From Actinomadura sp. J1-007 (GTDB taxonomy: Bacteria > Actinomycetota > Actinomycetes > Streptosporangiales > Streptosporangiaceae): 64,000 nt of DNA. The notes below the pieces were generated by a model, which searched no databases, was not told where the DNA came from, and saw only the letters and a list, made by a program, of their open reading frames with translations. The stretch spans positions 1,054,001 through 1,118,000 of the forward strand of contig NZ_WING01000001.1 in NCBI RefSeq assembly GCF_009793335.1. The letters are read 5' to 3'. How positions within the stretch are numbered: the first letter of the stretch is position 1; each line of letters starts with the position of its first letter. This document shows positions 1 to 64,000 of the stretch, piece after piece. Made by a program: the position numbers and the translations under genes.

Positions 1-22
1 TTAATGAAGGAGCAGGATTGCC

Positions 23-3000
23 GTGGCCGCACGCCGTTCCCCGCTCCGGGCGATCCTCGCCGGATGCACCGCGCTCCTCCTGATGCTCGGTCTGTCCGTC
101 GCCGTCACCACGCCCGCCAGCGCAGCCGAGCCGACCGCCGCCTGCCGCACCGTTCAGGAATGGGGCGGCGGCGCGCAGTACGCCTGCACCATCACCAACG
201 GCGGCAGCGCGTCCATGTCGGGCTGGAAGCTCGAATTCGATCTCGCGTCCAACGTGCGGATGGGCTCCTACTGGGACGCCTCCCTCGCCAGTTCGGGCAG
301 CCACCACACGTTCACCAACCGCGAGTACAACGGCTCGGTCGCGCCGGGCGCCACCGCGTCGTTCGGCTTCCTCGTCTCCTTCACCGGCACGCTGACCGAG
401 CCGCAGAACTGCCTGCTCGACGGCCGGCCGTGCGGCGGCGGCACCGTGGACGCCCCGCCGAGCGCGCCCGCGAACCTCCGCACCACCGAGGTCACCGCCA
501 CGTCCGTCTCCCTGGCCTGGGACGCCGCGACCGACGACAAGGGCATCAAGAACTACGAGGTGCTGAACGACACCGCCGTCGCGGCCACCGTCACCGGCAC
601 CACCGCGAAGATCGACGGTCTGAAGGCGGGCGGCCGCTACACCTTCACCGTGCGCGCCCGCGACACCGCCGACCAGGTCTCCCAGGCCGCGCCAGCGGTC
701 ACCGTCACCACCCCCGGGACGGGCGAGGACATGCCGCCGTCCAAGCCGGGCGAGCTGCGCGTCACCGGCGTCGCGGCCGACTCGGTCAGCCTGAGCTGGG
801 GCGCCGCCACCGACGACCACGGCGTGACCGGGTACGACGTGCTCCAGAACGGCTCGGTCGTCCAGTCGGTGACCGGCACGAGCGCCACCGTGTCCGGGCT
901 GACCGCGGGCAGCTACCGCTTCGCGGTGCGCGCCAAGGACGGCACGGGCCAGGTGTCCGAGCTGAGCAACGAGGTCACCGCGAAGATCGGTTCCGGGACG
1001 GCCGGCTGCCGCCCCGACGGCCTCTACCAGACGCCGGGCGTCACGCCGCCGTACTGCGAGGTCTACGACGACGGCGGCCGCGAGAAGATGGGCGACGGCC
1101 ACCCGCGCCGGTCCATCGGCTACTTCACGGGCTGGCGGGACGGCAAGAACGGCGCGCCGCGCTACCTCGCCAGCGACGTCCCCTGGGACAAGGTCACTCA
1201 CATCAACTACGCCTTCGCCCACATCGACGGCCAGAACAAGGTGTCGGTCGGCGGCGACAACGCGAACAACCCGGCGATCGGCATGGAATGGCCGGGCGTG
1301 AAGGGCGCGGAGATGGACCCGGCCTATTCGTACAAGGGCCACTTCAACCTGCTCAACAAGTTCAAAAAGCAGCACCCGAACGTCAAGACGCTGGTCTCGA
1401 TCGGCGGCTGGGCGGAGACCGGCGGCTACCTCGACGACAACGGAAAGCGCGTCGCGTCCGGCGGTTTCTACACGCTGACCGACAGCCAGGACAAGATCAA
1501 CACCTTTGCCGACTCGGTCGTCTCGTTCCTGCGGCAGTACGGGTTCAACGGCGCCGACATCGACTACGAGTACGCGACCTCGATGAAGTACGCCGGGCAC
1601 CCCGACGACTTCACCTTCTCCAACGCGCGGCGCGCCAAGCTGATGGCCGGATACGTCGCGCTGATGAAGACGCTGCGAGAGAAGCTGGACGCGGCCAGCG
1701 CAGCCGACGGCAAGTACTACATGCTGACGGCCGCCGTCTCGGCGTCCGGGTGGATCCTGCGCGGGCACGACAGCTACCAGGTCACGCCCTACCTGGACTA
1801 CGCCAACATCATGACGTACGACCTGCACGGTTCCTGGAACCATTTCGTCGGCCCGAACGCGGCCCTCTACGACGACGGCAAGGACAACGAGCAGGCCGAA
1901 GGCGGCGTCTACAACGCCTACGGAATGGGCTATCTGAACACCGACTGGGCCTACCACTACTTCCGCGGCGCGATGCAGGCCGGGCGCATCAACCTCGGCC
2001 TGCCCTTCTACACCCGCGGATGGCAGCAGGTCACCGGCGGGACGAACGGGCTGTGGGGCAAGGCCGCACTGCCCGACCAGACGAAGTGCCCGCCCGGCAC
2101 AGGAAAGGACGTCGGCTCCACGACGCCGTGCGGGAACGGCGCGGTCGGGCTCGACAACCTCTGGCACGACCTCGACAACGCCGGCGTGGAACAGGCGTCG
2201 GGCAGCAACCCGATGTGGCACGCCAAGAACCTGGAGAAGGGCATCCAGGGCAGCTACATCGGCGCCTACGGCCTCGACCCGGTGAACGACCCCGCCGACC
2301 GTCTCACCGGCACCTACACGCGCCAGTACGACAGCACGATGAAGGCGCCGTGGCTGTGGAACAGCACCAAGAAGGTGTTCCTTTCCACCGAGGACGACGA
2401 GTCCATCGCCGCCAAGGCGCAGTACGTGGTCGACAAGGGCATCGGCGGCGTCATGTACTGGGAGCTCGCCGGCGACTACGCCTGGGACCCGGCCCGCAAC
2501 GGCGGCAAGGGCGAGTACTTCATCGGCGACACGCTGACGAGCCTCATCAACGACAAGCTCAAGGGCGCCGGCCCGTACCAGAACCGCAAGTCCGACCACA
2601 CGATGCCCAAGGAGACGCTCGACGTGAAGGTCGACCTGGTCCGGTTCCCGGTGGGCGACGCCAACTACCCGATCACTCCGACGCTGCGCATCACCAACAA
2701 CTCGGGCCAGGCCATTCCGGGCGGCGCCACGTTCAAGTTCGACTACGGCACGTCCGCGCCCGCGTCCATGACGCAGCAGACGGGCTGGACCCTGTCCGTC
2801 CAGGCGGGCCACACCGGCAACAACGTCGGTGGCCTGAAGGGCGACTTCCATCGTGCGACGCTCACCGTCCCGAACTACACGAGCATCCCGAACGGCGGAA
2901 CCGCCACCGTCGCGCTCAGCTACCAGCTGCCGATCGCGACACCGTCCAACTTCGTCCTCACCTTCGGAGGCAAGTCCTACGCGCTCACCCAGGACTACCC

Positions 3001-3034
3001 GCTGACCACCTCGGTGGGCGGCCGCAACCGCTGA
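23..3034 (+). CDS. secreted modular chitinase, GH18 (CBM2-FnIII-FnIII-GH18-ChiC)
   Basis: Secreted endo-acting chitinase of 1003 residues. The GTG start is fixed by AAGGAG at 7-12. A Sec signal peptide covers residues 1-34 (cut after ASA). Then come a CBM2-like carbohydrate-binding domain (about 40-140, ending in the NC..DGRPC pattern), two fibronectin III domains (about 147-234 and 240-325), the GH18 barrel (about 360-840) and a C-terminal ChiC-type domain (about 860-995). The catalytic signature reads FNGADIDYEY, with E516 as proton donor and D512/D514 preceding it. The usual first Asp of DxxDxDxE is N509. Monocistronic, followed by a strong hairpin terminator. Family assignment is firm; chitin as substrate is inferred from the family. 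Confidence 0.93.
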   Translation: MAARRSPLRAILAGCTALLLMLGLSVAVTTPASAAEPTAACRTVQEWGGGAQYACTITNGGSASMSGWKLEFDLASNVRMGSYWDASLASSGSHHTFTNREYNGSVAPGATASFGFLVSFTGTLTEPQNCLLDGRPCGGGTVDAPPSAPANLRTTEVTATSVSLAWDAATDDKGIKNYEVLNDTAVAATVTGTTAKIDGLKAGGRYTFTVRARDTADQVSQAAPAVTVTTPGTGEDMPPSKPGELRVTGVAADSVSLSWGAATDDHGVTGYDVLQNGSVVQSVTGTSATVSGLTAGSYRFAVRAKDGTGQVSELSNEVTAKIGSGTAGCRPDGLYQTPGVTPPYCEVYDDGGREKMGDGHPRRSIGYFTGWRDGKNGAPRYLASDVPWDKVTHINYAFAHIDGQNKVSVGGDNANNPAIGMEWPGVKGAEMDPAYSYKGHFNLLNKFKKQHPNVKTLVSIGGWAETGGYLDDNGKRVASGGFYTLTDSQDKINTFADSVVSFLRQYGFNGADIDYEYATSMKYAGHPDDFTFSNARRAKLMAGYVALMKTLREKLDAASAADGKYYMLTAAVSASGWILRGHDSYQVTPYLDYANIMTYDLHGSWNHFVGPNAALYDDGKDNEQAEGGVYNAYGMGYLNTDWAYHYFRGAMQAGRINLGLPFYTRGWQQVTGGTNGLWGKAALPDQTKCPPGTGKDVGSTTPCGNGAVGLDNLWHDLDNAGVEQASGSNPMWHAKNLEKGIQGSYIGAYGLDPVNDPADRLTGTYTRQYDSTMKAPWLWNSTKKVFLSTEDDESIAAKAQYVVDKGIGGVMYWELAGDYAWDPARNGGKGEYFIGDTLTSLINDKLKGAGPYQNRKSDHTMPKETLDVKVDLVRFPVGDANYPITPTLRITNNSGQAIPGGATFKFDYGTSAPASMTQQTGWTLSVQAGHTGNNVGGLKGDFHRATLTVPNYTSIPNGGTATVALSYQLPIATPSNFVLTFGGKSYALTQDYPLTTSVGGRNR

Positions 3035-3057
3035 CACGGTAGGCGGCTCCACACGAC

Positions 3058-3093
3058 GCGGGGCGTATGCCGGCTTCCCGGCATACGCCCCGC
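3058..3093 (+). terminator. strong hairpin after chitinase
   Basis: A perfect 16-bp inverted repeat (3058-3073 with 3078-3093) and a 4-nt loop lie 24 nt after the chitinase stop. There is no U-tract, which is common for actinomycete terminators. Confidence 0.8.
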
Positions 3094-3215
3094 CCGTGTC
3101 CGCCGGGAGCCGCGCCGCGGGGCAGGTCGCCGCCGGTGCCGACCCGGCCACTACCGGGCGGCGATCGTCCTGGCCACCATCCCGCCGTGGACCAGTACAC
3201 GATCCACCGGACAGG

Positions 3216-3288
3216 CCCTAGGGGACTTCCCTTACGCCGGGCGGCGTACCGCGGGGGCGGGGGCGACGTCTCCAGCGGTACGGGAAGT
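3216..3288. promoter_or_regulatory. inverted GGGAAGT/ACTTCCC elements upstream of the alternative oxidase
   Basis: The region holds CCCTAGGG (3216-3223) running into GGGACTTCCC, with ACTTCCC at 3225-3231 mirrored by GGGAAGT at 3282-3288. The GGGACT core resembles one half of DevR/DosR-type hypoxia boxes. The second half does not match that consensus, so the regulator is unidentified. The position, 50-125 nt before the oxidase start, suits a promoter. Confidence 0.3.
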
Positions 3289-3339
3289 GACTCTTCGCGG
3301 CCGACGTGCGGGCCCGTACCGTCCGCGCAGGATCAGGGC

Positions 3340-4056
3340 ATGACGATCACAGAGACGTACCCGGCCACCACCGGCCCCCGTGCGGGCGGGCCGCCCAAGC
3401 TCTCGCCGTGGGAGCTGCGCGCCGCCCAGATCGAGACGCTGGAGAACCCGCGGCTGCGCTACGGACTGCTCGCGCGGATGCTCTTCAAGCAGATGGACCT
3501 GGTGTACGGGCGCGAGCGCACGCTGGTGAAGTTCACCATGCTGGAGTTCATCGCGCGCGTCCCGTACCAGGCGTGGGAGCGGATGGGCTACCTCTCGCTC
3601 GCCCGCCACCGCCGCCGCTCCGCGCTCGCCAAGCGGGTGTACGAGCGGATCGTGGAGACGCGGGAGGAGCAGGACAACGAGCAGTGGCACCTGCTGATCC
3701 TCCAGGACCTCGTCCAGCGGGAGGGGCACCGGCAGTCGTTCCTGCTGCACCGCGTCGCGCCGTGGCTCGTGGCGTTCTTCTACTACCACGTGTCGTGGAT
3801 GCTGTTCCTCGTGCGGCCGGAGGCGAGCTACCGGCTGAACGCCGACTTCGAGGACCACGCCGAGCACGAGTACATGGCGTTCGTCGCCGAGCACCCGGAG
3901 CTGGAGGACGCCGCCGCCCCCGCCACGTACGCCGAGGAGTACGGCCGCTACGCCTCCCTCGCCGACCTGCTCCGCCAGATCGGCCACGACGAGCGGACCC
4001 ACAAGCAGGACAGCCTGGCCAACCTGCGCGCCCCCCGCTTCCAGGACACCCCGTGA
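3340..4056 (+). CDS. aox: alternative oxidase (di-iron quinol:O2 oxidoreductase)
   Basis: A 238-residue protein of the alternative oxidase family (PF01786 type), which oxidises quinol and reduces O2 to water at the membrane without pumping protons. All four helical iron-ligand motifs are visible: E69 in MLEFIARVP (equivalent of LET..GVP), E114QWH117, the E171DHAEHEY segment, and E218RTH221. A hydrophobic stretch around 141-158 fits the membrane-facing helices. Upstream in-frame sequence is arginine/proline-rich and lacks family similarity, so I choose the ATG at 3340, although its ribosome site is weak. It converges on nuoN with 12 nt between the stops, next to a quinone-linked complex I-like operon, which supports a respiratory role. 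Confidence 0.85.
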   Translation: MTITETYPATTGPRAGGPPKLSPWELRAAQIETLENPRLRYGLLARMLFKQMDLVYGRERTLVKFTMLEFIARVPYQAWERMGYLSLARHRRRSALAKRVYERIVETREEQDNEQWHLLILQDLVQREGHRQSFLLHRVAPWLVAFFYYHVSWMLFLVRPEASYRLNADFEDHAEHEYMAFVAEHPELEDAAAPATYAEEYGRYASLADLLRQIGHDERTHKQDSLANLRAPRFQDTP

Positions 4057-4068
4057 CCGGGTCCTCCG

Positions 4069-5445
4069 CTACAGGGAGAGGGCTATGCCGCTGGCGAGGC
4101 CGAGGGCGAGGGAGGCGGCGGCGAGCGCGACCGCGATCGCCGTCGGCGCGCGGGCCGGGCGGAGGCCGGGCCGAGGCTTGCCGAACGTGGGGACGATCCA
4201 GCGCAGGTAGTAGAAGACGCTGGCCACGGAGTTGACGGCGGCGAGGACGGCGAGCCACGCGTAGTGGCCGTCGAGCGCCGCGCCGAACATCAGCACCTTC
4301 CCGACGAACACGGCGGTCGGCGGCGTTCCGACGAGGCCGAGCAGGCAGACCGCCAGGGACGCGCCGAGGAGCGGCGAGGCGCGCAGCAGGCCCGTGTAGC
4401 CGTCCAGGTCGTCCCGTCCGACCGCCACGACGACGGCGAACGCGCCGAGGTTGGTGACCGCGTAGGCGGCGGCGTAGTAGAGCAGGGCGGGTTCGGCGAG
4501 GTCGCCGCGGGCGGCCATCGCGACGGGGACGAGCAGGTAGCCCGCCTGGCTGACCGTGGAGTACGCGAGCAGGCGCCGCACGTTGTCCTGGCCGAACGCG
4601 GCGAGGTTGCCGAGCGTCATCGTGGCGGCCGCGACGACCGCGACGAGCGGCGCCCAGTCGAACGTGCCGGGCGGCAGCGCGTCCGCGCCGAACCGGAGCA
4701 GCGCCGCGAACGCGCCGATCTTCGGGACCGTCGTGGCGAACGCGGCGACGACGGGCGGCGCGCCCTCCGCGACGTCCGGCACCCAGTAGTGGCCGGGGAC
4801 GGCGCCCGCCTTGAACAGCAGCCCGGCGAGCAGCGCCACGACGGCCGCGCCGACGGCGGCGGCGGGCGCCGTCCCGAGCCCGTCGCGCAGCGGCCCGTAC
4901 GCCGTGCCGCGCCCGACGCCGTACAGCAGGGTGGCGCCGGCCAGCATGAGGATGCCGAGGAACGCGCCCATCAGGTAGTACTTCAGCGCCGCCTCGGTGC
5001 CGGGCGCGTCCTTGCCGAACCCCGCGAGCGCGTACGCGGGGATGCTCGCGAGCAGGTACGCGGCGACGAGCACGAGCAGGTCCGACGACGCCCCGAGCGT
5101 GATCGCGCCGAGCGCCGACAGCATCGTCAGCACGTAGAACTCGGTCTCGCGCGGGTGGCCGCGGACCGTCGCGGCGGCGAGCGCGATGACGGCGGCGGTG
5201 GTGGCGAGGACGGCGATCCGGGTGACGTGCGTGATCGGGTCGATCGCGAACGCGTCGAACGCCGCCAGGTCGGGCCTGGTCGCGGCGAGGCCCGCCACGA
5301 CCAGGCCGGCCAGCAGCCCGGCCGCGCACACGCCCGCGACCCACCACTGCCGGGCGCGGGGCAGGAACAGCCCGTTGACCAGGCCGAGCACGGCGGCGAT
5401 CAGCACGCACAGCTCGGGGGCGAGGTCGGCGGGGTTCTCGTTCAT
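4069..5445 (-). CDS. nuoN: complex I membrane subunit NuoN
   Basis: A 458-residue antiporter-like subunit of the NDH-1 membrane arm and last gene of the nuo operon. It is hydrophobic throughout (about 13-14 predicted helices). It keeps family landmarks: LLFKAGAVPGHYWVPDV (the lysine of transmembrane helix 7 and the following loop), FVGKVLMF near helix 12, and GLPNR-free antiporter repeats similar to NuoL/M. The start ATG at 5445 overlaps the nuoM stop as ATGA, so it is translationally coupled. It converges with the alternative oxidase. The assignment to N rather than M rests on operon position and the MNENPADLAPEL-type N-terminus. Confidence 0.9.
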   Translation of the reverse strand: MNENPADLAPELCVLIAAVLGLVNGLFLPRARQWWVAGVCAAGLLAGLVVAGLAATRPDLAAFDAFAIDPITHVTRIAVLATTAAVIALAAATVRGHPRETEFYVLTMLSALGAITLGASSDLLVLVAAYLLASIPAYALAGFGKDAPGTEAALKYYLMGAFLGILMLAGATLLYGVGRGTAYGPLRDGLGTAPAAAVGAAVVALLAGLLFKAGAVPGHYWVPDVAEGAPPVVAAFATTVPKIGAFAALLRFGADALPPGTFDWAPLVAVVAAATMTLGNLAAFGQDNVRRLLAYSTVSQAGYLLVPVAMAARGDLAEPALLYYAAAYAVTNLGAFAVVVAVGRDDLDGYTGLLRASPLLGASLAVCLLGLVGTPPTAVFVGKVLMFGAALDGHYAWLAVLAAVNSVASVFYYLRWIVPTFGKPRPGLRPARAPTAIAVALAAASLALGLASGIALSL

Positions 5446-6956
5446 CGCGCCACCAGCGCCACGACGGCGTCCGACAGCGGCGCGATCGTGTCGAGCAGCG
5501 GGCGCGGCGCGACGCCGACGGCCAGCGACAGGACGAGCAGCGGCGCGATCGCGGCCAGCTCGGGACGGCGCACGTCGGTGACCCGTCCCGTCAGCTCGCC
5601 GGGACCGCCGAGCAGCACGCGGTGCAGGACGCGCAGGAACAGTCCCGCCGTGACGAGGACGCCGAGCACCGACAGCGCCGCCGCGGCGGCCACCCCGGCC
5701 CGCCCGGCGCCGATCGCGCCGGTGAAGATCTGGAACTCGGCGACGAAGCCGGACAGGCCCGGCAGCCCGAGCGACGCGAACGCCGCCACCGCCGTCAGCC
5801 CCGCGAACACCGGCGCGCCCCGCGCGACGCCGCCGTACCGGCCGATGGCGTAGCTGCCCGCGCGGTCGCTGAGGACGCCGCACAGCAGGAACAGCGCGCC
5901 GGTGACCAGCCCGTGGCTGACCATCTGCGTGACCGCGCCGCTCACCGCCAGCTCGCGGGCGGCCGTCCCGCCGGAGAACCCGGCCGCGCCGAGCGCGAGG
6001 ACGACGTAGCCCATGTGGTTGACGGAGGTGTAGGCGACGAGCCGCTTCAGGTCGTCCTGCGCCAGCGCGACGAGCGCCCCGTACAGGACGCCGAGGAGGC
6101 CGATCACCAGCGGCACCCACGCGTAGCGGCGCCACGCGTCGGGCAGCATCGGCATCGCGATCCGGACGAGGCCGTACGTCCCCATCTTCAGCATGATCCC
6201 GGCCAGCACCGCCGAGCCCGCCGCGGGCGCGTCGGTGTGCGCGGGCGGCAGCCAGGTGTGGAACGGCACGACCGGCGTCTTCACGCCGAGCCCGATCCCG
6301 ATCGCGAGGAGCGTCAGCGCGGCGAGCCCCGGGGAGCCGTCCAGCGGCGGACGCCGGATCAGCTCGACCATGTCGAACGTGTGCGGGTCGGCCCCGAGGT
6401 ACAGGCCGATGAAGCCGAGCAGCAGCACCAGCGACCCGAGGAACGTGTAGAGGAAGAACGTCAGCGCGGAACGGGCCCGTTCGCCGTGCCCCCAGAGCAG
6501 GATCACGAAGTACATGCCGACGATCGACAGGTCGAAGAACACGAAGAACAGCAGCAGGTCCAGCGCCGCGAACAGCCCGAGACACACCGTCTCCAGGAAC
6601 AGGAACAGCACGGCGAACGCCCGGAGCCGGTGCTCCTGCCGTACGGAGTAGACGGCGCAGGCGAGGAACAGCAGCGCGGTGAGCGCGAGCAGCGGCATCG
6701 ACAGGCCGTCCACGCCGACGTGGTAGCCCGCGCCGACCGACGGGATCCAGCGGGCGTTCTCCTCGTACGCGATGCCGTCGCTTCCCGCGCCGCCGCCCGT
6801 TCCGTACCGGATCCACAGGGCGGCGACGAGGGCGAGGTCCACGGCCGACGTCCCGATCCACGCCGCGAGGACCGCACGGCGCGGCGCCCGCGGCACGGCG
6901 GCGAGGCCGAGCGCGGCGGCCAGCGGAAGGAAGATCACCAGTGAGAGCACGGTCAC
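5442..6956 (-). CDS. nuoM: complex I membrane subunit NuoM
   Basis: A 504-residue antiporter-like proton channel subunit. The NuoM hallmarks are present: FFDLSIVGMYF (glutamate-bearing helix region after a QEHRLRAF loop), GLGVKTPVVPFHTWLPPAH (key lysine and histidine), and DDLKRLVAYTSVNHMGYV. The GTG start at 6956 overlaps the nuoL stop as GTGA. In the usual EPxF/LFFE position the sequence reads LLLFFVFFDLS, so the conserved acidic residue is Asp rather than Glu. This may be tolerated, and I would not call the protein inactive from it. Confidence 0.92.
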   Translation of the reverse strand: MTVLSLVIFLPLAAALGLAAVPRAPRRAVLAAWIGTSAVDLALVAALWIRYGTGGGAGSDGIAYEENARWIPSVGAGYHVGVDGLSMPLLALTALLFLACAVYSVRQEHRLRAFAVLFLFLETVCLGLFAALDLLLFFVFFDLSIVGMYFVILLWGHGERARSALTFFLYTFLGSLVLLLGFIGLYLGADPHTFDMVELIRRPPLDGSPGLAALTLLAIGIGLGVKTPVVPFHTWLPPAHTDAPAAGSAVLAGIMLKMGTYGLVRIAMPMLPDAWRRYAWVPLVIGLLGVLYGALVALAQDDLKRLVAYTSVNHMGYVVLALGAAGFSGGTAARELAVSGAVTQMVSHGLVTGALFLLCGVLSDRAGSYAIGRYGGVARGAPVFAGLTAVAAFASLGLPGLSGFVAEFQIFTGAIGAGRAGVAAAAALSVLGVLVTAGLFLRVLHRVLLGGPGELTGRVTDVRRPELAAIAPLLVLSLAVGVAPRPLLDTIAPLSDAVVALVAR

Positions 6957-8947
6957 CCGATCAGGACGGCGATGAGGACGAGCGCGGCCAGCAGCACCGC
7001 GGCCTGCGCGTAGTAGGTGTGGACCTGCCCGGTCTGCGGGCGGCGCGCCAGGACCGCGAGGCGCCGCGCCCCGCGGCCGACCGCGGCGACCAGCCCGTCC
7101 ACCCGGACCTCCACGCGCCGCGCCGCCAGCCCCGCCGCCCACGGCCCGGCCCGCGCGACGCCGCGCACGCACCCGTGCACCACCCGGTCGTCGAACGCGG
7201 CGAGCACGCGGGCCGCACCGAACACCGGCCGCACGACAACGACGTCCACCGCCCGCTCCAGCCCGAGCCACCCGAACGCCCACGCGGACGCGATCGGGGC
7301 GGTGCGGCGTCCGGCGAAGGCGACGACCGCGGCCAGCGTGGCGGCGGCGAGTACCCCGGACACGGCGAGTTCGGACGCGTCCGGGCCGTGCTCTCCCGGC
7401 ACGCCGAGCGCCCGCCGCCACGGGCCCGCGACCCCCGGCAGGCCGAGAACGCCCAGCGCGCACGCCGCGACCGCCAGGACGGGCAGCGGCAGGACCCGCA
7501 GCGCTCCGACCCGTTCACCCGACGACGCCCCGGGCTCGGGCTCGGGCTTGTGCGCGGGCTCGGGCGCGGGCTCGGGTGCGGGACGCCAGACGGCCAGCAG
7601 CGCCTTGGCGGCGTAGGCGGACGACAGCACGGACGCGGCGAGTCCGAGCACGTAGAGGGCGGGCGAGACGTCCCGGGCGGCGGCGAGGACGGAGTCCTTG
7701 GTGATCCACAGCGACAGCGGCGGCAGCCCGGCCAGCGCGAGCGCGCCCGCCGCGAACGCGACGCCGACGACCGGGTGGCGGCGCGCGGCTCCGCGCAGCC
7801 CGTCCAGGTCCTTGGTGCCGAGAACGGCGAGCCAGGCGCCCGCGCACAGGAACAGCAGGCTCTTGACCGCCGCGTGCGCGACCAGGTGCGCCGTCCCGCC
7901 CGCGACCGCACCGGTGCCCGCGCCCAGCACCATGAACCCGATCTGCGCGCACGTCGAGGCGGCCAGGAGCTGCTTCAGATCCGTCTGGGCGAGCGCGACG
8001 GCGCCGAGCAGCAGCGCGGTGAGCGCACCGGCCCACGCGACGAGCGGCCCCGCCCAGCCGGTGGCGTCCAGCAGCGGGCGCAGGCGCAGCAGCAGGTACG
8101 CGCCGGCCGCGACCATCGTGGCGGAGTGCAGCAGCGCCGACACCGGGCTCGGACCCGCCATCGCCCGCGACAGCCAGAACGAGAACGGGAGCTGCGCCGA
8201 CTTCCCCAGCGCCGCGACGACGATCCCCGCCGCCACGAGATCCCGCCAGGGCTCGCCCGTACCCGCGAGCCCGCCGAGCAGGAGCGCCCCCGCCCCCGGA
8301 CCGGCTCCGCCGTCCGCCGCGCCCGCCGCGCCCGCACCCGCCGCGCCCGTTCCGGCGACGGCCGTTCCGGCGACGGCGAGCCCAGCCGCAGCGTAGAGGC
8401 CGAGGTCGCCCGCGCGGGTCGTGAGGAACGCGACGCCGGCCGCGCGCACCCGCCCGCCGTCCGCCCACCAGTACCCGATGAGCGCGTACGACATGGCGCC
8501 CATGACCTCCCAGCCCATCAGCAGCAGGACCAGGTCCGTCGCGGTGACCGCCACGAGCATCGCCCCCGCGAACACGAGCATCAGCCCGAAGAACCGCGCC
8601 TCCCGTACCTCCCCCTCGCCCCCGCCCCCGTTATCGCCTACGCCTACGCGCACGCCTGCGCGCTCGTGCTCGCGGCCGGCCGCCGCGTACAGCAGGACGG
8701 CCAGCGTGATCGCGGCGACCGTCACGGCCATGGCGGCGGACAGGCCGTCCACGGCGAGGCCCGAGTCCCAGCCGGGCAGGAACCGGAAACGCGCGCGCGG
8801 ACGTACGGCCGCGGCGGCGACCGCCAGCGCGAGCACCGCCGCGGCCACCGCGACGCCGGCGCGCGGCGCGTACCGGTCGGCGCGGCGCCCGCACAGCAGC
8901 AGCGCCCCTCCGGCCAGGAGCGGCGTCGCGACGAGGGCCCAGATCAT
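6953..8947 (-). CDS. nuoL: complex I membrane subunit NuoL
   Basis: A 664-residue largest antiporter-like subunit, carrying the distal proton channel and the C-terminal lateral helix. Recognisable blocks are LLLMGWEVMGAMSYALIGYW, GKSAQLPFSFWLSRAMAGPSPVSALLHSATMV and DLKQLLAASTCAQIGFM. Two low-complexity inserts stand out: an Ala/Gly-rich loop near residue 200 and a Pro/Glu-rich loop (PAPEPAPEPAHKPEPEP) near 460. The ATG start at 8947 overlaps the nuoK stop as ATGA. It is coupled with its neighbours on both sides. Confidence 0.93.
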   Translation of the reverse strand: MIWALVATPLLAGGALLLCGRRADRYAPRAGVAVAAAVLALAVAAAAVRPRARFRFLPGWDSGLAVDGLSAAMAVTVAAITLAVLLYAAAGREHERAGVRVGVGDNGGGGEGEVREARFFGLMLVFAGAMLVAVTATDLVLLLMGWEVMGAMSYALIGYWWADGGRVRAAGVAFLTTRAGDLGLYAAAGLAVAGTAVAGTGAAGAGAAGAADGGAGPGAGALLLGGLAGTGEPWRDLVAAGIVVAALGKSAQLPFSFWLSRAMAGPSPVSALLHSATMVAAGAYLLLRLRPLLDATGWAGPLVAWAGALTALLLGAVALAQTDLKQLLAASTCAQIGFMVLGAGTGAVAGGTAHLVAHAAVKSLLFLCAGAWLAVLGTKDLDGLRGAARRHPVVGVAFAAGALALAGLPPLSLWITKDSVLAAARDVSPALYVLGLAASVLSSAYAAKALLAVWRPAPEPAPEPAHKPEPEPGASSGERVGALRVLPLPVLAVAACALGVLGLPGVAGPWRRALGVPGEHGPDASELAVSGVLAAATLAAVVAFAGRRTAPIASAWAFGWLGLERAVDVVVVRPVFGAARVLAAFDDRVVHGCVRGVARAGPWAAGLAARRVEVRVDGLVAAVGRGARRLAVLARRPQTGQVHTYYAQAAVLLAALVLIAVLIG

Positions 8948-9246
8948 CCCTTGAGGTCCCCGGCGTCGTCGGTCATGTCCACGTCCCGGGCCCGGAACAG
9001 CGCGGTGACGACGGCGAAGCCCATCGCCATCTCCAGCGCCATCACCGTGATCGCGACGAGCAGCAGCACCTGCCCGTCGGCGTTCGGCGCGACGCGCAGC
9101 CAGAACCCGGCGCCCGCCACCACCACCCCGTTGATCATGAGCTCCAGGCCCATCATCAGCATCACGATCGACTGCTGCGACAGCGCCCCGAACAGCCCGA
9201 CGCAGAACAGCGCCGCCGCCACCAGCAAGAACGCCTCCAGGCTCAC
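8944..9246 (-). CDS. nuoK: complex I membrane subunit NuoK
   Basis: A 100-residue, three-helix subunit homologous to MrpC/NuoK. The GTG start overlaps the nuoJ stop as GTGA. The helix-2 motif MLMMGLELMINGVVVAGAGF carries the conserved glutamate of the proton path, and helix 3 carries a second (MALEMAMGFAVVTALF). The C-terminus is short and acidic (DVDMTDDAGDLKG). Size and motifs are typical. Confidence 0.93.
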   Translation of the reverse strand: MSLEAFLLVAAALFCVGLFGALSQQSIVMLMMGLELMINGVVVAGAGFWLRVAPNADGQVLLLVAITVMALEMAMGFAVVTALFRARDVDMTDDAGDLKG

Positions 9247-9794
9247 CCCGCACCACCGCCGTTCGCGCCGTCCCCGCCCGCGCCGTCCCCCTCGGCGCGG
9301 CCGTAGCGGCCGCCGCGGACGGCCAGCACCACCGAGGCGATCATGGTGGCCAGGATCGCGATCCCGATCACCATCATGACCAGCATCTTCGGGCCCATCA
9401 GCGCCATGCCGAGGTCGGCCGTCGGGTCGGCGGGCGGGCGGCCGCGCCGTTCCGGCCAGCGGACGAGGAGGATCCCCGCCGCCATCACGGCGAAGAGCCC
9501 GCCGGAGACCAGCAGCGCGCCGCGCCGGTTGTGCACCATCGTCATCGGCATCAGCCCGGCCGGGTTCATCATGTACATGATCATGAAGACGGCCATCACC
9601 AGCATCTCCATGACCATCATCAGGACGACCAGCGCGCCGAGGTACTGGAGGCCCGCGAGCAGCAGCAGCCCCGCCACGCACAGGAACGACGCGAGCAGCG
9701 AGAACGTCGCCCGCGCCATCGAGTCGACCGCGAACACCGCGACGCCGGTCCCGACCGCCGCGGCGGCCAGTGCCCAGAACGCGAACGTCTGCAT
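9243..9794 (-). CDS. nuoJ: complex I membrane subunit NuoJ
   Basis: A 183-residue subunit with about five predicted transmembrane helices. The conserved helix-3 block GLQYLGALVVLMMVMEMLVM is present, though family members more often read YVGAIVVLFLFVVMM. The C-terminal tail is Gly/Ala-rich and hydrophilic. ATG start at 9794, 9 nt after the nuoH stop. A methionine-rich run (MAVFMIMYMMNPAGLMPMTM) in the middle is unusual and is supported by clear coding bias. Confidence 0.88.
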   Translation of the reverse strand: MQTFAFWALAAAAVGTGVAVFAVDSMARATFSLLASFLCVAGLLLLAGLQYLGALVVLMMVMEMLVMAVFMIMYMMNPAGLMPMTMVHNRRGALLVSGGLFAVMAAGILLVRWPERRGRPPADPTADLGMALMGPKMLVMMVIGIAILATMIASVVLAVRGGRYGRAEGDGAGGDGANGGGAG

Positions 9795-9803
9795 GTCCCC
9801 CCC

Positions 9804-10700
9804 TCAGTCCAGGACGACGATTCCGACGACGAGCATCTGGAGCAGCGTGGCCGGGATCAGGACCGTCCACGCCGCCGTCATGAAGCGGTCCATCCGCAGC
9901 GCCGGGAGCCACTGACGCGACCAGACCAGCACCGCCAGAACGGCCCCCGTCTTCAGGAGCGTCCAGAGCCATCCCGGTAGGAGCGGCCCGCCGTCGCCGC
10001 CGAGGAACAGCGGGACGGCCATCGCCGCCGCGACCACCAGCAGCAGGTACCGGCCCGCGAGGAACACCAGGCGGTCCGGGCCTGTCAGCTCGACGGCCGC
10101 CCCGCCCGCGAGGTCGTTCCCGGCCGGATGCCCGAGCGGGCCCCAGAACGCCATCGCGACCGCCGAGAGCAGGTACACCGCGAACGCGACCGGCATCCAC
10201 ACCGCGAACCACAGCCCGCCCTGAGCGTGCGCGATCTCGTCCACCCGCAGCGACCCGGCCCCGAGCGCGGCCGTGATCAGCGCGAACATGTGCGGCAGCT
10301 CGTACGCCAGGCCCTGCGCGACGAACCGGTACCCGCCGACGAGCCCGTACGCCGAGTTCGCGCCCCAACCGGCCAGCCACACCGCGCCCCAGACCACGAC
10401 CTCCATCGCGTTGAACCACACGACGCCGACCGTCAGGTCCGCGACCGCGCGCCCGCCGAGCGGCACCACGACCGCGCCCAGCACCGCCGCGAGCGGCAGC
10501 GCGACGACGCCGATCCGCGTCAGGAGCCGGTCGGGCGCGAGCGTGCGGCGGCGCTGCTGGACGAGCAGCCGTACGCCCTCGTACAGCGGGTCGCGGAAGC
10601 CGCCCCCGGCCAGCACCGCGTCGAGCGCGGCGGCGGCGTACACCAGCAGGGCCAGCGCGAACGGCAGCGCCACCACGGCCCAGACGGGGGACTCACGCAT
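9804..10700 (-). CDS. nuoH: complex I membrane subunit NuoH
   Basis: A 298-residue quinone-site subunit at the junction of membrane and peripheral arms. Eight helices are predicted. The family loops are degraded: where canonical NuoH has a highly charged quinone-chamber loop with several conserved Glu, this protein keeps only scattered acidic positions (LRVDEIAHAQGG, DRFMTAAW). The start ATG lies inside the end of the preceding gene (8-nt overlap). The relaxed quinone-chamber loops agree with the partner NuoB/NuoD-like fusion having lost its redox cofactor. Confidence 0.85.
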   Translation of the reverse strand: MRESPVWAVVALPFALALLVYAAAALDAVLAGGGFRDPLYEGVRLLVQQRRRTLAPDRLLTRIGVVALPLAAVLGAVVVPLGGRAVADLTVGVVWFNAMEVVVWGAVWLAGWGANSAYGLVGGYRFVAQGLAYELPHMFALITAALGAGSLRVDEIAHAQGGLWFAVWMPVAFAVYLLSAVAMAFWGPLGHPAGNDLAGGAAVELTGPDRLVFLAGRYLLLVVAAAMAVPLFLGGDGGPLLPGWLWTLLKTGAVLAVLVWSRQWLPALRMDRFMTAAWTVLIPATLLQMLVVGIVVLD

Positions 10701-11820
10701 CCGCGCCTCCCGACAGGTCGGGGTCCAGGCTCGCCACGATCAGCCGCGCCTCGCCCAGCTCCACCCCGTCCAGCAGCTCGGGCAGGACGGCCAGGGCCGC
10801 GCCGGACGGCTCGTCCCGCGGAACGGCCCGGCCGTCGATCTGCGCGAGCCACCCGTCGAGCCGTGCCGCGACGTCGCCTTCGGGGAGCCCGTACCGTCCG
10901 GCGAGTTCGGGCGTGACCGTTCCGACGCCGCGCGTCATCCAGCGCAGCGCCCACGAACGTCCGATCCAGCGCGCGAACGCGTCCAAGCCCGGCGACCGTC
11001 CGTCCAGCACCGCGTCCCGCAACTCCGCGGCCCGGCGCGCCGCCGCGGGCCACCCCGCCACCTCCGCCAGCCGCCCGACGCTGTCGAGCCGCCGCGCGAC
11101 CGGCCGCCCGCCCCAGAACGACCCGCCGCCGCCCCGTTCGACCACCGTCACGTCGGCGGCCTGCACCACATCGCCCTGGAGCGACAGATCGACCCGCAGC
11201 CCGGCGGGCCACGCGTTCAGAACGGGCCCGAGCGGCACATGCAGGACGTCCAGCCGCAGCCCATCGCGGTCATCGGCCCGTTCCGCCATGGCGAGCCCGG
11301 CCGGCGCACCCATGTGATGCGCATGCCCGCCCATATCGTGCCCGCCGTGCCCGTGGCCCATCCCGGCCTGGCCGTTCCCCATCCCCCCGTGCTCGTCGCC
11401 CATCTCCGCGTGCCCGTGGCCCATCCCCTCGTGCTCGTCGGCGCTCTCGGGCGTCCAGAACCCGGCGGCCGCGCGCGCCTGCGCGTCCGAACGCTGCGCG
11501 TCGAGGTCGGCGAGCCGTTCGACGGCGCCGTCCAGCGCGCGGGCGACGTCCTCCGGGGACGTCCCGCCGGGCAGATCGACGCGCGCACGCGGACCGGGGA
11601 CGTCCCGCCAGACGACCTCGACGGCCTCGGCGAGCTCCGCCCCCGGCTCGCCGCACACGACGACGAGTCCCGTCTCGGCGGGGGACGCCGCGGCCCGCCA
11701 ACCGCGCCGCCGCAGCTCCGCCTCCACCGCAAGCCGCGCCCGCGTCCCGTCCGCCGCGGCTACGACGAACGGCCTCGGACGCGCCGCCGCGTACCGGGCG
11801 AGGACCTCCCTCACGCCCAT
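10693..11820 (-). CDS. NuoB/NuoD-like fusion without Fe-S ligands, His-rich linker
   Basis: A 375-residue protein occupying the operon slot where nuoB, nuoC and nuoD would sit. Residues 1-85 align by eye with NuoB: SPAETGLVVVCGEPG and VWRDVPGPRARV parallel SPRQADVMIVAG and VYDQMPEPRWVI. All cysteines that bind cluster N2 are gone; the only Cys is C56. Residues 190-375 parallel NuoD: PLGPVLNAWPAGLRVDLSL, RLDSVGRLAEVAGWPAAARR, MTRGVGTVTPELAGRYGL and EARLIVASLDPD. Between them lies a His/Met/Gly-rich segment (about 129-170, e.g. HDMGGHAHHMG) that could bind metal. Homology is my inference from motif parallels. It overlaps nuoA (10 nt) and nuoH (8 nt). Confidence 0.6.
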   Translation of the reverse strand: MGVREVLARYAAARPRPFVVAAADGTRARLAVEAELRRRGWRAAASPAETGLVVVCGEPGAELAEAVEVVWRDVPGPRARVDLPGGTSPEDVARALDGAVERLADLDAQRSDAQARAAAGFWTPESADEHEGMGHGHAEMGDEHGGMGNGQAGMGHGHGGHDMGGHAHHMGAPAGLAMAERADDRDGLRLDVLHVPLGPVLNAWPAGLRVDLSLQGDVVQAADVTVVERGGGGSFWGGRPVARRLDSVGRLAEVAGWPAAARRAAELRDAVLDGRSPGLDAFARWIGRSWALRWMTRGVGTVTPELAGRYGLPEGDVAARLDGWLAQIDGRAVPRDEPSGAALAVLPELLDGVELGEARLIVASLDPDLSGGADA

Positions 11821-12158
11821 CGGAACGCGCCCTCCCGCCACGCGTACAGCACCCCGACCAGCAGCAACGCGAGGAACAGGAACATCTCCACGACGGCCTT
11901 CGCCCCCATCGACGCCACGACGAGCGCCCACGGGAACATGAAGACCATCTCCATGTCGAACGCGAGGAAGACCATCGTCACCGCGTACCACCGCGCGTGG
12001 TAGCGGGACAGCGCGTGCTCGCGCGGACGGGCGCCCGACAGGAACGGACCGGCATCCACCGTCCCGGGCGGCGCCAGCACGGACGAGACGGCGTAGACGG
12101 CCGCGACCACGGCTCCGACCAGCCCGGCCAGGGCGAGAACGGCGACGTACGGCTGCAT
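11811..12158 (-). CDS. nuoA: complex I membrane subunit NuoA
   Basis: First gene of the operon, 115 residues, three predicted helices. The signature FDMEMVFMFPWALV (acidic pair in helix 2) and the preceding RYHARWYAVTMVFLAFD are characteristic of NuoA. The start ATG at 12158 has an AAAGGGG ribosome site (about 12165-12171). The gene is divergent from the Asp-box membrane protein, so the shared 254-bp gap should hold both promoters. I see no clear -35/-10 pair there. Confidence 0.92.
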   Translation of the reverse strand: MQPYVAVLALAGLVGAVVAAVYAVSSVLAPPGTVDAGPFLSGARPREHALSRYHARWYAVTMVFLAFDMEMVFMFPWALVVASMGAKAVVEMFLFLALLLVGVLYAWREGAFRWA

Positions 12159-12412
12159 CGGCGCCCCTTTCCGCGAACGGCCGGGACCGACCGGCCGCCC
12201 ACGGTCGGTGTACCTGATCTTCGAGCTCGGAAACCTCCCGGGGGTACGTGTCTCCTGAGCGCGAACGGCACGCGACGCCGACCGCCCGGCCGTCCGCCCC
12301 GCGTTCACGTCGCGTTGCCGCGATCGCCCGGACCGCCTCCCGCGCTTCGCCTTCCTCTCGCCGTCGCACGTTTCGTACACTTCGCCTTTGTGCTGTCACG
12401 AAGGGGGCGTAC

Positions 12413-15399
12413 GTGAGCACATCCGGCGACCATGAGGACCGGGAACGTGCGGCACCACCACCCGTACCCCCTGCCCCGCCCCCGAACTGGGGCCGCCCGA
12501 CGTACGACGACACCAGCGACGACAAACTCGTCGCAAGCTGGCGCGCCACCCCATCCCCGGAGCCCGCCCCCGCATCACCTACGTCCACTCCCGCCACCAC
12601 CCCGGCCCCGTCTACGTCCGCGCCCAATCCGCAGACCGCCCCCGATCCCACAGCCGCCGCGCCCCCGAACACCGCTCCCCCGCAGCTCCCGCCTCCGGCC
12701 GCACCCACTCCCACAGCTCCCGCAGCCACCCCACCGACCGACCGGCCCGTGCAGCCGCTCCAACCTGCACCTGCACCTGCACCTGCGCCTCAGGCACCTT
12801 CCGGCCCCACAGCCGCGCCCGAACACGCGCACCCTTCCTCCACGCCCCCCGCGACTCCGTCCACAGCGCCCGAGCCGCCCTGGACGTCCGTTCCGCCACC
12901 CGCCGAGACGCCGCGTTCCGCAGCCGCGCCGATGCCTCCGGCCGCAACGGCGTCTCCGTCCGCCCGCACCTCAACGCCCCGGCTCACGACTCCATCCGCA
13001 TCGACGCCCTCCGGTACGGGAGCGCGGCCGTGGCCTCGTTCTGCGGCGACGGGTCCGCAGGCTTCGGTGCGTCCGGGAGGGCCGCCGTCGCGTTCGACCT
13101 CCTCGTCGTCCGGCGGTGTGGCCCAAGAAGCGGCCCAAGCACTGCCGCCTCCGCCCCACCCCCGCCTTCGTCCCCGCCACCAGAGGCCCCGCCACCGGAG
13201 GCCCCGCTGGCGGGGGTGCCACAAACGGACGGCTCGTCGTTCGAGCGGCCCCGCGCGACGCCGACACCTCCCCGCCCGGGACCCCAGCGGATCTTCCGTC
13301 CGGGGTTGCGGTCGGGGATCGCGGTCGCGGCCGTGGCGGCGCTCGTGGCGGGCGGCGCCGTGTACCTCCTCCGCGACGGCGGGTCCGGCGGGGACGCCGC
13401 CGGCGGCGGCAAGGGCGGCGAGGGCGGGGCGCGCGACGCGTCCGGGATCTTCGCCGTGCAGCCCGCGCTGTACGACGGGCACGAGCAGTCCATCAGCGGC
13501 GTCGCGGTGCGCGGCGGCGTCGCGGTGACCGTGGGCAGCGAGACCGTGGACCGGCCGCGCGGCCAGTTCCTGGTCTCCGCGGACGGCGGCCAGGGCTGGG
13601 CCCTCGGGAACGTCGAGCCCCCCGGCGACCCGGCGGACGTCCCGCGCGTGGTCGCGGCCGGCGCGAAGACTTGGGCGGCGCTCGGGGACGGCCCGTCCGG
13701 CGTCGCCACCTGGACCAGCGCGGACGGGCGGACGTGGACGCCCCGCGCAGGCGACAAGGCCGTGTTCACCGCCGGCGACAAGGTGACGGCGGTCGCCGCC
13801 ACCGCGTCGGGGTTCGCGGCGGTCGGGACGTCCGGGCAGGGGCAGGCCGTGCTGTGGACGTCCCCGGACGGAACGGCGTGGACGCGTACGACGCCGTCCC
13901 TGCCCGGCGTCCGCCCGGAACGGCTGGCGGCGAGCGGCGACACGCTCGTCCTCCAGAGCAAGGGCGAGGTGTGGCGGTCGGCGGACGCCGGGCGTACCTG
14001 GTCGCGCGCCGAGATCCCGCAGAGCGACGGGTCGTACGGCTCGGTCGTCGGGCTGGCCGCCGGGCCCGGCGGGTTCTTCGCGGCGCGGGAGGGCCGCCGC
14101 ACCAGCGGTTCGTCCAAGCATCCGAAGAGGCGCGGGCTCGCGGTGTTCTTCCGTTCCGCGGACGGGGTGAGCTGGGCGCGGTCGAGCACGATCGACCGCC
14201 GCACCTACGCGCGGCTCGCGGCGTTCGGCGGGTCGGACGCCGGGCTCGCCGTGCTGATCCCGCTCACCGACGGGCGGGTCGCGGTCCAGCGCAGCGGCGA
14301 CGGCGTCACCTGGGACAACGTGGAACGGCTCCCCGGCGACGGCGGGCGGAAGGCGGACGGGACGGCCGCGCTGCCGAAGGGAGTTCTCGTCGCGGGCCGC
14401 CAGGACACCGGCGCGTACCTCGCCGCGCCCGGGGCCAGGCACGGCGACATCGACCTGCTCGGCGTGCCCGGCGCGGTGACGCCCGACCGCACGGTGGCCC
14501 GGCTCGCGTCCGGCGGCGGGACGACCCTCGCGGTCGGCAGCGGCGGCGGCGACGCGGCCGTGTGGACGACCAGGGACGGCGCGTCGTGGACGCGCGCGGG
14601 CGGCACCGGGCTCGCGGGCCCCGGCCTCCAGCGGATCACTGCGGCGGCGTACGGCCCGAAGGGCTGGGTCGCCGCCGGCCGCGGCGCGAACCGCACCCGC
14701 CCCCTCCTGCTCACCTCCGCCGACGGCGCCGCCTGGAACACGGCCGCAGGAGTGCCCGCGTTCAAGGACGGCGAGCTGACCGGCGCCGCGTACGGCCCGC
14801 GAGGCTACGTCGTCGCGGGCCCCGCCGGAACGTGGCGGTCGGACGACCTCACCTCCTGGCACGCCGGGACCGGCGACGTCAAGGGCGCGGAACCGCGCGA
14901 CGTCGCCGCCGTCTCGTCCGGTTACGTCGCGGTCGGCGAGGACGGCGACGGCAAGCCCGCCGTGTGGACGTCACCCGACGGCGGCGAGTGGAGCGCGTCC
15001 ACCGCGCCCGCACTGCCCGCCGGGACGTCGTTCACGCAGGTCGTCGCACGCGGCGACACCCTCACCGCGCTCGCGTCCGGGAACGGGCGGGCCGCCGTCG
15101 CCGTGTCGTCCGACGCGGGCCGGACGTGGCGCGCCCAGCCCCTCCAGGCGAGCGAGCTGACCGCCGCGCTCGCCGGTCCGCGCGGGTTCGTCGTGGCGGG
15201 AAGCCCGGCCGGCGGCTCCGACGTGGCGCTGTGGGCCTCGGCGGACGGGACGTCCTGGCGAACGATCCGCCCGCGCGGGCGCGGCCTCGACGGCGACGGC
15301 GCGCAACGCCTCACCGCCCTCACCGCGCAGGGCGACGGCCTCCTCGCGGTCGGCACGGACGGCGCCACCCCGACCCTCTGGCACACCCCCCTCCCCTGA
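12413..15399 (+). CDS. Asp-box (BNR-repeat) type II membrane protein, frame break in Pro-rich linker
   Basis: GTG start with AAGGGGG at 12401-12407. The N-terminal cytoplasmic part is proline-rich and carries a WGRPTYDD motif. A single transmembrane helix (GIAVAAVAALVAGGAVYLL) precedes an extracellular region with at least ten WxSxDGxxW-type Asp-box repeats (e.g. WTSADGRTWTP, WTSPDGTAWTR, WASADGTSWRT), predicting a six- or seven-bladed beta-propeller. The function is unknown; such propellers bind glycans or proteins. The reading frame moves by one missing base somewhere in about 13110-13170, within C-rich sequence. With it restored the protein is 995 residues. Confidence 0.75.
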
Positions 15400-15408
15400 C
15401 GCCGCGCA

Positions 15409-15426
15409 CCCCGCCCGTCCGCGGGG
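15409..15426. terminator. hairpin between convergent genes
   Basis: CCCCGC/GCGGGG stem with a 6-nt loop, extended by partial pairing outside, in the 41-nt gap between the Asp-box gene and the convergent regulator. Probably bidirectional. Confidence 0.5.
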
Positions 15427-15440
15427 CGCTCGGCGCGGGC

Positions 15441-15926
15441 TCAGGGCGCGGGCGGGTGGGTGCGGGCGTGGTCGGCTCGGGCGCGGTCGGCTCGGGCGGC
15501 GGCGAGGATCATCTCGTCCACGACCCAGCGGGCCTGCGGCGACAGGTCGACCAGGGCGCGCAGCACCTCGGGGCGGACGGCGCCGTTCTCGACCTCGCGG
15601 CGCAGCGCCTTCATGGTGAGGTCGTCGTCGATCGGGCCGGACTCGCCCGGGAAGCCGAAGTAGCCGATCGGCACGCCGAAGAACGTGGCGAGCGCCGTCA
15701 GCGTCTTCAGCTGCGGGTTGTCCTGGCGGCCGGTGCGCAGCTTCCACACGGTGGTGGACGAGATGTCCTCCCCGGTGGCGCGCGCGATCGCCGCCGCCGT
15801 CTCCACGTTGTTGCGCGGCGGCTCGGCGTGCGGCGGCCACAGGTTCCGGATCAGCCATTCGACCTTCTCCGCCAGCGTCGCCGCCGGGGAGACCCCCTCG
15901 ATGGTTCGCGCCCGATCCGCGTCCAC
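15441..15926 (-). CDS. EspR-like XRE helix-turn-helix regulator
   Basis: A 161-residue DNA-binding protein. Layout and wording match the EspR/XRE type of actinobacteria: a leading helix (LAEKVEWLIRNLWPPH), an HTH (VETAAAIARATGEDISSTTVWKLRTGRQ), then LKTLTALATFFGVPIGYF and a C-terminal dimerisation helix with LSPQARWVVDEMI. Family members act as nucleoid-associated regulators. GTG start at 15926. It is divergent from the hypothetical membrane protein at 16136. Targets cannot be told from the sequence. Confidence 0.75.
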   Translation of the reverse strand: MDADRARTIEGVSPAATLAEKVEWLIRNLWPPHAEPPRNNVETAAAIARATGEDISSTTVWKLRTGRQDNPQLKTLTALATFFGVPIGYFGFPGESGPIDDDLTMKALRREVENGAVRPEVLRALVDLSPQARWVVDEMILAAARADRARADHARTHPPAP

Positions 15927-16135
15927 GGCACCCTCCAGAATCGTCCGTCCAACGACTTTAGTTGACCGATGCCGTGTCCGTCAGCCAAGGACACGGACGG
16001 GTCCCGCTCGGTATCAAGGTGATCACGGAACCCTAACCTTCGTCCCGCCCGCCGTGTCGGGAGCGGGACCGCCCCCCGGACGCTGGTTGCATCGGGTCAC
16101 TGATCGCAGGTCATCGTCGGGGGAGGTGGCCGCCT

Positions 16136-16999
16136 GTGACGGTTCGCGCCCGCTCGCGCGGACGGGTGGGACGCGCACTCGCGCTGGCCGCCGCCGCGAC
16201 GTTCGGCGCCGCCGCTCCCGGCCTCCCCGCTCCCCCGCCGGACGAACGCGGCGCGCCGCTGGACGTCGCCGCGCCGATCACCGCAGCCGCCCTCCTGCTC
16301 GCGGCGTCCCTGATGCGCCGGTTCCGCCCCCATCCCGCCCCGTCCCCCCAGGACACCAATCCCCCAAGCCCGCAGAACGCGGACAACCGCCCCGCCACCA
16401 CCCACGCGTCCGCGCACGCCCCCGTTCCCGGCGGAGCAGCCGACGGTGCGGCGGCGACGGCCCGCGAACTGGCGCGTCCCCACGGCGTCGGCGTGGTCGG
16501 CCCCGGCGCGGACGGGTTCGTTCGCGCGGTGCTCGTCGAGCTGCTGACCCGCGAGCCGTCCCGGACGAACGTCGTCGTCATGCGCGCGGAGCTGGACCGC
16601 CTGTTCGGCGACGGCCTCGGCGAGGAGCTGCGTTACGCGCCGGACGCCCGGCTGCACGTCTTCGACCGTTCCGAGGACGCCGCCGCCCACCTCGAACTCG
16701 AACTGCTCACGGCCGCCGCCGAACGCGCCAACCCCGACCTCAGCCCGACCGGCGGCCGCGACCTGCCCGCCACGTTCTGGATCCGCGCGCCCGGCCCGGA
16801 CGACGCCGCCGTCCCGCCCCTCGCCCGGCGCGGCCTCGCGCACGGCCTCGTCACGCTGGTGAACGGACCGTGGCCGCACGGCCCGACCCGCACGGTGGAA
16901 CGGGACGGCGGGCTCACCGGAACGGGCCGCACGGTCCCGGTGCTCACGCGCGCCGACGCGCTGGCCCGGATGCGCGACCACCTGGCCGCCGACCGCTGA
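16136..16999 (+). CDS. hypothetical membrane protein resembling part of LysM/BTAD-type regulators
   Basis: A 287-residue protein starting at GTG 16136. Two hydrophobic segments lie in the first 65 residues (ALALAAAATFGAAAPG; ITAAALLLAASLM), then a Pro/Ala linker and a soluble domain with GVGVVGPGADGFVRAVLVEL and TNVVVMRAELDRLFGD. Similar segments occur in the middle of long actinomycete membrane regulators that also carry LysM and BTAD domains, but neither of those domains is present. I do not recognise a function. Confidence 0.6.
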   Translation: MTVRARSRGRVGRALALAAAATFGAAAPGLPAPPPDERGAPLDVAAPITAAALLLAASLMRRFRPHPAPSPQDTNPPSPQNADNRPATTHASAHAPVPGGAADGAAATARELARPHGVGVVGPGADGFVRAVLVELLTREPSRTNVVVMRAELDRLFGDGLGEELRYAPDARLHVFDRSEDAAAHLELELLTAAAERANPDLSPTGGRDLPATFWIRAPGPDDAAVPPLARRGLAHGLVTLVNGPWPHGPTRTVERDGGLTGTGRTVPVLTRADALARMRDHLAADR

Positions 17000-17018
17000 C
17001 CATCCGCCCCGCGACGAG

Positions 17019-17063
17019 TTGCAAAGCCTCTTTGCCAACAAGCATTGCAAATAGGCTTTGCAA
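17019..17063. promoter_or_regulatory. tandem operators before the repressor/MMPL exporter operon
   Basis: Two perfect dyads stand in tandem: GCAAAG-CCT-CTTTGC (17021-17035) and TTGCAAA-TAGGC-TTTGCAA (17045-17063). In addition the outer arms TTGCAAAGCCT (17019-17029) and AGGCTTTGCAA (17053-17063) pair with each other. The block ends 17 nt before the repressor ATG and is AT-rich relative to its surroundings, as expected for an autoregulated promoter. Confidence 0.75.
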
Positions 17064-17080
17064 GCATTAGCGTCAGCGCC

Positions 17081-18000
17081 ATGACCGAGCAACCGCCACC
17101 GAAGGAGCTCACCGACCCCGAACAGGTGCGCCTGCTCGCCCACCCGCTGCGGCAGCGCATCGCCCAGATCCTCAGGAACGGCCCCGTCTCCTCCACCTCG
17201 CTCGCGCGCGAACTCGGCGAGAGCACCGGCTCGACGAGCTACCACCTGCGGCGGCTCGCCAAGTACGGCTTCGTCGAGGAGGTGCCCGAGCTGGCCAAGG
17301 GCCGCGAGCGCTGGTGGCGGGTCGTCCCCGGCGACCGCCGCCTCCCCCGTACAGCAGGCAGTCGCCGCGGATGCGGGAGGCCGTCGGGCAGATGCTCCGC
17401 ACGGAGTACGCCGACGAGATGGAACTGCTCGAACGGTTCCAGCGGGCCCGCGACGGGCTCGGCCCGTGGGGGGACGCCCTGCTGTTCTCGTACTCGACCG
17501 TCACGCTCGCGCCCGAACAGGTACGGCCGTTCTTCGAGGAGTACATCGCGCTGATCTACCGCTACCGCGTCCCGGACGGCGAGCCCCGCCCGCCGGGCAC
17601 CCGCACGCTGCACGCCAGGTTCCGCGCGTTCCCCGAGGTCACCGAAGCAGAAGCAGAAGCCACCACAGAAAGGACGCAGCCACCCAGCACCCCGGCGAAC
17701 GCGGGCGACGACACAGAAGCAACGCAACCAGCCGGCACCGCCGCGGACGCGCGCGACCGCACGGAAGGACCACAGCCGACCACCGCCGCCACGGACGCTA
17801 CGGACGCGGGCGACAACGCAGAAGAAACGCGTCCGCCCGGCCCCACGGCGAACGCAGCACACGGCGCGAAAGAAACGCGACCGCCCGACGCCACTGCGAA
17901 CGCGGGCGACAACGCAGAAAGGACCCACCCGCCCGGCGCCGTTACGGACGCGCCGGACGGTGCGGATGGGGCGAAGGAGGCGCCGGACGGGATCCAGTGA
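17081..18000 (+). CDS. ArsR-like winged-helix repressor, frame break at C-run, repetitive tail
   Basis: The N-terminus is a winged helix: VRLLAHPLRQRIAQIL, SSTSLARELGESTGSTSYHLRRL and GFVEEV, typical of ArsR/helix-turn-helix_20 regulators. The frame changes at the CCCCC run near 17345-17349. Downstream the second frame continues the family sequence (YSRQSPRMREAVGQM, MELLERFQRARD, FFEEYIALIYRYRVP). With one base restored it is 306 residues. After about residue 190 comes a tail of degenerate 17-18-residue repeats built on TANAGDNAE.TRPPG, which is not part of the normal family. The gene lies 111 nt upstream of an MMPL exporter that it probably represses. Confidence 0.72.
17650..17990 (+). repeat. 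degenerate in-frame repeats in repressor C-terminal tail
   Basis: About six imperfect copies of a 45-60-nt unit encoding variants of TANAGDNAE-TRPPG; the units are rich in Ala, Thr, Pro and acidic residues. Likely an unstructured tail. Confidence 0.65.
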
Positions 18001-18111
18001 ACGGCCCCGGGCCGTCGAGTGGCAGCTCGACGGCCCGGGTGAAGGAAGCCGCATCGCCACGCCGAGGCGTGGTCATCCGTGTACGACCTCCATCGGAAAG
18101 GAGAGCACTTC

Positions 18112-20220
18112 GTGCTGCTCTCGCGCAAACTCCCCGGCCGCCTGGCCGGGCTCCCGTCCGGACGGCGGGCGAAATGGGCGGTCCTGCTGCTGTGGGTCGC
18201 GATCGTCGCCGTGGCCGTCCCGTTCGCGGGCAAGCTGTCCGACGCCGTCCAGAGCAAGTCCGCCGCCGAACTGCCGCGCGGCGCGCAGTCGACCAGGGTC
18301 GAGGAGCTGGCGCCGCGGTTCGCGGGCGGCGAGCTCGCCCCTGGCCTGCTGGTGTACGCGCGGGACGGCGGGGTCACCGCCGCCGACCGGGCCAAGGCGC
18401 GCGCCGACGCCGGGGCGCTCGCGCCGCTCGCCGCCGGGCGGGTCGAGCCGCCCGCCGCGTCCCGGGACGGCGAGGCGCTGCTGCTGACCGTCCCGCTCGC
18501 GGACGACGACGACCTCGCCGACCGCGCGAAGACGGTCCGCGACCGGGCCGAGCGCGGCGCGCCGCCGGGCCTGCGGATCATGCTGACCGGCCCCGCCGGG
18601 AACGCGCTCGACATGGGCGACGCGTTCGGCAAGGTGGACGGGGCGCTGCTCGCCGCCACGGCGGTGCTGGTCATGCTGGTGCTGCTGATGACGTACCGCA
18701 GTCCGCTGCTGTGGCTGCTCCCGCTGCTGAACGCCGCGATCTCGCTCCAGGTGACCAGCGCCGTCGTCTACCTGCTGGCCGAGCACGCCGGGCTGTACGT
18801 GGCGGACGGCATGTCGGCGATCCTGAACGCGCTGGTCTTCGGCGTCACCACCGACTACGCGCTGCTGCTCCTCGCCCGCTACCGGGAGGAGCTGCGCGCG
18901 CACGAGGACCGGCACGCGGCGATGCGGGCCGCGCTGCGCCGCGCCGCCGCGCCGATCGTGGCGTCCGCCGCGACGGTCAGCGTCGGGCTGCTGTGCCTGC
19001 TCGCCGCGGACATGGGGTTCAACTACGCGCTCGGCCCGATCGGCGCGATCGGGGTGCTGTGCGGCCTGCTGGTCGTGATGTCGCTGCTGCCCGCCACGCT
19101 GGTGGTCTTCGGGCGGTGGGTGTTCTGGCCGCGGATCCCCCGGTTCGGCGACGCGCCGCCCGCCCGGACCGGCCTGTGGGAACGGGTCGGACGGCTCGTC
19201 GCGCCGCGCCCCCGCCTGGTGTGGATCGGCTGCCTCGCGGTGCTCGCCGCGCTGTCGGCGGGCGTCCTCGGGATCAGCACCGGCCTGGACCGCGACCACA
19301 CCCTCACCACGACGCCGAGTTCCTCGCTCGGACGGCACCTCATGGCCGAGCACTTCCCGGGCGGGCAGGACCGGCCGCTCACCGTGGTCGCGGACGCGGC
19401 CGCCGCCCCCGCCGCCGGCCCGGCCGTCGCCCGCGTCCCCGGCGTCGCCCGCGTCGGGCGGCCCGCCCCGTCCACGGACGGACGGCTCGCCCGCATCGAC
19501 GTGGTGCTGGACGACGCGCCCGACAGCCCCGCCGCGTGGCGGACCGTGCGGGACATGCGCGCCGCGCTGGCCGGTCCCGCGCCGAGCGCGGTCGTCGGCG
19601 CCGGCGCGGCGTCCGAACTGGACCTCGCGGACGCCCAGGCCCACGACCGGCGGGCGGTGATCCCGCTGGTGCTGGGCGTGGTGCTGGTGATCCTGATGGT
19701 CCTGCTCCGTGCGCTGGTCGCGCCGCTGCTGGTGATGGCGACGGTGATCGTGTCGTACTTCGCGGCGCTCGGCGGCTCGTGGCTGCTGTTCCGGTACGCG
19801 CTGGACCTCCCGGCGCTGGACACCCAGGTCGCGCTGATGGGCTTCCTGTTCATGGTCGCCCTCGGCGTCGACTACAACCTGTTCCTGGTCTCGCGCGTGC
19901 GGGAGGAGGTCGGGCGCGGCCCGGCCGGGCCCGCGGGGCACCGCGCCGGGGTGCTGCGGGGGCTGGCGGTCACCGGCGGCGTGATCTCCAGCGCGGGGCT
20001 GGTGCTGGCGAGCACGTTCGGGGTGCTCGGCCTCATGCCGGTCACGATGATGGTGCAGATCGGGCTGCTGGTCGCGATCGGCGTCCTGCTGGACACGTTC
20101 CTCGTGCGGTCGGTGATGGTGCCCGCGCTCGCGCTGGACGCGGGCCGCGGTTTCTGGTGGCCCGGACGGCTCGCCCGCGCGGTGCCCGCCGAAGCGCCGC
20201 CCGTCCCGCAGAAGGTTTGA
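18112..20220 (+). CDS. MMPL/RND-family membrane exporter
   Basis: A 702-residue transporter of the MMPL class (lipid or drug export driven by the proton gradient). It has two RND repeats, each one helix, a large external loop and five helices: helix 1 ALLLWVAIVAVAVPF-like, VLVMLVLLMTYRSPLLWLLP, FGVTTDYALLLLARYREEL (proton-relay Asp-Tyr pair), then VLVILMVLLRALVAP and MVALGVDYNLFLVSRVREE. I choose GTG 18112 because GGAAAGGAG (18095-18103) sits 8 nt ahead; GTG 18079 is an in-frame alternative. It probably forms an operon with the preceding repressor. Substrate unknown. Confidence 0.88.
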   Translation: MLLSRKLPGRLAGLPSGRRAKWAVLLLWVAIVAVAVPFAGKLSDAVQSKSAAELPRGAQSTRVEELAPRFAGGELAPGLLVYARDGGVTAADRAKARADAGALAPLAAGRVEPPAASRDGEALLLTVPLADDDDLADRAKTVRDRAERGAPPGLRIMLTGPAGNALDMGDAFGKVDGALLAATAVLVMLVLLMTYRSPLLWLLPLLNAAISLQVTSAVVYLLAEHAGLYVADGMSAILNALVFGVTTDYALLLLARYREELRAHEDRHAAMRAALRRAAAPIVASAATVSVGLLCLLAADMGFNYALGPIGAIGVLCGLLVVMSLLPATLVVFGRWVFWPRIPRFGDAPPARTGLWERVGRLVAPRPRLVWIGCLAVLAALSAGVLGISTGLDRDHTLTTTPSSSLGRHLMAEHFPGGQDRPLTVVADAAAAPAAGPAVARVPGVARVGRPAPSTDGRLARIDVVLDDAPDSPAAWRTVRDMRAALAGPAPSAVVGAGAASELDLADAQAHDRRAVIPLVLGVVLVILMVLLRALVAPLLVMATVIVSYFAALGGSWLLFRYALDLPALDTQVALMGFLFMVALGVDYNLFLVSRVREEVGRGPAGPAGHRAGVLRGLAVTGGVISSAGLVLASTFGVLGLMPVTMMVQIGLLVAIGVLLDTFLVRSVMVPALALDAGRGFWWPGRLARAVPAEAPPVPQKV

Positions 20221-20240
20221 CGCGGAAGGCGCGGGAAAGG

Positions 20241-20279
20241 CCGAAGCCCTGATCGCCATTTCGGTGATCAGGGCTTCGG
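20241..20279. terminator. bidirectional terminator between exporter and tRNA genes
   Basis: Perfect 14-bp stem CCGAAGCCCTGATC/GATCAGGGCTTCGG with an 11-nt loop, between convergent transcription units. Confidence 0.8.
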
Positions 20280-20290
20280 GCTGATTCGCG

Positions 20291-20363
20291 TACCCCCGAG
20301 CGGATTCGAACCGCCGTTACCGCCTTGAGAGGGCGGCGTCCTGGGCCACTAGACGACGGGGGC
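20291..20363 (-). tRNA. tRNA-Glu (anticodon CUC)
   Basis: Read on the minus strand it folds as a cloverleaf: acceptor GCCCCCG/CGGGGGT, anticodon arm CCGCC-CUCUCAA-GGCGG giving CUC, T-arm loop TTCGAAT, discriminator A. CCA is not encoded. First of two near-identical tandem copies. Confidence 0.95.
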
Positions 20364-20394
20364 CTGCGGTGGAGCGTGGAGCCTGTGCTTTCCG

Positions 20395-20466
20395 TACCCC
20401 GAGCGGATTCGAACCGCCGTTACCGCCTTGAGAGGGCGGCGTCCTAGGCCACTAGACGACGGGGGC
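20395..20466 (-). tRNA. tRNA-Glu (anticodon CUC), second copy, acceptor one base short
   Basis: Same sequence as the copy at 20291 except T for C in the D-loop and one missing G in the 3' acceptor strand (four G where the partner strand has five C). Either a real defect or, more likely given the other single-base losses in this window, a base-calling deletion. Confidence 0.88.
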
Positions 20467-20497
20467 CAGACACGATCGTCCACCGTGATGGACGAAG

Positions 20498-20569
20498 CTG
20501 GGGTACCAGGACTCGAACCTAGACTAACTGAACCAGAATCAGTCGTGCTGCCGATTACACCATACCCCA
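20498..20569 (-). tRNA. tRNA-Gln (anticodon CUG)
   Basis: Minus-strand cloverleaf with acceptor TGGGGTA/TACCCCA, anticodon arm ACTGA-UUCUGGU-TCAGT giving CUG, T-loop TTCGAGT and discriminator G. Confidence 0.95.
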
Positions 20570-20699
20570 GTGGGTTGCGGACTTCCCGGACGTTTCACCC
20601 GGGTCGCTCGCGCCTCGATGAGAATACAGGACCCGGGGACCTGGACCAAAACGATTCCCGCGGCGCCCCCGCGCCCGCCGGACCCGTCCGGCCCGGCCC

Positions 20700-21101
20700 T
20701 CACTCCGGCACGACGGTCGCGAACAGTTCGAGCTGCACCCCATCCGGGTCGCGGAAGCACAGGACCGGCCCGAACGCGGTCTCGGCGACCGGCGAGTGCG
20801 CGATCCCGAGCTCGGCGAACCGCTTCGCCCAGGCGTCCAGCTCCGCCCGGTCGGCGACCGCGAACGCCAGATGATCGAGCCCGGTCCGGCGGTGGTCGAA
20901 CCCCTCCCCCGCCGCGTCGCGGTGCTGCTGCATGCCCAGGACCATCAGGCTCGCCGGGTGCAGGCAGATGGTCTCCAGCCACTCGTCGCCGTCCTCCTGG
21001 TGGAACGGCGTGAACCCCAGCACGTCGCAGTACCAGCGGACGCTCGCGTCGCGATCGCGGACCGACAGCGACACATGGGACAGGCCGGTGATGGCGGGCA
21101 C
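20700..21101 (-). CDS. VOC superfamily (glyoxalase/dioxygenase-like) protein
   Basis: A 133-residue protein with the two beta-alpha-beta-beta-beta units of the vicinal oxygen chelate fold. N-terminal ITGLSHVSLSVRD carries the first metal His, TGLDHLAFAVAD the second, and FRDPDGVQLELF the Glu. It could be a small-molecule lyase, dioxygenase or resistance protein; the substrate cannot be told. The GTG start lies 12 bp from a half-operator. The gene is divergent from a PadR regulator that probably controls it. Confidence 0.82.
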   Translation of the reverse strand: MPAITGLSHVSLSVRDRDASVRWYCDVLGFTPFHQEDGDEWLETICLHPASLMVLGMQQHRDAAGEGFDHRRTGLDHLAFAVADRAELDAWAKRFAELGIAHSPVAETAFGPVLCFRDPDGVQLELFATVVPE

Positions 21102-21112
21102 GGGGCCTCCTC

Positions 21113-21169
21113 GATACTCCGGATCAGAGCATGGGTCTCGCCTCCGACGATACTCCGGAGCGGAGTATC
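21113..21169. promoter_or_regulatory. PadR operator: one full dyad and one half-site
   Basis: A perfect 9-bp inverted repeat (GATACTCCG and CGGAGTATC, 3-nt spacer) spans 21149-21169, and the half-site GATACTCCG recurs at 21113-21121. Both lie between the divergent VOC and PadR genes and can serve both promoters. Confidence 0.8.
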
Positions 21170-21178
21170 GTCAAGGGC

Positions 21179-21781
21179 ATGGCCCGCGAACTCACCACCA
21201 CCTCGTACGCGATCCTGTCCCTGCTGGCCGTCCGCCCGTGGACGACGTACGAGCTCAAGCAGCAGATGGACCGCTCGCTGCGCGCGATGTGGCCGCGCGC
21301 CGGAAGCGTGCTGTACGAGGAGCCGAAGAAGCTCGCCGAGCACGGCCTCGCCCGGTCGCACGCCGAGTACACCGGCCGCCGCCGCAGCACCGTCTACGAG
21401 ATCACGGACGAGGGCCGCGCGGCACTGCGCCGCTGGCTGGACGAGCCCGCCGCCGGCCCGGTGCTGGAGTTCGAGGCACTGGTCAAGGTGGCGTTCGCCG
21501 ACCACGGCGACCTGGACCAGCTCCGCGCCACCCTCGCCCGCGTCCGCGCTGACGCCGAACGCCGCGTGGCCGCCACCAGCGCCCGGATGGCCGAGTACGA
21601 GCAGACCGGCGGCCCGTACCCCGACCGGCTCCCCGTGATCGCGCTGACCGCCCGCCTCCTCCGCGAGCAGAACGACCTGCTGCTGCGCTGGGCCGAATGG
21701 GCCGAGGCCGAGGTCGCCACCTGGACCGGCACCTCCCCCGGCACCGGCGCCCGAGTCCCCCCGAACGCCTTCTCCGACTGA
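21179..21781 (+). CDS. PadR-family transcriptional regulator
   Basis: A 200-residue regulator: winged helix (TTTSYAILSLLAVRPWTTYELKQ... Q, then GLARSHAEYTGRRRSTVYEITDEGRAALRRWL) followed by a PadR C-terminal helical domain (residues about 95-180) for dimerisation. I choose ATG 21179, where the family usually begins (MARELTTTSYAILS). An in-frame ATG at 21131 would put the operator inside the gene. It is probably an autorepressor that also controls the divergent VOC gene. Confidence 0.88.
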   Translation: MARELTTTSYAILSLLAVRPWTTYELKQQMDRSLRAMWPRAGSVLYEEPKKLAEHGLARSHAEYTGRRRSTVYEITDEGRAALRRWLDEPAAGPVLEFEALVKVAFADHGDLDQLRATLARVRADAERRVAATSARMAEYEQTGGPYPDRLPVIALTARLLREQNDLLLRWAEWAEAEVATWTGTSPGTGARVPPNAFSD

Positions 21782-21867
21782 CCCACACCAAGAACCAGCC
21801 GGAACCAGGCAGGAAAAGCCGGATCAGCGGACGCGGCCGAAAGTCAGCCGACCGCCGCTGAGGGCCA

Positions 21868-21980
21868 GCGTGGGAAGCCAACGATCAGCGCGGGAAGCCG
21901 GGGATCAGGAGGCGAAGCCGGGGGTCAGGGCGGGAAGCCGGGGGTCAGCGGAAGGAGGCGGGGGTCAGCGGGAGAAGTCG
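21868..21980. repeat. degenerate tandem repeats downstream of PadR and at the 3' end of the DUF2461 gene
   Basis: Five to six imperfect copies of a 20-23-bp unit centred on GGGAAGCCGGGGGTCAG. The last copies run into the 3' end of the convergent gene and encode its final PLTPGFPP-like residues. Confidence 0.6.
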
Positions 21981-22599
21981 GGGGGCCGATGTGGGTGTGG
22001 CCCCACTCGACCAGGGGCCGGAGGCGGCGCCACGCGACGCGGACGCGTTCGACCAATTCGGAGGTGGCCATCCAGGGGTCGGAGGGCCAGCCCTCGTGCG
22101 CGTAGAGGGAGCGGTGGCGCAGCAGGTCGAGGCGCGGGTGGTCGGGCGGCGTGCCGCGGGGGCGGGTCTTCAGGCGGTCGCCGCCGATCTCCAGGCCCTC
22201 CTCGCGCAGGCCGTCGACGATCGTCTCCAGCTCCTTGCCGGACAGGTCCTCGTCGACCGCCGCGCGGTAGCGGTGGAGCTGCTCGGTGGTCGGCGCGTAC
22301 ATGCCGCCGGCGACCATCAGGCCGTCGGCGTCGACCTGCACGTAGAAGCCCTCGGGAGTGATGCCGCCCTGGTGGGTCTTGTAGGGCGTCTTGTCCTTGC
22401 TGAACCGGACGTCGCGGTAGGGCCGGAACAGCTTGGCCGGGCCGAACTCGTCCTCCAGCTCCGCGCACAGCTCGCCCATGGGGCCGCGGACGTGGCGTTC
22501 GTAGTCGCTCTTGCGCGCCGTCCAGTAGGACCTGCTGTTGTCGGCGAGCAGCCCCTCGTAGAACTCGAAGGCCGCTTCGCCGAATCCGCTGAATGCCAC
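21925..22599 (-). CDS. DUF2461 domain protein
   Basis: A 224-residue cytoplasmic protein of the DUF2461/TIGR02453 family. The N-terminal wording is diagnostic: EFYEGLLADNSRSYW, FRPYRDVRFSKDKTPYKTH, GFYVQVDADGLMVAGGMY. The family function is not established. GTG start at 22599. The C-terminal dozen residues come from a repetitive DNA tract, so the exact end may vary between strains. Confidence 0.82.
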   Translation of the reverse strand: MAFSGFGEAAFEFYEGLLADNSRSYWTARKSDYERHVRGPMGELCAELEDEFGPAKLFRPYRDVRFSKDKTPYKTHQGGITPEGFYVQVDADGLMVAGGMYAPTTEQLHRYRAAVDEDLSGKELETIVDGLREEGLEIGGDRLKTRPRGTPPDHPRLDLLRHRSLYAHEGWPSDPWMATSELVERVRVAWRRLRPLVEWGHTHIGPPTSPADPRLLPLTPGFPP

Positions 22600-22616
22600 G
22601 ATCCCTCCCCGTCGTC

Positions 22617-22657
22617 CGTACGGCGTCCCGTCGCTGCCAGCCTAGGGACGCCGTACG
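22617..22657. promoter_or_regulatory. 13-bp perfect inverted repeat upstream of the DUF2461 gene
   Basis: CGTACGGCGTCCC (22617-22629) and GGGACGCCGTACG (22645-22657), 15-nt spacer, starting 18 nt ahead of the GTG start. It could be an operator or an RNA hairpin in the 5' leader. Confidence 0.4.
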
Positions 22658-22785
22658 ACACTTCCGCCACGATCACCCACCGGACCCCCGCCCCGCGCGC
22701 CGGAACGCGAACGATCGGCGGCGATCTGGGCACCGCTCGCGCCTCGCCCCCGCGCGGGGCTGGGGTTCGGGGCTCGGGTGGGCGG

Positions 22786-23550
22786 TCAGTCGCGGGCGAC
22801 GACGCGGTTGGTCAGGGAGCCGACGCCCTCCACGGTCACGGTGACCTCGTCGCCGATCTCCAGGGGCCCGACGCCCGCCGGGGTGCCGGTGAGGATGACG
22901 TCGCCGGGCAGCAGGGTCATGACCTGGCTGACGTACGCGACGAGCGACGGGATGTCGTGCAGCAGCAGCGAGGTGCGCGCGTCCTGGCGGACCTCGCCGT
23001 TGACCGACGTGGAGATGGCGAGGTCGGACGGGTCGATCTCGGTCTCGATCCAGGGGCCGAGCGGGCAGAACGTGTCGAAGCCCTTCGCGCGCGTCCACTG
23101 CCCGTCGCGCTTCTGGAGGTCGCGGGCGGTGACGTCGTTGGCGCAGGTGTAGCCGAGGATCGCCTCGTTCGCCCGGGCGGCGGGGACCTCGCGCACCATG
23201 CGGCCGATCACGACGGCCAGCTCGCCCTCGTGGTCGACGCGCTCGGACAGCTTCTGCGGGTAGGCGATCGCCTCGCCGGGCCCGATCACCGCCGTGGACG
23301 GCTTGGCGAACAGCACCGGCTCGGCGGGCGGCTCGCCGCCCATCTCGCGGGCGTGGTCGGCGTAGTTCTTGCCGATCGCGATGATCTTGCTCGGCAGGAT
23401 CGGCGCCAGCAGCCGCACGTCGGCGAGCGGGAAGCGCTGCCCGGTGAAGGCCAGCTCGCCGAACGGATGGGCCGCGACGGCGGCGACGGTGTTCTCTTCG
23501 ACCACCCCGAAGGACATGCCCTCGTCGGTGGAGAACCTCGCGATACGCAT
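22786..23550 (-). CDS. fumarylacetoacetate hydrolase (FAH) family protein
   Basis: A 254-residue hydrolase/isomerase/decarboxylase of the FAH superfamily, acting on C-C bonds of oxo-acids or acting as an oxaloacetate decarboxylase. The metal-binding triad is visible: KIIAIGKNYADHAREMG, DHEGELAVVIGR (two Glu) and YTCANDVTARDLQ (Asp). The C-terminal GDVILTGTPAGVG is conserved. It stands alone. Substrate unknown. Confidence 0.87.
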   Translation of the reverse strand: MRIARFSTDEGMSFGVVEENTVAAVAAHPFGELAFTGQRFPLADVRLLAPILPSKIIAIGKNYADHAREMGGEPPAEPVLFAKPSTAVIGPGEAIAYPQKLSERVDHEGELAVVIGRMVREVPAARANEAILGYTCANDVTARDLQKRDGQWTRAKGFDTFCPLGPWIETEIDPSDLAISTSVNGEVRQDARTSLLLHDIPSLVAYVSQVMTLLPGDVILTGTPAGVGPLEIGDEVTVTVEGVGSLTNRVVARD

Positions 23551-23593
23551 GGCCGGAAGCCTAGTACGGCGGTCGTCCGCGCATCCTCGGTGG

Positions 23594-24562
23594 TCAGAAC
23601 CCGCAGGGCCGCCCGTTCAGCCTGCACCCCTGCGGGCTGACGGCCTCGCCCGCCGCCCCGTACCGCACCTCCAACGTCTCGCCGGGCGGGATCGGCTCGG
23701 CGGCGCCGATCTCGACGGCGGAGCCCCGGCGGACGAGCCGTCCGCCCCAGACGTTCTTGACGTCGGCGCCGGGCGCGGCGAACGTGACCGTCCAGTTCGC
23801 CATGGGTGCGGTGCCTCGGTTGGCGATGAGCAGCTCGCCCTCGTAGTAGCCCTCGTCGCGCTGGACGAGCCGGTGCGTGATCCCGTTCCCGGTCATCACG
23901 ACGCCCATGGTCGGCCGCGCCCCGGCAGCGCTCGGTGCGCCAGGCGTCGCGGACGACGGCTCGCCCGGGGCGGACGGCGTGGCCGGGGCGGACGGGGCCG
24001 GGGCGCCGGACGCCAGGCTCGGCGAGACCGGCGTCGCCGAGGGAGCGGCAGGGGCGGACGGCGTCGCGGCGGCCGAACGCTCCGGCGTGCCCGAGCCGCC
24101 GCCCATCAGGACCGCCACCACCGCCCCGGCGCCGACGACCGCCACCGCCGCGACGGCCGCGCCCACCAGCGACCGGCTCCGCCCCCGCCCGTCCACGGAC
24201 GGCGACGACGGCGCGGACGGCGGCGCGGGCTCCGGCGGGCGGGACGGCATCGGCCCCGCGTTCGCGGCGGGGAGGCCGGTGACGGCGGTCATGGCCTCCG
24301 TGACCGGCTCGTCCGTGACCGTCTCGGCCGGGGAGAGGTCCACGGGCGCGTCCTGGACGGTCCTGTCCGCGTCGAACGCGTCGAACGCGCCGTCCGGGGC
24401 CGTCGCGCCCGGCGGGGCGGTCGCGTCGGCCGGGGCGGTCGCGTCGGCCGGGGCGGTCGCGTCGGCCGGGGCGGTCGCGTCGGCGGGCGGCACGCGGGGG
24501 ATCGGGAACTCGGTCGTGGTCTCGTGGTCCGGAGGGACGTATCCCGGCTCGCCGCCGCTCAT
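23594..24562 (-). CDS. membrane-tethered CBM2 (cellulose/chitin-binding) protein
   Basis: A 322-residue protein starting at MSGGEPGY. An N-terminal cytoplasmic region includes four ADATAP units, one transmembrane helix follows near residue 147 (LVGAAVAAVAVVGAGAVVAVL), then an extracellular Pro/Ser/Ala linker and a C-terminal CBM2-like domain (about 225-322: ELLIANRGTAPMANWTVTF, IPPGETLEVRYG, CRLNGRPC). It probably displays a polysaccharide-binding module on the cell surface. No catalytic domain is present. Confidence 0.75.
   Translation of the reverse strand: MSGGEPGYVPPDHETTTEFPIPRVPPADATAPADATAPADATAPADATAPPGATAPDGAFDAFDADRTVQDAPVDLSPAETVTDEPVTEAMTAVTGLPAANAGPMPSRPPEPAPPSAPSSPSVDGRGRSRSLVGAAVAAVAVVGAGAVVAVLMGGGSGTPERSAAATPSAPAAPSATPVSPSLASGAPAPSAPATPSAPGEPSSATPGAPSAAGARPTMGVVMTGNGITHRLVQRDEGYYEGELLIANRGTAPMANWTVTFAAPGADVKNVWGGRLVRRGSAVEIGAAEPIPPGETLEVRYGAAGEAVSPQGCRLNGRPCGF
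24415..24490. repeat. 18-bp tandem repeat, about four copies
   Basis: Near-perfect copies of GCGTCGGCCGGGGCGGTC within the CBM2 protein gene, encoding ADATAP. Copy number is likely to vary between strains. Confidence 0.85.
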
Positions 24563-24640
24563 CTCGCCGCCTCGCCTTCTCACCGTTCGCCGGTGTCATG
24601 GAGTGCGACGAACGCGGCGGCGGTTCGGTTCGGGCGGCGG

Positions 24641-25018
24641 TCAGGCCACCGCGGCGGGCTCCAGGCCCCGGCGCGCCGCCTGGCGGAGCTGCCGGTTGAG
24701 CATGTCGGTGATCAGCTCGATGGCGTCCGGCGTGGTGGCGTCGTGGGCGCCGCTCAGCCAGCGGGTCGCCTCGGCGATGAGGTTCTCGGCGGCGTCGGCG
24801 GAGGCGTCGCGGCGCGCGTCGGCGAGCCGCCCGAGGACGTCGCCGAGGCGCAGCGCCGCGTCGGGCCGGTCGGACTCGGCCGCGCGGCGGTACCAGTCGG
24901 CGGCCTGCTCCAGGTCGCCCTCGCGCTCGTACATCTCGCCGAGCCCGAACGCCACGTCCGCCCACGACCCGTCCGTGGGCCGCCCGAGGTCCTCGGGGCG
25001 CCAGGGGCGGACAGACAT
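24641..25018 (-). CDS. TPR/Sel1-like small protein
   Basis: A 125-residue soluble protein with one clear tetratricopeptide unit (WADVAFGLGEMYEREGDLEQAADWYRRAAES) and a weaker second (PDAALRLGDVLGRLAD). The C-terminal half is helical and unassigned. It lies 78 nt upstream of the CBM2 gene on the same strand. Probably a protein-interaction module; partner unknown. Confidence 0.65.
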   Translation of the reverse strand: MSVRPWRPEDLGRPTDGSWADVAFGLGEMYEREGDLEQAADWYRRAAESDRPDAALRLGDVLGRLADARRDASADAAENLIAEATRWLSGAHDATTPDAIELITDMLNRQLRQAARRGLEPAAVA

Positions 25019-25330
25019 GCGATCACTCCGGGAGGTAGCGGATGGGGCGGGTGCGCGGCGGGGGCGGTGCCGGGCCGGACGCGCGACCGTGCCCCATATG
25101 GTGACGGCAGGCCCCGCTTCGCGCCACCGTTTTAGTCAATTTGGGTTGATTTTTCATCTGATGACGCCCGCGACGCCGTAAATCATCCGGCGAAAGGGGC
25201 GCTTCGAGCGACAAGTGGTCCTGACAGGATCCAGTCGGAACGCCCGCCGGGCGGACCATCCGGGGCCTCCCGAGGGGGCGCCGGACGGACCGGTACGGTG
25301 GGCGCAGCGACCAGGGGAGGTCAGGCGGAC
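25019..25330. other. divergent intergenic region with an AT-rich core
   Basis: It separates the TPR gene (minus) from the heme monooxygenase gene (plus). An AT-rich island at about 25128-25165 contains TCAA-TTTGGG-TTGA and a T-run. It is the most likely promoter or operator site. I find no convincing small gene here. Confidence 0.4.
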
Positions 25331-25720
25331 GTGTCCGTAGTCAAGATCAACGTTCTCACGGTGGGCCCGGAGATGCGGGACGAGCTGGAGCGGCGGTTCG
25401 CGGGGCGGGCCGGGCTGGTGGAGTCGGCCGACGGGTTCGAGGGCTTCGAGCTGCTGCGCCCGGTGGACGGCACCGACCGCTACATGGTCTACACGCGGTG
25501 GCGCAGCGAGGAGGACTTCCAGCGCTGGACGGAGAGCCAGGCGTTCCAGCGCGGCCACGCCCAGGCCGCCAAGGACGCCGAGGCCGCCGGGCAGGGCCAC
25601 GGCCACGGCCACGGGCAGAGCCCGGGCCAGGGGCACGGGCACGGCGGCCCGGCCGCGAGCGGTTCGGAGCTGTGGAGCTTCGAGGTCGTCGAGAGCGCCG
25701 ACCCCAAGCCCGCGAGCTGA
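25331..25720 (+). CDS. heme-degrading monooxygenase (MhuD/IsdG-like) with His-rich insert
   Basis: A 129-residue ferredoxin-like ABM-fold protein. The catalytic set of MhuD/IsdG enzymes is in place: N7 (VKINVL), W66 (FQRWTESQAF) and H76 (QRGHAQ). Such enzymes open the heme ring and release iron in the cytoplasm. After the catalytic His an extra segment rich in His/Gly (GQGHGHGHGQ, then GQGHGHGG; about residues 87-106) separates it from the last strand (ELWSFEVVES). The insert is absent from the family members I know. GTG start with GGGGAGG about 10 nt upstream. Confidence 0.82.
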   Translation: MSVVKINVLTVGPEMRDELERRFAGRAGLVESADGFEGFELLRPVDGTDRYMVYTRWRSEEDFQRWTESQAFQRGHAQAAKDAEAAGQGHGHGHGQSPGQGHGHGGPAASGSELWSFEVVESADPKPAS

Positions 25721-25797
25721 CGCGCCCCCGCGCCCGCCCCGCGCCCGCCGGCGCGGCCCGCCGTGCGGCGGCGCGCGGGACGGGCGCGGGGAGCGGA

Positions 25798-26076
25798 TCA
25801 GGCGACCAGGTCCTGGTAGTCGGGATGCCGGTCGATCCACGACTTGATGAACGGGCACAGCGGGACGGCGCGCGAGCCCTTGGCCCGGACGTCGTCCAGC
25901 GCTCCCCGGGCCAGCGCGCTCCCGACGCCCTGGCCCTCGAACGCGGGGTCCACCTCGGTGTGGGTGAACACGATCTCGCCCGGCCGCGTCCGGTACTCGG
26001 CGAAGCCCGCCTGCCGCCCGTCCACGCGGATCTCGTACCGGTCCGCCTGGGGGTTGTCGGTGATCTCAGTGCTCAT
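25798..26076 (-). CDS. small GNAT-fold N-acetyltransferase (YjdJ-like)
   Basis: A 92-residue minimal acetyltransferase. FTHTEVDPAFEGQGVGSALARGAL is the acetyl-CoA pyrophosphate-binding block, and PLCPFIKSWIDRHPDYQDLV the conserved C-terminus of this single-domain family, with a Cys before the final helix. Substrate unknown. It lies 70 nt downstream of cimA on the same strand. Confidence 0.82.
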   Translation of the reverse strand: MSTEITDNPQADRYEIRVDGRQAGFAEYRTRPGEIVFTHTEVDPAFEGQGVGSALARGALDDVRAKGSRAVPLCPFIKSWIDRHPDYQDLVA

Positions 26077-26145
26077 GCCCCGATCATGCCCTCCCCCGGC
26101 CGCCCGAAGCCCGGGACGCCCCGGGCCCGGGCGGGCGGCGGGACG

Positions 26146-27723
26146 TCAGCCGGCCTCGTAGCCGGCGTGCAGCAGGGAGTACGTGACGGCCTCCTCCAGG
26201 GCCTGCCACGACGCGGCGATGACGTTGTCCTCGACGCCGACGGTGCCCCACTCGCGGTCGCCGTCGCCCGACTCGATGAGCACGCGGGTGCGGGCGCCGG
26301 TGCCGTGGCTGCCCTCCAGGATGCGCACCTTGTAGTCGATCAGCTCCAGCTTGGCCAGCTCGGGGTAGAGCCTCCCGAGCGCGATGCGCAGCGCGTTGTC
26401 GAGGGCGTTGACGGGGCCGTTGCCCTCGCCGGTCGCGATGATCCGCTCGCCCTTGGCGTGCAGCTTGACGGTGGCCTCGCTGACCATCGACCCGTCCGGG
26501 CGGCGCTCGACGATGGACCGCCACGACTCGACCTCGAAGTGCCGCTGCCGGACGCCGGTCAGCTCCTCGCGCAGCAGCAGCTCGAACGAGGCGTCGGCGG
26601 CCTCGAAGGTGTAGCCGGTCGACTCCAGCGCCTTGACCCGGTCGACGACGGACTTGGCCTTCTCGCCGGACAGGTCGTACCCGAGCTCGCGGCCCTTCAG
26701 CTCCACCGAGGCGCGCCCGGCCATGCTGGAGACGAGCATCCGCATGTCGTTGCCGACGCGGGCCGGGTCGATGTGCTGGTAGAGGTCCGGGTCCACCTTG
26801 ATCGCCGAGGCGTGCAGCCCGGCCTTGTGCGCGAACGCCGACAGCCCCACGTACGGCTGCTGGGACGAGGGCGCCAGGTTGGTGACCTCGGAGACGGCGT
26901 GCGCGATCCGGGTCATCTCGGCGAGCTGGTCGTCGGAGACCAGCCGCATCCCCCGCTTGAGCTGGAGGTTGCCGACCAGGGTGAACAGGTTGGCGTTGCC
27001 GCTGCGCTCGCCGTAGCCGTTGGCGCAGCCCTGGACGTGGGTGGCGCCCGCCTTCACGGCGGCGAGGGAGTTGGCGACGGCGCAGCCGGAGTCGTCGTGG
27101 CAGTGGATGCCGACGCGCAGGCCGTGCCCGACGACCTCGTGGACGACCTCGGCGAGCTCGTCGGGCAGCATCCCGCCGTTGGTGTCGCAGAGCGCGACGA
27201 CGTCGGCGCCCGCCTCGGCGGCGGTCCGGACGGCCTCCAGCGCGTACGCCCGGTTGGCCTTGTAGCCGTCGAAGAAGTGCTCGGCGTCCAGGAAGACCCG
27301 CTGGCCCTCCGCACGCAGGTGGGAGACCGTGTCGCGGATCATCGCGAGGTTCTCCTCCAGCGTCGTGCGGAGGGCCAGTTCGACGTGCCTGTCGTGGCTC
27401 TTGGCGACGAGCGTCACGACGGGCGCGCCGGATTCGCGCAGTGCGGCCACCTGGGGGTCGTCGGCGGCCTTCACACCGGCCCGGCGGGTCGCGCCGAACG
27501 CGGTGAGCTGCGCGTGCCTCAGGTCGAGCTCGGTCCGAGCCCGCCTGAAGAACTCGGTGTCCTTGGGGTTGGCGCCGGGCCATCCGCCCTCGATGAACCC
27601 GACGCCGAGATCGTCGAGGTGCCGCGCGACGAGGAGCTTGTCGGCCACGGTGAGGTTCAGGCCCTCCTGCTGTGACCCGTCGCGCAGCGTGGTGTCGTAA
27701 ACGTGGAAACCGTCGCCCTGCAT
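26146..27723 (-). CDS. cimA: citramalate synthase
   Basis: A 525-residue enzyme condensing acetyl-CoA with pyruvate to (R)-citramalate, the first step of threonine-independent isoleucine synthesis. HMGL-like barrel: VYDTTLRDGSQQEG at residues 8-21, GIHCHDDSGCAVANS with the metal-binding HxH, and GNANLFTL. The LeuA-type allosteric domain follows at about 385-520. Whether this family member makes citramalate or isopropylmalate was judged from the DGSQQEG form and overall resemblance to actinobacterial cimA. I start at ATG 27723 (AGAGGGG upstream), because in-frame sequence before it belongs to the attenuator. Confidence 0.9.
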   Translation of the reverse strand: MQGDGFHVYDTTLRDGSQQEGLNLTVADKLLVARHLDDLGVGFIEGGWPGANPKDTEFFRRARTELDLRHAQLTAFGATRRAGVKAADDPQVAALRESGAPVVTLVAKSHDRHVELALRTTLEENLAMIRDTVSHLRAEGQRVFLDAEHFFDGYKANRAYALEAVRTAAEAGADVVALCDTNGGMLPDELAEVVHEVVGHGLRVGIHCHDDSGCAVANSLAAVKAGATHVQGCANGYGERSGNANLFTLVGNLQLKRGMRLVSDDQLAEMTRIAHAVSEVTNLAPSSQQPYVGLSAFAHKAGLHASAIKVDPDLYQHIDPARVGNDMRMLVSSMAGRASVELKGRELGYDLSGEKAKSVVDRVKALESTGYTFEAADASFELLLREELTGVRQRHFEVESWRSIVERRPDGSMVSEATVKLHAKGERIIATGEGNGPVNALDNALRIALGRLYPELAKLELIDYKVRILEGSHGTGARTRVLIESGDGDREWGTVGVEDNVIAASWQALEEAVTYSLLHAGYEAG

Positions 27724-27787
27724 GGTGTGGGACCCCTCTGGATGGATGGGGAGATCTGGATGGAAGGAGAGGGCAGCGCCAGGACAC

Positions 27788-27853
27788 AAAAAAGACCCCT
27801 CACGGACGTGAGAGGTCTGCGCGCCGGCGTTGTCCCGTTGTCAGCCGGCGCGC
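27788..27853 (-). promoter_or_regulatory. transcription attenuator of cimA
   Basis: Read on the minus strand, the leader peptide end pairs first (arms 27844-27853 and 27819-27828, a perfect 10-bp GCCGGCGCGC stem). An intrinsic terminator follows: GACCTCTCACG/CGTGAGGGGTC (27817-27794) with six U (27793-27788). The cimA start lies 65 nt further on. This arrangement, with a Leu-Val-Ile-Ile leader, is classical branched-chain attenuation. Confidence 0.85.
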
Positions 27854-27882
27854 CAGCCGATAATGACGAGGCTGTGGCGCAT
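27841..27882 (-). CDS. branched-chain leader peptide MRHSLVIIGWRAG
   Basis: A 13-codon reading frame with ATG start, containing consecutive Leu, Val, Ile and Ile codons, ending inside the first attenuator stem. CAGACT lies about 10 nt before the ATG and may be the -10 box, which would leave almost no 5' leader. Stalling at these codons under amino-acid shortage would free the downstream RNA from terminating. Confidence 0.85.
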   Translation of the reverse strand: MRHSLVIIGWRAG

Positions 27883-28215
27883 GATGCGAACCAGTCTGCC
27901 ACATCCCGCGCACGGATAAGACCACCGTCCCACATGCCGAGACGGAAAGTCGCTGATCTGCGGCGTGCCGCCGTCGCGGAGGACGTGGGCGGTGGCACGC
28001 CGCAGACCAGCGCGGACCGACCGCGCGCGGGCGTACGCGTACGCGGAAGCGGGCCCACGCGCGCGGGCGGGCGCGGGCAGGCGCGGGCGCGGGCAGGCGC
28101 GGGCGCGGGCCCACGCGGACCCACGCGGGCGCGGGCGCGAGTGGGCAGCCACGTCCCGTCGGCGGCGCGGACGCCGCGGGCGCGGGCAGGTGCGGACGCG
28201 AGGGGCGCGGGCGGG
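27883..28215. other. cimA promoter region and GC-hexamer low-complexity tract
   Basis: The part nearest the leader (27883-27990) should hold the cimA promoter. From about 28020 to 28205 the sequence is built of GCGCGGGC-like units with very few A/T, including repeated GCGCGGGCAGGCGCGGGC. It encodes nothing I can support and may be the 3' end signal of ilvE or a recombination-prone tract. Confidence 0.6.
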
Positions 28216-29319
28216 TCAGATGATCTCGTGGACCCAGCCGTACGGGTCGGGGCGGTGGCCGTACTGGATGCCGATCAGCTCCTCGCGGAGCCGCATCGAG
28301 ACCTCGCCGGTGCCGCCGTCCCCGATCGTCCAGGCGCGGTCGGCGCCCTTGACCGCGCCGACCGGGCTGATGATCGCGGCGGTGCCGCAGCCGAAGACCT
28401 CGGTCAGCTCGCCGGACTCGCAGCCCGCCTGCCACTCCTCGATGCTGATCTTGCCCTCCTCGACCGGGATGCCGAGGTCGGGGGCCAGCTTGAGCATCGA
28501 GTCGCGGGTGATGCCGGGCAGCAGCGTGCCGGTGAGGGCGGGGGTCAGCAGGCGGGCGTCGGCGCCGGAGCCGTAGACGAACATCAGGTTCATCGACCCG
28601 ACCTCCTCGACCCAGCGGTGCTCGATCGCGTCCAGCCAGACGACCTGGTCGCAGCCCTGCTCGACCGCCTCGGCCTGGCCGGCGAACGACGCGGCGTAGT
28701 TGCCGCCGAACTTGGCCTCGCCGGTGCCGCCGGGCGCCGCCCGCGTGTAGTCCTGCGACAGCCACACCGTGACGGGCCTGACGCCCTTGGAGTAGTAGTT
28801 GCCGGACGGGGAGGCGATGACGACGAACAGGTACTCCTTGGCGGGCTGGTTGACGCCGAGGGCCCGGGTCGTCGCGAACATGAACGGCCGCAGGTAGAGG
28901 CTGTAGCCGTCGCGGGTCGGCACCCAGTCGCGGTCCTGGCGGACGAGGACCTCCAGGGCGTCCACGAAGAGCTGCTCGGGGATCTCGGGCATCGCCATCC
29001 GCTGGGCGGAGCGGTTCATGCGCGCGGCGTTCATGTACGGGCGGAACGTCACGATCGAGCCGTCGGGGCGGCGGTAGGCCTTGAGGCCCTCGAAGAGCTC
29101 CTGGGCGTAGTGGAAGACCTGGCTGGCCGGGTCCATCGGGATCGGCGCGTACGGTTCGAGGCGGGCGTCGTGCCAGCCCTCGCCCTCGGTGTACCGGATG
29201 GTGACCATGTGGTCGGTGAAGTGCAGGCCCCAGCCCGGATCGGCCAGGACGGCCTCCCGATCCGCGGCCGGAAGCGGCCGCTCGTTGAGCCTGATGTCGA
29301 AGTCCAGGGTCGTGCTCAT
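28216..29319 (-). CDS. ilvE: branched-chain amino acid aminotransferase
   Basis: A 367-residue fold-IV PLP enzyme interconverting branched-chain 2-oxo acids and Val/Leu/Ile. The PLP lysine is in GEAKFGGNYAAS (about K203). Other landmarks are FHYAQELFEGLKAYRR, GYSLYLRPFMFATTRALGV, WVEEVGSMNLMFV and EVFGCGTAAIISPVG. Long (class 3) form typical of actinobacteria. It lies downstream of leuB, separated by a terminator, so it probably has its own promoter. Confidence 0.95.
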   Translation of the reverse strand: MSTTLDFDIRLNERPLPAADREAVLADPGWGLHFTDHMVTIRYTEGEGWHDARLEPYAPIPMDPASQVFHYAQELFEGLKAYRRPDGSIVTFRPYMNAARMNRSAQRMAMPEIPEQLFVDALEVLVRQDRDWVPTRDGYSLYLRPFMFATTRALGVNQPAKEYLFVVIASPSGNYYSKGVRPVTVWLSQDYTRAAPGGTGEAKFGGNYAASFAGQAEAVEQGCDQVVWLDAIEHRWVEEVGSMNLMFVYGSGADARLLTPALTGTLLPGITRDSMLKLAPDLGIPVEEGKISIEEWQAGCESGELTEVFGCGTAAIISPVGAVKGADRAWTIGDGGTGEVSMRLREELIGIQYGHRPDPYGWVHEII

Positions 29320-29432
29320 CGCTGTGGTCCTCTCGCGGATCGCCGCGCGGCCCCGTTGCCGCTCGGCATTCCTTAGTCCTTATTGTCGTACTTCGTCCAG
29401 CCCTCTACTCCTCGCCGACGGCACGCACACAG

Positions 29433-29462
29433 AAAACCGGGCGCGCCGCGAGGCGCGCCCGG
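29433..29462 (-). terminator. intrinsic terminator after leuB
   Basis: Perfect 11-bp CCGGGCGCGCC/GGCGCGCCCGG hairpin with a 4-nt loop, followed on the minus strand by four U. It lies 35 nt after the leuB stop. Confidence 0.85.
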
Positions 29463-29496
29463 AGATGTTCCCTGTTCCGGCCAGAGAGGCGCGCCC

Positions 29497-30552
29497 CTAG
29501 CCGGATACTCGCTTGGCGATCGCCTCGCCGATCTGGGCGGTGGAGCGGGCGCCGAGGCCGGAGCGCTCGGCGAGGTCGTCGGAGACGGCCTGCTCGACCC
29601 GGCGGGCGGCGTCGCCCGCGCCGAGGTGGTCGAGGAGCATCGCGACCGACAGGATCGTGGCGGTCGGGTCGGCCTTGCCCTGCCCGGCGATGTCGGGGGC
29701 GCTGCCGTGCACCGGCTCGAACATCGAGGGGGCGGTGCCGTCCGGGTTGACGTTGCCGGACGCGGCGAGGCCGATGCCGCCGGCGATCGCGGCGCCGATG
29801 TCGGTGATGATGTCGCCGAACAGGTTGTCGGTGACCACGACGTCGAAGCGCTGCGGCTGGCTGACGAAGAACATGGTGGCCGCGTCGACGTGCACGTAGT
29901 CGGTGCTGACCTGCGGGTACTCCGCGCCGACCCGCTTGAGGACGCGCTGGTAGAGGTCGCCGGCGAAGGTGAGCACGTTGTCCTTGTGGACGAGCGTCAG
30001 CTTCTTGCGCGGGCGGGCGGCGGCCTGCTCGAACGCGTAGCGGACGACCCGTTCGACGCCGAACGCGGTGTTGACGCTCTCCTGCGTGGCGACCTCGTGG
30101 GGCGTGCCCTTGCGCAGCACCCCGCCGACCCCGGTGTAGGGGCCCTCGGTGCCCTCCCGGACGACGATCATGTCGATGTCGCCGGGGTCCACGTCCGCGA
30201 GCGGGGTGGAGACGCCCGGGAACAGCTTCACCGGGCGGAGGTTGACGTAGTGGTCGAGCTCGAACCGGGCGCGCAGCAGCAGCCCGCGCTCCAGGGTGCC
30301 GCTCGGGACGGACGGGTCGCCGACGGCGCCGAGCAGGATGGCGTCCTGGCCGCGCAGCTCCTCCAGCACCGAGTCGGGCAGCGTCTCCCCCGTCCGGTGC
30401 CAGCGGGCGGCGCCCAGGTCGTACGACGTCCGCTCGAAGGCGAGGCCGCTGGACGGTGCGACGGCGTCGAGGACCTTCAGGCCCTCGTCGACGACCTCGG
30501 GGCCGATCCCGTCCCCCGGGATGACGGCCAGACGAATGCTGCGGGAAGCCAT
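29497..30552 (-). CDS. leuB: 3-isopropylmalate dehydrogenase
   Basis: A 351-residue NAD-dependent decarboxylating dehydrogenase of leucine synthesis (it also serves the citramalate route). [17 protein letters not shown] at the N-terminus, [28 protein letters not shown] and the signature [18 protein letters not shown] with SGNVNPDG and [13 protein letters not shown]. Complete, ATG start. leuC and leuD are not in the window. Confidence 0.95.
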
Positions 30553-30689
30553 GCAGGCACCTTACTGCATGCGTCTCAGTGCTTGGGCGACGGTCTCACC
30601 ATCCGATACGTGCGTCCCATCGCGCGTCCGCGGCGGCCCGGAACGCCCCCGGGCTTGACTCTCCCGGCCGCAAAGGGGACGCTCTGGGC

Positions 30690-30905
30690 GACAAGTTCAC
30701 ATATGAGGCGACGGTGCGCAGGAACTCTGGTGCGATTCCAGGACGGTCCCGCCACTGTGACCAGGGAGTCTCCCCCGTTCACCCGTCCGCCGGGCGCGAG
30801 TCCGGAGGTCCGGGGCCCGTCCCCGGGGGTGAAGCTGACCACGGCCTTCGGGCTGGAAGGTCGGTGGGAGGCGCCGATCTGGGAGTCAGGACACTGACCC
30901 GTCGT
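30690..30905 (+). promoter_or_regulatory. cobalamin (B12) riboswitch
   Basis: Upstream of cbtB the sequence contains the conserved elements in order: GGAACTCTGGTGCGATTCCAG (30721-30741), GGTCCCGCCACTGTGACC (about 30745-30762), the GGGAGTC pairing element near 30765, variable hairpins, and the closing AGTCAGGACACTGAC (30884-30898). The boundaries are approximate. Ligand binding would reduce expression of the cobalt transporter genes. Confidence 0.9.
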
Positions 30906-30950
30906 CCTCCCGCTACCGGGGCGAGTGCACCCCGTGAGGAGACCCTGGAC

Positions 30951-31193
30951 ATGGCCCAGTCCGCCGTTCCGTCCGCCGCGCAGCCGCGCGAGTCCGCCGC
31001 CGAGCCGCGGCCCGTGCCGCTGCGCCTCCCCGTCCGCGAGGTGCTGCCCTGGGCGGTGTTCGCCGTGGTCCTCGGGGCGGTCCTGATCTACTTCGTCGGC
31101 GCCGAGCAGGGCGCGACGTCCCTGTTCGGCGGCACGTGGGTGCACGAGTTCACCCACGACGGCCGGCACCTGCTCGGCTTCCCCTGTCACTGA
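30951..31193 (+). CDS. cbtB: cobalt transporter subunit CbtB
   Basis: An 80-residue single-helix membrane protein. The helix is about 30-50 (VLPWAVFAVVLGAVLIYFV), and the C-terminal WVHEFTHDGRHLLGFPCH carries the His-rich motif diagnostic of CbtB. GAGGAG precedes the ATG. It lies directly under a B12 riboswitch and 10 nt before cbtA. Confidence 0.92.
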   Translation: MAQSAVPSAAQPRESAAEPRPVPLRLPVREVLPWAVFAVVLGAVLIYFVGAEQGATSLFGGTWVHEFTHDGRHLLGFPCH

Positions 31194-31203
31194 GGCCGCG
31201 CGG

Positions 31204-31935
31204 ATGATGAGATCACTGCTGGTCCGCGGCATGGCCGTCGGGCTCGCCGCGGGCGCCCTGGCGCTGCTGGTCGCCTGGCTGTACGGCGAGCCGCAGGTCG
31301 GCCACGCGATCGCGTTCGAGGAGGCCAAGGCGCACGCCGCCCACGAGGCGCACGAGGCCGAGGTCGTCAGCCGGACGACGCAGAAGACCGCCGGACTGAT
31401 CACGGCGATGGCGGTGTACGGGGTGGCCCTCGGCGGGCTGTTCTCGATCGCCTTCGCGTTCGCGTACGGGCGGCTCGGAGCGCTCGGGGCCCGCGCCACG
31501 GCGGGCCTGGTCGCGCTGGCCGGGTTCGTGGCGGTCGAGCTGGTGCCGTTCCTGAAGTACCCGGCGACGCCGCCCGCGGTCGGCAACCCCGGCACGATCG
31601 GCAGCCGGACCACGCTGTACTTCGGGATGACGCTGCTCGGGATCCTCGCGACGACGGCGGCGGTGATCGTGTGCCGCCGCCTCGTTCCGCGGCTCGGCGT
31701 GTGGAACGCGTCGATCGCTACGGGCGCGGGCTTCGCGGTCGTGGTCGCGGCCGTCTACCGGATCACCCCGAAGCCGGACGCGATCCCCGAGCACTTCCCC
31801 GCGACGGTGCTGTGGGACTTCCGGATCGCCTCGCTGGGCGTCCAGGCCGTCCTGTGGGCCACGCTCGGCCTGGCGTTCGGCTACCTGACCGAACGGGCCT
31901 TCGCGAAACGCCGCACCGCGACGGCCCCGGCCTGA
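31204..31935 (+). CDS. cbtA: cobalt transporter subunit CbtA
   Basis: A 243-residue membrane protein with about six helices. The N-terminus RSLLVRGMAVGLAAG, an external loop rich in His/Glu (EEAKAHAAHEAHEAEVV) and FLKYPATPPAVGNP are typical of CbtA. ATG 31204 and 31207 are both possible starts. It co-transcribes with cbtB; probable role is cobalt uptake for B12. Confidence 0.92.
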   Translation: MMRSLLVRGMAVGLAAGALALLVAWLYGEPQVGHAIAFEEAKAHAAHEAHEAEVVSRTTQKTAGLITAMAVYGVALGGLFSIAFAFAYGRLGALGARATAGLVALAGFVAVELVPFLKYPATPPAVGNPGTIGSRTTLYFGMTLLGILATTAAVIVCRRLVPRLGVWNASIATGAGFAVVVAAVYRITPKPDAIPEHFPATVLWDFRIASLGVQAVLWATLGLAFGYLTERAFAKRRTATAPA

Positions 31936-31978
31936 CCGCGGCGGCGGAGGGCGGCGGAGGCTGCATCGGGCGCGGCGT

Positions 31979-32689
31979 TCAGCGGCGCAGGGCGCAGTCG
32001 CCGCACATCTCGCCGCCCGGCGGGACGCGGTAGTACAGGCAGCAGCTCCGGCGCACGAAGCCGGACCCGTTGAAGGCGCCCGTGCCGGCCAGCGGCGCCC
32101 TGGTGAACAGCTCGTCCACCAGGGCGCCCAGCGCGGGCGCCAGCGCCGGGCGCATCGTCCCGGCGCGCAGCGAGCCCGCGAGGCTCGCCGCCGCGTTGCC
32201 CCACAGGAGGCCGTCGGCCAGGCCCACGAAGGTCAGCATCGTCTCGCGCAGCGGGCGGAGCTGGCCCTCGACCACCGCCGCGCGGACCTGGCCGGCGGCC
32301 GCCGCGGCGTCGCCGGCGTGCCGGCCCGACGGGTCCTTCAGCCAGAGCGCGATCGGCGCGCCCGGAGCCCAGCGCCAGTGCAGGCCCGACAGGTCGGGGA
32401 CGACGCCGGACGACGCGGCGGCGGCCACCACCGGGCAGAACAGGCGGGACGCGAGACCCTGGAACAGGATCGACGCGGCGACGCGCCGTTCGCCCGTGCC
32501 GAGGCGCCGCGCGTACTCCTCGGTGAGCCCGAGCAGGCGGTCGGCGTCGCGTTCGGGCATCGGGCGCCAGGTGGGGTCGGCCTCCTCCGCCGGGTCGGTA
32601 CCGATCTCGTAGTACGGGCCGAGGTCCGCGACGGCGGCGAGCGCCTCCCGCACCTCCGCCGCGCCCGCGCGGCGCGCCGCGGCGGCCAT
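31979..32689 (-). CDS. FhuF-like ferric-siderophore reductase
   Basis: A 236-residue protein ending in RRSCCLYYRVPPGG, then CGDCALRR, the CC-x-CxxC pattern that holds the 2Fe-2S cluster in FhuF-type reductases. Upstream are LFQGLASRLFCPVVAAAA and GLLWGNAAASLAGSL, conserved in the family. It reduces ferric siderophores in the cytoplasm. The start ATG overlaps the preceding ROK gene stop by one base (TGATG), so translation is coupled, an unexpected pairing with a sugar-type regulator. Confidence 0.85.
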   Translation of the reverse strand: MAAAARRAGAAEVREALAAVADLGPYYEIGTDPAEEADPTWRPMPERDADRLLGLTEEYARRLGTGERRVAASILFQGLASRLFCPVVAAAASSGVVPDLSGLHWRWAPGAPIALWLKDPSGRHAGDAAAAAGQVRAAVVEGQLRPLRETMLTFVGLADGLLWGNAAASLAGSLRAGTMRPALAPALGALVDELFTRAPLAGTGAFNGSGFVRRSCCLYYRVPPGGEMCGDCALRR

Positions 32690-33963
32690 CAGCCGACCGC
32701 CGGTTCGGCGACGGCGCGGTCGAAGACCAGGTCGACGGCGGTGGACAGGCCGATCGCGAGGGCGCCGAGCACGGTCGCCTCCTCCTCCAGCGCGGACGGG
32801 CGGACGGGCGGGGGGTCGAGCGGGCACATGTCGGCGAGCCGTTCGCGGACGGCGCCGAGCAGGACGTCCTCGCCGCCGCGGCCGAGCCCGCCGCCGATCA
32901 CGACGAGCCGCGGGTCGAGCAAGGCGATGACGCTCGCGAGGGCGCGGCACACGTTGCCCGCCTCGTACCGGACGGCCTCCAGCGCGACGGGGTCTCCGGC
33001 GCGCGCCGCGTCGTACACCCGCTCGGTGGTCAGCCGCCCGGTCATGCCGTACCGGCGGGCGGTCGCGACGAGCCCGGACGCCGACAGCACGCTCTCCAGC
33101 ATCCCGTGCCGCCGCGCCCCGGGCGCGCGGGCGAGCGGGTCGGTCTCGCCGACCGGCAGGAACGCGATCTCGCCCGCGGCGCCGCGCGCGCCCCGGTAGA
33201 GGCGGCCGTCCAGGACGATGCCCATGCCGATCCCCGTCCCGATCGACAGGAACACGAAGTCGGAGACGCCCGCGCCGAGGCCGTGGGCCTGCTCGCCGAG
33301 GGCCGCGAGCGCGATGTCGTTCTCGATGAGGAACGGGGCGGGCAGCCGTTCGCCGAGGGCGCGGGTCACGCCGGGCCGCTCCCAGCCGGGCAGGTTGGGC
33401 GCGAGGCGGAGGCGGTGCCGCTCGGCGTCGTGCACGCCCGGCGTGCCGAGGACGATGTAGGTGACGTCGGCGGGCGCGATCCCGCCTTCGGCGGCCAGTT
33501 CCCCGACGAGGGCCGCGAGCTGGTCGCTGAGCGCGGCGGCGCCGCGCGCCTCGGAGCGGACGTCGCGGCGGACGAGCACGGCGCCGGAGAGGTCGCAGAG
33601 CGCGGCGCGCACCCATTCGCGGCCGACGTCGACGCCGATGACGTACCCGGCCTCGGGACGGATCTCGTACAGCATCGCGGCCCGGCCCGCGCCACCGGTC
33701 CGCTGCCCGACGGTGCGGACGAGGCCGGTGCGCTCGAGGTCGGCGAGGGCGAGGGAGACGGTCGGCTTGGACAGGCCGGTCGCCTTGGCGACCTCGGGCC
33801 GCGAGACCGGGCCGGCGGCGCGGATGCGCTCGTAGACGGCGCGCTCGTTCATCACGCGCAGCACGCTGGTCGTGCTGGCGACCGGCTTGCCGGAGCCCGG
33901 CCCGGGCGCGGCCCCGCCGCCGCCCGCGGTCCCGGTTCCCGTCCCGATGGCCACGCGCCCCAC
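32689..33963 (-). CDS. ROK-family transcriptional repressor
   Basis: A 424-residue NagC/XylR-type regulator. N-terminal winged helix (MNERAVYERIRAAGPVSRPEVAKATGLSKPTVSLAL), then an actin-like sugar-kinase fold: GVDVGREWVRAALCDLSG, the SIGTGIGMGIVLDGRLYRGARGAAGEI phosphate-binding and substrate block. The zinc-binding CGxxGC motif of many ROK proteins is missing (it reads GARRHGMLESV). Divergent from the sugar ABC operon, which it probably represses. GTG 33963 is the longest start; 33954 is possible. Confidence 0.88.
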   Translation of the reverse strand: MGRVAIGTGTGTAGGGGAAPGPGSGKPVASTTSVLRVMNERAVYERIRAAGPVSRPEVAKATGLSKPTVSLALADLERTGLVRTVGQRTGGAGRAAMLYEIRPEAGYVIGVDVGREWVRAALCDLSGAVLVRRDVRSEARGAAALSDQLAALVGELAAEGGIAPADVTYIVLGTPGVHDAERHRLRLAPNLPGWERPGVTRALGERLPAPFLIENDIALAALGEQAHGLGAGVSDFVFLSIGTGIGMGIVLDGRLYRGARGAAGEIAFLPVGETDPLARAPGARRHGMLESVLSASGLVATARRYGMTGRLTTERVYDAARAGDPVALEAVRYEAGNVCRALASVIALLDPRLVVIGGGLGRGGEDVLLGAVRERLADMCPLDPPPVRPSALEEEATVLGALAIGLSTAVDLVFDRAVAEPAVG

Positions 33964-34023
33964 CCCCGTCGATCTCCCCAGTGGATATCACGGCTCGGAC
34001 CGGATCCGCGCACTGGGTCTTGT

Positions 34024-34048
34024 TTAGTTAGGGAGCCTCCCTTACTTT
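34024..34048. promoter_or_regulatory. candidate ROK operator
   Basis: Imperfect palindrome centred on 34036: GTTAGGGAG-C-CTCCCTTAC with partly symmetric flanks, in the divergent gap between the ROK repressor and the sugar-binding lipoprotein. Its AT-rich flanks contrast with the surroundings. Confidence 0.6.
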
Positions 34049-34096
34049 CACTCTGAGCGGCACCTCGGAGGACGGACCCCGGAAGGCGGAACCCCG

Positions 34097-35206
34097 ATGA
34101 AGCCCACACGTGGAGCGTGGTGCGCGATCGCGGTGGCGGCACTGACGCTCGCCACCGGCTGCGGATCAGGTGGCGGAGACGACGGCGGCGACGGCGCGAG
34201 CGGCGGCGCGAAGAAGGGCGGCGGGTCGGCGACGATCGCGCTGTTCCTGCCCGAGACGAAGACGACGAGGTACGAGGCGTTCGACCGGCCCCTGTTCCAG
34301 GCCCGGGTGAAGCAGCTCTGCCCCGGCTGCGAGGTCATCTACGGCAACGCCGACCAGGACCCCGCCAAGCAGCAGGCGCAGGTCGAGTCGGCCATCGCTC
34401 AGGGCGCGGACGTGATCGCGCTCGACGCGGTGGACGCCAAGGCCGTCGCGCCGCAGGTCAACCAGGCGCGGCAGCGCCGCATCCCGGTGATCGCCTACGA
34501 CCGGCTGATCACCGGGATCGACTACGCCTACTTCGTGTCGTTCAACAACGTGCGCGTGGGCGAGATGCAGGGACAGGCGCTGCTGGACGCGCTGAAGGCG
34601 CGCGGCACGCTCGGCAAGGGGCAGATCGTCATGCTGAACGGCTCCCCCACCGACCCGAGCTCCGCCGACTACAAGAAGGGCGCGCACAACGTCCTGGACG
34701 GCAAGGTCCGGATCGGGCGCGAGTTCGACACCCCCGACTGGAGCCCCGACAAGGCGCAGCAGGAGATGGAGCAGGCGATCACCGCGCTCGGCCGCGAGCG
34801 GGTCGTGGGCGTCCTGTCGGCGAACGACGGCATGGCGGGCGGGGCGATCGCGGCGATGAAGCGCGCGGGGTACGACCCGCTGCCGCCGATCACCGGGCAG
34901 GACGCCGAGCTGACCGCCGTCCAGCGGATCGTGACGGGCGAGCAGAACATGACCGTCTACCTCAACATCCGCGCCCAGGCGTACAAGGCGGCCGAGCTCG
35001 CGGTCGCGCTCGCGAACGGCGACCGCCCGGCCGCGCCCGCGAAGGTGGACAACGGGACGTCCGGCATCCCCGCGTTCCTGCTCGACCCGACCGCCGTCAC
35101 CAAGGACCGGATCAAGGACACGATCGTCAAGGACGGCTTCTGGACCGTCGCGAAGATCTGCGCGGGCGAGGCCGCGAGGGCCTGCGCGGGCGCGGGGCTG
35201 CGATGA
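34097..35206 (+). CDS. sugar ABC transporter substrate-binding lipoprotein (XylF-like)
   Basis: A 369-residue periplasmic-binding-protein-1 lipoprotein. Lipobox LATGC gives lipid attachment at C22. TIALFLPETKTTRYEAFDRPLF, VIALDAVDAKAVAPQVNQA, IPVIAYDRLI and GVLSANDGMAGGAIAAMK match xylose/ribose-type binding proteins. First gene of a four-gene operon with overlapping ATGA junctions. GGAAGG lies just upstream. The exact sugar is not deducible; XylF resemblance suggests a pentose or related monosaccharide. Confidence 0.9.
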   Translation: MKPTRGAWCAIAVAALTLATGCGSGGGDDGGDGASGGAKKGGGSATIALFLPETKTTRYEAFDRPLFQARVKQLCPGCEVIYGNADQDPAKQQAQVESAIAQGADVIALDAVDAKAVAPQVNQARQRRIPVIAYDRLITGIDYAYFVSFNNVRVGEMQGQALLDALKARGTLGKGQIVMLNGSPTDPSSADYKKGAHNVLDGKVRIGREFDTPDWSPDKAQQEMEQAITALGRERVVGVLSANDGMAGGAIAAMKRAGYDPLPPITGQDAELTAVQRIVTGEQNMTVYLNIRAQAYKAAELAVALANGDRPAAPAKVDNGTSGIPAFLLDPTAVTKDRIKDTIVKDGFWTVAKICAGEAARACAGAGLR

Positions 35207-36036
35207 CGGCCCCGGGCGGCGGACCCGCCGGCGGTACGAGCGGTACGAGCGGTCCCAGCGGTACGGGCGGCGGCACGAGCGGTACGGGCGGTAAGGCAGG
35301 GGCACCGCCCGTACTGTCCGTGCGCGGGATCAAGAAGCGGTACGGCGGCGTCCAGGCCCTGGACGGCGTGAACCTGGAGGTGTCGGCCGGCGAGGTCGTC
35401 GCGCTCGTCGGCGACAACGGGGCCGGGAAATCGACGCTGGTGAAGGTGGTCTCCGGCGTGACCGTCCCCGACGCGGGCGAGATCGCGTTCGGCGGGCGGC
35501 CCGTCCGCGTGGCGCGCCCGCACGACGCGCAGGCGCTCGGGATCTCGACCGTCCACCAGGACCTCGCCCTGTGCGAGAACCTCGACGTGGTCGCCAACCT
35601 GTTCCTCGGCAGCGAGAAGCGCCGCTGGGGGCTGCTCGGCCACCTGCGGATGGAGCGCGCCGCCCGGGAGCTGCTCGCGTCCCTCGACGTGCGCATCCGC
35701 GACATCCGCGCGCCCGTCGCGGCGCTGTCGGGCGGGCAGCGGCAGTCGGTCGCGATCAGCCGGGCGCTGCTCGGCGACCCGCGCCTGGTCCTGCTGGACG
35801 AGCCGACCGCCGCGCTCGGCGTCGAGCAGACCGCGCAGGTGCTGGACCTCGTGCGGCGGCTGCGCGACCGGGGCCTCGCCGTCGTCGTCATCTCGCACAA
35901 CCTGGCGGACGTGCGCGCCGTCAGCGACCGCATCGCGGTGCTGCGCCTCGGCCGCGACGCGGGCGTGTTCCGCACGGCCGAGACGAGCCGGGAGGCCGTG
36001 GTCGCGGCCATCACGGGAGCGGGAGTCACCACATGA
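35203..36036 (+). CDS. sugar ABC transporter ATP-binding protein
   Basis: A 277-residue single nucleotide-binding domain. Walker A GDNGAGKSTLVK, Q-loop TVHQDLALCENL, signature LSGGQRQSVAIS, Walker B LVLLDEPTAAL and switch His in VVISHNL. A Gly/Thr/Ser-rich leader of about 34 residues precedes the domain. Unlike RbsA/XylG, which have two domains, this is a half-size ATPase, so it should act as a homodimer. ATGA overlaps on both sides. Confidence 0.92.
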   Translation: MTAPGGGPAGGTSGTSGPSGTGGGTSGTGGKAGAPPVLSVRGIKKRYGGVQALDGVNLEVSAGEVVALVGDNGAGKSTLVKVVSGVTVPDAGEIAFGGRPVRVARPHDAQALGISTVHQDLALCENLDVVANLFLGSEKRRWGLLGHLRMERAARELLASLDVRIRDIRAPVAALSGGQRQSVAISRALLGDPRLVLLDEPTAALGVEQTAQVLDLVRRLRDRGLAVVVISHNLADVRAVSDRIAVLRLGRDAGVFRTAETSREAVVAAITGAGVTT

Positions 36037-37279
36037 TCACCGATACCGCGCCGGGACCGGCGCGCGGACGGCTCGCCAGGTTCGCCCGGCTCGCCCGCCC
36101 CGCGGGGCCGCTGGCCGCTGCCGCGGCCGGGCGGCTGCGCGGCGGCGACCTCGGCGCGCTGCCGGTCGTCGCGGCGCTCGCCGTCATCGCCGCCGTGTTC
36201 GGCACCCTGAACGGCCGGTTCCTGTCCGCCGAGAACCTCACCAACCTCGCCCTCCAGATGGCCGCCACCGGCACGATCGCGCTCGGCGTCGTGATCGTGC
36301 TGCTGCTCGGCGAGATCGACCTGTCGGTCGGGTCGGTCAGCGGCCTGTGCGCCGTCGTGATGACCGTGCTGAACGTCCGGCACGGCGTCCCGGCGGGCCT
36401 CGCGGTGCTGCTCGCGCTCGGCGCGGCGGTGCTGGTCGGCCTGCTGCACGGGCTGATGTTCACGATGCTCGCCATGCCCTCGTTCGTCGTCACGCTGTCG
36501 GGCCTGATCGGCTGGCAGGGCCTGCTGCTGTACCTGCTCGGCCACGAGGGGACGGTGAACCTGCCGTTCGACGGGCCGATCGCGCGGCTCAGCGACACGT
36601 GGCTGCCGGCCTGGCTGAGCTGGCTCGCCGTCGCGGCGCTCGCCGCCGCCGCGCTCGCGGCCGCGCTGGTCACACGGCGGCTGCGCGCCCGCGCGGACCT
36701 GCCCGTCCCGCCGCTCGGCTGGGCGCTCGCGCGGGCCGGGGCGCTCGCCGCCGTCCTCGCGGCCGTCGTCGCGGTGCTGAACGGCGACCGCGGCGTCCCG
36801 CTCACCCTGGTGATCTTCGGGTCGCTGGTCGTCCTGCTGGACCTGGCGCTGCGCGGCACCGCGGCGGGCCGCTGGATCTACGCGGTCGGCGGGAGCGCGG
36901 AGGCGGCGCGGCGCGCGGGGATCAGCGTGACGCGGATCCGGATCCTCGGGTTCGCCGCGGCCTCGCTGCTCGCGGGCGCGGGGGCATCCTCGCCGCCAGC
37001 AGGCTCGCCGCCGTCAACCAGAGCTCGGGCGGCAGCGACATCCTGCTGATGGCGATCGCGGCGGCGGTGATCGGCGGGACGAGCCTGTTCGGCGGCCGGG
37101 GGCGCACGTACGCGGCGCTGCTCGGCATCCTGGTCATCCAGTCGGTGACGAACGGGATGCTGCTGCTCAACGTCAACTCGTCCGTCCGGTTCATGGTGAC
37201 GGCCGGGGTGCTCGCGCTCGCGGTCGCGATCGACTCGGCCGCCCGGCGGGGCCGCTCCGGGGCGGCGGGCGCGCGGTGA
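36033..37279 (+). CDS. sugar ABC transporter permease (XylH-like), frame break at G-run
   Basis: A permease of the ribose/xylose class with about 10-12 helices: ENLTNLALQMAATGTIALGV, GEIDLSVGSVSGLCAV, MLAMPSFVVTLSGLIGWQGL, then after the break SGGSDILLMAIAAAVIGGTSLFGG and VRFMVTAGVLALAVAID. The frame moves at the G-run 36980-36984, where a sixth G would restore LLAGAGGILAASRLAAVNQ. Corrected length 415 residues. As written the product would lose its last 80 or so residues, including the conserved GGTSLFGG loop. Confidence 0.85.
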
Positions 37280-38217
37280 GGCCCGGGTTCGTCCTCGGGA
37301 TCGACTTCGGCGGGACGAAGATCGCGCTCGCCACCGCCACGCCGGACGGGCGGACGCTGCGCCGCGCCCGGCTGGAGACCCGGGGCCGGGAGGGGGCGCC
37401 CGCGGTCGTGCGCCGCGCCCTCGGAGCCGCCCGCCGCCTGATCACCGAGACCGACGCGAGCGCCGGTGCGGACGGCGGCGGCGGTTCGGAGCACGGCGTG
37501 CACGGCGCGGGGCTGCTGGCGGCGGGAGTCTCGACGTTCGGCGTCGTCCGGGGCGACCGGGTCGTGCTCGCGCCGAACGTCCCCGGCTGGGAGGACCTGC
37601 CCCTGCCCGCGCTGCTGCGCGAGGGGCTCGGCACGCCGCTGCTGAGCCTCGACAACGACGTCAACGCCGCGACGGCCGCCGAGCTGCGCTGGGGGCGGCT
37701 CGCCGGGGTCGGCACCGGCGTGTACGTCAACGTCGGCACCGGGCTCGGGGCGGGCATCGTCGCGGACGGCCGCGTCGTGCGCGGCGCGAACGGCGCGGCG
37801 GGCGAGATCGGCTACGCGCTGCGCTCCCCCGCCGAGCCCGGCTACGCGGCGGGCCGGGCGCCGCTGGAGGAGTACGCGTCGGGCGGCGGGCTGGCCCGCC
37901 GGGGCTCGGCCCTGCTCGGCCGCGACACGCCCGCCGAGGACCTGTTCGGCATCCGCGGCGACCCGCGCGTGGACCGGCTCCTCGACGGCGCGCTGGACGC
38001 CCTCGCCACCGCCGTCGCCAACCTCGCGATCGCCCTCGACCCCGAACGGGTCGTGCTCGGCGGCGGCATGGCGGCGGAGCCCGCGCTGCCCTCCCGGATC
38101 AGCGCGACGCTGGCCGCCGCCGTACCGTTCCCGCCGGTGGTGGAGGCGGGACGCTTCGCGAGCGACGCCGCGCTCGTCGGGGCCCTGGCCCTGGCCGTGG
38201 ACGCCCTGCGGGCGTGA
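37276..38217 (+). CDS. ROK-family sugar kinase
   Basis: A 313-residue kinase: ATP phosphate-1 loop GIDFGGTKIALA, catalytic Asp in LSLDNDVNAATAAELRWG, phosphate-2 YVNVGTGLGAGIV and RGANGAAGEIGY, adenosine loop RVVLGGGMA. It lacks an HTH, so it is an enzyme rather than a regulator. The zinc motif CGxxGC is absent. Last gene of the sugar ABC operon (GTG overlaps the permease stop), probably phosphorylating the imported sugar. Confidence 0.88.
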   Translation: MRPGFVLGIDFGGTKIALATATPDGRTLRRARLETRGREGAPAVVRRALGAARRLITETDASAGADGGGGSEHGVHGAGLLAAGVSTFGVVRGDRVVLAPNVPGWEDLPLPALLREGLGTPLLSLDNDVNAATAAELRWGRLAGVGTGVYVNVGTGLGAGIVADGRVVRGANGAAGEIGYALRSPAEPGYAAGRAPLEEYASGGGLARRGSALLGRDTPAEDLFGIRGDPRVDRLLDGALDALATAVANLAIALDPERVVLGGGMAAEPALPSRISATLAAAVPFPPVVEAGRFASDAALVGALALAVDALRA

Positions 38218-38220
38218 CCC

Positions 38221-38248
38221 CGCCCCCGCCCCTCATCGGGCGGGGGCG
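38221..38248. terminator. hairpin between convergent genes
   Basis: Perfect 11-bp CGCCCCCGCCC/GGGCGGGGGCG stem with a 6-nt loop, immediately after the kinase stop and before the convergent small gene. Likely bidirectional. Confidence 0.75.
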
Positions 38249-38254
38249 CCGCCG

Positions 38255-38377
38255 CTAGCGGGCGGGAGCACCGCCGTTGTCGCGGCGGTCCAGCGCGGTC
38301 TGGAGCGCGCGGGCCGCCTCCTCGCGGTCGTCGTCGGCGTGGGCGTTGAAGTTCTCGTCGTACGCGTCGTCTCGCAT
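38255..38377 (-). CDS. 40-residue acidic small protein
   Basis: A short gene on the minus strand beginning MRDDAYDENFNAHADDD, continuing REEAARALQTALDRRDN and ending NGGAPAR. GGAG lies about 8 nt before the ATG, and the codons follow the local G/C third-position habit. Composition is Asp/Glu/Asn/Ala-rich, with one helix predicted in the second half. No signal or membrane segment. I do not recognise it. A terminator follows it, supporting an independent unit. Confidence 0.55.
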   Translation of the reverse strand: MRDDAYDENFNAHADDDREEAARALQTALDRRDNGGAPAR

Positions 38378-38733
38378 GGTTCAGCTCCGTTGTTCCTGTG
38401 CCGCCGGTGTGGGGACCCGGGCCGCCGTGGTTCGCACGGTCGGCGCCGCCGGGACTTACGGCCAGGACCACACTCCGCAGCGGGTCAGGCCCGCCCTTCA
38501 GGCCCCGCTGCGGCAGCGAAGGATTACCACGAAGCGCCGCATGACTGCGATCCACGGTACCCGCGCTCGCCCGAGGTGTCCCGACCCGTGGCGAAAGTTC
38601 TCATACTTTGAGACATGTACCCCGTTGAGCTGCGGAGACGCGAGAACGCCGCGGCCCCGTCCCGCGGGCCACGGCGTTCCGTGGACGTGCGCCGCCCCGC
38701 GCCGCGGCGAACGCGGGGCGGGGCGGCGACCGG

Positions 38734-40319
38734 TCAGTCCAGGTCGACCCGGCGGCCCATGTCGGCGCCGACCTCGGCCTTGATCGCGTCGACGAGCTGC
38801 GGCGGGACGGCCGAGTCGACGGTCAGCGCGATCAGCGCCTTGCCGCCCTTGGCGTCCCGGCCGACCTGCATGCTGGCGATGTTGACGCCCGCGTCGCCGA
38901 GCAGCTTGCCGACCGAGCCGACGATGCCGGGCCGGTCGGTGTAGGAGAACAGGCCCATGTGCGCGGTCGGGACGATCTCCATGTCGTAGCCGTTGATCTC
39001 CACGATCCGCTCGTGGTGCTTCGGCCCGGTCACGGTGCCCGACACCGACACCACCGAGCCGTCGGCCATCGTGCCGCGCACCTGCACCACGTTGCGCCAG
39101 TCGGGGCTGTCCTCGCTCGTGGTGAGGGTCACCTCGACGCCGCGGTCGCGGGCGAGCAGCGGCGCGTTGACGAACGTCACGGCCTCCTCGGTGACGTCGA
39201 GGAACACGCCCTTCAGCGCGGCGAGCTCCAGCACCTTGACGTCGTGGCCGGTGATCTCGCCGCGCACCACCACGTCGAGGCGGAGCGGCACGCCGCCGGC
39301 GAGGGCGGTGAAGATGCGGCCGAGCTTCTCGGCGAGCGGCAGGCCCGGCTTGACGTCCTCGGCGACCGCGCCGCCCTGGACGTTGACGGCGTCGGGGACG
39401 AACTCGCCCGACAGCGCCAGCTTGACCGAGCGGGCGACCTGCGTGCCCGCCTTCTCCTGCGCCTCGTGCGTGCTCGCCCCGAGGTGCGGGGTCACCACGA
39501 CGTTGTCGTGGTGGAACAGCGGGCTGTCGGTGCACGGCTCGGTGCTGAACACGTCGATGCCCGCCCCGGCGACCCGGCCGTCCTTGATCGCGATCTCCAG
39601 CGCCTCCTCGTCGACGATCCCGCCGCGCGCGGCGTTGACGACGCGCACGTTGGGCTTGACCAGGTGCAGCTCGCGGTCGCCGATGAGGCCGAGCGTCTCG
39701 GGGTCTTCGGGAGGTGGACGGTGATGAAGTCGCTCTCGGCGAGCAGTTCGTCGAGCGTGACGAGCCTCACCCCGAGCTGCGCGGCGCGGGCCGCCTGCAC
39801 GTAGGGGTCGAAGGCGACGACGTTCATGTCGAACGCGGCGAGCCGCTGCGCGACCAGGACGCCGATCCGGCCGAGGCCGAGGACGCCGACGGTCTTGCCC
39901 TGGAGCTCGACTCCGGTGTACTTCGAGCGCTTCCACTCGCCCTGCTTGAGGGCGGCGTGGCCCTGCGGCACGTTGCGCGCGGTGGCGAGGAGCAGCGCGA
40001 TCGCGTGCTCGGCGGCGGTGACGATGTTGGAGGTCGGGGCGTTGACGACCATGACCCCGGCCTTGGTCGCCGACTCGACGTCGACGTTGTCGAGGCCCAC
40101 CCCCGCGCGGGCGACGACGCGGAGCTTCTTGGCGTGCCGGAACACCTCGGCGGTGACCTTGGTGGCGCTGCGGACGATCAGCGCGTCGACGTCCGCGACC
40201 GCGGGCAGCAGCAGCGACTTGTCGCTGCCGTCGACGTGGCGGACCTCGAAGTCGGATTCCAGCACCGCGATGCCGGCGGGCGAGAGTTCTTCTGCGACGA
40301 GGACGACGGGCTTGCTCAA
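38734..40319 (-). CDS. serA: D-3-phosphoglycerate dehydrogenase, frame break
   Basis: First enzyme of serine synthesis, long (three-domain) form. N-terminal SKPVVLVAEELSPAGI, NAD-binding GKTVGVLGLGRIGVLVAQRL, then FITVHLPKTPETLGLIG once one base is restored near 39700-39712 (a run of four G where five are expected). The second frame continues VVNAARGGIVDEEAL, VVTPHLGASTHEAQEKAG, an intervening domain, and a C-terminal ACT domain for serine feedback (VGSVGKLLGDAGVNIASMQVG). Corrected length 528. TTG 40319 with AAAGGA upstream is the best start; family proteins begin MSKPVVL. Confidence 0.92.
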
Positions 40320-40570
40320 GGAAGAGTCCTTTGACAGTCGGTACGTGAAGGTCGTGAAGGTGATGTGCAGGAAGATGCGAGTCACCCCGTCGTGCCCTCG
40401 CCCCCAGAGGGCGAGTCTATCCCTCGCCGGGCGCGCCCCTCGCGGCCGGACGCACACCCGCCGGTAACGTCCGCGATGTCCTGTTTCCCCAGCTCTCTCG
40501 CGCCCCGCGCGCCCCACCCGTCCCCGGCCCCCGGCGCGCCGCCGGCCGGGAGGGCCGGCGGCCCGCCGGG

Positions 40571-41209
40571 TCAGGCCGCGTTGGGCTCGGGAACGGCCGC
40601 GAGGACCGTGGCGACCCGTTCGGCGTCGGCGACGTCCACGTGCGGGACGTCGATGAAGACGCGGAGCGGGCCGGTCGGCAGGCCCAGCTCCTCGGCCACC
40701 TCGACCTGGAGCGCGCGCAGCGGGATGTAGGAGAGGTAGCCGCGGTAGACGTTCTGCGACCGGAACATCGCCGTCATGATCAGCCGGTAGCCGCGGATCC
40801 GGAACGACAGGGCGGCCAGGCACGGCACGCCGTCGCCGCTCTCGCCGGGCACGGTCAGCGAGATCCACGCGCTGGTCGTCCACGGCCGGGCCCGCAGCAG
40901 GCCGGTCACCCAGGAGATCTGGTCGACGCCCTGGAGGTCGCGCAGGCGCGGGCCGTACGCGCCGCGCACGGTCCTGCGGGTGCGCTCCTCGGCCCGGCGG
41001 ACGAGCCGCGCGCTGTCGCCGTACTCGCGGAGGATCGGGTCCTCCCAGCTCAGCGACGCCACCTCGAAGAGGATCGGGGTGCCCTCGATGATCGGCCCGC
41101 GCTCCTCCATGCCGGCCTCGCCCGAACGCCAGACGTGCCGCAGCACCCCGACCCAGGCGCGCCCGCACGTCTCCCAGCGGCGGACGGCCCGATCGTTCGG
41201 CGCCGCCAC
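40571..41209 (-). CDS. divergent thymidylate-synthase-fold protein
   Basis: A 212-residue protein with the linear layout of ThyA: AWVGVLRHVWRSGE (N-terminal helix), YGPRLR and GVDQISWV (YGxxWR...DQI in ThyA), TTSAWISL (RRIIVSAWN), VPCLAALSFRI (APCHAFFQFYV), FRSQNVYRGYLSYIPLRALQ ([20 protein letters not shown]). The nucleophile C130 and R150 are kept, but His after Cys is Leu and the dUMP-sensing Asn is Tyr (Y161). It is therefore unlikely to be an ordinary thymidylate synthase; a modified nucleotide or no catalysis are both possible. GTG 41209 has AGGAG 7 nt upstream. Confidence 0.55.
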   Translation of the reverse strand: MAAPNDRAVRRWETCGRAWVGVLRHVWRSGEAGMEERGPIIEGTPILFEVASLSWEDPILREYGDSARLVRRAEERTRRTVRGAYGPRLRDLQGVDQISWVTGLLRARPWTTSAWISLTVPGESGDGVPCLAALSFRIRGYRLIMTAMFRSQNVYRGYLSYIPLRALQVEVAEELGLPTGPLRVFIDVPHVDVADAERVATVLAAVPEPNAA

Positions 41210-41609
41210 GTCACGTCTCCTCGCCACAATTCGCCCCGCCGCCGACAATGCGGTGCGGGGAATTACCTGCCGGTCGCATTGCGCCGCGGAGAGAACATTC
41301 CTCCGCCCGGCCGTCGTCGTTCGGCACCGGGTGCCCTACTGGAAGATCACCAATCATGAACTCCGCCCCACCGCCGCTCCGGCAGCGTCACCAAGAGGTG
41401 TTCGCGCACGTGCGCTCAGCGGGGCCGCGGCCGAAGCGGCTTTCTTCCAGTATCGGCCAGACGGCACGAAAAAGGTAGCGTGAAATATCCGCGATGCGAG
41501 ATCGCCGCTTTCTGACCCATGCCCTGACGCGTTCTTACTGGACGCTTCGTCCAAATCATCCCGCAATGTGCGATCGGTCCCGGTCACCGGACGCCGGGGC
41601 CGGGGACGT
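41210..41609. other. 400-bp non-coding gap, relatively AT-rich
   Basis: It lies upstream of the ThyA-like gene and downstream of the DUF2079 gene. Local A/T content is higher than the window average, with AT-rich spots near 41262-41275 and 41468-41490. No reading frame here has convincing family resemblance or a ribosome site. It probably carries the ThyA-like promoter. Confidence 0.5.
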
Positions 41610-43255
41610 TCACCAAGGCCCGGGGACGTCGCGGCGCAGCACCACGTAGCCGTCCCGCCGCACGACCTCCTCGTAGCCGCCCGCGAGCAGCTCGGCGACG
41701 CGCCGCCGCTGCTCGTCCACCGAGGCGAACGGGAACTCCCGCCGCTCGACGTCGGCGACCACCCACGGGGCGCCGCGCGGCACCTGGTCCCACAGCAGCA
41801 CGCGGGTACGGCTCGTGAGCGCGGGCCCGACCACGTTGGCCGACTCGACCAGCGCCCCGTCCGGGATCCTGGCCGCGACCGCGTCGGCCGCCCGCGCCCG
41901 CTCGTTCCGCCGCCACAGCGCGGGGTCGGCCATGTGCTTCCAGGCGAAGAACGGGACGGACACGGCCGTCGCCACCAGCACGGCGGCGAGCGGCAGCGCC
42001 CGCGGCGCTCCGGCCCCGCCCGGCCATCGGGCCGCGCGCGCGATCCACCGCCACCGGGCGCTGCGCCGCAGCCGGGGCAGGAGCCGCTCCCGCAGCCGTA
42101 CCGCGCCGTCCACCGCCGCGAGCACGAGGACCGCGATGATGAACGCGTTGTAGTGGTAGCTCGGCTCCCACCAGTTGGGGAAGCTGCTGGCCAGCATCCG
42201 TTCGGCCAGCAGCGGCACCGCGGTCAGCGCGAGCGGCGACGCGAGCGGGAGCAGCAGCAGGGGGAGGACGAGCAGCGCCAGCGTGCCGAGCTTGCGGGGC
42301 GGTGTGCCGAGCGCCGCGACCGCGTCCCACGGGTGGGTGAGCACGTGCACCGCCGCGCGGGCAGGTCGGGGCCGAGCGAGCCGTACGCCCAGTAGTAGTC
42401 GTTGTCGCCGCCGAACGCCGCGATGAGCAGCCGCGAGCACACCCACGTCGCGACGAGCCCGACGAGGATGTAGGCGGCGCCGGCCCGGCGGTCCTCGGGC
42501 AGCCTCCGGACCCACTGGAGCAGACCGCGCAAACGGGACGTCCGCCCGGCGTCCGCCCGCGTCGCCCCGTCGCCGGGGACGGGCGCGGGCTCCTGCTGAC
42601 GGCGGACGAGCAGGTAGAGGCCGAAACCCGCGAGCAGGAGGCCCATGTCCTCCTTGGCCAGCAGCAGGACGAACGCCGCGACGGCCGCCTGGCCCCGCCG
42701 GCCCGCGTCGTACCGTTCGACCATCAGCGCCGACAGCAGCGGGACGAACGCGACCTCGTGGAAGTCGAACGCGAGCGCCTCGGCGACGGGCCACGACAGC
42801 GCGTACGCGGCCGAGGCGCAGAACGCGGCGCGGTCGCCCAGGCGGCGGCTCGTGTAGCGCCAGATCGGCACGATCGCCAGCGCGAGCAGGACGCCCTGCG
42901 CGACCAGCAGCGTGCCGGGCCCGTCGTGCAGCCGGTAGAACGGCGCGATCACGGCGAGCAGCGGCGAGAAGTGGTCGCCGAGGATCGCGAAGTCGGGCCC
43001 GAACCCGTTGTGCACGCCCTTGACCATCGCGACGGGCGCGTCGAACCGGCTGTACGAGCGGACCGCCTGGTCGAAGATCACCAGGTCGTACGTGCTGGCC
43101 CGGAACGCCCGCAGCCGCATGAGCGAGTACGCGGCGTTGAGGACCGCGGCCGCGGCGACCAGTGCGGCGAGCGCCGCGTCCGGACGGCGCGACCGCCGCT
43201 CGCGACCCGCCGGGGCCCCGTCCGCGGGCCCCTCCACGATCACTGCCTCGGCCAC
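41610..43255 (-). CDS. DUF2079 polytopic membrane protein, frame break
   Basis: A membrane protein with about 10-12 helices. DUF2079 features are STYDLVIFDQAVRSYSRFDAPV, GDHFSPLLAVIAPFYRL and FDFHEVAFVPLLSALMVERY. These resemble glycosyltransferase-C (mannosyltransferase-like) proteins, with acidic residues in the first outer loop. The frame changes near 42355-42363; with one base restored, GPDLP runs into AAVHVLTHPWDAVAALG and the product is 548 residues. GTG 43255 has no strong ribosome site, so the start is uncertain. Function and sugar donor unknown. Confidence 0.78.
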
Positions 43256-43316
43256 GCGCCAGGACGCTACCAGCAGCCCCGGCGCGTGACCGAACCGTGA
43301 GGAGCCCGCCCGCCGG

Positions 43317-45914
43317 TCAGGCCGTGAGGCGCCGCGCCATCGGCAGCCGCGCACGGGTGGACAGCCCGGCCGCGAGCATCGCGGCCAGCGGGACCGCGAT
43401 CCCGATCAGCCCGAGCAGCGGCCACGGCACGTCGATGATCGGCCCGTGCCCGGCCGCCGCCGCGCCGCCGCCCCCGTCCGGGCCGGCGTCCACCATGGTG
43501 AGCGGGCGGGCCACCGCCATCCCCGGGACGAGCCCGGCCGCGAGGCCGAGCCAGCACCCGAGCGCCGCGACGAACCCGGCCTGTCCCATCGCCAGCAGCC
43601 GCCGCGTGCGGGGCCGCGCCCCAATGGCCGCGAGGGTGGCGAGGTCGGGGCGGGCGTCGGCGGCGGCCAGGCCGGTGGCGATCAGCGATCCGCCGAGCGC
43701 CAGCACCGTCCCGGTGACGGCGAGGACGAGCAGGACCGTGCCGTACGACTCGGTGAAGCCCCGCTCGACGTAGACGCTGCCGCTGTAGCGCGACACCACG
43801 TCCCTGATCCGGCCCTCCTCGTGCTTGGTGACCTTGTGGTCCGCGCGGTCCACGCCGAACAGGGCGGTCCGTGCGGGCAGGCCGATCCTCCGCGCGACGG
43901 ACGGCGGCACGATCGCGCGCACGTGCGAGTCGCCGCCGAGCACGGCCACCGGCAGCCCGGCGACCGTCCGCACCGGCTTCTCCTCGTCCCGCTCCCAGAC
44001 GGCCACCTTCGCGGTGACCGTGCCGTCCGCCGGCGGCTCGACCCCGAAGAGCACGACCTTGCCGGCGTTCAGCGCCGAGATGACGGCGGGGTCGTCGCGG
44101 CCGAGCAGCATGCGCGCCTCCTGCGCGCCGCCCACCACGTTCTGCGCGGTGATCTCCCGCGCGTCGGCGTTCGCGGCGGAGAAGGCGACGAACGGGCACG
44201 GCTTCGCCGGGACGGCCGGGCAGGCCCCTCCCTCCTCCGGCAGGGTCCGCACCTCGACCAGCGGCACGCCGGGCACCTCGGCCCGCACCGCCCTGCCGAC
44301 CTCATCCGCGCGTCCCTCCGGAGGACGGACGACGGCGGCGCCGGACGGCAGCCGGGGCTCGTACTCGCGGCGCCGCTGCTCGAAGTCGCTCGCGCCGCCG
44401 ATGGCGAGCACGGTGATCCCGGCGACCGCCGCCATGATCGCCGCGACCACGGGCGCGGACCGGCCCCGGTTGCGCGCGCCGTCCCGGACGGCGAGCCGCA
44501 GCGGCAGGTACCGCGCCGCGCGGGCTGCGGCGCCGACCGTCCACGGCGCGAGCAGCACGCAACCGACGATGATCGCGACCGCCCCGGCCACCGCGCCGTA
44601 CTCGTGCCACTTCCGCGCCCCGGCCAGGCTCAGCACCAGGCCGGCGACGACCAGGACGCCGCCGGCGATCGGCCGGCCGCGCGGGGTCCGGCCGGCGTCG
44701 CGGCGCCCGGCGAGCGCGGCGGCCACGTCCATCCGCGCGGCGCGCCGCGCGGGCACGTACGCGGCGGCCAGCCCGCTGAGCAGGCCGGTCGCGGGCGTGG
44801 CCAGGACCGCAACCCAGGGCACGTCGAACGGGCCGAGGCCCGTTCCGGAGACCCGGTCCAGCACCGGCACGGCCGCCGCCGCCACCGCGATCCCGAGCAC
44901 CGCGCCGCCGACCGCCGCGATCGCGCCGAGGATCCCGCCGCCCGCGAGGACGATCGCGCGCAGGTGCCGTTCGTCCCCGCCCGCCGCCGCGACCAGCGCG
45001 AGCCGCCGCCGCTGCCGCCGGACGCCGACGGCGAACGCCGGCCCGGTGAGCAGCACGACCTCCAGCACGATCATCGCGACGGCCAGCGCGACGATGCCGG
45101 CCTCCCCGGCCTGCGGACCGCCGCCGGACACTCCGGGCGGGACCCGCGACGCGGGCGGCGGGTGGTCGACGACGGCGCGGGACAGCACGCCGAGGCCCAG
45201 CTTGTTGAACCTCCGGACGTCCGACCACGTGACCGCGCGCCCGGCCTTGACCAGCCACTGCGGCGCGCCGCCCGCACCGGCGAACTCGCCGGGAAGGCCG
45301 ACCGCGAGGTTCGCGCGGGGGCTGCGCGGGTCGCGCACGAAGCCGACGACGCGCTTCGCCGTCCCGCTCCGGTCCACCCGTACGGGCGCCCCGAGGGCGA
45401 TCCCCCGCCCCTCGAACGACGCGGACAGCGCGATCTCGCCGGGACGGGCCGGGGCCCTCCCCCGCTCGATCCGCAGGACGCCGGCCGCGAGCGGATCGCG
45501 CAGGTCCAGTTCGGTGACGTCGGCGGGGACGTCCGCGTGCCCCGCCCGCACGGCGGCGACCTTGCCGGTCCCGAACGGCACCACGCGCGCTCCGGGCCCG
45601 TACTCCGCCGCGACGAGCCGCTGGAACTCCCCAGTCGTCCACGGACGCCCGCCCTCCGGCGCGTCGCCGAGGACGCCTCCGTCGTCGTACGGGCCCTGCT
45701 GGAGCTCGCCACGCCCCGTCCCGCTGAACCGCGCGTCGGCGGCGCCGATCTCGTACGGCAGGGACTCCTTGGCCGACCACTCGCTCGTCCGCATCAGCAC
45801 GGCCATCGCCACGACGGCCATGACGGGCAGCCCGATCATCGCCACCACCAGCGCCGTGCGGCCCTTGGACCGCGCGGCGTCGCGCCAGGCGATCCGCAAT
45901 GCCGCCCGGTTCAC
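43317..45914 (-). CDS. FtsX-type ABC transporter permease
   Basis: An 865-residue permease with about ten helices: one N-terminal helix (RTALVVAMIGLPVMAVVAMA), a long extracellular domain, and two FtsX-like units (e.g. VALAVAMIVLEVVLLTGPAFAV and VLLVLAVTGTVLALGGSLIA), each with three or four helices. This MacB/BceB-like architecture fits export of, or resistance to, peptides or lipids. The GTG start abuts the ATPase stop. Operon: padR, ATPase, permease. Confidence 0.88.
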   Translation of the reverse strand: MNRAALRIAWRDAARSKGRTALVVAMIGLPVMAVVAMAVLMRTSEWSAKESLPYEIGAADARFSGTGRGELQQGPYDDGGVLGDAPEGGRPWTTGEFQRLVAAEYGPGARVVPFGTGKVAAVRAGHADVPADVTELDLRDPLAAGVLRIERGRAPARPGEIALSASFEGRGIALGAPVRVDRSGTAKRVVGFVRDPRSPRANLAVGLPGEFAGAGGAPQWLVKAGRAVTWSDVRRFNKLGLGVLSRAVVDHPPPASRVPPGVSGGGPQAGEAGIVALAVAMIVLEVVLLTGPAFAVGVRRQRRRLALVAAAGGDERHLRAIVLAGGGILGAIAAVGGAVLGIAVAAAAVPVLDRVSGTGLGPFDVPWVAVLATPATGLLSGLAAAYVPARRAARMDVAAALAGRRDAGRTPRGRPIAGGVLVVAGLVLSLAGARKWHEYGAVAGAVAIIVGCVLLAPWTVGAAARAARYLPLRLAVRDGARNRGRSAPVVAAIMAAVAGITVLAIGGASDFEQRRREYEPRLPSGAAVVRPPEGRADEVGRAVRAEVPGVPLVEVRTLPEEGGACPAVPAKPCPFVAFSAANADAREITAQNVVGGAQEARMLLGRDDPAVISALNAGKVVLFGVEPPADGTVTAKVAVWERDEEKPVRTVAGLPVAVLGGDSHVRAIVPPSVARRIGLPARTALFGVDRADHKVTKHEEGRIRDVVSRYSGSVYVERGFTESYGTVLLVLAVTGTVLALGGSLIATGLAAADARPDLATLAAIGARPRTRRLLAMGQAGFVAALGCWLGLAAGLVPGMAVARPLTMVDAGPDGGGGAAAAGHGPIIDVPWPLLGLIGIAVPLAAMLAAGLSTRARLPMARRLTA

Positions 45915-46628
45915 TCAGGCCCCCCGCAGCAGGGACTCGGGGCCTGGGCGGTCGCCCGTGGCGTCGGTCATGCGGCCGTCGCGGAGGAAGACCACTCGAT
46001 CGGCCCAGGCGGCGTGCCGGGACTCGTGCGTCACCATCAGGCACGCCGCGCCGGCGTCGCACCGGCCGCGCAGCAGGCGCATGATCTCCTCGCCGGTGTG
46101 CGAGTCGAGGGCCCCGGTCGGCTCGTCGGCGAGGACGAGCCGGCGGTCGCCGACCAGCGCGCGGGCGATCGCGACGCGCTGCTGCTGGCCGCCGGACAGC
46201 TCGTCGGGGAACCGGTCGGCGGCCTCGTCGAGGCCGACCTCCCGGAGCGCGGCGAGCGCCTCGCGGCGCGCCCGGCGGGCGCGGACGCCGTCCAGCTCGC
46301 GGGGCAGCATCACGTTCTCGGCGGCGGTGAGGCCCGGGACCAGGTTGAGGTCCTGGAAGACGTAGCCGACGCCGCGGCGGCGCAGCGCCGAGCGGGCGGC
46401 GCGGCCGAGCGCCCACACGTCGGCGCCCTCCACCTCGACCCGGCCCGCGGTCGGCGCGTCGAGACCGCCCGCGACGGTGAGCAGCGTGGACTTGCCCGAG
46501 CCGGACGGTCCCATGACCGCGACGAACTCCCCCGCCTCGACGGTCAGGGCGATGCCGGACAGGGCGTGCACGAGCGTGGCGCCCGCGCCGTGGTCGCGGG
46601 AGACGCCGGTCATCGCGAGGACGCTCAT
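45915..46628 (-). CDS. ABC transporter ATPase (MacB/LolD type)
   Basis: A 237-residue nucleotide-binding domain. Walker A GPSGSGKSTLL, Q-loop YVFQDLNLVPGLTA, signature LSGGQQQRVAIA, Walker B RLVLADEPTGALD and switch His in VTHESRHA. The LADEPTGALDS wording is typical of ATPases paired with FtsX-like permeases. ATGA overlap with padR upstream, and the permease follows immediately. Confidence 0.93.
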   Translation of the reverse strand: MSVLAMTGVSRDHGAGATLVHALSGIALTVEAGEFVAVMGPSGSGKSTLLTVAGGLDAPTAGRVEVEGADVWALGRAARSALRRRGVGYVFQDLNLVPGLTAAENVMLPRELDGVRARRARREALAALREVGLDEAADRFPDELSGGQQQRVAIARALVGDRRLVLADEPTGALDSHTGEEIMRLLRGRCDAGAACLMVTHESRHAAWADRVVFLRDGRMTDATGDRPGPESLLRGA

Positions 46629-47248
46629 CGGCGCGCCTCCTTCGGCGCGGCGGGCGGCGCGGGCTCGTCGGCGGGCGCGGGCGCCTCCGGCGGCGCGTCG
46701 CCGGGCCGGGGGGCCGCGCCGGACGCGCCGCGGGCGACGAACGCCTCGCAGTGGTCGAGCCAGCGCACCTCGGCCTCGGCCTGGAAGATCATGGACTCCA
46801 GGACGAGCCGCCACGCGCGCTCGGACTGGTCGGCGGGGAGCGCGGGGGCGGCCGCCTTGAGCCGGGTGAGGTCCTGGAGCGAGCGGAGCGAGGCGGTGCG
46901 CTGGGTCTGCACGACCTGTGCGACGTCCACGCCGGGCGTGGTCACGGCCATCGCGAGCTTGATCGACAGCTCGTCCCTCGGACGGTCGCCGCGCGCGATC
47001 GGCGTGCCGAACCAGCCGCGCACCTCCCGCTCCCCCTCCGCCGTGATCCGGTAGACGAACCGGCCCTCCTCGTCGGCCCCGACCCGGGTGACCAGCGCGT
47101 CGCGTTCGAGGCGGGAGAGCGTCGAGTAGACCTGCCCGATGTTGAGCGGCCAGGTGGAGCCGGTGGACGACTCGAACTCGGCTCTGAGCTGGTAGCCATA
47201 GCGGGGCCCCTGGGACAGCAGCGCCAGCAGGCCGTGACGGATCGACAT
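46625..47248 (-). CDS. PadR-family regulator of the ABC exporter
   Basis: A 207-residue regulator. Winged helix RHGLLALLSQGPRYGYQL, GQVYSTLSRLERDALVTRV and YRITAEGEREVRGWF; C-terminal helical domain to about residue 180, then a Pro/Ala-rich tail. I start at MSIRHGLLAL (ATG 47248), where family members begin; the longer frame would run through the operator. First gene of the exporter operon, so probably autoregulated and responsive to the exported compound. Confidence 0.9.
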   Translation of the reverse strand: MSIRHGLLALLSQGPRYGYQLRAEFESSTGSTWPLNIGQVYSTLSRLERDALVTRVGADEEGRFVYRITAEGEREVRGWFGTPIARGDRPRDELSIKLAMAVTTPGVDVAQVVQTQRTASLRSLQDLTRLKAAAPALPADQSERAWRLVLESMIFQAEAEVRWLDHCEAFVARGASGAAPRPGDAPPEAPAPADEPAPPAAPKEARR

Positions 47249-47256
47249 GCCTACCA

Positions 47257-47297
47257 AGTATGCATACGGAGTATGCCTTGGGCAATACCGAGTATGC
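47257..47297. promoter_or_regulatory. PadR operator array (three AGTATGC elements)
   Basis: AGTATGC occurs at 47257-47263, 47270-47276 and 47291-47297. The first forms the palindrome GTATGCATAC (47258-47267). The array starts 9 nt upstream of the padR ATG. Confidence 0.75.
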
Positions 47298-47384
47298 AGT
47301 GCCGCGACATGCCGGTCGGTTCTCACCGTGCGCGGTCGTGCGGGGCCTTAACGTAACCCCTGTCCCCGCCCGTCAGGAGAGACC

Positions 47385-48197
47385 GTGACCTCGGACTGCA
47401 CGATCAGCGTTCTGCGCGACGTCCTGCGCGTGTACGACCACAGGTTCCTCGACCTGGACCGCGACCAGCGCGAACGGCTCGTCGACGGCACCCGCCGCGT
47501 GCTCGGCGAGGACGGCCTGAGCGACGCCGCGCGCGCCGCGCTCCCCGCCTCGTACCGGCTGCGCGCATTCTGCATCCAGCACGGGCTGCGCGACGAGCTC
47601 GAACGGCTCGTCCGCGACGAGGTGGAGGGCAACCCGGCGGGCGCGGTCGTGGTGGGCGGCCGGGTCTACGCGCTCTACCCCTATCTGCGCGGCGTGCCGC
47701 GGCAGGACGCCGACATCACCGCCGAGGTCGGTGTGGAGCAACGCCTCGACGCGGTGGCGCGGCAGGGCGGCTCGGTGCGGATCCGGGGCCGGGCGGCGCT
47801 CCAGCGCGTCGACACGCACCGCACCTCGGTGGAGCTCGTCCTGCGCGAGCGCGCCTCCGGCGCCGAGCACCGCTTCGCGGCCGAGGCGCGCGACGACGGC
47901 TTCGAGGCCCGCCTCGACCTCGCCGTCCCGGGCCCGGGACGCTGGGACGTCCACGTGGCCGCGACGGCCCTCGGGGTGACCCGCGAGGCGCGCTTCGGCG
48001 CGAACCGTTCGCCCAAGCTCAAGACCGCCGCGCCCGACCCCGCCGACCCCGACGCCGCCGACCCGGCGCGGCGGATCATCGACGCCGCGCGGGACGCCAC
48101 GGTCTACCTGACCGGCGACGGCCATCTGGCGGTGCTGGTCGAGAGGGCGCCCCGGCCGCCCCTGCGCACCAGGCTCAGGCACCGCCTCTCCCGCTGA
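47385..48197 (+). CDS. orphan protein resembling the C-terminal region of actinomycete family-2 glycosyltransferases
   Basis: A 270-residue protein with its own start (GTG 47385, AGGAGA upstream). Segments such as VYDHRFLDLDRDQRERLVDGT, YRLRAFCIQHGLRDELERLV, VVVGGRVYALYPYLRG and TSVELVLRERASGAEHRF recall the helical-plus-beta tail that follows the catalytic domain of some teichoic-acid or capsule glycosyltransferases. No GT-A catalytic DxD domain is present. It may be a split-off accessory domain. Function unknown; confidence in the coding call is high, in the relationship low. Confidence 0.55.
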   Translation: MTSDCTISVLRDVLRVYDHRFLDLDRDQRERLVDGTRRVLGEDGLSDAARAALPASYRLRAFCIQHGLRDELERLVRDEVEGNPAGAVVVGGRVYALYPYLRGVPRQDADITAEVGVEQRLDAVARQGGSVRIRGRAALQRVDTHRTSVELVLRERASGAEHRFAAEARDDGFEARLDLAVPGPGRWDVHVAATALGVTREARFGANRSPKLKTAAPDPADPDAADPARRIIDAARDATVYLTGDGHLAVLVERAPRPPLRTRLRHRLSR

Positions 48198-48223
48198 CCC
48201 GCGGCGGGCCGCGTCTCGAACGC

Positions 48224-48260
48224 GGCGACGCGCCGCCCCGGGCGGGGACGGCGCGTCGCC
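48224..48260. terminator. bidirectional terminator between the orphan gene and ilvC
   Basis: Perfect 12-bp GGCGACGCGCCG/CGGCGCGTCGCC stem with a 13-nt loop between two convergent stops. Confidence 0.8.
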
Positions 48261-48273
48261 GGGACGGGCCCGC

Positions 48274-49305
<1,032 letters not shown>

Positions 49306-49370
49306 TCACGAGCCGGACTCCGTCGGCGCCGCGACGGACCGTGCTCTGCCCGCTGCTGCCTTCGCCTCGC

Positions 49371-49895
49371 TCAGGCACTGCGCTCGATGGCGCGCAGCGA
49401 ACGGTCTGTGATGGAGCGGGCGCCGCGGCCGATGGCCACCATGCCGGACTGCACCAGCTCCTTGATGCCGAACGGCTCCAGGACGCGGATGAACGCGTCG
49501 AGCTTGTCGCGGTTGCCGGTCGCCTCGATGGTGACCGCGTCCGGCGCGACGTCCACGACCTTGGCCCGGAACAGGGTCACGGTCTCCAGCACCTGCGACC
49601 GGGTCTCGGCGTCGGCGCGGACCTTGACCAGCACCAGCTCGCGCTGCACCGACGCCGAGGTGTCCAGCTCGACGATCTTCAGCACGTTGATCAGCTTGTT
49701 GAGCTGCTTGGTGACCTGCTCCAGGGGCAGGTCCTCGACGTTCACCACGATCGTCATCCGGGAGATCTCCGGGTGCTCGGTGGTGCCGACCGCGAGGGAC
49801 TCGATGTTGAAGCCGCGCCGGGAGAACAGCGCCGCGACCCGCGCGAGGATGCCGGGCTTGTTCTCGACCAGCACCGAGAGGGTGTGCAGGCTCAT
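49371..49895 (-). CDS. ilvN: acetolactate synthase small (regulatory) subunit
   Basis: A 174-residue ACT-domain subunit giving valine feedback control. HTLSVLVENKPGILARVAALFSRRGFNI is the ACT motif with the Gly-rich turn, followed by the second domain (about 80-174: RELVLVKVRAD, VTIEATGNRDKLDAF, VQSGMVAIGRG). It begins 5 nt after the ilvB stop, so it is coupled. Confidence 0.95.
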   Translation of the reverse strand: MSLHTLSVLVENKPGILARVAALFSRRGFNIESLAVGTTEHPEISRMTIVVNVEDLPLEQVTKQLNKLINVLKIVELDTSASVQRELVLVKVRADAETRSQVLETVTLFRAKVVDVAPDAVTIEATGNRDKLDAFIRVLEPFGIKELVQSGMVAIGRGARSITDRSLRAIERSA

Positions 49896-49900
49896 GACGG

Positions 49901-51645
49901 TCAGTCTCCGTTTTCCCAGTCGGGGGCCATGTCCCGAGCGATCTTGATGTCGTCGTTGGCGGTGCCGGCCGCGACCATCGGCCACACCATGGCGTCCTGG
50001 TGCACCACGAAGTCGATCACGACGGGCGCGTCGTTGATCTCCATGGCCTTGGCGATGATCCCGTCCACGTCCTCGGCGCGGTCGCACCGCAGGCCGACGC
50101 AACCGTACGCCTCCGCGAGCTTCACGAAGTCGGGGATCCGCCGCGAGTGCAGGTTGGTGTGCGAGTAGCGGCCCTCGTAGAACAGCGTCTGCCACTGCCG
50201 GACCATGCCGAGGTTGCCGTTGTTGATGACCGCGATCTTGACGGGGATGCCCTCGATCGCGCAGGTCGCGAGCTCCTGGTTGGTCATCTGGAAGCAGCCG
50301 TCGCCGTCGATCGCCCACACCTGCGTGTCGGGCGCGCCGGCCTTGGCGCCCATCGCCGCGGGGACCGCGTAGCCCATCGTCCCCGCGCCGCCCGAGTTGA
50401 GGAACGCGCCGGGCCGCTCGTACTTGATGAACTGCGCCGCCCACATCTGGTGCTGCCCGACCCCCGCGACGTAGTACGCGTCGGGGCCGACGAGCTGCCC
50501 GATCCGCTCGATGACGTACTGCGGGGACAGCGAGCCGTCGTCCGGCGTGTCGTACCCGAGGGGTAGGTGTCGCGCCAGGCGTTGAGCTGCCGCCACCAGT
50601 CCTCGTAGGCGTTGGTCCGGCCGGCGTCGTGCTCGGCCTGGACCGCCACGATCAGGTCGGCGATCACCTCGCGGGCGTCGCCGACGATCGGGACGTCCGC
50701 GTGCCGGTTCTTGGAGATCTCCGCCGGGTCGATGTCGGCGTGCACGACCTTGGCGTGCGGCGCGAACCCGTCGAGCTTGCCGGTGACCCGGTCGTCGAAC
50801 CGGGCGCCGAGCGCGACCAGCAGGTCGGCCCGCTGGAGCGCGCCGACCGCGCCGACGCTGCCGTGCATGCCCGGCATCCCCATGTGCTGCGGATGGCTGT
50901 CGGGCAGCGCGCCCTTCGCCATCAGCGTGGTGACGACGGGCGCGCCGGTCAGCTCGGTCAGCACCTTCAGCTCGGCCGCGGCGCCCGCCTTCAGCACGCC
51001 GCCGCCGACGTACAGCACCGGCCGCTCCGCCTGGGCGATGAGCCGTGCCGCCTCCCTGACCTGCTTGGAGTGCGGCCGGGTGACCGGGCGGTAGCCGGGG
51101 AGCTGGAGCTGGACGGGCCACTCGAAGCCGACGGTCGCCTGGAGGGCGTCCTTGGCGATGTCGACCAGGACCGGTCCAGGACGGCCCGTCCCGGCGATGT
51201 GGAACGCCTCGGCGACCGTGCGGGCGATGTCCGACGCCTTGGTCACCAGGAAGTTGTGCTTGGTGATCGGCATCGTGATGCCCGCGATGTCGGCCTCCTG
51301 GAACCCGTCGGTCCCGATCAGCGAGGTCGCCACCTGCCCGGTGATCGCGACCATCGGCACCGAGTCCATGTAGGCGTCGGAGATCGCCGTGACCAGGTTC
51401 GTCGCGCCGGGGCCGCTCGTCGCCATGCAGACGCCGACCTTGCCGGTGGCCATCGCGTACCCCTGCGCGGCGTGCCCGGCGCCCTGCTCGTGCCGGACGA
51501 GGATGTGGCGGAGCTTGCGGGAGTCGAACAGCGGGTCGTACGCCGGGAGGATCGCGCCCCCCGGAATGCCGAACACGGTGTCGACGCCGACGTTCTCCAG
51601 GGCGCGGACCAGCGCCTGGGCTCCCGTCATCTGTTCGGTCGTCAT
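49901..51645 (-). CDS. ilvB: acetolactate synthase large (catalytic) subunit, frame break
   Basis: ThDP-dependent enzyme making acetolactate or acetohydroxybutyrate. TDVF-type N-terminus [19 protein letters not shown], catalytic Glu in [26 protein letters not shown], a FAD-binding middle domain, and the ThDP motif [15 protein letters not shown] to [11 protein letters not shown]. The frame changes at the G-run 50560-50563; one more base restores [20 protein letters not shown] and a 581-residue protein. An attenuator precedes it. It is the core gene of the pathway, so a true null is improbable. Confidence 0.93.
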
Positions 51646-51727
51646 GTTCCTGTTTCCTTGGGGAGAAGTCTGTTGTGCCCGCTGGGAACGCCCGCCTCGG
51701 CGCGGTTCTCAAGGTCACACGGCCAAC

Positions 51728-51772
51728 AAAAAACCCCCGCCGCCGGGTGGCGGTCGAGGGGCGCGCGCAGGA
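51728..51772 (-). promoter_or_regulatory. ilvB attenuator: terminator hairpin and competing stem
   Basis: On the minus strand a CCGCC-ACCC-GGCGG-centred hairpin (51753-51737) is followed by GGGGG and six U (51733-51728), giving an intrinsic terminator before ilvB. The preceding CCTGCGCGC (about 51763-51772) can pair with GCGCGCAGG at the end of the leader peptide (51788-51796). This is the same logic as the cimA attenuator. Confidence 0.85.
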
Positions 51773-51784
51773 CGAGGGACTCGG

Positions 51785-51835
51785 TCAGCCTGCGCGCCGA
51801 CCAAGTACTACGAGGATGATGGAACTGCTCTGCAC
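51785..51835 (-). CDS. branched-chain leader peptide MQSSSIILVVLGRRAG
   Basis: A 16-residue frame with the run Ile-Ile-Leu-Val-Val-Leu, i.e. all three branched-chain residues, ending GRRAG like the cimA leader (GWRAG). GTG 51835 or GTG 51844 (better spaced from GGAAG) may be the start. It lies directly ahead of an intrinsic terminator and ilvB. Confidence 0.85.
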   Translation of the reverse strand: MQSSSIILVVLGRRAG

Positions 51836-51956
51836 GCAAGCCACTTTCGCCGACTTCCGGCCGCCGGTCAAATCCTTGGACACTTTGTCTCGCTATTTGA
51901 GACGCCCGTGGCCCTTCCTTGGCACCCGGCGAGCAATTGCCCGACGTCGGCGTCCA

Positions 51957-54900
51957 CTATCTGACGTCGGCGTCCACGGGCGGCAGCTCGGCGTCGCTGA
52001 GCGGGAGGCGGGCCCCGCCGGGCAGTCCGCGGGCGGCGAGGTTGGTGCGCACGAGCGACTCGGCCCGTCCCGCCGCCATCGGCCGGGCCACCAGGAAGCC
52101 CTGCCCGCGCGGGCACCGCATCTCGCGCAGCAGCTCCAGCTGCTCGGGCCGTTCGATGCCCTCGGCCACCACGGTGAGCCCGAGGTCGCTGCCGAGCCGG
52201 ACGATCGTGCGCGTCAGCAGGGTCAGCGTCTCGTCCGAGCCGAGCCCCGCCACGAACGACGGGTCGATCTTGATGATGTCGACCGGGAGCTGCCCGAGGT
52301 AGGCGAGCGAGGCGTACCCGGTGCCGAAGTCGTCGATCGCCAGCCGCACGCCGAGGTCGCGCAGCGCCGAGAGGCGCTCGACGTTGTGCCCGGCGTCCTC
52401 GACCAGCACCTCCTCCCGCACCTCCAGGGTGAGCGCCCGGGGCGGCAGGCCGGTCTCCTCCAGCGCCGCCGCGACCGACTCCACGAACCGGGGCGCGGCG
52501 ATCTGCCGGGCGGTGAAGTTGACCGACAGGCCGACCTCCCACGAGTCGCGGCGCCAGCGCGCCACCTCCCGGCACGCCTCGCGCAGCACCCAGTCGCCGA
52601 GCGGGATCATCAGGCCCGACTCCTCGGCCGGGCCGATGAACTCCTCCGGCGGTACGGACTCGTTCCCCCGCCACCAGCGCAGCAGCGCCTCCACGCCCGT
52701 CACCCGCGAGGTCTCCAGCTCCACCACCGGCTGGAACTCCACGGCGAACTGCTCCTCGGCGAGCGCCCGCTGGAGGTCGCTGCCGAGTTCCAGCCGCCGT
52801 ACGACGTCGGTGTGCATGTGCGGCGCGAACACCTCGACCCGGCCGCCGCCGAGCTCCTTGGCCCGGGCCATCGCGAGGTCGCCGTTGCGGATCAGGTCGG
52901 CCGCGCCGCGGCGCAGCCGGCGGCCCGCCTCCGGGCCGGTGCCCGGCTCGGGCCGACCGCCGCGCGCGGGCGCGCCGTCCTCCGCGAACGCGATGCCCAC
53001 GCTGGCGGTGAGCGCGATGCCCTTGCTGCCCACCCGGTACGGCTCGACCGACAGGGTGCGCAGGAGCCGTTCGGCCAGCTCGACCGCGGCCCGCGTCTCG
53101 CCCCGGCCGTCCTCGGGGAGCTGCACGAGCACCGCGAACTCGTCGCCGCCCCAGCGCGCGACCGTCCCGTCGGAACGGACCGTCGCGCGGAGCCGCCGCG
53201 CCGCCTGCGCCAGCACCTGGTCGCCCGCCGCGTGGCCCGCAGAGTCGTTGACCGCGGTGAAGCCGTCGAGGTCGACGAACACGACCGCGACCTTCCCGGC
53301 GCGGCCCGCCCCGGCCGCCGACAGGGCGCGGGACAGCACCTCGCGGGTGCGCTCCTCGAAGTAGGCGCGGTTGGGCAGGCCGGTCAGCCCGTCGTGGAAC
53401 GTCAGGTGCGCGACCTGGCGCTGGAGCGCCGCCTGCTCGCTGAGGTCGCGGGTGGTGATCAGGAGCCGTCCCGGCGCGCCGCCGGTGCCGCTGTAGCGGG
53501 ACACGGTCGACTCGGTGGGCAGCCATGTCCCGTCGGCCGCGCGGACGCGGCAGGCGACGCGGAGCGCGTCGGCGGGCGCCTCGCCCGCGTGGACGCCCGT
53601 CCCGGCCCGGTCGGCCCCGGCCTCCGCGGCATCTCCCGCGTCCCCGGCGTCCCCCGCGTCGAGGAACCGGCGGAACACCTCCTGGACGCGCGGCAGGTCC
53701 TCAGGGTGGATGATCTCTCCGAGCGGGCGCCCGAGGATCTCCTCGGGCTCGTACCGGTAGGTGCGCAGCGCGCCCGCGCTCGCGTACTGCACGGTCGCGT
53801 CGAGGTCGCAGATGAGAACGGCGTCGTTGATGCTCTCCGACAGCGCCCGGAAGTGCTCCTCGCCCGTGTCGACGGCCTTGCGCAGCGCGTCGTTCTCCCG
53901 CAGCAGCCCGGCGAGGCGCGCCAGCAGCACCAGCGCCGCCGTGCCCGCCACGAACGACACGACCGGCTCGATGCCGTCGGCGCCGGTCAGCGAGTGGCCC
54001 GCGACGAACAGCGCCGCGGCCGCCGCGACCGCCGCCGGGGCGAGGCCCGGCCCGATCACGCGCCCGCGCCCGTCGCCGCCGCGCCGCGCGCCGCGTGCCC
54101 CGGCCGCGACCGGGCCCGTCCAGGGCACCAGCAGCAGGAGCAGCAGCCCGGCGAGGCGGAGGATGTCGGCGGGGTCGTCGGCCGGGACGCCGCCGCGCAG
54201 CCGGACGACCGCGGTGACGATGTCGCCGACCGCGAACGCCGCGAGCGCCCCGTACCCCATCCAGGCCGCGCGGCGGTGCCCGTGCGCGGCGCCGAGCGCG
54301 AACGGCAGCGCGCCCCACACCAGGACCACGTCGATGAGCGGGTAGAGCAGCTCCAGCGAGAACTCCGACGGCGACTCCCCCGACCGGTGGTAGAGGGACC
54401 CGAACACCCCCACCCAGCCCAGGACGAACAGCGCGCAGGCGCACACGTAGGTGTCGGAGGCGTACCGCACCCAGGTCCGGGCGTCGCGCGGCAGCCGGAT
54501 CGGGACGACGAGGCCCGTCACGAGCGCGGCCTCGGCCGCCAGGTAGAACAGGTCGGTCACCGACAGCGACAGCGCGCTGCGGCTCTGCTCGGACGACACC
54601 GCGCTCCCGACCGCGCCCGCGAACCAGAACGCCGCCGCGAGCCCGTACCAGCGCCAGGACGCCCGCCAGACCGCCCCGAACCGGGCGGACACGCCGCCCT
54701 CAGGAGCGTCGTCCGCGTCGGAGACCGCGTCGGAGGCCGCGTCGAGCCGGGCCGCCTCCCCGGCGTCCTTGGTGCGGCGGGCCGTCAGCAGCAGCGAGAC
54801 CGCGGCGGCTGCGGCGGCGCCCGCCTCGGCCCAGGCGAGGAACGCCGTCCCGCCCCAGCCCATCAGCGAGCCGACGGCGTAGAGCACGCCCACCACCGCG

Positions 54901-54959
54901 ACCGCGCCCACCGGCACCGCTCGCGGCGGCGGCAGCCGCCTGGCGTTCTCGCCGCTCAT
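51957..54959 (-). CDS. membrane PAS-GGDEF-EAL c-di-GMP turnover protein
   Basis: A 1000-residue signalling protein: about ten helices in residues 1-350, PAS domain (about 365-490: FRALSESINDAVLICDLDATVQYA), GGDEF (about 510-690; RWGGDEFAVL intact, DLDGFTAVND) and EAL (about 710-965; GVEALLRW, IDDFGTGYASL, IKIDPSFV, VAEGIE intact). Both synthesis and breakdown of c-di-GMP are possible, and sequence alone does not tell which dominates. A small GDAGDAGDA repeat sits in the PAS region. It lies beside ilvB, as related genes do in Streptomyces as I recall. Confidence 0.92.
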   Translation of the reverse strand: MSGENARRLPPPRAVPVGAVAVVGVLYAVGSLMGWGGTAFLAWAEAGAAAAAAVSLLLTARRTKDAGEAARLDAASDAVSDADDAPEGGVSARFGAVWRASWRWYGLAAAFWFAGAVGSAVSSEQSRSALSLSVTDLFYLAAEAALVTGLVVPIRLPRDARTWVRYASDTYVCACALFVLGWVGVFGSLYHRSGESPSEFSLELLYPLIDVVLVWGALPFALGAAHGHRRAAWMGYGALAAFAVGDIVTAVVRLRGGVPADDPADILRLAGLLLLLLVPWTGPVAAGARGARRGGDGRGRVIGPGLAPAAVAAAAALFVAGHSLTGADGIEPVVSFVAGTAALVLLARLAGLLRENDALRKAVDTGEEHFRALSESINDAVLICDLDATVQYASAGALRTYRYEPEEILGRPLGEIIHPEDLPRVQEVFRRFLDAGDAGDAGDAAEAGADRAGTGVHAGEAPADALRVACRVRAADGTWLPTESTVSRYSGTGGAPGRLLITTRDLSEQAALQRQVAHLTFHDGLTGLPNRAYFEERTREVLSRALSAAGAGRAGKVAVVFVDLDGFTAVNDSAGHAAGDQVLAQAARRLRATVRSDGTVARWGGDEFAVLVQLPEDGRGETRAAVELAERLLRTLSVEPYRVGSKGIALTASVGIAFAEDGAPARGGRPEPGTGPEAGRRLRRGAADLIRNGDLAMARAKELGGGRVEVFAPHMHTDVVRRLELGSDLQRALAEEQFAVEFQPVVELETSRVTGVEALLRWWRGNESVPPEEFIGPAEESGLMIPLGDWVLREACREVARWRRDSWEVGLSVNFTARQIAAPRFVESVAAALEETGLPPRALTLEVREEVLVEDAGHNVERLSALRDLGVRLAIDDFGTGYASLAYLGQLPVDIIKIDPSFVAGLGSDETLTLLTRTIVRLGSDLGLTVVAEGIERPEQLELLREMRCPRGQGFLVARPMAAGRAESLVRTNLAARGLPGGARLPLSDAELPPVDADVR

Positions 54960-55407
54960 CGCGCCGCTTCCCTTCCTGCCCCGTCGGAGCGCTCGCCCTC
55001 CCCCGGGCGCACGCGTACGCCCGGTGGGGGGAGGTGTGTCCAGATGCCTCTCCGGTCGCTCGGATAACGCCCGGAGGGAGATGGATCGTGCCCCGCGCAG
55101 GGTCGGCGCGGGGCCGGCGGCGAGCGCGTCGGCTGCGCCGGCCGGAGATCAGCGACGTTGCTGCAGTGCGGGATCACCGTGATACGCAATGTACGTTCCG
55201 TAGGTCACGGAGCGATTGAGGCTGGGCGTCCTCCCGGCGACGAACGGCCTAGTCGGACGTCCGCCGGCGACCGCCCGCGCCCCCGGGCCGGCCCTCCCCT
55301 GAGCCGGCCGCGAAAGCGCCGCAGGCAGCGCACACGGCCGGACGTGGCCGCCGCGCGGTCGCCGCCCGCCCCTTGAGCCGGGGGCTCGCGTGTGCCTTGA
55401 TGGGCCA
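54960..55407. other. 448-bp divergent gap with hairpin at 55090-55114
   Basis: It separates the c-di-GMP gene (minus) from the sugar dehydrogenase gene (plus). A perfect 9-bp GCCCCGCGC/GCGCGGGGC hairpin at 55090-55114 may be a leader structure or terminator. The relatively A/T-containing spot at 55150-55205 is the likeliest promoter zone. No reading frame here is convincing. Confidence 0.5.
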
Positions 55408-56507
55408 ATGCGCCGCGCCCCCGCTGTTGTGGCCCTTCTCACCGTCCTGCCTCTCGCCGGCTGCGCGGACGGCTCGCCCGCGGCACGGACCCCGGCCCCT
55501 GGCGCCGTCCCGACATCGGCCGCGGCGTCGTTCCCCCGGGCGTGTCGTCCGGCCCGGGCGCGCCGTCCCGGCCGGGCGAGCCGCGCGTGCTGGTGCGCGA
55601 CCGGCGCGTCACCTGGGGCCTGGCGTTCCTGCCCGGCGGCGACGCGCTGCTCACCGAGCGGGAGAGCGCCGAGATCCTCCGCGTCACGCCCCGGGGCGAG
55701 GTGGACGAGCTGGGCAGGATCCCCGGCGTCGTCGCGCGGGGCGAGGGCGGGCTGCTGGGCGTCGCCGTCTCCCCCACGTTCCTGCACGACCAGTACGTCT
55801 ACGTCTACCTCACGTCGGCGTCCGACAACCGGATCGCCCGCTTCCGCCACATCGGCGGCGTCGGGAAGCTGGAGACCCTCGTGACGGGCATCCCGAAGGG
55901 CGGCAACCACAACGGCGGACGGCTGGCGTTCGGCCCCGACCGGATGCTGTACGCCTCGACCGGTGAGGCCGGCCAGGAGGAGCACTCGCAGGACCGCGAG
56001 TCCCTCGGCGGCAAGATCCTGCGCATGACGCCCGACGGGCGGCCCGCCCCGGGCAACCCGTTCGGCACGCTCGTCTGGTCGTACGGCCACCGCAACGTCC
56101 AGGGCCTCGCGTGGGACGGCAAGGGCCGCATGTACGCCACCGAGTTCGGCCAGAACCGCTTCGACGAGGTCAACCGCATCGAGAAGGGCCGCAACTACGG
56201 CTGGCCCGTCGTCGAGGGCGCCGGCGACGACCCGAAGTACACCGACCCCCTGGTCACCTGGCCCACAGCGGAGGCGTCCCCGTCCGGCCTCGCCTACACC
56301 CCCGGCAACCTCTGGGCCGCCGCCCTCCGCGGCGAACGCCTCTGGCAGATTCCCCTGGAGAACGGCAGGGCAGGCCGCCCCATCGCCCACTTCCGCAACC
56401 GCTTCGGCCGCATCCGCGCGGTCGTCCCGTCCCCCGACGGCCGCTCCCTATGGCTCACCACCGACAACGGCACCGCCGATGGAATCGTCGTGGTCCCCCT
56501 GCGGTGA
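55408..56507 (+). CDS. PQQ-type soluble aldose sugar dehydrogenase lipoprotein, frame break
   Basis: A beta-propeller quinoprotein-like dehydrogenase (GSDH/YliI family). The lipobox LAGC (VLPLAGCADGS, C20) is in the first frame. After the break at the C-run 55533-55537 the second frame carries RRVTWGLAFLPGGDALLTE, GGLLGVAVSPTF, KGGNHNGGRLAFGPD (catalytic His), ESLGGKILRM, GHRNVQGLAWD and EFGQNRFDEVN. With one base restored it is a 366-residue lipoprotein acting outside the membrane. No PQQ synthesis genes are seen here, so the cofactor may be taken up or made elsewhere. Confidence 0.85.
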
Positions 56508-56620
56508 ACGCCCTCAGAGCTCCATCGCCCGGCGGGCGCGGGCCTCGATGAGGTTCGCCGGCCGACGGCCGGCCCTCTGGCGCTGGGGCGTGGTCGGCGT
56601 TCCCCGGCTCATGGGGCCGA

Positions 56621-56650
56621 CCGCCGTCCCGCGGTGGGGCGGGACGGCGG
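56621..56650. terminator. terminator after gatB
   Basis: Perfect 12-bp CCGCCGTCCCGC/GCGGGACGGCGG stem, 6-nt loop, 9 nt from the gatB stop on the minus strand. Confidence 0.8.
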
Positions 56651-56659
56651 GCCCGGGTG

Positions 56660-58162
56660 TCAGGAGGCGCCGAGCTTTTCGAGGATGAGCTCGCGGGCGC
56701 GGCCCGCGTCGGCCTGGCCCCGGGTGGCCTTCATCACCGCGCCGACGAGGGCGCCGGCGGCGGCGACCTTGCCGCCCCTGACCTTGTCGGCGGCGTCGGC
56801 GTTGTCGGCGATCACCTGGTCGACGACCGAGGCGAGCTCGCCCTCGTCGCTGACGATCTTGAGGCCGCGGGCGGCCACGACGTCGTCGGGGGCGCCCTCG
56901 CCCGCGAGGACGCCCTGGAAGACCTGGCGGGCGAGCTTGTCGTTCAGCTCGCCGGCGGTGACCATCGCCTGGACGCGCGCGACCTGCTCGGGCGTGACGG
57001 GCAGGTCGGCGAGCTCGACCGAGCGCTCGGTGGCGTGGCGGGACAGCTCGTTCATCCACCACTTGCGGGCGGACGGCGCGTCGGCGCCCGCCGCGATCGT
57101 CGCCTCGATGAGGCCGACCGCGCCCGCGTTGACCACGTCGCGGAGCTCCATGTCGGACAGGCCCCACTCGCGCTGGATCCGGGCGCGGCGGGCGGCCGGC
57201 AGCTCGGGCAGGGACGCGCGGAGCTCCTCCACCCACTCGCGGGACGGCGCCATCGGGACCAGGTCGGGCTCGGGGAAGTAGCGGTAGTCCTGCGCCTCCT
57301 CCTTGCTGCGCCCGCTGGTCGTCCGGCCGGTGTCCTCGTGGAAGTGCCGGGTCTCCTGGACGATGCGCCCGCCCGCGTCGAGGACGCCCGCCTGGCGCTC
57401 GATCTCCGAGCGGACCGCCCGTTCGACCGAGCGCAGGGAGTTGACGTTCTTGGTCTCGGTGCGGGTACCCCACTCGGACGCGCCGCGCGGCATGAGCGAG
57501 ACGTTGACGTCGCAGCGCATGGAGCCCTCCTCCATGCGGACGTCGGAGACGCCCAGGGAGCGCACCAGCTCGCGCAGCTCGGTGGCGTAGGCGCGGGCGA
57601 CCAGCGGCGCCCGGTCGCCCGTCGCGGTGATCGGCTTGGTGACGATCTCGACCAGCGGGATCCCGGCGCGGTTGTAGTCGACCAGCGAGTGGTCGGCGCC
57701 CTGGATGCGGCCGGTGGCGCCGCCGACGTGCAGCGACTTGCCGGTGTCCTCCTCCATGTGGACGCGCTCGATCTCGACCCGGTACGTCTCGCCGTCGACC
57801 TCGACGTCCAGGTGCCCGTCGACGCAGAGCGGCTCGTCGTACTGGGAGATCTGGTAGTCCTTCGGCATGTCCGGGTAGAAGTAGTTCTTGCGCGCGAACC
57901 GGCACCACTCCACGATCGTGCAGTCGAGCGCGAGGCCGATCTTGATGATGCCCTCGATCGCCGCGTGGTTGGTCACCGGCAGCGAGCCCGGCAGGCCGAG
58001 GCACACCGGGCAGACCTGCGTGTTGGGCTCCGCGCCGAACGCGGTCGGGCAGCCGCAGAACATCTTGGACGCGGTGCCGAGCTCGATGTGCGTCTCGATG
58101 CCGAGGACCGGCTCGAACCTCGCGAGCGCCTCGTCGTACGGCATCAGGGTCGGGGTCGTCAC
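56660..58162 (-). CDS. gatB: aspartyl/glutamyl-tRNA amidotransferase subunit B
   Basis: A 500-residue subunit that activates Glu-tRNA(Gln) with ATP and holds the ammonia channel. [32 protein letters not shown] (zinc cysteines), [17 protein letters not shown], and the C-terminal YqeY-like helical tail ([34 protein letters not shown]). GTGA overlap with gatA. Because this window has a tRNA-Gln and the indirect pathway is the actinobacterial rule, the complex is probably needed for Gln-tRNA. Confidence 0.97.
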
Positions 58163-59661
58163 TTGGCAGCCTCCGCCAGCTCGGGGGCCTCGGCCAGCAG
58201 CGGGCCGCCCCAGCGGTCTTCCAGGGCCCGTTCGACGGCGGCGCCGACGCGGTAGACGCGGTCGTCGCCGAGGACGGGCGCCATGATCTGCAACCCGACG
58301 GGCAGGCCGTCGGCGAGCCCGCACGGCACCGAGATCGCCGGGTTGCCCGTCAGGTTGGACGGGATCGTGCACAGGTCGGCCAGGTACATCGCCATCGGGT
58401 CGTCGGCGCGCTCGCCGATCGGGAACGCGGTGGTCGGCGTGGTCGGCGAGACCAGCACGTCCACCTGCTCGAACGCCGACTCGAAGTCGCGGTTGATCAG
58501 CGTGCGGACCTGCTGCGCCTTGCCGTAGTAGGCGTCGTAGTAGCCCGACGACAGCGCGTAGGTGCCGAGCATGATGCGGCGCTTGACCTCCGGGCCGAAG
58601 CCCTCGGCGCGGGTCAGCGCCATGACCTCCTCGGCGCTGCGCGTGCCGTCGTCGCCGACCCGCAGCCCGTAGCGCATCGCGTCGAACCGGGCCAGGTTGG
58701 ACGACGCCTCGGACGGCGCGATCAGGTAGTACGCGGGCAGCGCGTACGAGAAGTGCGGGCACGACACCTCGACGACCTTGGCGCCGAGCGACTCCAGCAG
58801 CTCGACCGCCTCGGCGAACCGGGCCGACACGCCGGGCTCGTAGCCGTCGCCGGCGAACTCCTTGACCACGCCGACGCGCAGCCCGGCGACGTCGGCGCGG
58901 CGGGCGGCCTCCACGACGGGCGGGACGGGCCGGTCGATCGAGGTGGAGTCCATCTCGTCGTGGCCGCTGAACGCCTCGTGCAGCAGCGCGGCGTCGAGCA
59001 CGGTGCGGGCGAACGGTCCGGGCGTGTCGAGCGACGAGGCGAACGCGATGACCCCGTAGCGGGACGAGCCGCCGTAGGTGGGCTTGACGCCGACGATGCC
59101 GGTGACCGCGGCGGGCTGCCGGATCGACCCGCCGGTGTCGGTGCCGGTCGACAGCGGCGCCTCGTACGCGGCGACGGCCGCCGAGGACCCGCCGGACGAG
59201 CCGCCCGGGACGCGGGTGAGGTCCCACGGGTTGTGGGTGGTGCCGAACGCGCTGTTCTCCGTGGAGGAGCCCATCGCGAACTCGTCCATGTTGGTCTTGC
59301 CGAGGATGACCAGGCCCGCGTCGCGCAGCCGCCTGGTGATCGTCGCGTCGTACGGGGGCCGCCAGCCCTCCAGGATCCTGGATCCGGCGGTGGTCGGCAG
59401 GTCGCGGGTGGTGAACACGTCCTTGTGCGCGACCGGGACGCCCGCGAGCGGCCCGAGCGCGGCGCCCGAGGCGCGGCGCTCGTCGACCGCGCGGGCCTGC
59501 GCGAGGACGTTGTCGCGGTCGACGTGCAGGAACGCGTTGACCTGCCCGTCGACGGCCGCGATCCGGTCCAGGTGCGCCTGCGCGACCTCGGCGGCGGACG
59601 TCTCGCCCGAGGCGATCAGCGCGCCCAGCTCGGCCGCGGTCTTCCTGACCAGTTCCGTCAT
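58159..59661 (-). CDS. gatA: aspartyl/glutamyl-tRNA amidotransferase subunit A
   Basis: A 500-residue amidase-signature subunit that releases ammonia from Gln. The Ser-cisSer-Lys triad is visible: K in [25 protein letters not shown] with the two serines, and the [19 protein letters not shown] loop. Sits between gatC and gatB; gap 33 nt from gatC. Confidence 0.97.
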
Positions 59662-59694
59662 CTCACGCCCCGCCTTCCGGTGCCTTCGGCCCGC

Positions 59695-60045
59695 TCATGC
59701 TTCCTCGTCCAGGATCCGGGGGACGCGGAAGCGCTGCCCCTCGGCGGCCGGGGCGGCCGCGAGGGCCTGCTCCGGCGCGAGGGACGGCCGGACCTCGTCG
59801 GCGCGGTAGACGTTGGTCAGCGGCAGGGCGTGCGAGGTCGGCGGGATGTCCTCCGCCGCGACCTCCTGCACCCGCGCGACCGCGGAGATGATCTGGTCGA
59901 GCTGGGCGGCGAGATGGCCGAGCTCGTCGTCGCCGAGCGCCAGCCGGGAGAGCCGGGCGAGGTGGGCCACCTCGTCGCGGGTGATGGCTCCGCCCGGCTC
60001 TCCGTCTCGGCCGGAGCCGTCACTGGCGGCGTGCTCATCGAACAT
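59695..60045 (-). CDS. gatC: aspartyl/glutamyl-tRNA amidotransferase subunit C
   Basis: A 116-residue subunit stabilising Gat[18 protein letters not shown] at residues 21-37, [14 protein letters not shown], and [17 protein letters not shown] are conserved. The N-terminus has about 20 extra residues compared with the usual start near ITRDEV, so a shorter product is possible. Confidence 0.93.
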
Positions 60046-60139
60046 GTAAGAGCCGTTTCCTGCGATCGGTTGGATTCACAGGCCATCCTATGGGCCGGGG
60101 CGTCCCGGGCCGACCGGTTTACCCGGCCATGATCGGGGG

Positions 60140-62245
60140 TCAGGCGGCGGGCTCGGGTGCGCGTTCCACCCGGCGGCGCAGCCAGTCGGTGGCGGTGGCG
60201 GCGTCCATCGGGCGGCCGAAGTGCCAGCCCTGCGCGGCGTCGCAGCCCATCTCGCGCAGCATCCGCGCGGTCTGCGGGTCCTCGACGCCCTCGGCGACCG
60301 AGCGCAGGCCGAGGGTCCGCACGAGGTCGACGATGGAGCGGACGATCACCGCGTCGTCGGCGGAGGCGGTGAGGCGGCCCACGAACGAGGAGTCGATCTT
60401 GATCTCCTCGACCGGGAGGCGCTTGAGCCGCACCAGCGACGAGTAGCCGGTGCCGAAGTCGTCCAGGCTGAGCGGGATGCCGAGCTCGGCGAGCGCGCCG
60501 ACGGTGTCGGAGGCGTAGGCGGGCTCGTTCATCAGGATCCGCTCGGTGATCTCCAGTTGGAGCGCGGCGGCGGGCAGCCCGCGGGAGAGCAGGCCCTCCT
60601 CGATCGTCTCGGTGAGGCCAGTGTCGAGCAGGTCGCGGCCCGAGGCGTTCACCGCCACCTGGACGGTGAGGTCGTCGCGCCACCAGGCGGCGGCCTGGGT
60701 GAGCGCGGCGTCGACCACGTGGTGCGTGATCGAGCGCATCAGGTAGGTCTGCTCGGCGACCGACAGGAACGCGCCCGGTTCGAGGAGGCCCTGGTCGGGA
60801 TGGCGCCAGCGCAGCAGCGCCTCCATCCCGACGAGCTGGTCGTCGTGCAGGGAGATCTTGGGCTGGTAGAACAGCTCCAGCTCGCCGCGGTCGAGGGCGC
60901 GGCGCAGGTCGCCGAGCATGCTCAGCCGCGCCGGGGAGTTGCGGTCGCGGCCCGGCTCGTACACCTCGACGCCCGTGCGGGCCTGCTTGGCGTTGTACAT
61001 CGCGACGTCGGCGCGCTGGAGCAGCAGCTCGAAGTCGGGCGCGTGGTCGGGGAACAGCGCGATGCCGACGCTGGCCTCCAGGTCGAACGACATGCCGTCG
61101 AGCCGGACGGGCTCGCTGAGCGCGGCGCGGAGGCGGGCGGCGACCTCGCGGGCGGCGGCCTCGTCGCGCACGGTGGGCAGCAGGACGGCGAACTCGTCGC
61201 CGCCGAGCCGGGCGACGAGGTCGCCGGGGCGGACGCTGTGGGTCAGCCGGTGCGCGACGAGCTGGAGGAGGCGGTCGCCCGTCGGGTGCCCGAGGGTGTC
61301 GTTGACCTCCTTGAACCGGTCGAGGTCGAGCAGGAACAGCCCGGCGCGGGGATGCGGTCCGTCGGCGGTCCTGCGGCCCCGGCGCCGGGCGGGGCCGAGA
61401 CCGGCGACGCCGCCGGGTCTGCGGGTCTCGGCGATCGCCTCCTCGGTGCGGACGATCAGCAGCTTGCGGTTGGGCAGCCCGGTCAGCCCGTCGTGCAGCG
61501 CCTGGTGCTCGCGCCGCACGGACACCGAGGCGTTCAGGTAGACCGCGATGAACGGCAGGACGATCAGCGGGATGAACAGCGCGGACCGGTCCATCGCGAC
61601 GACCATCATGGGCGCGAGGCCGAGCAGCGCGAGGTGCACGAGCACCTGGTAGGCGAGGTCCCAGCGCAGGGCCTTGAGGAGCGAGACGCGTTCGTGCAGG
61701 GCGACCGCGGCGGCGACGAGCGTGTCGTTGCAGGCGAAGTAGACGGCGCCGGCGAGCGCGATGGCGGGCAGGTCGCGGCCGTCGGGGACCCACAGCGCGG
61801 TCGGGGTGCCCTGGTCGCCGGCCAGCACGAGGACGAGCTGCGCGGCGGCGAGGCTGAGGGTGTACTGCGCGGTGTTGAACGCGATGCGGTGCGGGGTGCG
61901 GCCCCGGAAGATCCCGCAGGTGATCACGGCGGCGGCCTGGAGCGCGGCGGCGATGGGCAGCCCGGCGTACAGCAGCGCGGCGAACGAGAACGTGGTGGAG
62001 GTCGTCGCCCCGTTGTTCTCGGTGGAGCCCGGCGTGATGATCGGCCGCAGCTCGCCGAACACGATGAAGCAGCCGAGGAGCCAGAAGACCGGGTTGCGGG
62101 CGAGCGCGTCGAGGTCGTCGCCGCCCAGCCCGGTGAAGGCGGCGCCCGCGGCGGCCACGCCGAGCACGACGACGGCGACGAAGTAGATCCACAACGGGGA
62201 ACCCCGGCGCGGCGCCGTGTTCCGCGTGTTGTTCGGGTCCTTCAT
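60140..62245 (-). CDS. membrane GGDEF-EAL c-di-GMP turnover protein
   Basis: A 701-residue protein with about eight helices in residues 1-235 (a MASE-like sensor), then GGDEF (about 245-440; LDRFKEVNDTLGH, RLGGDEFAVL) and EAL (about 455-695; GMEALLRWRHPD, LEITERIL, LDDFGTGYSSL, EEIKIDSSFV, VAEGVE). Both active-site sets are intact. A basic insert (RRPGGV...RRRGRR) interrupts the early GGDEF region. ATG 62245 chosen; GTG 62248 is an alternative. Position next to ligA fits the RmdB-type phosphodiesterase locus, a resemblance I cannot verify. Confidence 0.9.
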   Translation of the reverse strand: MKDPNNTRNTAPRRGSPLWIYFVAVVVLGVAAAGAAFTGLGGDDLDALARNPVFWLLGCFIVFGELRPIITPGSTENNGATTSTTFSFAALLYAGLPIAAALQAAAVITCGIFRGRTPHRIAFNTAQYTLSLAAAQLVLVLAGDQGTPTALWVPDGRDLPAIALAGAVYFACNDTLVAAAVALHERVSLLKALRWDLAYQVLVHLALLGLAPMMVVAMDRSALFIPLIVLPFIAVYLNASVSVRREHQALHDGLTGLPNRKLLIVRTEEAIAETRRPGGVAGLGPARRRGRRTADGPHPRAGLFLLDLDRFKEVNDTLGHPTGDRLLQLVAHRLTHSVRPGDLVARLGGDEFAVLLPTVRDEAAAREVAARLRAALSEPVRLDGMSFDLEASVGIALFPDHAPDFELLLQRADVAMYNAKQARTGVEVYEPGRDRNSPARLSMLGDLRRALDRGELELFYQPKISLHDDQLVGMEALLRWRHPDQGLLEPGAFLSVAEQTYLMRSITHHVVDAALTQAAAWWRDDLTVQVAVNASGRDLLDTGLTETIEEGLLSRGLPAAALQLEITERILMNEPAYASDTVGALAELGIPLSLDDFGTGYSSLVRLKRLPVEEIKIDSSFVGRLTASADDAVIVRSIVDLVRTLGLRSVAEGVEDPQTARMLREMGCDAAQGWHFGRPMDAATATDWLRRRVERAPEPAA

Positions 62246-62495
62246 CACATCCTCGGGGGTTCGGGGGCCGTCCCCGGGTCCGGGCCGCTCCGGGAGGCGG
62301 GGGCTGCCTCCCGGTGGTGCGGCCGGAGCTTCAGTGGGTCGTGATGACTGGGAGAGTACGGCCTTTGCTCAACTTCGCGAAACCGGTTGCGTACGTTCCG
62401 TTATGCCCATTCTGCACCACCCTACTACCCGTGGGTAGTGGCGAAGTACCGTTCGGTAACCAGAGCCTGGTGAACGGCCCGGCGACCACGGGGTG

Positions 62496-64000
<1,505 letters not shown>

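Follow-up and report, generated by a model that had tools for sequence, protein, structure and literature searches.

A widespread complex I-like gene cassette without redox cofactors is associated with copper genes in actinobacteria and may encode a proton-driven exporter of soft metal ions

In respiratory complex I, four cysteines of NuoB hold the N2 cluster, and in the large subunit of Group 4 [NiFe] hydrogenases conserved CxxC pairs bind NiFe. GPxHP in NuoD is taken here as a quinone motif, RxGP as the motif of the NuoH quinone-entry loop, and the lysines and glutamates scored in the antiporter-like subunits as proton residues. For the related Mrp antiporter, PMC7419157 describes a cation path that runs through the homologues of NuoJ and NuoK: Na+ is proposed to move past a NuoJ-like glutamate to a site with the NuoK homologue and the helix-5 glutamate of the neighbouring subunit, and the helix-5 glutamate matching that of NuoN contacts the cation. 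In Marinobacter atlanticus, Eddie et al. (2021; PMC8233155) described nuoADHJKL genes located inside a copper resistance cluster and expressed together with its genes; their suggested source of energy was copper redox.

The operon analysed here lies in a 64 kb stretch of DNA (the window) from the 10.3 Mb genome of the actinomycete Actinomadura sp. J1-007. It comprises eight minus-strand genes in the order nuoA, a nuoB/nuoD-like fusion and nuoH-J-K-L-M-N, ending at position 4069, and the fusion gene overlaps its neighbours at both ends through start/stop overlaps. Searches against Pfam and NCBIfam revealed that the other seven genes match the complex I membrane subunits A (115 amino acids; 11811..12158; PF00507, E 4.8e-25), H (9804..10700; PF00146, E 2.6e-47), J (9243..9794; PF00499, E 6.5e-15), K (8944..9246; PF00420, E 2.4e-14), L (6953..8947, with a C-terminal extension; PF00361, E 1.8e-50), M (5442..6950; TIGR01972 above cut-off) and N (4069..5445; PF00361, E 7.7e-47). 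The open reading frames of the operon and their Pfam matches included no NuoC, NuoE, NuoF, NuoG or NuoI. An ordinary second complex I was ruled out, since the electron-input subunits are missing, and the absence of NuoE, F, G and I together with that of the N2 ligands supports the view of the first-pass annotation that electrons cannot enter by the usual Fe-S route.

Two other genes border the operon. An alternative oxidase gene on the plus strand (3067-4056, core from about 3331; PF01786, E 5.1e-13) converges on the end of nuoN; just two of the 80 related loci (L021 and L063) have such a gene alongside, and a general functional link between cassette and oxidase was thereby ruled out. On the other side, a large BNR-repeat protein (13030-15399, plus strand; PF19755 above and PF13088 below cut-off) is encoded divergently from the operon, and its relatives adjoin four other Actinomadura cassettes.

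The second gene of the operon (10693..11820, minus strand) encodes a protein of 375 amino acids that had been proposed from its motifs to be a NuoB/NuoD fusion without cofactor ligands. The translation and an AlphaFold2 model (pLDDT 87.2, pTM 0.83) bore this out, with the middle part of NuoD deleted. The NuoB-like domain (residues 1-120; 11461..11820) and the NuoD-like domain (residues 178-374; 10699..11289) are separated, as previously described, by a His- and Met-rich stretch, here delimited as a 43-residue linker (residues 129-171; 11308..11436) with 10 His, 6 Met and 16 Gly and a pLDDT mostly below 50; this His-rich linker is not universal among the relatives. The fusion gave no match to Pfam or NCBIfam models, and the Foldseek E-values were at least 1.6e-3 for the whole model and at least 2.1e-3 for the N-terminal model. 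A profile of the actinobacterial C-terminal part alone matched NuoD weakly (best probability 25.4, in three collinear pieces), and its link to NuoD was drawn from the fold match and from an indirect comparison in which relatives of the Halomonas protein serve as intermediates.

Every cysteine of the N2 cluster is gone from the NuoB-like domain, as had been claimed, and the sole cysteine of the protein, Cys56 (11653-11655), is not at an N2 position. Fe-S binding by Cys56 was considered and rejected: the residue is at least 90% conserved in 103 sequences, yet alanine replaces it in an Amycolatopsis protein and in Halomonas. In a set of 115 relatives retrieved with the Halomonas protein as query, no column contained cysteine in more than half of the sequences. 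No conserved cysteine was found in the NuoD-like part, where the NiFe-ligand CxxC pairs of Group 4 [NiFe] hydrogenases are absent.

The search for a full nuo operon elsewhere in the genome, which the first-pass annotation had recommended, located a complete nuoA-N set (nuo1) at C1:4005-4021 kb, in which NuoC, E, F, G and I were confirmed by Pfam and A, B, D, H and J-N were also found; the cell therefore does not need the window set for NADH oxidation. A second partial cluster (L008) is, judging by gene order, the likely counterpart of Streptomyces nuo2, and it differs from the window operon in keeping NuoI and a NuoB with its cysteines. Its genes (7156-11695 of the locus; G000:C1:4063-4068 kb) adjoin others resembling 2-oxoacid:ferredoxin oxidoreductase, and a frame of 502 residues (8566-10074) appears by eye to join NuoC- and NuoH-like parts. 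A lone nuoD with GPQHPSTHG is located outside the nuo operons of the genome (L009, 9437-10627, minus strand). The fusion is present once in the host genome.

Homology searches found 635 proteins related to the fusion, the nearest named ones from Spirillospora and Actinomadura; among the 120 homologues listed, the named ones are called hypothetical or uncharacterized, with the single exception of a pentapeptide-repeat protein. When each species was represented by a single genome, a scan yielded 338 stretches encoding a relative, and among the best 80 of these 338, which were analysed further, all actinobacterial, the eight genes were complete and collinear in 77, the other three being cut by contig ends. 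This completeness and the many invariant residues argue against a decaying operon. The cassette is an accessory and patchy set: when the class was sampled evenly, it occurred in 8 of 148 genomes, the host genome included, and in none of the 12 other genomes of the same family listed in that sample. By tblastn, cassettes were also found on plasmids of Mycobacterium, Rhodococcus, Gordonia, Pseudonocardia, Curtobacterium, Arthrobacter, Pseudarthrobacter and Ornithinimicrobium, and of the gammaproteobacterium Halomonas, the carriers being isolates from soil, sediment and sputum. Three plasmid cassettes are seemingly damaged: in L178 (11395-13850) an IS3 element separates an annotated piece of the fusion from nuoH, and in L179 and L184 annotated genes are missing from a plasmid gene table that is itself incomplete. 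Within the complex I superfamily, these cassettes form a widespread, unnamed branch that is redox-free. In the open-access literature, no description of the family, its NuoB part, its cofactor loss or its methionines was found beyond one prior operon (PMC8233155), nor any measurement of transport or metal binding for the family, and the main text of a study of Frankia and metals (PMC4531530) mentions neither nuo nor NADH.

Residues kept and lost in the membrane subunits were determined by comparing alignment columns of 78-81 cassette sequences per subunit with 11-17 canonical ones, taken from 16 operons and the host's own nuo1; only sequences between 0.75 and 1.5 times the median length were retained, which reduced the canonical NuoM set from 16 to 11. 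In NuoL, E147, K249, H274 and K417 are each present in 78/78 cassettes. NuoM retains K224 (78/78), K255 and E405 (77/78 each), with the helix-5 glutamate changed to aspartate (D140, 77/78), and NuoN retains K212 (78/78), K242 and K383 (77/78 each). Two key glutamates of NuoK are likewise retained, with methionines added nearby: E35 in 79/79 cassettes, and E72 as glutamate in 75 and aspartate in 4 of the 79. The helix-5 glutamate of NuoN, found in 15/16 canonical sequences, is leucine in 77/78 cassettes.

The same comparison revealed a gain of methionine confined to a few subunits. Of the 75 conserved columns of NuoJ, 17 hold methionine, compared with 2 of 40 in the canonical set (Fisher P 0.017 for NuoJ alone); in NuoK the figures are 6 of 56 compared with 2 of 46, and in NuoA 4 of 53 compared with 1 of 42; the counts of conserved columns showed no comparable rise in NuoH, L, M and N. 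Gained methionines fall in 23 of 184 conserved columns of NuoA, J and K as against 9 of 872 in NuoH, L, M and N (Fisher P 7e-12), a tally made by hand in which one of the nine is a tie and the columns are not strictly independent. In NuoJ, the segment of helix 3 and the following loop (residues 59-86; 9537..9620) carries MMxMEM in place of the canonical tyrosine: Met60 is present in 81/81 cassettes where tyrosine stands in 16/16 canonical sequences, and the glutamate of the motif lies three residues past that tyrosine position. NuoA retains its aspartate and glutamate (D68 and E70) as FDMEM, with two methionines added, and M69, M71 and M74 are conserved columns. The Halomonas cassette has most of the methionine pattern. 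Methionine-rich helices can also be explained as mere packing.

Analysis of the flanking regions revealed a strong association of the family with copper genes. The gene clusters recurring in the flanks comprise an HMA-domain heavy-metal P-type ATPase, a CsoR-type repressor (PF02583), DUF305, DUF4396, a YtkA-like protein and BlaI/M56 pairs; DUF305 is grouped with copper genes, an assignment supported by its position next to copper-type genes in plasmid records. In 98 background genomes of the class (469 Mb), CsoR occurred at 143 and DUF305 at 169 places, so that 0.30 and 0.36 occurrences would be expected in the 0.99 Mb of flanking sequence; they were found at 6 and 15 of 81 loci, respectively, the flanks having been searched with BLAST clusters, derived HMMs and tblastn and the background with Pfam HMMs, and loci of the same genus not being independent. 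The CsoR count is 6 loci by HMM on open reading frames and 10 by tblastn. By tblastn, a multicopper oxidase, DUF305, CsoR, CopA-type ATPase or HMA protein flanks 27/80 loci, from nine named genera and further assemblies, the CopA-type matches including other heavy-metal ATPases. The other 53/80 loci have no copper gene within the stretch searched, and the window copy has none in its 64 kb; among the other seven cassettes of the even class sample, three have copper-type genes, and in one cassette of that sample CsoR-type and HMA genes stand directly before nuoA. Copper genes accompany 24/57 linker-rich and 3/23 linker-poor loci (P 0.018), a comparison confounded by kinship.

Among plasmid records, copper-type genes were found within the displayed stretch in 9 of 13 (in one of them DUF305 alone) and in none of the other 4, these 13 being drawn from 16 distinct records of which the other three are all from Mycobacterium avium. 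The clearest case is Curtobacterium plasmid pC1a: an HMA protein and a heavy-metal P-type ATPase are followed, after 81 bases and on the same strand, by nuoA and the whole cassette, and a metal-sensitive regulator, DUF305 and a multicopper oxidase are encoded just upstream. The names copZ, copA and csoR are used here for records of the HMA-domain protein, the heavy-metal P-type ATPase and the metal-sensitive regulator, respectively. Operator patterns of CsoR, CueR and CopY were not enriched upstream of nuoA (CsoR-type, 2/81 compared with 17/632 controls). TAGTAG/CTACTA half-sites were found there at 20/81 loci compared with 13/298 other genes, several patterns having been tried, and could represent a BlaI-type operator.

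The recurrence of the relatives among copper-resistance genes and the methionine-rich core of NuoJ, K and A, both of which go beyond the first-pass annotation, point to copper transport. That annotation had also suggested an ion-transport module driven in another way, a direction which the sequence evidence favours. The operon is tentatively read as a complex I stripped of its redox parts that may use protons to drive Cu(I), or a different soft metal ion, out across the membrane, a proposal that falls somewhat short of being probable. A fuller version is put forward with slightly greater reserve: a single conversion of complex I, followed by spread between phyla and onto plasmids, would have produced a redox-free Cu(I)/H+ antiporter, with a dead, cofactor-less cap at the quinone end and with the charge relay of NuoJ, K and A remodelled into a methionine ladder carrying copper out against three proton-conducting subunits.

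To the anatomy, the residue changes and the co-location, which are observed, this mechanism would add several steps. Inward proton flow through the antiporter-like subunits would pay for the movement of the metal, which would pass along a methionine-lined path in NuoJ, K and A, where Mrp passes Na+; Na+ would be replaced by a soft metal ion, for which Cu(I) is the likeliest candidate. The heel of the arm, formerly used by quinone, is probably capped and gated by the NuoB/NuoD stub, to which the His/Met linker would probably present metal. The metal path would not be a simple copy of that in Mrp, since the helix-5 glutamate of NuoN, whose Mrp counterpart contacts the cation according to PMC7419157, is lost. 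That transport would be outward is suggested by the presence of copA, csoR and multicopper oxidase genes alongside. The copper operons already include a CopA-type ATPase, which leaves no obvious need for a further exporter.

Other readings were weighed against the same observations. The cassette could be an Mrp-like antiporter of protons and a non-metal cation, or a regulated proton channel, serving to adjust pH or the membrane potential when metals stress the cell, so that its copper neighbours would reflect shared stress and not the substrate. Most lysines and glutamates of the antiporter subunits are retained, Mrp offers a precedent (PMC7419157), and copper genes are lacking around many loci, among them that of the window; this reading nevertheless appears unlikely, as it leaves unexplained the 17 conserved NuoJ methionines common to the Halomonas cassette and the His/Met linker. 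A pump that moves ions with the energy of copper oxidation or reduction, as proposed for Marinobacter atlanticus because its operon lies among copper genes and is co-expressed with them (PMC8233155), is rather more doubtful: it agrees with the copper context observed here in many genomes, but no electron carrier or sink is evident, since the stub has no conserved cysteine for Fe-S and the quinone motifs are lost. Transport in the opposite direction, in which an importer or loader would feed copper to cuproenzymes such as multicopper oxidase and cytochrome oxidase, is suggested by plasmid loci with nearby SURF1 and ResB, ctaD, or sulfocyanin and a multicopper oxidase; it is considered very unlikely, because the adjoining CsoR-type repressor, P-type ATPase and HMA protein in plasmid records, and CsoR with copper ATPases in another such record, point to export.

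The weakest alternative is suggested by the remaining NuoH and NuoD-like domain. The nuoH-like gene lacks the quinone-entry motif and several carboxylates: RxGP is present in 3/81 cassettes compared with 17/17 canonical sequences, and among nine glutamate columns occupied in at least 16/17 canonical sequences, two are kept and one has changed to aspartate, while the remaining six are lost, one of these within a region of gaps. A quinone-reducing complex I variant with another electron donor, whose quinol in the window would be taken by the alternative oxidase encoded convergently to nuoN, is highly improbable given these losses, the absence of GPxHP from all fusions (0/80), the missing N2 ligands and the rarity of the oxidase gene beside related loci; the earlier suggestion of a coupling to the quinone pool is accordingly not supported.

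If the exporter reading is correct, the cassette would provide a natural test of the long-debated coupling of complex I, being a membrane arm without its redox half and with another driver, and a multi-subunit soft-metal transporter driven by the proton motive force, and borne on plasmids, would join bacterial copper resistance. The membrane genes of the cassette are mostly annotated in plasmid records as NADH-quinone oxidoreductase or complex I subunits, and models in which they are treated as such would then be wrong.

Compared with the described systems, the cassette shares with respiratory complex I (NDH-1, nuoA-N) the seven membrane subunits in canonical order, the NuoB and NuoD folds and the proton residues of NuoL, M and K. 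It differs in having no C, E, F, G and I subunits, in the fusion and shortening of B and D with loss of their Fe-S and quinone residues, in a NuoH without the quinone motif and in methionine-rich J, K and A subunits. Streptomyces nuo2 (SCO4599-4608), as presented in PMC9739823 and PMC3897704, is likewise a second partial nuo cluster of actinomycetes. The Marinobacter atlanticus operon resembles the cassettes in having complex I-like genes among copper genes and, if it belongs to the same family, offers independent support for the copper link from one organism; compared by description, it lacks both nuoMN and the extension of NuoL, whereas the cassette has L, M and N, and the published description of that operon includes neither the NuoB part nor the methionines (PMC8233155). 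Like the Mrp Na+/H+ antiporter (MrpA-G), the cassette is a membrane arm without redox cofactors; unlike Mrp, it has NuoH, NuoA, three antiporter subunits and the NuoB/NuoD stub, and its J/K site is rich in methionine where that of Mrp has histidine and glutamate.
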